DNA from: Basidiobolus meristosporus CBS 931.73
Lineage: Eukaryota; Basidiobolomycota; Basidiobolomycetes; Basidiobolales; Basidiobolaceae
Direction of reading: 5' to 3'
Assembly: GCA_002104905.1 (NCBI GenBank)
Contig: MCFE01000991.1
Coordinates: forward strand, 1 to 21,322
DNA length: 21,322 nt
Shown here: positions 1 to 21,322 of the stretch, piece by piece
Layout: the number at the start of each line of letters is the position of its first letter
Numbering within the stretch: position 1 is the stretch's first letter
Notes under the pieces: model-generated
The model's database searches: none
Seen by the model: the letters and a program-made list of their open reading frames with translations, nothing else
Told to the model about the DNA's origin: nothing
Made by a program: the position numbers and the translations under genes

Positions 1-232
1 TTAGTAGCGTTGGCTTCCTTTAGAAAAGGCTTTGTTTAATTTATGTTGCCAAACAATCTAGAACTCAGCGATATATCCTAAATAACCTTGAGACCGTTAA
101 GCATCTATCAGCCGGACGCCACTTTGAATCTGCAACAGCTATTGCGCTGATCTATGTAGGTGCTGAAGAAATCAACGTGTTTCTAAGCAGGAAAAATAGA
201 ATATCTAGAACTCTAATTTTGAGGACTCCTGC
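1..232 (-). pseudogene. Decayed gene of unknown function, copy 1
   Basis: No family recognised. Read on the minus strand, short open pieces match pieces of the relic at 11102-11508: DSKWRPADRCLTVSRLF here against DSKWCSADRCITVSRLFG there, and LNKAFSK against LNNAFSK. The pieces lie in the same order in both copies, so the matches come from an ancestral protein and not from chance. This copy is broken by stop codons, by an apparent 13-base length difference near 138-160 that changes frame, and by a TAA at 1-3. It keeps sense codons (Trp-Gln) where the other copy has TAG TAA, so the two copies decayed independently. The window edge may remove the 3' part. Confidence 0.5.
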
Positions 233-738
233 AGCCATATAGGTATTTTGCTAGATTTTTTTTACCCTTATATTACTATCTATTGGCAGTTTATGTGTTT
301 GGGAGCTTGCCTGTAGGTTAAGTGATCCTAATAGGGTGAATAGGGTGAATAGGGTGAATAACCTCTCACAAGATTTGGTAATATGCTATCATGAAATTCA
401 CACACAAGTATTACTGTTGGAAGCACTAGTCTAGGTTGATGATTCTATAAACAGAATAGGAAGCATCAAACAGAAGCACTAAGACTAATTAGTGATTATA
501 ATGGGATCCCAGGCCCTGATATTATGGGAATAAATAGTCACATACATCTACTAGTGTATTTATACTTATTGTCCAGCATCCACCAGAGGTTTTTGACAGA
601 GTAGCACTTTTATTTATACTGTTGTAAATGATGTGTAGCATGTATGGTTAGAATACCCCAACATACGCTGTTTACTTCTTTATCCAGCTACTTTGTATAC
701 TTGCATTATTTATAGCATTCAACATTGAACGTAATAGA
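233..738. other. Non-coding interval
   Basis: AT-rich and without a supportable gene. It holds the end of the dispersed repeat and, at about 601-650, a block (GTAGCAC...TGTAAATGATG) that recurs in diverged form near 1780 and 2723. This is part of the repeating structure around the two cysteine-rich peptide genes. Confidence 0.5.
330..356. repeat. 9-bp tandem repeat (AATAGGGTG x3)
   Basis: Three perfect units of AATAGGGTG followed by AATA. The other copy of the surrounding repeat has one clear and one altered unit at about 12133-12152, so the array expanded here or contracted there. The unit contains TAGGG but is not in TTAGGG register. Confidence 0.85.
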
Positions 739-744
739 TTTATT
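739..744 (-). terminator. Polyadenylation signal AATAAA (peptide gene A)
   Basis: TTTATT on the + strand is AATAAA on the gene strand, starting 5 bases after the TGA stop at 750-752. The duplicate gene has the same arrangement. Confidence 0.6.
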
Positions 745-749
745 AATCA

Positions 750-947
750 TCAGATACAGCATCTCTGGCCAGACTTGCATCCAGTATCCCAGGAGACGGA
801 TCTCCAACCGGTGGGGCAGCTACCGGAAATGCACAAGGAGCCTCTTGAGTTCCCTTGGGCTTGGCACGAGAGAGCATCTACGGAGCCGGAACTGGAGCTG
901 GCCACAAGAAAGGCGACCATCAGGGAGACTGCAAACTTCTTCATCAT
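750..947 (-). CDS. Secreted six-cysteine, beta-defensin-like peptide, copy A
   Basis: Predicted secreted peptide of 65 residues, probably acting outside the cell. Residues 1-25 form a signal peptide: M-M-K-K, a hydrophobic core AVSLMVAFLVA, then a Ser-rich stretch ending VDA, a plausible signal peptidase site. The mature part of about 40 residues starts LSC and has six cysteines spaced C-x10-C-x4-C-x12-C-x5-CC, ending CCI. This is the cysteine order of beta-defensins and big defensins, except that the first loop is longer. It contains GS-C-PTGW and DTGCKSGQRCC. Two ATGs are adjacent (945-947, 942-944); copy B has only the second, so either may be used. A TATA box lies at 1001-1010 and AATAAA follows the stop. 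The gene is intronless. An antimicrobial or effector role is only inference from cysteine order. It could be another disulfide-rich fold. Confidence 0.8.
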   Translation of the reverse strand: MMKKFAVSLMVAFLVASSSSGSVDALSCQAQGNSRGSLCISGSCPTGWRSVSWDTGCKSGQRCCI

Positions 948-1000
948 TGTTTTGATTGAGAGCTTAGTGTGTGAATGATGTCTAGCAGCAAGGTGAGCTC

Positions 1001-1010
1001 AATATATAGG
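1001..1010 (-). promoter_or_regulatory. TATA box of peptide gene A
   Basis: On the gene strand this reads CCTATATATT, about 54-63 bases before the first ATG at 947. The same motif is conserved at 2290-2299 before the duplicate gene. Confidence 0.65.
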
Positions 1011-1149
1011 CGTCATTTCCCCATTGTTGCACATACTTTTGTCAATAGTCGCTGTGGCTAGCTCTACAAATGGTTGTGCAAGAGAAGAAAGTTACCCGGG
1101 TAATGTAAACCAGCTCAGAAGGCTACCTGGGTAATGTAAACCAGTTCCA

Positions 1150-2010
1150 GGAAATTATATGTATTGATGGCCAACATCAAAAGAGCAGTAGCATTTAAAT
1201 GGTATTTCTCGTATGGCATAGTGTTACCTCTATATTCAAACATATAAATGATGCGGCAATAATATGCAAAATCAAAGGTAGCAATCCTTGAACTGGGCTG
1301 CTCATCACATTTTGTGCCACACGGCTTTTGCCGTGCAATACACTCATCCACGAAGAATGTTCTAAATGCAGTACCACACGGCTGAAAGTAAGCCTTCCCT
1401 GTTAGTTTCAAGTGTAGAACTACTTTGCCGATAGTTCATTAGATGGTTTATTAGGTAGATACAACATCTTTGGTGTCCCGGAATACCAACCTTTGACCAA
1501 TACCTGAAGGGCGCAAGTAGAGAGTGTCAACACAGCTGGCCTCAATAATGGCAGGTAAGGAGAGTTGTAACATGTAAAGTAAACAAGTACTCTTGAAGCA
1601 TGTGCAATATAGGTCATTACGTACACTGCTAATTATCCTTCCTCTGTGCAAAGCACTCACTCAGCGGTTGTTGTGGTTAGGCAGTCTGTAACAATGGAAT
1701 ATGTAAACCAGCTCTATACACGAATAACAATGTAATGGTTACATTCACTCTACTAATTGACAGTTATAGCAATCATGATATGCAGCATTGTTGCTTATAC
1801 AGTGTAAATGATATAGAGCACTGTGGCGAACAACAGTTCAATGGATGGTTCCCAATACAGTTGCACATATTAAGCCCCAAAGATGAGACCAGCATATTTT
1901 GCTACACTATTGGCTCCCATTATACTGCTATATAGTTGCTTCTTAAGCACTAATCTCCGTATATACAATACGGCTTGTCTCTAGCATCTGCATTGTCATG
2001 TGTACGCTCC
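1150..2010. other. Spacer between the two peptide genes
   Basis: No supportable gene. The open frames here are short and not conserved in the matching spacer after the second unit. Weak ordered similarity to 2408-2790 shows that this is diverged duplicated DNA. TGTAAACCAGCTC at about 1703 resembles the 31-bp repeat near 1091-1146. Confidence 0.5.
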
Positions 2011-2027
2011 ACATTGAACGTATTGGA

Positions 2028-2033
2028 TTTATT
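2028..2033 (-). terminator. Polyadenylation signal AATAAA (peptide gene B)
   Basis: AATAAA on the gene strand, 5 bases past the TGA stop at 2039-2041, in the same position as in copy A. Confidence 0.6.
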
Positions 2034-2038
2034 GATTA

Positions 2039-2233
2039 TCAGATACAGCATCTCTGGCCGGACTTGCATCCGGTATCCCAGAGCACGGGTCTCCAACCGG
2101 TGGGGCAGCTACCGGAAACGCACAAGGAGCCTCTTGAGTTCCCTTGGGCTTGGCACGAGAGAGCATCTACGGAGCCGGAACTGGAGCTGGCCACAAGGAA
2201 GGCAACCATCAAGGAGACTGCAAGTTTCTTCAT
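2039..2233 (-). CDS. Secreted six-cysteine, beta-defensin-like peptide, copy B
   Basis: Paralogue of the peptide at 750-947; 64 residues. It starts at a single ATG that corresponds to the second ATG of copy A. Signal peptide at residues 1-24 (MKK, core LAVSLMVAFLVA, ending VDA). Mature cysteines at 27, 38, 43, 56, 62 and 63. Only four residues differ from copy A over the shared 64: Phe/Leu at 4, Ile/Val at 39, Ser/Pro at 49 and Ser/Leu at 51. All cysteines and the GQRCCI tail are identical. Coding conservation while the more distant flanks have diverged suggests either selection on the peptide or recent gene conversion of the core. TATA box at 2290-2299, AATAAA just after the stop, no intron. 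Function is not known; defensin-like is a description of cysteine order only. Confidence 0.8.
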   Translation of the reverse strand: MKKLAVSLMVAFLVASSSSGSVDALSCQAQGNSRGSLCVSGSCPTGWRPVLWDTGCKSGQRCCI

Positions 2234-2289
2234 CGTTGTTTTGATTGAGAGCTTAGTGTGTGAATGATGTCTAGCAGCAAGGTGAGCTC

Positions 2290-2299
2290 AATATATAGG
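2290..2299 (-). promoter_or_regulatory. TATA box of peptide gene B
   Basis: CCTATATATT on the gene strand, 57-66 bases before the ATG at 2233. About 100 bp of sequence on each side is nearly identical to the region before copy A, so the two genes should be expressed alike. Confidence 0.65.
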
Positions 2300-2407
2300 C
2301 GTCATTTCCCCATTGTTGTACATACTTTTGTCAATAGTCGCTGTGGCTAGCTCTAGGAATGGTTGTACAAGAGAAGAAGGCTACCTGGGTAATGTAAACC
2401 AGTTCCA

Positions 2408-3436
2408 CAAAGCTGCAGCATTATGGCATAGTGGTACAGAGTTAATGTGGTATTAATACACAAAATCAAAATCCATAAACCGGGTTGCTCATCAGATATG
2501 CTATTGTGTAGGGGTAGTTCTACACCAATAAGGCATCTTTGGTCTCTAACGGGAAAGTAAATCAGGACCTCGAGATGCATAGACAATGTTGATAATTACG
2601 TTTACTGTAGCATGTACATTCTATGGCTGTTGTGGCTAAGCACTCTGTAACAATGGAATGAGAGTGAATACCGTTTGAGACTTAAAGCGGTAATGATATT
2701 CAATCAACATATGCAACGCCCTAGGTAGCACTGTCGCTTATAAAGTATAAATGATATATAACATTGTTGCACATGGTCTGCGATAAACACTAGCTAGAGA
2801 ACCCCAAAAATACCGATGAATCTTGATTTTAAATCTAGATGCCGCTATTTGCAATAACACGCAAGTGTTTGTTGGATGACTCTTTGATTTTTCGTCATTC
2901 CACATACAAGTAAATATAGATATGACTAAGTGGTATGCAATGGCTTTGTGGATAAGAAGCTTACTACTTTCCATTCATTAAAGTGGTGAAGTTTATCCGC
3001 AGCTTACATTAATAAGACTTTACCCGTGGAAATGCACACTGAAGATTAAGACATTTACCATCTGGGCACTAACTGCCTGATCCTCTTTCCCTCATATCAC
3101 GACATGAGCTTGTGCATACAAGTGCGTTGTTAGACTTTTAGGTAGCATTGGTATTGCCACTATTGCCCTACTTAGAGTTGAACCAAGAGTACTGGTGAAA
3201 TGAGCAAAGTGCCATTTAATGAATCAATAAGTGCTGTTCATTGTCCTTGTCAATCCATAACAAAATATTCGGTTAGGCCATCAATCCATTCAAGTTGTTC
3301 ATGTCTTAAGAGTGGTGCATCAGCTGCGGGTTAAGTCTTGGCATAGTGGTGGCTGAGATGATAGACCCGAATCGAGGCTACATTCACTGCGTTGGTGGCA
3401 GGAAAACTGAGTATGTAACACCGCAGGTTTGTTCAT
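2408..3436. other. Non-coding interval with decayed duplicated sequence
   Basis: The first half (to about 2790) is a diverged match to the spacer 1150-1850. From about 2800 no gene can be supported. On the minus strand at 3190-3430 a few protein-like stretches appear in changing frames, so remains of a coding region downstream of the gene at 3437-3789 are possible but unproven. Confidence 0.35.
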
Positions 3437-3789
3437 TCATTTCAATGAAGCCTTTTTGGATGAGAAATAGAGGTACGATAACAGCCATGCATCCTCAATA
3501 CTTCGGTGTATGCGTTGGTATGCCAGCCAAACTCCGCACTTTTCATTGTAAGATGAGCTATGAGGAATCAAGTCGGCAATCTCCAGAATAACCGTGTCAA
3601 ACACTCTTCTTCCGGATTGAGCGTTTTCTTTGGCGCATTTGTCTACCCATAGACCATGGTTACTGAGATGTGAGTGTAGTATACAACAATGCAAGGCATA
3701 TTTTAAGAGAACACGTACGCTTTTGGACCTGACTTACCGGAGTAAGGACTTCACCTTTGAAACAGTGTCTGTGGTACTAGGGGATCGAG
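3437..3789 (-). CDS. Possible spliced gene of unknown function (3' part)
   Basis: No family recognised. An open stretch on the minus strand ends at TGA 3437-3439. A fungal-size intron fits at 3663-3737 (75 bp, donor GTAAGT, acceptor CTCAG). Removing it joins two open stretches in frame: 3738-3789 (...TDTVSKVKSLLR) and 3437-3662 (NHGLWVDKCAKEN... to KKASLK). The joined piece is rich in charged and aromatic residues and reads like a soluble helical protein: RVFDTVILEIADLI, then CGVWLAYQRIHRSIEDAWLL. The frame stays open upstream to about 3845 but has no ATG there, so a further intron or a 5' truncation is needed. It may be a pseudogene. The strand choice rests on the perfect GTAAGT donor and in-frame join. 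Confidence 0.35.
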
Positions 3790-5488
3790 CTAGAAGCGAG
3801 ATAAATATATTGATAATTACAATGCCTCTCTGTACCCCCCCCCACTGGCCCTATGCCCCAGCACAGATAGCTATTGCCCGAAATCATTACGCAGGAGTGT
3901 CACCATACAGTCATTCCTGAGGTATGTGAGTGTGGTATGGGTCTACTAAGGAACAGTAAAGGTAGCTTAAAGCGATGGTAATGAATATTAAAGCATTGTA
4001 ATAAATAATCTCAATCCCATAACCCTTAGCCCCTTCATTCTATCTTTCGTTAAATTTGGATTTTCGAATAATTGAGCAGTTGGGTAGAGTGGCGTCTATC
4101 TGTAGCTCAAGCTTCTGGAGAACTGGTTGGGTGAAGGCTTGAGTAGTGGGTCCCTGCTGATGATTTCGATCCATGTCGAGGGCGTTGTCCTCTGGAGCCT
4201 AGTGTTGACATTGGCATCTTCAAGTAATTGTGAGATGGCAAGGTTATTAAAGACTTGGGGAACGCGTGAGGCTGGCAACAGAGCAACGAAAACCAAGCGC
4301 ACTGGAGCAGTCAGAGGTTGGCAAGTCTGAGTGGATGGTCACCAGTAGCCGCTACAATAAAGTTCGACTACCGACTTTATCTTTGCCTTTTTTATGCAAA
4401 GTTGTGTGTCCACTTAAACATTCGGTTATGAATTTGATTTTAATGATCAGAAAACTGTAATGGTAATTAAACAAGTATGTCATTTTGCAATCAAAATTAA
4501 GTATTTTTCTTTTCATTGCTTGCTGATTTTCAATATGTATATGTAGCGAGAGAGATTGGTATTTTGATTTGATTTTTGAATGATATTTGGTTAACAACAA
4601 GCTGTCAGAATGTGCAGACCGTCCTCGCCAGGCTGTTGGAATAATCAACCGGCAAGTTCATCAACTGAGCAGGTCCTATGGTCCCGAAAGACCGATCGGC
4701 CACTGCTCACACTTCCCTTTACGGACAGCGCACTACATCTCATCTACCAGCTTGGTATTAGTGTCTTTGTTGGGAAACAAAGACTGGGAATGTACTATAT
4801 ACATAATCCTGTAAAGTACAGTCGTAACGATACCAAACGACAGATGCCCCATATTTATAGGAAAAAAATGGATAAAAATTTTCATTCATTTCGTGGCCAA
4901 ATCCCATAATATTGAAATCGACGAAAATAACAGTATTATATATACTACTCCGGACTAGAGTTATTGACTATGAAATAACCAACTACGTAAGAACAGTGCC
5001 ATTCCTGTGTGCACGCTTCAAGCCCTTGCTTGAGAAATCGTAGTATGAGTCGTTTTGCGTCTCACGAATTATACAATGGTATGTTGACTTAAACGGCAAT
5101 TTAACTCCCAATATCGATACAACTATTTACAGTTCGATGGAATGAGTACACAAACATTGAAACTGGCGCTGAAAAGGGCTCACTGACATCTCAAAGTAAG
5201 AGCCCACCAGTTCTCCAAATGCGGTAGTTGATACACAACGCTGATTGAGCTTCTCTACCCGGCTATGTTGCATGCACTATTCACCCTTGCACCAACCAAA
5301 TGTAAAGTGTCCCTGTTCCTACGGTGAGTGTCGTTGTGAGCTGTTATCAAATGTCGATTCTTTTTGGACTGGTAAACTGTGTCTACCGTGGATTGAAAGT
5401 CTATGATACTGTGAGAGTAGGGTAGTAGTGCAAGGAGGGCTTATTTGTCTTGCCTACTCAATATTCTCAGTTAAGGTTGATTTATCTA
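3790..5488. other. Long interval without a supportable gene
   Basis: It contains a run of nine C at 3835-3843. Overlapping short frames on both strands near 4030-4330 and 4590-4900 look partly protein-like, but none has a clear start, splice sites or a paralogue. One minus-strand piece at about 4040-4220 (…LQKLELQIDATLPNC…) follows a possible acceptor CTAG and ends in TAG; it may be an exon or relic. 4910-5488 shows nothing. Confidence 0.35.
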
Positions 5489-5971
5489 TTAGGTGCAATT
5501 GTCAGCACAATGAGTGTATGGAATATTTTGTTCTTTTACGCATTGTATCTCTGTTACTAGGGTTGTGTACTGTACATCTTGGGTGGGCTGCATCAGAACG
5601 TAGGGAGAGAAAGAACTACAGTCATTTTGCTTGGCATATTCTAATGCGTTGCCCCGACCCTCCAGTTTAAGACTGGGCCCTGCTTGATACTTGACATTGA
5701 AGCCCTTATTGCTGTTGGCATTAGCAATGCTCAGGCTATCTTGCTTTCTGGTCACGGTGGTGAAACCCTGACGCAATAACGGGGATCGGACATTGGGTGT
5801 CTTAAAAACAGGCAAAACTCGAACGTTTTGGTGGTAATCGGTCGCATACTGTACACATGGTAAACTGCGATAATGAACCCTTCTATACTCGCGAGTGCAT
5901 GTAGAAGAACAGCCGATTAGGGCAGCAACGGCAACTTGATTCGCGGCAAGGCCTACAGTAATAAAGCGCAT
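5489..5971 (-). CDS. Altered paralogue of a secreted Cys-rich peptide, extended C-terminus
   Basis: The ATG at 5969-5971 matches the start of the peptide at 8417-8609; the frame is also open upstream to an ATG at 6052, but paralogy favours 5971, giving 160 residues. The first 60 or so align with that paralogue: MRFITVGLA...QVAVAA, C-x3-C, REYRR, PC, then QNV(R/Q)VLPV(F/V)K. Differences point to decay or change of role: the signal-peptide core is shorter by four residues and interrupted by Asn, the CC pair has become Tyr-His, and the GTAAGC splice donor of the paralogue is absent. The frame therefore runs on for about 100 more residues with no match to anything recognised. It may be a pseudogene or a gene with a new C-terminal part. 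No AATAAA is visible close to the stop. Confidence 0.45.
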   Translation of the reverse strand: MRFITVGLAANQVAVAALIGCSSTCTREYRRVHYRSLPCVQYATDYHQNVRVLPVFKTPNVRSPLLRQGFTTVTRKQDSLSIANANSNKGFNVKYQAGPSLKLEGRGNALEYAKQNDCSSFSPYVLMQPTQDVQYTTLVTEIQCVKEQNIPYTHCADNCT

Positions 5972-6230
5972 GTGGAGCGAATAACGTATTTGTGGGCTGT
6001 TGTATAGCATACAATATGGGTTAGCTGGGAAAATTGCTATTATATATTTCATGGATTAATCAGGTCATGACTCACACAATTATTATACTTTTTAAGTACC
6101 ATCGGTATTTTGCATTCCTTCACTCGTTATTTTTCAATTTTCTTCCATTATTTTGTGGAACTCACATGAATTTCTGGTATACTAGTGCTATCTAGTATCT
6201 TTGAAGTGCGACGAGCAGATCTCTTATACT
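5489..6230. repeat. Segmental duplication, copy 1
   Basis: Matches 8382-8905 at an offset of about 2.65 kb. The peptide-coding part and the block TTTGAAG(T/C)G(C/-)GACGAGCA near 6200 (8873 in the other copy) are clearly shared; the DNA between is diverged. Both copies have the same orientation. Confidence 0.65.
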
Positions 6231-6789
6231 TCATGCTGGCTGAGTGATGATAATTTGTGCAAGAGGAAGGAAGGCTGCATGACTGACTGGTGAAGTCATG
6301 CGGACTCTCCGATCCCACACGATTAGCTTTATGCGAGCTAGATTAATTTAAGCTCGCGTTTGCTACTTTACTTTATGTGAGACAGTGCATACACGAAATA
6401 GTAATCAGCATTTAATTTCAACCAAGTGCTTTATAGTATAAAGCTAGCAGTAGACAATGAGAATGTAGACTTAGGTCAAGAGGAGCGGCAAAAGAGGATG
6501 CCGGCTAAGAGGATATTTCTGAAAAGCATTTTGTCGTTAAGTGTTTCTAGAATGGTCACTCCTCTTTGGGCTTTATATTCGTATATGTGTATCTTCTTAG
6601 TTCCCACGACTATCAATCACTAAGTTTCAGGTCATACAACATGCAGGTACTGGCGACTTAATATTAAATTGGGAATCCACCTGTATCTGGTAATCCACCT
6701 GGAGGTTTGGTCTTTCAAGCGAAATACGCATGATTTGTCATATTTTTGTATTTCAGGTACATGCAACTGACTGACTACAATATCGTCAA
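6231..6789. other. Non-coding interval
   Basis: No supportable gene. The longest frame (6426-6623, +) has no paralogue, signal or splice support. Confidence 0.4.
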
Positions 6790-7245
6790 GAAAAGTCACC
6801 CAATTATGAGTAATCGGATTATTATTTGCATTGATCCAAGCTGAAGGCTCACTTTTATTACATATAGATTATATTTTTCCACTTGAGCAAGTGTACATAT
6901 TTCTCCAGATAGACTTCGATACATTTGCTGTTGAGCAACTAGCTGATATTGAGCTAAGATTCTTTTTGAACAACTAGCGGATATTGCTTTGCTTTTTTGA
7001 GGATGGTTCTTGTTTGCACCCATAATTGCAATAATCCTTTGATTGGTCGTAAAGCTGGTTCAGTCGTTGATATAGAATGCCAAAGTACCTTTTTTAGCAA
7101 GGAAGGCCAGTAAGGCTAGGATGACTAGTTTTAAAGAATCTTCAACTACCACAATAGGTGCTAAGATATGTGGGCTTGCCGTTAATATTGAACAGTCCAG
7201 TTTATAAAGTAGCACTTTTCGCAGGTTAAATTCATAACTATGCAA
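6790..7245. repeat. Diverged duplication, copy 1 (non-coding)
   Basis: Shares ordered blocks with 7740-8050: CATATAGATTATA (about 6860 and 7780), TTGAGCTAAGATTC (about 6949 and 7851), TTAAAGAATCTT (about 7130 and 7903) and AGTC(C/T)A(G/A)TTTATAAA (about 7195 and 8029). It also has its own 21-bp direct repeat, 6931-6951 and 6966-6986 (TTG(A)GCAACTAGCTGATATTG type, period 35). No gene seen. Confidence 0.55.
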
Positions 7246-7739
7246 TCATAACCAACAGCAGTGGATTCGACGGGGTGGTATGAGAAGATGTTAGGGTAAT
7301 AATCGTTTCTACCGCTCCTCTCAATTCTATTCCTTTATTTGATTGTTTGCTTCGTATTTTTACCTTATTGTGAGTGTATGCGATTTGTCTTTTCTTTGTA
7401 CGCGTTGATGTCACTTAACATCGACTGACTCCTTACTTTGTATCAAGAACAAGCTGGTGAGGTCGCAGTCTCTTCGGAGGCTCATCACTTTTATTATATT
7501 CCGATTGCAGCAACCTTAAGAGGAGATGCTAACAGTCACTGAGCAGTCTGACAATCTCGAATACTTGTGGAACACTACCAGATGTTCTCTCTAATATCAA
7601 CCTTTTCGGTGGAGGGCAGCATTACTAAAGACTGGGGGTGAGTATTTTAGTACGTAAGTGAATATCTAATATTAACGCCCGCATCTCTGATTATGATACA
7701 GGTGCGTGCAAGTAAAATGCTAATCACAAGTAACAACAA
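7246..7739. other. Non-coding interval
   Basis: No feature supported. A 23-codon open frame at about 7526-7597 (+) is too short to call. Confidence 0.4.
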
Positions 7740-8050
7740 GTATAAGAATGTCATTTGAATTTTATTGATTGAAAATTTTCATATAGATTATAGCATTTGG
7801 CCATGTTTTAGTTGTGAACATTATATCATAGATGCTATACTCCTCTCACTTGAGCTAAGATTCATGATTAAGTTCGAACAAAGTAAAGTTAACCTGACTA
7901 AATTAAAGAATCTTAACATGTAACTACTATCAGCAGCTAAAATTTATGGTCTTACTGTTAGGGTAGAACGCAGGAATTCGGTGCGCCAGATTTCCGAAAT
8001 AGGTACCAACATGAATGCCTGTATAACAGTCTAATTTATAAATATCAGTT
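7740..8050. repeat. Diverged duplication, copy 2 (non-coding)
   Basis: Counterpart of 6790-7245, with the shared blocks listed there in the same order and orientation. It is shorter and carries an insertion around 7970-8010 absent from the other copy. Confidence 0.5.
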
Positions 8051-8381
8051 TTCTCGAGCTGAACTCTTTACTACGCCATATCTCCTAGGTTTGTGCATTG
8101 ATCATATTATGACTAGCATCAGTGTCTTGAACGACCATTATTGACTACCCTGTATTGATATTACACATCAACTGTGAATAGCAATTCATTGACTTTAAGT
8201 TCAATTTAGCCTGCCAAACTCGGGATTTTGTGTGTATTGATGATCGTAAACTCAAACTGCCTTTTCTTCAAGATAAACAGACACTAATGGATAACAACAG
8301 AGGTAATAAGTAAACATACCACAAGAGCTTTACCTTTTCAAATGCTTAGCTCGAATACTAACGGCATTCAAGCGTATTTGA
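8051..8381. other. Non-coding interval, possible 3' exon of the next gene
   Basis: No gene can be placed. If the donor at 8417 is used, the last exon of the peptide gene at 8609 must lie here or further left; several AG acceptors exist near 8330-8365 but none stands out. Confidence 0.35.
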
Positions 8382-8609
8382 TTACAAACTTTTCATGTTC
8401 ACGAGGAGCATGCTTACCCTTGATATCTTAACGACAGGCAAAACTTGGACGTTCTGGCAGCAATTCTTCGCACGTTGTGTACAAGGTGAGCTACGATGAT
8501 GAGCCCTTCTGTACTCGCGAGCGCATGGAGAGGTACAGCTGATTGGAGCAGCAACTGCAACTTGGAGGGTGGCTAGGCCTAGAACCACTGCTACGGTAGT
8601 AAAGCGCAT
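8382..8609 (-). CDS. Secreted basic cysteine-rich peptide
   Basis: Starts at the ATG 8607-8609. Residues 1-21 (MRFTTVAVVLGLATLQVAVA then A) form a textbook signal peptide with likely cleavage before APISC. The mature part is basic (REYRRAHHRSS) with cysteines spaced C-x3-C-x13-C-x6-CC. Unspliced, the frame ends at 8382 with 75 residues. A good donor, GTAAGC at 8417-8412 directly after codon Arg of KISR, suggests instead an intron and a downstream exon, which could supply a sixth cysteine. The related frame at 5489-5971 aligns up to this donor and then differs. The gene is probably extracellular; antimicrobial or effector activity would be inference from size, charge and cysteines. No known family is recognised. 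Confidence 0.6.
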   Translation of the reverse strand: MRFTTVAVVLGLATLQVAVAAPISCTSPCAREYRRAHHRSSPCTQRAKNCCQNVQVLPVVKISRVSMLLVNMKSL

Positions 8610-8905
8610 GTTGAACAATAGCTGAGTATTCTGGCGATTATCTGTACGTGAAAGTGAATTTGATTAGATTGCGAATGTTTTATGAACTTTATTGAGCACA
8701 CGTGCACCAGAACTTTTATGACTCTATGGACACTACCTGCGCTTGTCTTTAGTGATAGAATTTACTTTCTGGGCACACGTATCTTTGGATTGCTCATGAC
8801 CGTTGTTACTCGATACATCGCATTTTGTTTTGAGAAATGTACTATTATCAGTTTCCACTAAAATACCTAATTTTGAAGCGGCGACGAGCAACTCTCTTAT
8901 TATTG
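8382..8905. repeat. Segmental duplication, copy 2
   Basis: Counterpart of 5489-6230. Its peptide gene keeps the full signal peptide and the CC pair, so it is the better preserved copy. Confidence 0.65.
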
Positions 8906-9473
8906 CTAAGGATTGTAGTCTTGGCTTTGTAAATAAAATAGATTTGTATTTTCACTCAACTAGGCTTATTTATCATTATTATGTGCATTTGATTCAAAAG
9001 TCAACCAGGTATTGGGTGTTGGGTATAGTAATGACAAAGCTTTTGAGTATCGGTTTGTGTGGCACGAGCTGCGTACCCTCCTGAAGCGCAGATACCGAGT
9101 ACCCCACTTCTCGAGGGGTCAACTTCACCCAAGGTGGTGAGATAAGATACAGGTGTGAGATAGGATACAGGTGTGAGATAGGATACGACACTCTTTCACA
9201 ATTGACATTGTCCAACAAGGCATCGGATGATTGTAGCTTGGAAATATTGAGCCCATGTAGCCCCAAGTAAAACATACGATGCAATACAATATAACAACCA
9301 TAGTAGGAGCCTAATTGGTTATTTGCATCTCCAGCCAACAACAATAGCATTAGTTGATAATCGCAATTTATTTGCCTACAAATGAGCTCATGCAAGGATT
9401 CAAAGCTTACGATACTAGTTATCTTTCATCAATCAAACTAGAGGATAAGAGCGTTTATTCAACTGTCATGTGG
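8906..9473. other. Non-coding interval with an 18-bp tandem repeat
   Basis: Three 18-bp units at 9133-9150, 9151-9168 and 9169-9186; the last two are identical (AGGTGTGAGATAGGATAC). A 133-codon minus-strand frame at 8994-9395 spans this array and translates it as a repeated (P)ISHLY; it has no other support and is not called. Confidence 0.5.
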
Positions 9474-9485
9474 TATAAGTATAGG
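9474..9485 (+). promoter_or_regulatory. TATA-like element before the small gene at 9591
   Basis: TATAAGTATAGG. If it is the TATA box, transcription would begin near 9505, and the intron at 9520-9582 would lie in the 5' untranslated region. Confidence 0.45.
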
Positions 9486-9519
9486 CTCCGTCATGAGCGG
9501 CAGAGCAGAGTGCGTCAAG

Positions 9520-9582
9520 GTAAGTCAGTCTATCCAACATTCAAGTTCATCGGGCTAAATTGGTCTATTTTGTAACACGTAG
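9520..9582 (+). other. Probable 63-bp intron in the 5' leader
   Basis: Donor CAAG|GTAAGT, acceptor ACACGTAG, and a CTAAA branch-like site at about 9556. Removing it leaves the ATG at 9591 eight bases after the splice. It also leaves the frame open upstream (…RVRQDLT-M…), so a longer N-terminus starting at the ATG near 9469 is possible. Confidence 0.55.
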
Positions 9583-9590
9583 ATCTTACA

Positions 9591-9824
9591 ATGGCAAACT
9601 ACCCTTTCAGCCGAGAATTCACTGATGAGGCCTTGGACAATAATGGACACAAGAGCTACTCCGGAAATGGAATGACCTTCTGCGTTGCAAGAGACACAGG
9701 GACAACTCCAGAATACCACTACCCCTGGGGAAAGCTCGAAGAAAAGTTTAGAAATCGGCAGAACTTTAAGGGATACATCATGTCAAGTGGAACTCAGTGG
9801 AGCTTTACTATCTGGAGAGACTAA
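9591..9824 (+). CDS. Small protein of unknown family (77 aa)
   Basis: 77 residues, no signal peptide, one cysteine (TFC), rich in aromatics (YPW, QWSFTIW). No family recognised. Support for a real gene: codon use and G+C look more coding than the flanks, a strong GT-AG intron sits just before the ATG, a TATA-like box lies at 9474, and AATAAA follows the stop by 37 bases (9861-9866). It resembles the protein at 10715-10894: both have NNG about a quarter to a third of the way in, then G-x-T-(F/H)-C, TG, a leucine-containing helix-like stretch, KG, and a C-terminal T-Q-x-W or Q-T-W ending. The two are on the same strand 1.1 kb apart, which fits an old tandem duplication. The N-terminus is uncertain because the upstream exon is in frame. 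Confidence 0.6.
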   Translation: MANYPFSREFTDEALDNNGHKSYSGNGMTFCVARDTGTTPEYHYPWGKLEEKFRNRQNFKGYIMSSGTQWSFTIWRD

Positions 9825-9860
9825 GAGACACATTACGCTCAGTTCAGATATGTGAACGTG

Positions 9861-9866
9861 AATAAA
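9861..9866 (+). terminator. Polyadenylation signal AATAAA
   Basis: AATAAAC 37 bases after the stop of the small gene ending at 9824. The same hexamer plus C follows the gene ending at 10894. Confidence 0.5.
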
Positions 9867-10149
9867 CAGTTTCTATATTGAAAGATGTCGGCTGTCCAAA
9901 GTAGGTTTATTGAGTATCTATGGAAGTGACCAGTATACGGTTTGGTGAACACTTGGGTTAAAAAAATAGCGTATTTTTAGCATATTTCAGCATATTATGT
10001 CTGATTCCTTGCCACTGCAGTTGAAAGGTAAAACATGCATGACCGACAGTGCAGTCACCGTCACTGATTTCAATGGATAAGCAGTGGATCACTCTACCGG
10101 TTACAACCATGGGAGAATTGCTTATTGGTACTGCATGCGCACAGACCTA

Positions 10150-10467
10150 ATCAGCACTATCAACGTCATAGTACTCAAGAGTAATGACCAACAACAGGCA
10201 AATATATGCGTAGGTACTGTGTTTACCCAACATCTTGGGGTTTGGGCGATAAGCATCATTGATATTCATAGCAGCGCAAAGCCCAAAGAACTCGACGTAA
10301 CCTTTCATAAAAATATCAGTGTCATTGTTGCAAGAGATAACAAGTGTGGATATAAGATAATATATACTGATTGTCGTGGGTGTCTTTGGCTTCACCACAG
10401 TTGGCCATCCAGTCTTTGCATCTGGTTCATGCCATGCTTGACCAATCCACTCAATGTAAACAACTAT
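10150..10467 (-). other. Possible coding relic or exon, unknown
   Basis: The minus strand is open for 106 codons between TGA 10468-10470 and TAG 10147-10149 with no ATG near its 5' end. Its translation starts with a protein-like segment IEWIGQAWHEPDAKTGWP at about 10449-10396 and becomes hydrophobic near the end (AYICLLLVI). It follows a possible acceptor ATAG. An equally long frame lies on the opposite strand. Could be an exon, a gene relic or chance. Confidence 0.2.
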
Positions 10468-10477
10468 TCATCTGGAA

Positions 10478-10508
10478 GGTGCGTGGATGGTGCGTGGATG
10501 GTGCGTTA
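10478..10508. repeat. 11-bp tandem repeat
   Basis: Two perfect units of GGTGCGTGGAT and a third partial one (GGTGCGTTA). Confidence 0.8.
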
Positions 10509-10714
10509 CCAGTGTACAGTCAATCTGGATTGCTTGCTATAGATTGTTGCGGGCTGTATGGAAGAAGTGAGGCGTCAAAATGCCGTAGTATTGAGTCACT
10601 GTCTGGGCGGGATAGATTTAAGGCAGCAGTTGTGGACTTGTCGGTCTTAAGACTTATTACACTGCACTTCCTCAACCATGGTATCCAATTAAGAAGCTTG
10701 TATGTATTCTGCTG

Positions 10715-10894
10715 ATGTCAGAAAAAATTGCCAGAGCCAAGAGAGCTAACAATGGAGACTACGCCTTGGTCACAGTCAAAGGGACTCACTGTACTTGGAA
10801 AGGACTCGCAACTGGCGAGCTGTCCTTCAAGCAGCTCCTCGAAGGGAGAAAGGGGACCGCCTACGTGGATAGCCAGACATGGGTAATCTTGTAG
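10715..10894 (+). CDS. Small protein of unknown family (59 aa)
   Basis: Short frame from ATG 10715 to TAG 10892-10894. The protein is basic (SEKIARAKRANNG at the N-terminus), has one cysteine in GTHC, and ends QTWVIL. No family recognised and no signal peptide. Evidence for a gene: coding-like codon use, unusually high G+C for the region, AATAAA at 10974-10979, and resemblance to the 77-residue protein at 9591-9824 in the order NNG ... G-T-(F/H)-C ... TG ... KG ... (T)Q-x-W. An upstream exon cannot be excluded because no TATA box is seen close to the ATG. Confidence 0.5.
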   Translation: MSEKIARAKRANNGDYALVTVKGTHCTWKGLATGELSFKQLLEGRKGTAYVDSQTWVIL

Positions 10895-10973
10895 GGTCTG
10901 GCTGGTGTCTACGTTTCCGGGGGACTCTTAGAGATGTTGCTGTTAAGGATATTTAGCTGAAGCATTGTGAAGT

Positions 10974-10979
10974 AATAAA
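10974..10979 (+). terminator. Polyadenylation signal AATAAA
   Basis: AATAAAC 80 bases after the stop at 10894. Confidence 0.45.
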
Positions 10980-11101
10980 CATTCCTTTGACCCAGCTGTG
11001 TTATGCTCATTGCACTGTGAGCATCTAACATATGTGTGAATTGCTACTTTGATTGTCTAAGTGTAGCGTGAAAGCAGAGTTTTGCCCGGCCATGCTTTTG
11101 A

Positions 11102-11508
11102 TCAGATATATGTGTACAACTGCCATGTATAGGCATCCGTTCCAGCAATCAGTATCGTGTCACACGCTCCGCACTTCTGAAGACAATCATTTTCTGTTGC
11201 GGTCAATATGATATGGCACCCCTGAGGTCTTTCAGGTACCTGGAGAGGTCTTCGCTTTTGCCTTTGTAGATGATATAGGCCGTATAAGCATTGGTTTCCG
11301 GTAACCTTGATTCCTTGGCTTTAGAAAAGGCATTGTTTAACTTCTGTTACTAAACAATTTGGATCTCAGCATATATCCCAAATAACCTTGAGACCGTTAT
11401 GCACCTATCAGCGGAACACCACTTTGAGTCTGTAGCATCTATGTAAGTGTTAAAGAAATCAACGTGTCTCCGCTGGTCTAAGGAGAAAAAATAGAGTATC
11501 TTGAACTC
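11102..11508 (-). pseudogene. Decayed gene of unknown function, copy 2
   Basis: No family recognised. The minus-strand frame from 11508 reads protein-like for about 100 codons: LDQRRHVDFFNTYID, DSKWCSADRCITVSRLFG, IYAEIQIV, then in-frame TAG TAA at about 11346-11351, then LNNAFSKAKESRLPETNAY and KGKSEDLSRYLKDLRGA, ending at TGA 11203-11205. A one-base shift near 11210 lets the reading continue as TATENDCLQKCGACD...TDAYTWQLY to TGA 11102-11104. Matching pieces occur at 1-232. The protein was therefore real in an ancestor and both local copies are broken, each differently. Codons and conserved Trp, Cys and Phe positions suggest a soluble protein; function cannot be given. Confidence 0.55.
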
Positions 11509-12262
11509 TTATTTCGAGTACTCCTATAAAATAAAGCATCTTGCAGCCATACAAGTATTTTGCTAGATGCTGAGCTCCGCAACCTTAGCTATTGTACCTA
11601 GAAAGAGCATGGCAAATTTGGTGAGTTGCCTACTGGTCCACACTTCAGGTGCAATATAGAGTGAAGCTTACAATATGTTTACCCACATTGACTTAAGCTA
11701 GAAATACAAAGTGCCAGCAATTGACTATATAGATAAAGTTGGAAATAATAAGCATTTGCTTTGCTCTTATATCACTCAAATACCTTATTACTCAACTTGG
11801 CTAAGTGTCTATTAGCAGTTTATGTATTTGGGAGTTTGCCTGCAGGTTAAGTGGCCTTAAAAAAAGGTCAAAAAATGGATTTTCTCCAACACAATGGGTG
11901 AGACACAGAGGCTACTTGGCATGTAAATGTAGAGCTATGTTACACATTCTGTGGCCAAGTAAAGGTCTGCTGTGCCCCTCTGGCACATGATGGCACTATT
12001 CGGCACTCATGGCTCAATGTGGCACTATTCAACGGAACAGGTCTATGATATGGATCTTTTGGTTTGGCTAAACTTACAATTTTCAATATCTCAGGTTCTA
12101 TTGTTTTTACAGACAAGGATAAATTCTTTCTCGGGGGTGAATAGGCTGAATAACCTTTCCACAAGATTTGGTAATATGCTATCGTGAAATTCACACTTAC
12201 TAGGTGTGTGACAAGTATTACTGTTGTCCAAGGTTGATGATTCTGTAAACAGAATAGGAGAT
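11310..12262 (+). repeat. Dispersed direct repeat, copy 2
   Basis: Longer counterpart of 1-480. Matching blocks are 11318-11540 against about 14-240, 11810-11850 against about 290-325, and 12130-12262 against about 331-465. The sequences 11545-11800 and 11855-12125 are present only here. The second of these contains a short series of TGGCACTATTC/GGCACT-type repeats at about 11983-12030. Overlaps the decayed gene at its left end. Confidence 0.75.
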
Positions 12263-12846
12263 TTTAAAGCGCTTCAGTTAAACCTTTTTCGAATAACTGT
12301 CACACAGATACAACACGCTTTACGATACAGTTGAAAGAAAAAGATGCGATATCGAAGAGAGTGTTATTGTAGAGTCAATGGCAACTACTTCAACGAGTAT
12401 TCTGGGTGTAATTTCCCGCTTAAAAGCTTGTCCAAGGTGTTTTTAGTCGCTGTACTTCTTGATAGACGTGCGGTGCTTGTGTGCAGAACGTGATTTTCTC
12501 TTGGACAGTTGTTCTTCAGATACCGGGAACGAAAACAGATATGTTTAATAAACGATATCCGAAACAATTGGAATGTTTGTACTTCACAACGCCTACACTG
12601 AATAATGAGCCTGCTACACGGGATACTCTACTATTTTGGGTTTATTTCCCAATTTGTCCAAGTTGCGAACCCGATTGAAAACCCAGTTTATACTCCGAAT
12701 ACGTGGTAAATGATGATCAGCAACTCAACCGCAGATTTTGATAAACTATTAAAATTCCAGATAGTCGGCCAATCAATAACAGGCAGCAAAATGTCGATGG
12801 ATCCTACCATACAAACTCCATCACAATCAAATAAACATACATTTAC
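12263..12846. other. Non-coding interval
   Basis: Two overlapping frames of about 60 codons on opposite strands (12385-12567, 12481-12678) have no supporting signals. Nothing else seen. Confidence 0.4.
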
Positions 12847-13137
12847 CTTGATTCCTTGATAAATCTGGCGAAGTCTTGCACATCAGGGTCACCAAGGATC
12901 AATCTCTAAGTGGGTGTCGCTGAATATGAGGGTTCCAACATTTGTGAAGTGTCAGGAGTAACCTTGTTCTGAGGTGAAGAACTCTGAGAGCCCAAATGCT
13001 TTAAGGGCAGCATATCTGTATGGTGAGGCAGGTAGATCTAGAGCCATAGAGTAGAGGCAATACACTGCGAACTTGGCCAACCTGGTATAGTCACTTTTAG
13101 ACTGAGGGTCAAGTTTGTAGTATCCGTATTAAGCCAA
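12847..13137 (-). mobile_element. Relic of a non-LTR retrotransposon (RT C-terminal part)
   Basis: The minus-strand translation matches the C-terminal third of the reverse transcriptase at 19522-21086, in the same order. LAKFAVYCLYSMALDLPASP and YRYAALKAFG correspond to LDKFAVWCITSLVTHLPECP and YRHAILGAFG; after a frame break, ILGDPDVQDFARFI corresponds to ILGEPEVKKFAEFI. Identity is moderate, so this is an older or different subfamily, broken by stops and frameshifts. No 3' end or catalytic motifs remain. It has the same orientation as the two terminal copies, 3' end toward the centromere, which fits past insertion at a chromosome end that is now internal. Confidence 0.75.
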
Positions 13138-13196
13138 CTTTTGTATTTAAAGAAATAAGGAAAGTATCAAGGAAGTTATGAGTTATTGGCAAATCA

Positions 13197-13272
13197 TTAG
13201 TGATTGATTTACAATGCACCGAGATCATTTTTGGTTAGTGATTGATTTACAATACACTGAGATCATTTTTGG
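13197..13272. repeat. 38-bp tandem duplication
   Basis: Units 13197-13234 and 13235-13272 differ at two or three bases (TTAGTGATTGATTTACAAT start, GATCATTTTTGG end). After it, a + strand frame (IFGYLREIQDVEKPKVDAYL, then NGVRHLNRELLLI) is open for about 45 codons to 13364; it may be a gene fragment but has no other support. Confidence 0.85.
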
Positions 13273-13489
13273 TTACCTAAGAGAAATCCAAGACGTAGAG
13301 AAACCAAAAGTGGATGCTTACCTAAATGGGGTCAGACACCTGAATAGGGAGCTGCTGTTGATATAATGCCTATCTGGAGATGACCACCCTGGAGGACACC
13401 CTAACATTGCGACGATAATACATTCTAAAAATCAACGGTAATCCATTCTAGATATACCAAATTGCCTCAAATTATTAAGCGGTCCTTCA

Positions 13490-13496
13490 TATAAAT
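13490..13496 (+). promoter_or_regulatory. TATA-like box before the reductase gene
   Basis: TATAAAT, 48-54 bases before the ATG at 13544. The spacing is the same as that of the TATA boxes before the local eukaryotic genes (33-66 bases). Confidence 0.5.
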
Positions 13497-13543
13497 TGTC
13501 CCTGTCAACATCATATACATCAGGACGATTGAAAGAAGCAGAT

Positions 13544-15502
13544 ATGAGACACGTAATTATTGGAGGTGTAGCCGGTGGAGCCACAGCAGCCGCCCGGTTG
13601 AGAAGAGCAGATGAGTTGGCCAAGATCATTCTATTGGAGAAGGGGCCCCATATCTCTTACGCCAACTGTGGTTTGCCGTATTATATAGGCGGTGTCATTG
13701 TCGATCGTGCTAAGCTGCTGTTGCAGACCTCGCAATCGTTCGGCAAGCGTTTCCGTATTGACGTGCGGATACAGAGTGAGGTAACCGGCATTCATCCAGC
13801 GAATAAAACCCTGACAATCCGTAAGGCAAGCGGGGAAGAATACACAGAGAGCTATGACAAGCTTTTGTTGTCTCCCGGTGCCAATCCCGTCAAGCCACCT
13901 TTGGATGGTATCAACTCGGAAGGTATCTTTACACTACGCAATGTGGAAGATACGGACCATATCAAGGCCTATATCGCTGAGAAGCAGGTGAAGCGCGCCG
14001 TCGTTGTAGGAGCAGGATTTATCGGACTCGAGATGGCAGAGAGCTTACATCGTGCCGGTGTGGCCATTTCCGTAGTAGAGATGGGCAATCAAGTTATGGC
14101 ACCTATTGACTTTTCTATGGCTGCACATATTCATCAACACTTGACACAAAAAGGGGTATCTCTCTACCTTGAAGAAAGTGTGACGCACTTTCATCGCACA
14201 GAGAGCGGCCTGATCGTTTTCCTAAAGAGCGGGAATGCTATTCCGGCCGATATGGTGTTATTATCTATTGGCGTGCGTCCATCAACAGAATTGGCGCAGC
14301 AAGCAGGCTTGAGGTTAGGAGAGACGGGTGGCATCTGGGTGGATGAGCACTTGGAAACATCCCAAAAGGATATCTATGCAGTGGGTGATGCCATTGAATA
14401 TCCCCATCCGTTGACCAAGAAGCCGTGGCTCAATTACCTTGCCAATCCTGCCAATCGCCAAGGTCGAATTGTGGCTGATAACATGGTATTTGGTAATACT
14501 GTCTCTTATGAGGGAGCAATCGGCACTTCAATTGCCAAGGTATTTGACATGACCGTGGCATCTACGGGACTTGCAGCCAAGCGTCTGAAGCAACTGGGTA
14601 TGGAATACCAGAGCTCAGTAACTCACTCCTCCTCCCATGCTGGGTACTATCCGGGTGCTTTGCCCCTGACGTTAAAGTTGATTTACCACCCAACTACCGG
14701 TAAGCTTTATGGTGCACAATGTGTGGGTTACGAAGGTGTGGATAAGCGTATTGATCAGATAGCCGGACTCATTAAGCATGGCGGGACTGTATACAACCTG
14801 AAAGAAACAGAGCACTCCTATGCCCCTCCGTACTCATCTGCTAAAGATCCTATAGCTATCGGCGGTTATGTCGCTTGCAATATCATTGGTGGAGCCATGC
14901 CAGCTATTTCCTGGCGCGAACTTGTTGAAGAACAAGAGAAAGTGATGATAATTGATGTCCGCACTGTGGAGGAATATTCTTTCAGTTCCATTCCAGGTGC
15001 GATTAATATTCCCTTGGACGATTTACGAGAACATCTTGCCGAGATCCCGACAAATAAGCCGGTTGTCCTATACTGTATCATAGGACTGCGCGGATATCTT
15101 GCTCAGCGCATATTGATGGGGCGCGGATATCAGAATGTACGTAATTTGATCGGGGGTTATAAGACTTATTCCGCCAGCATTGCTCCGGTTCCCAAGCCAT
15201 TCCCTGTGCCTTCTTCCCAGTCAGCTGCTGCTTCAACAGAAACTCCTTCAATTGCCTTGAAGGTAAATCTTTGTGCTTTACAATGCCCTGGGCCTATCTT
15301 GCAGGTGAAGCAAGCGATGGATAAGATTGCTGTTGGTGAACGTGTGGAAATCATTGCTACTGACGCAGTTTTAGCTCGTGACGCTGCTGCATGGTGCGAT
15401 GCTACAGGAAACCAACTGATCGAGAAGCATGAAGAAAAAGGACGCTACACAATTATTCTTGAAAAGGTCGCACCTACTGTTATATCCAATTCAACGCTGT
15501 AA
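13544..15502 (+). CDS. CoA-disulfide/persulfide reductase-rhodanese-TusA fusion, bacterial type
   Basis: 652-residue, intronless flavoenzyme. Domains in order. (1) Pyridine nucleotide-disulfide oxidoreductase, about 1-445: N-terminal FAD site IIGGVAGGATAAARLRR; redox Cys42 in NCGLPYY, the single-cysteine signature of CoA-disulfide reductases; NAD(P)H site VVVGAGFIGLEMAE at 153-166; second FAD motif DIYAVGDA at 276-283. (2) Rhodanese, about 455-545: DVRTVEEY and active-site loop C511-IIGLRGY. (3) TusA-like sulfur carrier, about 570-640: C581-PGPI. In bacteria such fusions reduce CoA disulfides or persulfides and pass sulfane sulfur along; that chemistry is family knowledge, not shown here. Many bacterial relatives also carry a C-terminal DsrE-like domain, absent here. 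ATG 13544 is chosen because the 16 codons before it start with TTG and the FAD motif begins right after it. TATA-like box upstream; AATAAA overlaps the stop. All key cysteines are intact. Likely horizontally acquired, possibly from a Bacteroidetes-like donor (inference from general resemblance). Confidence 0.92.
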   Translation: MRHVIIGGVAGGATAAARLRRADELAKIILLEKGPHISYANCGLPYYIGGVIVDRAKLLLQTSQSFGKRFRIDVRIQSEVTGIHPANKTLTIRKASGEEYTESYDKLLLSPGANPVKPPLDGINSEGIFTLRNVEDTDHIKAYIAEKQVKRAVVVGAGFIGLEMAESLHRAGVAISVVEMGNQVMAPIDFSMAAHIHQHLTQKGVSLYLEESVTHFHRTESGLIVFLKSGNAIPADMVLLSIGVRPSTELAQQAGLRLGETGGIWVDEHLETSQKDIYAVGDAIEYPHPLTKKPWLNYLANPANRQGRIVADNMVFGNTVSYEGAIGTSIAKVFDMTVASTGLAAKRLKQLGMEYQSSVTHSSSHAGYYPGALPLTLKLIYHPTTGKLYGAQCVGYEGVDKRIDQIAGLIKHGGTVYNLKETEHSYAPPYSSAKDPIAIGGYVACNIIGGAMPAISWRELVEEQEKVMIIDVRTVEEYSFSSIPGAINIPLDDLREHLAEIPTNKPVVLYCIIGLRGYLAQRILMGRGYQNVRNLIGGYKTYSASIAPVPKPFPVPSSQSAAASTETPSIALKVNLCALQCPGPILQVKQAMDKIAVGERVEIIATDAVLARDAAAWCDATGNQLIEKHEEKGRYTIILEKVAPTVISNSTL

Positions 15503-15507
15503 ATAAA
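15502..15507 (+). terminator. Polyadenylation signal AATAAA of the reductase gene
   Basis: AATAAA begins at the last base of the TAA stop (15500-15502). The hexamer is in the same place relative to the stop as in the local eukaryotic genes. Confidence 0.5.
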
Positions 15508-15555
15508 CCATTCACTAGAACCTTATTTTTGCTCCCGCTTGCAACATGGAGCTAT

Positions 15556-15660
15556 TTATTACGTGAAAAACCTTGTAAATCTAAGGATATATGCTAGTTC
15601 AATCGAACTGTTTACAACGTGAGTAATTTTGTAAATCTAAGGATATATGCTAGTTCAATC
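15556..15660. repeat. Tandem duplication, period 56 bp
   Basis: Units 15556-15604 and 15612-15660; the last 32 bases of each (TTGTAAATCTAAGGATATAT to CAATC) are identical. It lies between the reductase gene and the GST-like gene. Confidence 0.9.
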
Positions 15661-15709
15661 AAAAACTTCCTTTCCCACTATTTCTAAAATCAGAAGATAG
15701 CTTTACATA

Positions 15710-15715
15710 TTTATT
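15710..15715 (-). terminator. Polyadenylation signal AATAAA of the GST-like gene
   Basis: AATAAA on the gene strand, four bases after the TAA stop at 15720-15722. Confidence 0.55.
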
Positions 15716-15719
15716 GCTA

Positions 15720-16531
15720 TTATGCATCATCCACCAACTTGAAACTTTCTCTTGATGATACCTTTGTTAGATACTGTTGTAGGTTAGGTCTTCCTGAGAA
15801 CACTACATCGCCTTTGATTGACTTTAGATGGACCAGTAATGGGATGACGTGGACGTCAGCAGCTGTATACTTCACCCCCACAATATAAGGCCCACTTTCT
15901 AACTGGTCCTCTAGCTGATCCAGGAACAATTCTGCCTTTCGCCATTCAGCTCTGTGGAGATCATATAGAGGCTGTGCTTGTTCAGGATACTTGTAGGCAA
16001 CTAGGAAAGAATTCGTCTGCTGTAGCTTCTCACGATAAAATGGTGTATTTTGTCGCTGAATGAACTTGGTCAAGGCTTTTACACGACCCTCAAAAAATCC
16101 TTCTACAAAGGCCCTCTTACGCTCCAGTTCAACAAAATCGGATGGAGAAAACACCAAGAGAAACCCATCAATATTGTGTTAATCCAGTGAGTAATAGTTG
16201 CCATATCACTGGTGGTGTATAACTCAGTTCCAGGATAGTTGGAGTCAAGATACTCGGTAATGGTAGTGGAATCCTCCAAAATCTGATTAGTATCTGTATT
16301 TACTAAGGTAGGGACAGTGGCATATTTGTTGATCCTAGCATAAATGGTTACATATGTGCAGCAGGCGGCAGCTACATTACTATCTTACCGAAGGTATGAA
16401 GGCGAAAAGTTTTCTCCAGCTGCCAGATTGACCTCAATCACCTCAATGTCCGTAATATTCTTTTCAGCCAAAGTAAGACGAACTGATCTTGGCCACAGCG
16501 CTTGCTTGAAGGAGTAGAACTTGACTGGCAT
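15720..16531 (-). pseudogene. Glutathione S-transferase-like gene with one frame break
   Basis: Cytosolic GST or GST-like protein (conjugation of glutathione, or a related non-catalytic role). Exon 1, ATG 16531 to 16389: MPVKFYSFKQALWPRS... gives the first beta strand and helix of the thioredoxin-like domain. A 54-bp intron at 16388-16335 (GTAAGA...GCTAG) joins codon CG|G to give NFSPSYLRINKYATVPTL, containing the conserved cis-Pro motif (TVP), followed by LEDSTTITEYLD, the usual glutathione-binding E-(D/S)-S segment. The C-terminal all-helical domain follows (PSDFVELERKRAFV to the end), with the AADVHVIP-type helix. Between the domains, at about 16155-16175, the frame shifts by one base; loss of one G in the run near 16169 would explain it. 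The gene is therefore either a young pseudogene or intact with a base-call error. TATATAAG lies at 16564-16571. Length without the break would be about 250 residues, normal for the family. Confidence 0.75.
16335..16388 (-). other. 54-bp spliceosomal intron in the GST-like gene
   Basis: Donor GTAAGA, acceptor GCTAG; removing it restores a continuous GST thioredoxin domain across codon Arg (CG|G). This is the firmest evidence in the window for a eukaryotic host with short introns. Confidence 0.8.
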
Positions 16532-16563
16532 ATTTTGAATATCGAGTTTTGCTGAGCGTTGAT

Positions 16564-16571
16564 CTTATATA
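16564..16571 (-). promoter_or_regulatory. TATA box of the GST-like gene
   Basis: TATATAAG on the gene strand, 33-40 bases before the ATG at 16531. Confidence 0.6.
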
Positions 16572-16871
16572 GAAGAGTAGGTGATATTTCTGTTAGATGG
16601 ATGCCAACAGCTATTGATTGGTGTACAACGTTTGGCTTACGGATTTCAACGATCGGAATGTTCATTGGACTGGAAACTGTTTACCACTTTGGGATTATCT
16701 TTGGTCCGTGCTCAGCTATGCCGCTTTTCCTGTTTTTTAAACTCTATGACTAGTATCACCCTGCTAATTCAATCTTACTGCCAAATTAGATTCTGCAGGT
16801 ATTGTGCCTAATAAAGTAATTCTTACAGTGATTGGTAAGCAATTTAATGTGATCAGTGGCATTTAAGCCTG
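16572..16871. other. Non-coding interval
   Basis: Two overlapping + strand frames of 64 and 76 codons are not supported by any signal. Nothing else seen. Confidence 0.4.
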
Positions 16872-17513
16872 TTACTGGCTCTTAATAACTGCCTCATCAA
16901 TATCAATATCTATACCAACACTTTTGAAAGCCAAGACTTGTGCAAGGTCAGTGCCAATAGTACTGCCAAATTGCAGATCAGTGACACCAATTGCATTCCA
17001 TATTACAAGTCAACAGCAACTTCATAATAGCCCACATTGTATGGGTTGATGTTATGACTGCATTATCACATGTTTTCTGCCCAGCTATTGATATTATAAT
17101 TTGGCAACAACATGAATAGATCCAATAAATTGTGCTGAAGACCCAAACAATAGAAAATCTGGACTTCCCTGTACACATTTAGGTAGAGCTAAGTGCAAGT
17201 GTTGCAAAAGTAGTTTACCAGCTCCTAAACATCCCATTAGCTCAAGCAGTAGTCTATGAGCTTTTCATCTCCTGACCAGTGCCTGCTATCATTGAATAAT
17301 CATATGAAAACCGCATAATCCATGCATGGATCAAATCAATCTCACTATCATCAAAAACTGAACATCACAAAAATTTCATCAACTGCTGCTACACCTTGTG
17401 AGCACACATATGGTCCATGCTGAGCTGATTTGTGATATATTCAAGAGAAATGTGTAACAAAATTCTTGAATGGTTTAACTAAATCAAAGGGACAACTAAG
17501 TTCAGAATTATAA
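16872..17513 (-). pseudogene. Decayed coding region abutting the retrotransposon
   Basis: No family recognised. Minus-strand translation gives protein-like stretches in alternating frames, in this order from 17510: ELSCPFDLVKPFKNFVTHF, stop, IYHKSAQHGPYVCSQGVAAV, then DDSEIDLIHAWIMRFSYDYS, then INPYNVGYYEVAVDL, then GVTDLQFGSTIGTDLAQVL and GIDIDIDEAVIKSQ, ending at TAA 16872-16874. Several stops and frameshifts break it. The 3' end of the inner retrotransposon copy joins its upstream end directly, so the element probably sits in, or just beyond, the former gene. Could also be an older mobile element. Confidence 0.45.
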
Positions 17514-19130
17514 GGGGGGAGACAGTCACCAACAGGTGAAATCTTTCTTTCAGTAGAAACAAAGAAGTCAGCGCTACTGTTGTAGCTTTGATACAAGAGT
17601 GTGTAGCTGAGGGGAATTTGTAGGTAAGTTAATAAGAAGCGATGATAGTTCTTAAGTGCTCAACACACTGTTCAGTGGGAAGGGGGGTAGCAAGAGAGGT
17701 AAGAATGACCTGTGCACAACATTAATGAGGGGAATGTGATAAGGATTGATATTCATCATAAAGGGAGTGTGCTGCTGCAGATATTGCTGCCAAAGGTCTG
17801 TCAAGTACTTCAGGTAGGCCAGCTTGGGTTTTTCTGACTGCAGAATAAATTCAGCAAACTTCTTGACTTCAGGACCTCCAAGTATAGTTCTCCAGCAGGA
17901 GCCAAATGTAGTGTGGTGTGTTCACTTCCAGGCCTTAATCAGTGGGTTGTTGCAGTGGTGAAGTCTGAGATATAATCTGGCTCTAAGGTAGAGAAGTCTG
18001 ATCTTATAGGGCATAAACCCAAAAGCACCAAGAATAGCATGTCTGTAGGGGCATTCAGGCAAATGAGGCACCAAGGAGGTAATGCACCATACTGCAAACT
18101 TGTCAAGCTTAGTGCAGTCTCTAGAAGTAAGAGAGAGAAGTGGTAAGCCACATTCCAGGACAGGGAAGACAAACTGCTTGAGTAGAAGAAGGCAGCTGGG
18201 AGCTGAAGTTGTAGGAGGAGTAACAGCCAGTAGCTAGTGGAGTGCCTGTCTTGCCAGGAAAATTCTCTTCTTGGGATGTGCTCCAGAGTCTAGTCCAGCA
18301 GGAAGGAAAGGAAAGCCAAGATATGTAGCAAAAACCTGAGCAGGTAGAGTGGAGTTCTCCAAGTTGATGGGAGAGCCCAAAGGTACTATATTTGCAATGG
18401 AAAGCAGGAAATTACTCTTCTGCAGATACTGGTGGATGGTCTGGGAGTCTTGTTGCACATTGGAGGAGGATATTCTGATGTCATCAGCAAAGAGAGTAAC
18501 CAGGCAGTCAGCTGAGAGTCTTGGGAAATCATTCAGGAAGATGGCAAACAGTATAGGACCAAGCACAGTGCCTTGAACCACTCCATTAGGAACTGAGAAC
18601 ACTGGTGATTGCTCACTTGGGTGCAGAATTCTTGCTTGTGGATCCAGAAACAGGGACCTGACAAGGAGGGTGAGAGAGGTACTGGAGAAGCATTGCAACT
18701 TGGACCAAAGCAGATTTCTGTCAACTGAATCAAAGGCCTTAGTAATATCAAACAGAACTGAGGGATACTAGCACTGGAGAGAGTGATCTTGGCTAAGTAT
18801 GACTGCATATTCCAAGGAGAGGCCAGGAACAAAGCCAAACTGTGCAGGATGAAACTTGAGGGAGCCAGAGTAGAGCTCCTGAGCAAGCAGAAGCTCAAAC
18901 ACCTTTCTGCAGGTGGGCAGCAGAGATATTGGCCTGTAGGTGCTAGGATCCAGGTGCTTTCCTTTACCCTTGTACAGTGGCAGAACATTTGCAAAGGACC
19001 ATTCCTCAGGAGTAGAAAGCTGGGCTGAGCATTGCTGAAACAGTGGAAGCAGAAGTGCAGACATGGCCTTGGTACTAGTCCTCAGAAGCTCATAGGAGAT
19101 TGTGTCCACACCTGGAGCAGTAGAGTTGGG
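17514..19130 (-). mobile_element. Telomere-associated non-LTR retrotransposon, inner copy (5'-truncated, defective)
   Basis: Near-identical to 19280-21086 over its whole length. The 3' end is defined by the shared end CTGTCTCCCCCC at 17514; the 5' end stops at 19130, where the sequence passes from element (…GAGTTGGG) to TTAGGGTTAGGGG. Compared with the outer copy it lacks about 190 bp more at the 5' end. Its reverse-transcriptase frame keeps APGVDTISYELL, YRPISLLPTCRKVFELLL, QGTVLGPILF and FADD but is cut by three stops: TAG at 18768-18770, TAG at 18234-18236 and TGA at 17922-17924. In the outer copy these codons are AAG, AAG and AGA. A one-base insertion lies near the end of the frame at about 17763. 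No longer able to make a full protein. Confidence 0.9.
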
Positions 19131-19143
19131 TTAGGGTTAGGGG
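19131..19143 (+). repeat. Interstitial telomeric repeats
   Basis: TTAGGGTTAGGGG directly at the truncated 5' end of the inner retrotransposon copy, in the same orientation as the terminal telomere. Looks like the remnant of a former chromosome end. Confidence 0.8.
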
Positions 19144-19279
19144 AGGTGTTGTGCATCAACATTTAAAACTTGGCCCATTTTACTCCGTTTAAAATCTAGT
19201 ACCCTAACTGATTTTCCCTAACCCAAACATAACAAATCCCAGTTACAGTTAATTTTATCCCACCTCAGAATCTATTTTA
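19144..19279. other. 136-bp spacer between retrotransposon copies
   Basis: Sequence not found elsewhere in the window. It contains two CCCTAA units, 19202-19207 and 19216-19221 (the latter followed by CCC), in the orientation opposite to the telomere. No gene. It could be element sequence from a different truncation, filler DNA from repair, or a decayed telomere patch. Confidence 0.5.
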
Positions 19280-21086
19280 GGGGGGAGACAGTCACCAACA
19301 GGTGAAATCTTTATTTCAGTTGAAACAAAGAAGCCAGCGCTACTGTTGTAGCTTTGATACAAGAGTGTGTAGCTGAGGGGAAATTGTAGGTAAGTTAATA
19401 AGAAGTGATGATAGCTCTTCAGTGCTCAAGACACTGTTCAGTGGGAAGGGGGGTAGCAAGAGAGGTAAGAATGACTTGTGAACAACATTAATGAGGGGAA
19501 TGTGATAAGGATTGATATTCATCATAAAGGAGTGTGCTGCTGCAGATATTGCTGCCAAAGGTCTGTCAAGTACTTCAGGTAGGCCAGCTTGGGTTTTTCT
19601 GACTGCAGAATAAATTCAGCAAACTTCTTGACTTCAGGTTCTCCAAGTATAGTTCTCCAGCAGGAGCCAGGTGTTGTGTGATGTGTTCTCTTCCAGGCCT
19701 TAATCAGTGGGTTGTTGCAGTGGTGAAGTCTGAGATATAATCTGGTTCTAAGGTAGAGAAGTCTGATCTTATAGGGCATAAACCCAAAAGCACCAAGAAT
19801 AGCATGTCTGTAGGGGCATTCAGGCAAATGAGTCACCAAGGAGGTAATGCACCATACTGCAAACTTGTCAAGCTTAGTGCAGTCTCTAGAAGTAAGAGAG
19901 AGAAGTGGTAAGCCAAATTCCAGGACAGGGAAGACAAACTGCTTGAGTAGAAGAAGGCAGCTGGGAGCTGAAGTTGTAGGAGGAGTAACAGCCAGTAGCT
20001 TGTGGAGTGCCTGTCTTGCCAGGATAATTCTCTTCTTCAGGTGTGCTCCAGAGTCTAGTCCAGTAGGAAGGAAAGGAAAGCCAAGATATGTAGCAGAAAC
20101 CTGAGCAGGTAGAGTGGAGTTCTCCAAGTTGATGGAAGAGCCCAAAGGTACTGTCTTTGCAATGGAAAGCTGGAGATTATTCTTCTGCAGATACTGGTGG
20201 ATGGTCTGGGAGTCTTGTTGCACATTGGAGGAGGATATTCTGATGTCATCAGCAAAGAGAGTAACCAGGCAGTCAGCTGAGAGTCTTGGGAAGTCATTCA
20301 AGAAGATGGCAAACAGTATAGGACCAAGCACAGTGCCTTGAACCACTCCATTAGGAACTGAGAACACAGCTGATTGCTCACTTGGGTGCAGAATTCTTGC
20401 TTGTGGATCCAGAAACAGAGACCTGACAAGGAGGGTGAGAGAGGTACTGGAGAAGCATTGCAACTTGGACCAAAGCAGATTTCTGTCAACTGAATCAAAG
20501 GCCTTAGTAATATCAAACAGAACTGAGGGATACTTGCACTGGAGAGAGTGATCTTGGCTAAGTATGACTGCATATTCCAAGGAGAGGCCAGGAACAAAGC
20601 CAAACTGTGCAGGATGAAACTTGAGGGAGTTAGAGTAGAGCTCCTGAGCAAGCAGAAGCTCAAACACCTTTCTGCAGGTGGGCAGCAGAGATATTGGCCT
20701 GTAGGAGCTAGGATCCAGGTGCTTTCCTTTACCCTTGTACAGTGGCAGAACATTTGCAAAGGACCATTCCTCAGGAGTAGAAAGCTGGGCTGAGCATTGC
20801 TGAAACAGTGGAAGCAGAAGTGCAGACATGGCCTTGGTACTAGTCTTCAGAAGCTCATAGGAGATTGTGTCCACACCTGGAGCAGTAGAGTTGGGAAGCC
20901 TCTTGAGCACATTATGGATTCTCCTTTGATCAAGTGCAAGTGGGATGGGCAGAGTCTTGAAGTCAGGATGAAAGCCAGGAGTTGAGTACTGCTTTGTAGA
21001 GAAGAAGATGTTAGCCAGCTGTTCTGTTGAAGGTAACTTCCTGGAAGAGGGCCTCATTGCCCTGTAGAGTCTTGATACTGTTCTTG
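19280..21086 (-). mobile_element. Telomere-associated non-LTR retrotransposon, outer copy (5'-truncated)
   Basis: About 1.8 kb. The 3' end at 19280 (…CTCCCCCC on the element strand) is the same as in the inner copy; there is no poly-A tail and a 3' untranslated region of about 240 bp follows the coding frame. The 5' end is cut by the telomere at 21086/21087. The endonuclease domain and any first frame expected in a full element are therefore missing. The element points with its 3' end to the centromere, the direction expected if reverse transcription began at a chromosome end. The 3' terminal CCCCCC before TAAAA could pair with telomeric G-rich ends, but this is inference. Confidence 0.9.
19522..21086 (-). 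CDS. Non-LTR retrotransposon reverse transcriptase, 5'-truncated
   Basis: RNA-directed DNA polymerase that would copy the element RNA into the chromosome. The frame is open from the telomere junction to TGA 19522-19524; the first internal ATG (21057) would give 511 residues, but upstream codons (TVSRLYRA) continue without a stop, so the true start is lost. Numbering from that Met: APGVDTISYELL 59-70; YRPISLLPTCRKVF 119-132; FVPGLS 154-159; motif A FDITKAFD 181-188 (Asp182); motif B QGTVLGPILF 240-249; motif C FADD 268-271 (Asp270, Asp271). The catalytic aspartates are all present. The C-terminal 200 residues form the conserved tail shared with the relic at 12847-13137; no zinc knuckle or RNase H seen. 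An intact fragment, but probably not expressed without its 5' end. Confidence 0.88.
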
Positions 21087-21322
21087 TTAGGGGTTAGGGT
21101 TAGGGTTAGGGTTAGGGTTAGGGTTAGGGTTAGGGTTAGGGTTAGGGTTAGGGTTAGGGTTAGGGTTAGGGTTAGGGTTAGGGTTAGGGTTAGGGTTAGG
21201 GTTAGGGTTAGGGTTAGGGTTAGGGTTAGGGTTAGGGTTAGGGTTAGGTTAGGGTTAGGGTTAGGGTTAGGGTTAGGGTTAGGGTTAGGGTTAGGGTTAG
21301 GGTTAGGGTTAGGTTAGGGTTA
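21087..21322 (+). repeat. Telomere (TTAGGG repeats), right chromosome end
   Basis: First unit TTAGGGG at 21087-21093, then almost perfect TTAGGG to the last base. Two 5-base variants, TTAGG, occur at 21244-21248 and 21309-21313. The G-rich strand runs 5'->3' outward, as expected at a right-hand end. The array may continue beyond the window. Confidence 0.98.

Follow-up and report, generated by a model that had tools for sequence, protein, structure and literature searches.

A Bacteroides-type CoADR-rhodanese-TusA gene family, probably functional, in the genome of the fungus Basidiobolus meristosporus

INTRODUCTION

How did a gene that resembles a Bacteroides sulfur and redox enzyme come to lie near a chromosome end of a fungus, and does it still encode a working protein there? 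Basidiobolus meristosporus lives in association with the gut of amphibians and reptiles (PMC7466969, PMC10964425), and genome-wide transfer of gut-bacterial genes into strain CBS 931.73 has already been published. Tabima et al. 2020 (PMC7466969) reported 806 horizontal-transfer candidates in this strain, 5% of its genes; 61% of the candidates are intronless, oxidation-reduction is their top GO term, and Bacteroidetes are among the donors. Because such a share of the genes is already on record, the surprise of a further case is limited. The words 'rhodanese' and 'sulfur' do not occur in the main text of that paper, and what the present analysis contributes beyond that main text is the loss of a domain, the division into two paralogue groups, the series of deletions and the test of selection. 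Our literature searches, which left most subscription papers outside, found no paper joining coenzyme A disulfide reductase, rhodanese and TusA, and none joining persulfide reductase, fungi and horizontal gene transfer. No paper was found on Basidiobolus with sulfide or subtelomeres, as judged partly by titles.

RESULTS

An intact reductase-rhodanese-TusA frame in the window

The window, that is, the whole stretch of 21,322 nucleotides analysed here, is contig C1303 of an assembly of 89.0 Mb in 1311 contigs. An earlier note, made from the letters alone, had described a complete 652-codon frame with FAD and NAD motifs and three conserved cysteines, and our analysis bore out both points (Table 1). 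Pfam placed Pyr_redox_2 at residues 2-285, Pyr_redox_dim at 331-432, Rhodanese at 463-544 and TusA at 573-641, and found no DsrE domain in the protein. FAD and NAD domains and a dimerisation domain make up residues 1-446, and the redox core carries the single Cys at position 42-43 of the FAD/NAD(P)H disulfide-reductase type. The catalytic cysteines are kept. C42, C511 and C581, in the motifs NCGLPYY, YCIIGLR and CPGP, were all invariant in a 32-sequence alignment, and C511-IIGLR fits the CxxGxR catalytic loop of a C-terminal rhodanese domain.

Table 1. Features of the window, in window coordinates
Feature	Position	Strand	Remark
Block collinear with C768, 96-97%	9802..17149		allele or recent chromosome-end duplicate
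5′ flank common to all six A-type loci	12593..13406		sole match outside these: a 149-base piece on C1050
Stretch deleted from C363, C78 and C1135	13407..14995		one identical junction in all three
TATAAAT motif, 48-54 bp 5′ of ATG	13490..13496	+	common to A copies C768 and C786; weak promoter evidence
A-type CoADR-rhodanese-TusA gene	13544..15502	+	652 codons + TAA, intronless, without in-frame stop
CoA-disulfide/persulfide reductase part, residues 1-446	13544..14881	+	Pfam; 3icr, 3nta and 8a56 sequence matches; fold
Cys42 codon, redox cysteine next to flavin	13667..13669	+	NCGLPYY
Rhodanese domain	14930..15175	+	PF00581
Cys511 codon, rhodanese cysteine	15074..15076	+	YCIIGLR; aligned to rhodanese loop of 3icr and 3nta
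TusA domain	15260..15466	+	PF01206
Cys581 codon, in TusA	15284..15286	+	CPGP motif
AATAAA overlapping stop codon	15502..15507	+	weak
GST-like gene, two exons, one intron-like gap, frame broken	15720..16532	-	related open frame on C780
Two head-to-tail 5′-truncated LINE-type reverse transcriptase (RT) copies	17577..21090	-	between GST and telomere
Terminal TTAGGG telomere tract, 237 bases	21086..21322	+	right end of window

The AF2 model of the window protein had a mean pLDDT of 80.1 and a pTM of 0.68, with the strand and helix order of the TusA part retained. A fold search with this model matched 3icr_B with an E value of 8e-70 and a TM score by target of 0.91, and the closest solved structures by both sequence and fold were CoADR-RHD (3icr), Npsr (3nta) and CoAPR (8a56). 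The window protein (478 bits), the annotated fungal protein P0002 (482.7) and the bacterial protein P0003 (489.3) all missed the TIGR03385 CoA-disulfide reductase cut-off of 578.8 bits and are therefore not filed under that equivalog. Since the start codon of the window frame coincides with the start of the bacterial homologues and no leader has been added, the product is likely to be located in the cytosol. The protein was absent among the best 120 entries listed in each of two protein searches (7999 entries scored in the first) and therefore seems to be unannotated.

Two paralogue groups on ten contigs

A search of the fungal genome with the window protein returned 23 matching rows, 14 of which represent ten loci of the CoADR-rhodanese-TusA family; the other nine match at 25-36% identity, and two of them (C392 and C958) are matched by the rhodanese family as well. 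The window gene is thus a member of a small gene family, not a lone copy. These are ten contig loci, some of them possibly alleles or duplicate contigs, so that the number of distinct genes is perhaps below ten. They fall into two paralogue groups, the window type A (C1303, C768, C786, C363, C78 and C1135) and the P0002 type B (C13, C824 and C743, each intact with 643 codons, and C231). P0002, which is annotated at NCBI with 643 aa, corresponds to the 643-codon copy on C824. Between A and B the DNA is 79% alike; this likeness ends at the ends of the coding region, and the flanks are unrelated. The window protein is 84% identical to P0002.

Within group A, the gene and both of its borders recur on C768 at 97%. 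The C768 copy has one 1-base gap at codon 120, its alignment is without an in-frame stop, and the TAG in its match row sits just before the frame resumes after the gap. C1303 and C768 may be alleles. On C786, 366 codons are open before the contig ends. The remaining three copies (C363:1-1019, C78:2654-3187 and C1135:168374-168868) carry a 1.59-kb deletion that leaves only the rhodanese end and TusA; the remnant frame is open on C78, and stops occur at the rhodanese cysteine codon on C363 and at codon 548 on C1135. In group B, the frame on C231 is broken, yet the contig agrees with C824 at 99.7% across 6.3 kb and has extra single bases close to its end. C231 may therefore be a poor-quality duplicate contig, and both its breakage and the C768 gap could be sequencing errors. 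No empty insertion site was found in the fungal genome with either the 5′ flank or the 3′ flank plus GST as the query; beyond the A copies, the latter matched only the GST part on C780.

Degenerate long tandem arrays were observed about 1-3.5 kb upstream of B at all four loci (L009, L010, L011 and L013). They contain His-rich and Tyr/Asp/Gly-rich open frames, and more array copies lie on C13 and C231.

The DsrE tail is absent from both groups

The absence of the DsrE-like domain, to which the earlier note had drawn attention, extends from the protein to the genome. DrsE_2 had no match in the whole fungal genome, while the same search was positive in 6 of 14 control genomes, and the TusA matches in the fungal genome were family copies only (nine of nine rows). 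Among bacterial loci, 77 of 80 could be read through to the C-terminal end at which DrsE_2 finishes in P0003; two of the other three run off the contig before the tail ends, and the reading of L043 stops at codon 11. PF13686 was present in 119 of the best 120 entries listed in the first protein search (all but the fungal P0002) and in 116 of the best 120 listed in the second, where the exceptions were P0002, P0127, P0128 and P0143. The last three are closely alike and of Bacteroides type, and they probably lack DsrE as a result of cut or frameshifted ends. A and B are both without DsrE and end after TusA within a few residues of each other. The domain was most likely lost after the transfer.

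The fungal genes are nested within Bacteroides

From a species-genome scan the best 80 of 281 relatives were kept. By their titles these were Bacteroidales or Bacteroidetes throughout. A 36-row tree was built from five fungal rows, all 21 loci L018-L038 and ten of 13 selected database proteins, with P0001, P0006 and P0012 excluded; the trees were made without C768, C231 and the three deletion copies. The fungal A and B rows formed one clade (100/98) within a Bacteroides group (98/96), and this clade appeared in 100% of 200 bootstrap trees. A faster 52-row tree agreed (SH-aLRT of 99 for the fungal clade). The exact donor was not fixed by the tree, with bootstraps of 32-77 near relatives of B. 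fluxus, B. muris and B. heparinolyticus. The gene was thus placed inside Bacteroides rather than in a vertically inherited fungal family, and because the joint A and B clade is nested there, the horizontal acquisition from a bacterium that the earlier note had supposed is well supported by the sequence data, with a Bacteroides-type source.

R2 and L610 are common to A and B and were found in 0 of 80 and 0 of 90 bacterial rows, respectively. Three more states shared by A and B are rare in bacteria (2-3 of 90), and a further one, at position 649, falls in the unalignable tail. Taken together, the shared absence of DsrE, the shared residues and the joint clade are best read as one transfer, followed by loss of the tail and then by duplication.

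Full-length Bacteroides proteins reach up to 82% identity to the window protein, and dS between the window gene and four Bacteroides loci ranged from 2.1 to saturated. Base composition was considered as evidence of origin and set aside as uninformative, since the GC3 values of A (0.467-0.505) and B (0.486-0.494) overlap or closely approach those of four Bacteroides genes (0.489-0.562). P0001, nominally the best match (1383 bits), was likewise discarded and left out of the trees; it is a metagenomic, bacterial protein of Bacteroides type, 961 aa long, in which a DsrE tail is present and the dimerisation region is duplicated internally. This duplication may be real or an assembly error.

Purifying selection in both groups and apparent relaxation in the deletion copies

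In a codon model of four sequences and 640 codons, omega was 0.104 for A, 0.120 for B and 0.042 for bacteria, so that the fungal values are 2-3 times the bacterial one. Omega = 1 was rejected for both A (2dlnL 50.0) and B (2dlnL 11.2). Because selection is strongly purifying in both groups, the enzyme is probably functional, as the earlier note had suggested from the conserved active-site residues. Between the window gene and B, dN was approximately 0.098 and dS approximately 1.06. Within A, comparison of the window gene with C786 over 366 codons gave 11 synonymous and 5 nonsynonymous differences (10 and 6 over 365 codons by a simpler count), and comparison with C768 over 651 codons gave 11 and 9. 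The three deletion copies, with ratios of synonymous to nonsynonymous changes of 14:16, 11:22 and 14:19 and stops in two of the three, look to be under relaxed selection. The A branch of the 36-row tree is about twice as long as the B branch, and at 256 columns with at least 95% conservation in bacteria A departs at 10 and B at 6. By these measures A is the faster-evolving paralogue and departs further than B from the bacterial pattern.

Expression motifs, the GST neighbour and the chromosome end

The earlier note had taken a TATAAAT and an AATAAA as a gained eukaryotic promoter and polyadenylation site. Both motifs exist at those places (Table 1), but they are short and little weight attaches to them. 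From their frequencies in the rest of the window, the chance per 100-bp stretch is about 7.5% for AATAAA, 4.8% for TATAAA and 2.3% for TATAAAT. Neither has a counterpart in B, with no TATAAA in the 120 bp before the gene and no AATAAA within 250 bp downstream of the stop. We therefore set aside the proposed gain of eukaryotic expression signals as unsupported.

The description of the neighbours held in part: the telomere tract, a short RT-like relic upstream of the gene (12991-13092; 34 residues at 56%) and a GST-like gene with an intron-like gap are all present, but the GST frame is broken. A frameshift interrupts it in the window, and the relative on C768 appears to be broken in the same way, whereas the GST is open on C78 and C1135, two contigs that have lost most of the CoADR gene. 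An open GST frame on C780:183212-184057 matches the window GST at 75% over the matching part. The proposed functional link between the two genes is therefore weak, and an operon-like arrangement was rejected.

Telomere repeats lie beyond the gene at 3.8 kb on C768, 5.6 kb in the window, 15.7 kb on C824 and 21.5 kb on C743. No terminal tract was seen on C13, C78 and C363 (both ends), on C1135 (right end) or on C786 and C231 (left end); on the last two the right end falls in or just past the gene. Subtelomeric placement is thus shown for only four of the ten loci.

A LINE-type RT element occupied the last stretch before TTAGGG at seven of eight telomeric contig ends examined; at the eighth, on C21, the last 5.5 kb lacked it. 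It abuts the tract or lies within about 0.6 kb of it on C1303, C768, C1, C2 and C22, and is 2-5 kb off on C824 and C743. The element reads away from the telomere and is often 5′-truncated; on C1303, C2 and C22 it forms head-to-tail tandems, and the inner copy in the window has a 12-base TTAGGG stretch at its truncated 5′ end. The element resembles a telomere-associated retrotransposon. The whole assembly contains 6978 perfect five-unit telomere matches on the + strand as against 73 on the - strand, suggesting that telomeres were recovered almost only at right contig ends, a bias that is probably an assembler effect.

DISCUSSION

Judging from sequence comparison, this is a genuine, integrated bacterial gene family in Basidiobolus and probably a functional one. 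The account that we favour, and that we consider likely as a whole, combines a single transfer, loss of DsrE, duplication into A and B, and a persulfide reductase as the product. A Bacteroides-type four-domain CoADR-rhodanese-TusA-DsrE gene would have been acquired a single time by an ancestor of Basidiobolus, with subsequent loss of the DsrE tail and duplication into the diverged groups A and B, which are partly subtelomeric and have stayed under purifying selection. By analogy with its characterised relatives, the product would most likely be an NAD(P)H- and FAD-dependent persulfide/polysulfide (CoA-persulfide) reductase. In those reductases Cys42 is named as the active site, the rhodanese cysteine takes sulfane sulfur, and bound CoA shuttles the sulfur to Cys42 on the flavin side (PMC9405070, PMC7969121). 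The A. fulgidus enzyme was reported to have no CoA disulfide activity, and the same paper says likewise for bacterial enzymes (PMC7969121); persulfide and polysulfide are therefore favoured as substrates, and CoA-disulfide reduction is less likely, as a side activity. In the fungal protein, Cys511 would take sulfane sulfur, possibly supplied by Cys581 of TusA, which may pass sulfur to or from the rhodanese domain. Bound CoA would bring the sulfur to Cys42 at the flavin, and reduction by NAD(P)H would yield sulfide and CoA-SH. The fungal thiol and CoA pools could thereby be protected in the sulfide-rich vertebrate gut.

Several other explanations deserve consideration, three of which concern the origin of the gene. 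Bacterial contamination or an assembly chimera could have put a Bacteroides gene on a fungal contig, as the missing intron and the identities of up to 82% to full-length Bacteroides proteins might suggest. However, the gene recurs with both borders on C768 (97%) and in part on C786, C363, C78 and C1135, a diverged paralogue lies on C824, C743, C13 and C231, and no DsrE tail follows the window gene. A contaminant would match Bacteroides loci closely, whereas dS to four such loci is 2.1 to saturated, compared with approximately 1.06 to B. A GST-like gene, LINE-type RT copies and a telomere share the window contig with the gene, and the second collinear contig refutes a chimera unless both contigs were built from the same misjoined reads; contamination or chimerism is very improbable. 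Ancient vertical inheritance in eukaryotes with loss elsewhere can be given practically no weight. No point in its support was found; P0002 was the only name-recognisable eukaryotic entry among the best 120 listed in both searches, where most rows are nameless, and the fungal clade is nested within one bacterial genus. Two independent transfers from related, possibly unsampled Bacteroides donors, with part of the purifying selection having happened in bacteria, would fit the unrelated flanks of A and B and their synonymous distance of about 1.06, which resembles a value between Bacteroides species (1.23 for L019-L022). This is nevertheless unlikely, as A and B form one clade (100/98) in every one of the 200 bootstrap trees, have R2 and L610 in common and both lack DsrE, ending a few residues apart, as opposed to the full tail in 77 of 80 bacterial loci.

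The other two explanations accept the transfer and concern what the gene does now. Group A might be a decaying subtelomeric gene that is open merely by recency, with B as the working gene; three A copies carry the 1.59-kb deletion, C768 has its 1-base gap, A evolves faster and the adjoining GST is broken. We regard decay as rather unlikely, because omega for A is 0.104 with neutrality rejected, and because the window gene and C786, which differ by 11 synonymous and 5 nonsynonymous changes, are both open throughout the part seen. Alternatively, instead of reducing persulfides, the protein might carry sulfur in the manner of TusA or act simply as an NADH oxidase. The full TusA domain is kept, and NADH oxidase activity was reported for A. 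fulgidus Npsr (PMC7969121), but the best matches in sequence and fold are rhodanese-bearing reductases of persulfide and CoA disulfide, both cysteines required for persulfide chemistry are retained, and no DsrE partner domain was found in the fungal genome, so that a carrier or oxidase is improbable. Single transfer of a persulfide reductase followed by duplication therefore remains the reading that we prefer.

We also put forward, tentatively and as a possibility short of probable, that Basidiobolus domesticated a Bacteroides persulfide reductase as a partly subtelomeric gene family dedicated to clearing CoA-persulfide in the sulfide-rich gut, that loss of DsrE uncoupled the enzyme from the bacterial sulfur relay, and that A and B diverged in use. 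The family is a clear case of a gut fungus that took a Bacteroides redox/sulfur enzyme, trimmed a domain, multiplied the gene and kept it under selection, and it would show the reach of bacterial sulfur handling moved into a eukaryote. Because one of the two parts has been removed by nature, it also provides a natural test of what TusA and DsrE add.

Among known systems, Bacillus anthracis CoADR-RHD (3icr), Shewanella loihica Npsr (3nta) and Enterococcus faecalis CoAPR (8a56) share with the window protein the CoADR and rhodanese fold, Cys42 and the rhodanese Cys, at 45-50% identity in fold alignments. Their matched chains stop at the rhodanese domain without TusA, whereas the fungal protein has TusA. 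P0002, the B paralogue annotated in CBS 931.73 as 'pyridine nucleotide-disulfide oxidoreductase', has the same three domains and no DsrE. It differs from the window gene in its flanks, its shorter branch and its C-terminal end, and has Phe at 381 and 430 like most bacteria, where A has Tyr. The fungal upstream DNA had, by eye, no evident likeness to bacterial upstream DNA. The nearest sampled bacterial relatives, from B. fluxus, B. muris and B. heparinolyticus, are 78-81% identical to the window protein over residues 1-641 or more. The Bacteroides enzyme of the BF638R_0572 type (PMC6158253) has the same domain order and the same cysteines, with TusA after rhodanese in both, and removal of this four-domain gene of B. 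fragilis in a bmoR-deletion strain was reported to increase sensitivity to diamide (PMC6158253). The Bacteroides four-domain enzyme carries a DsrE tail, whereas fungal A and B have kept the three domains that precede it.
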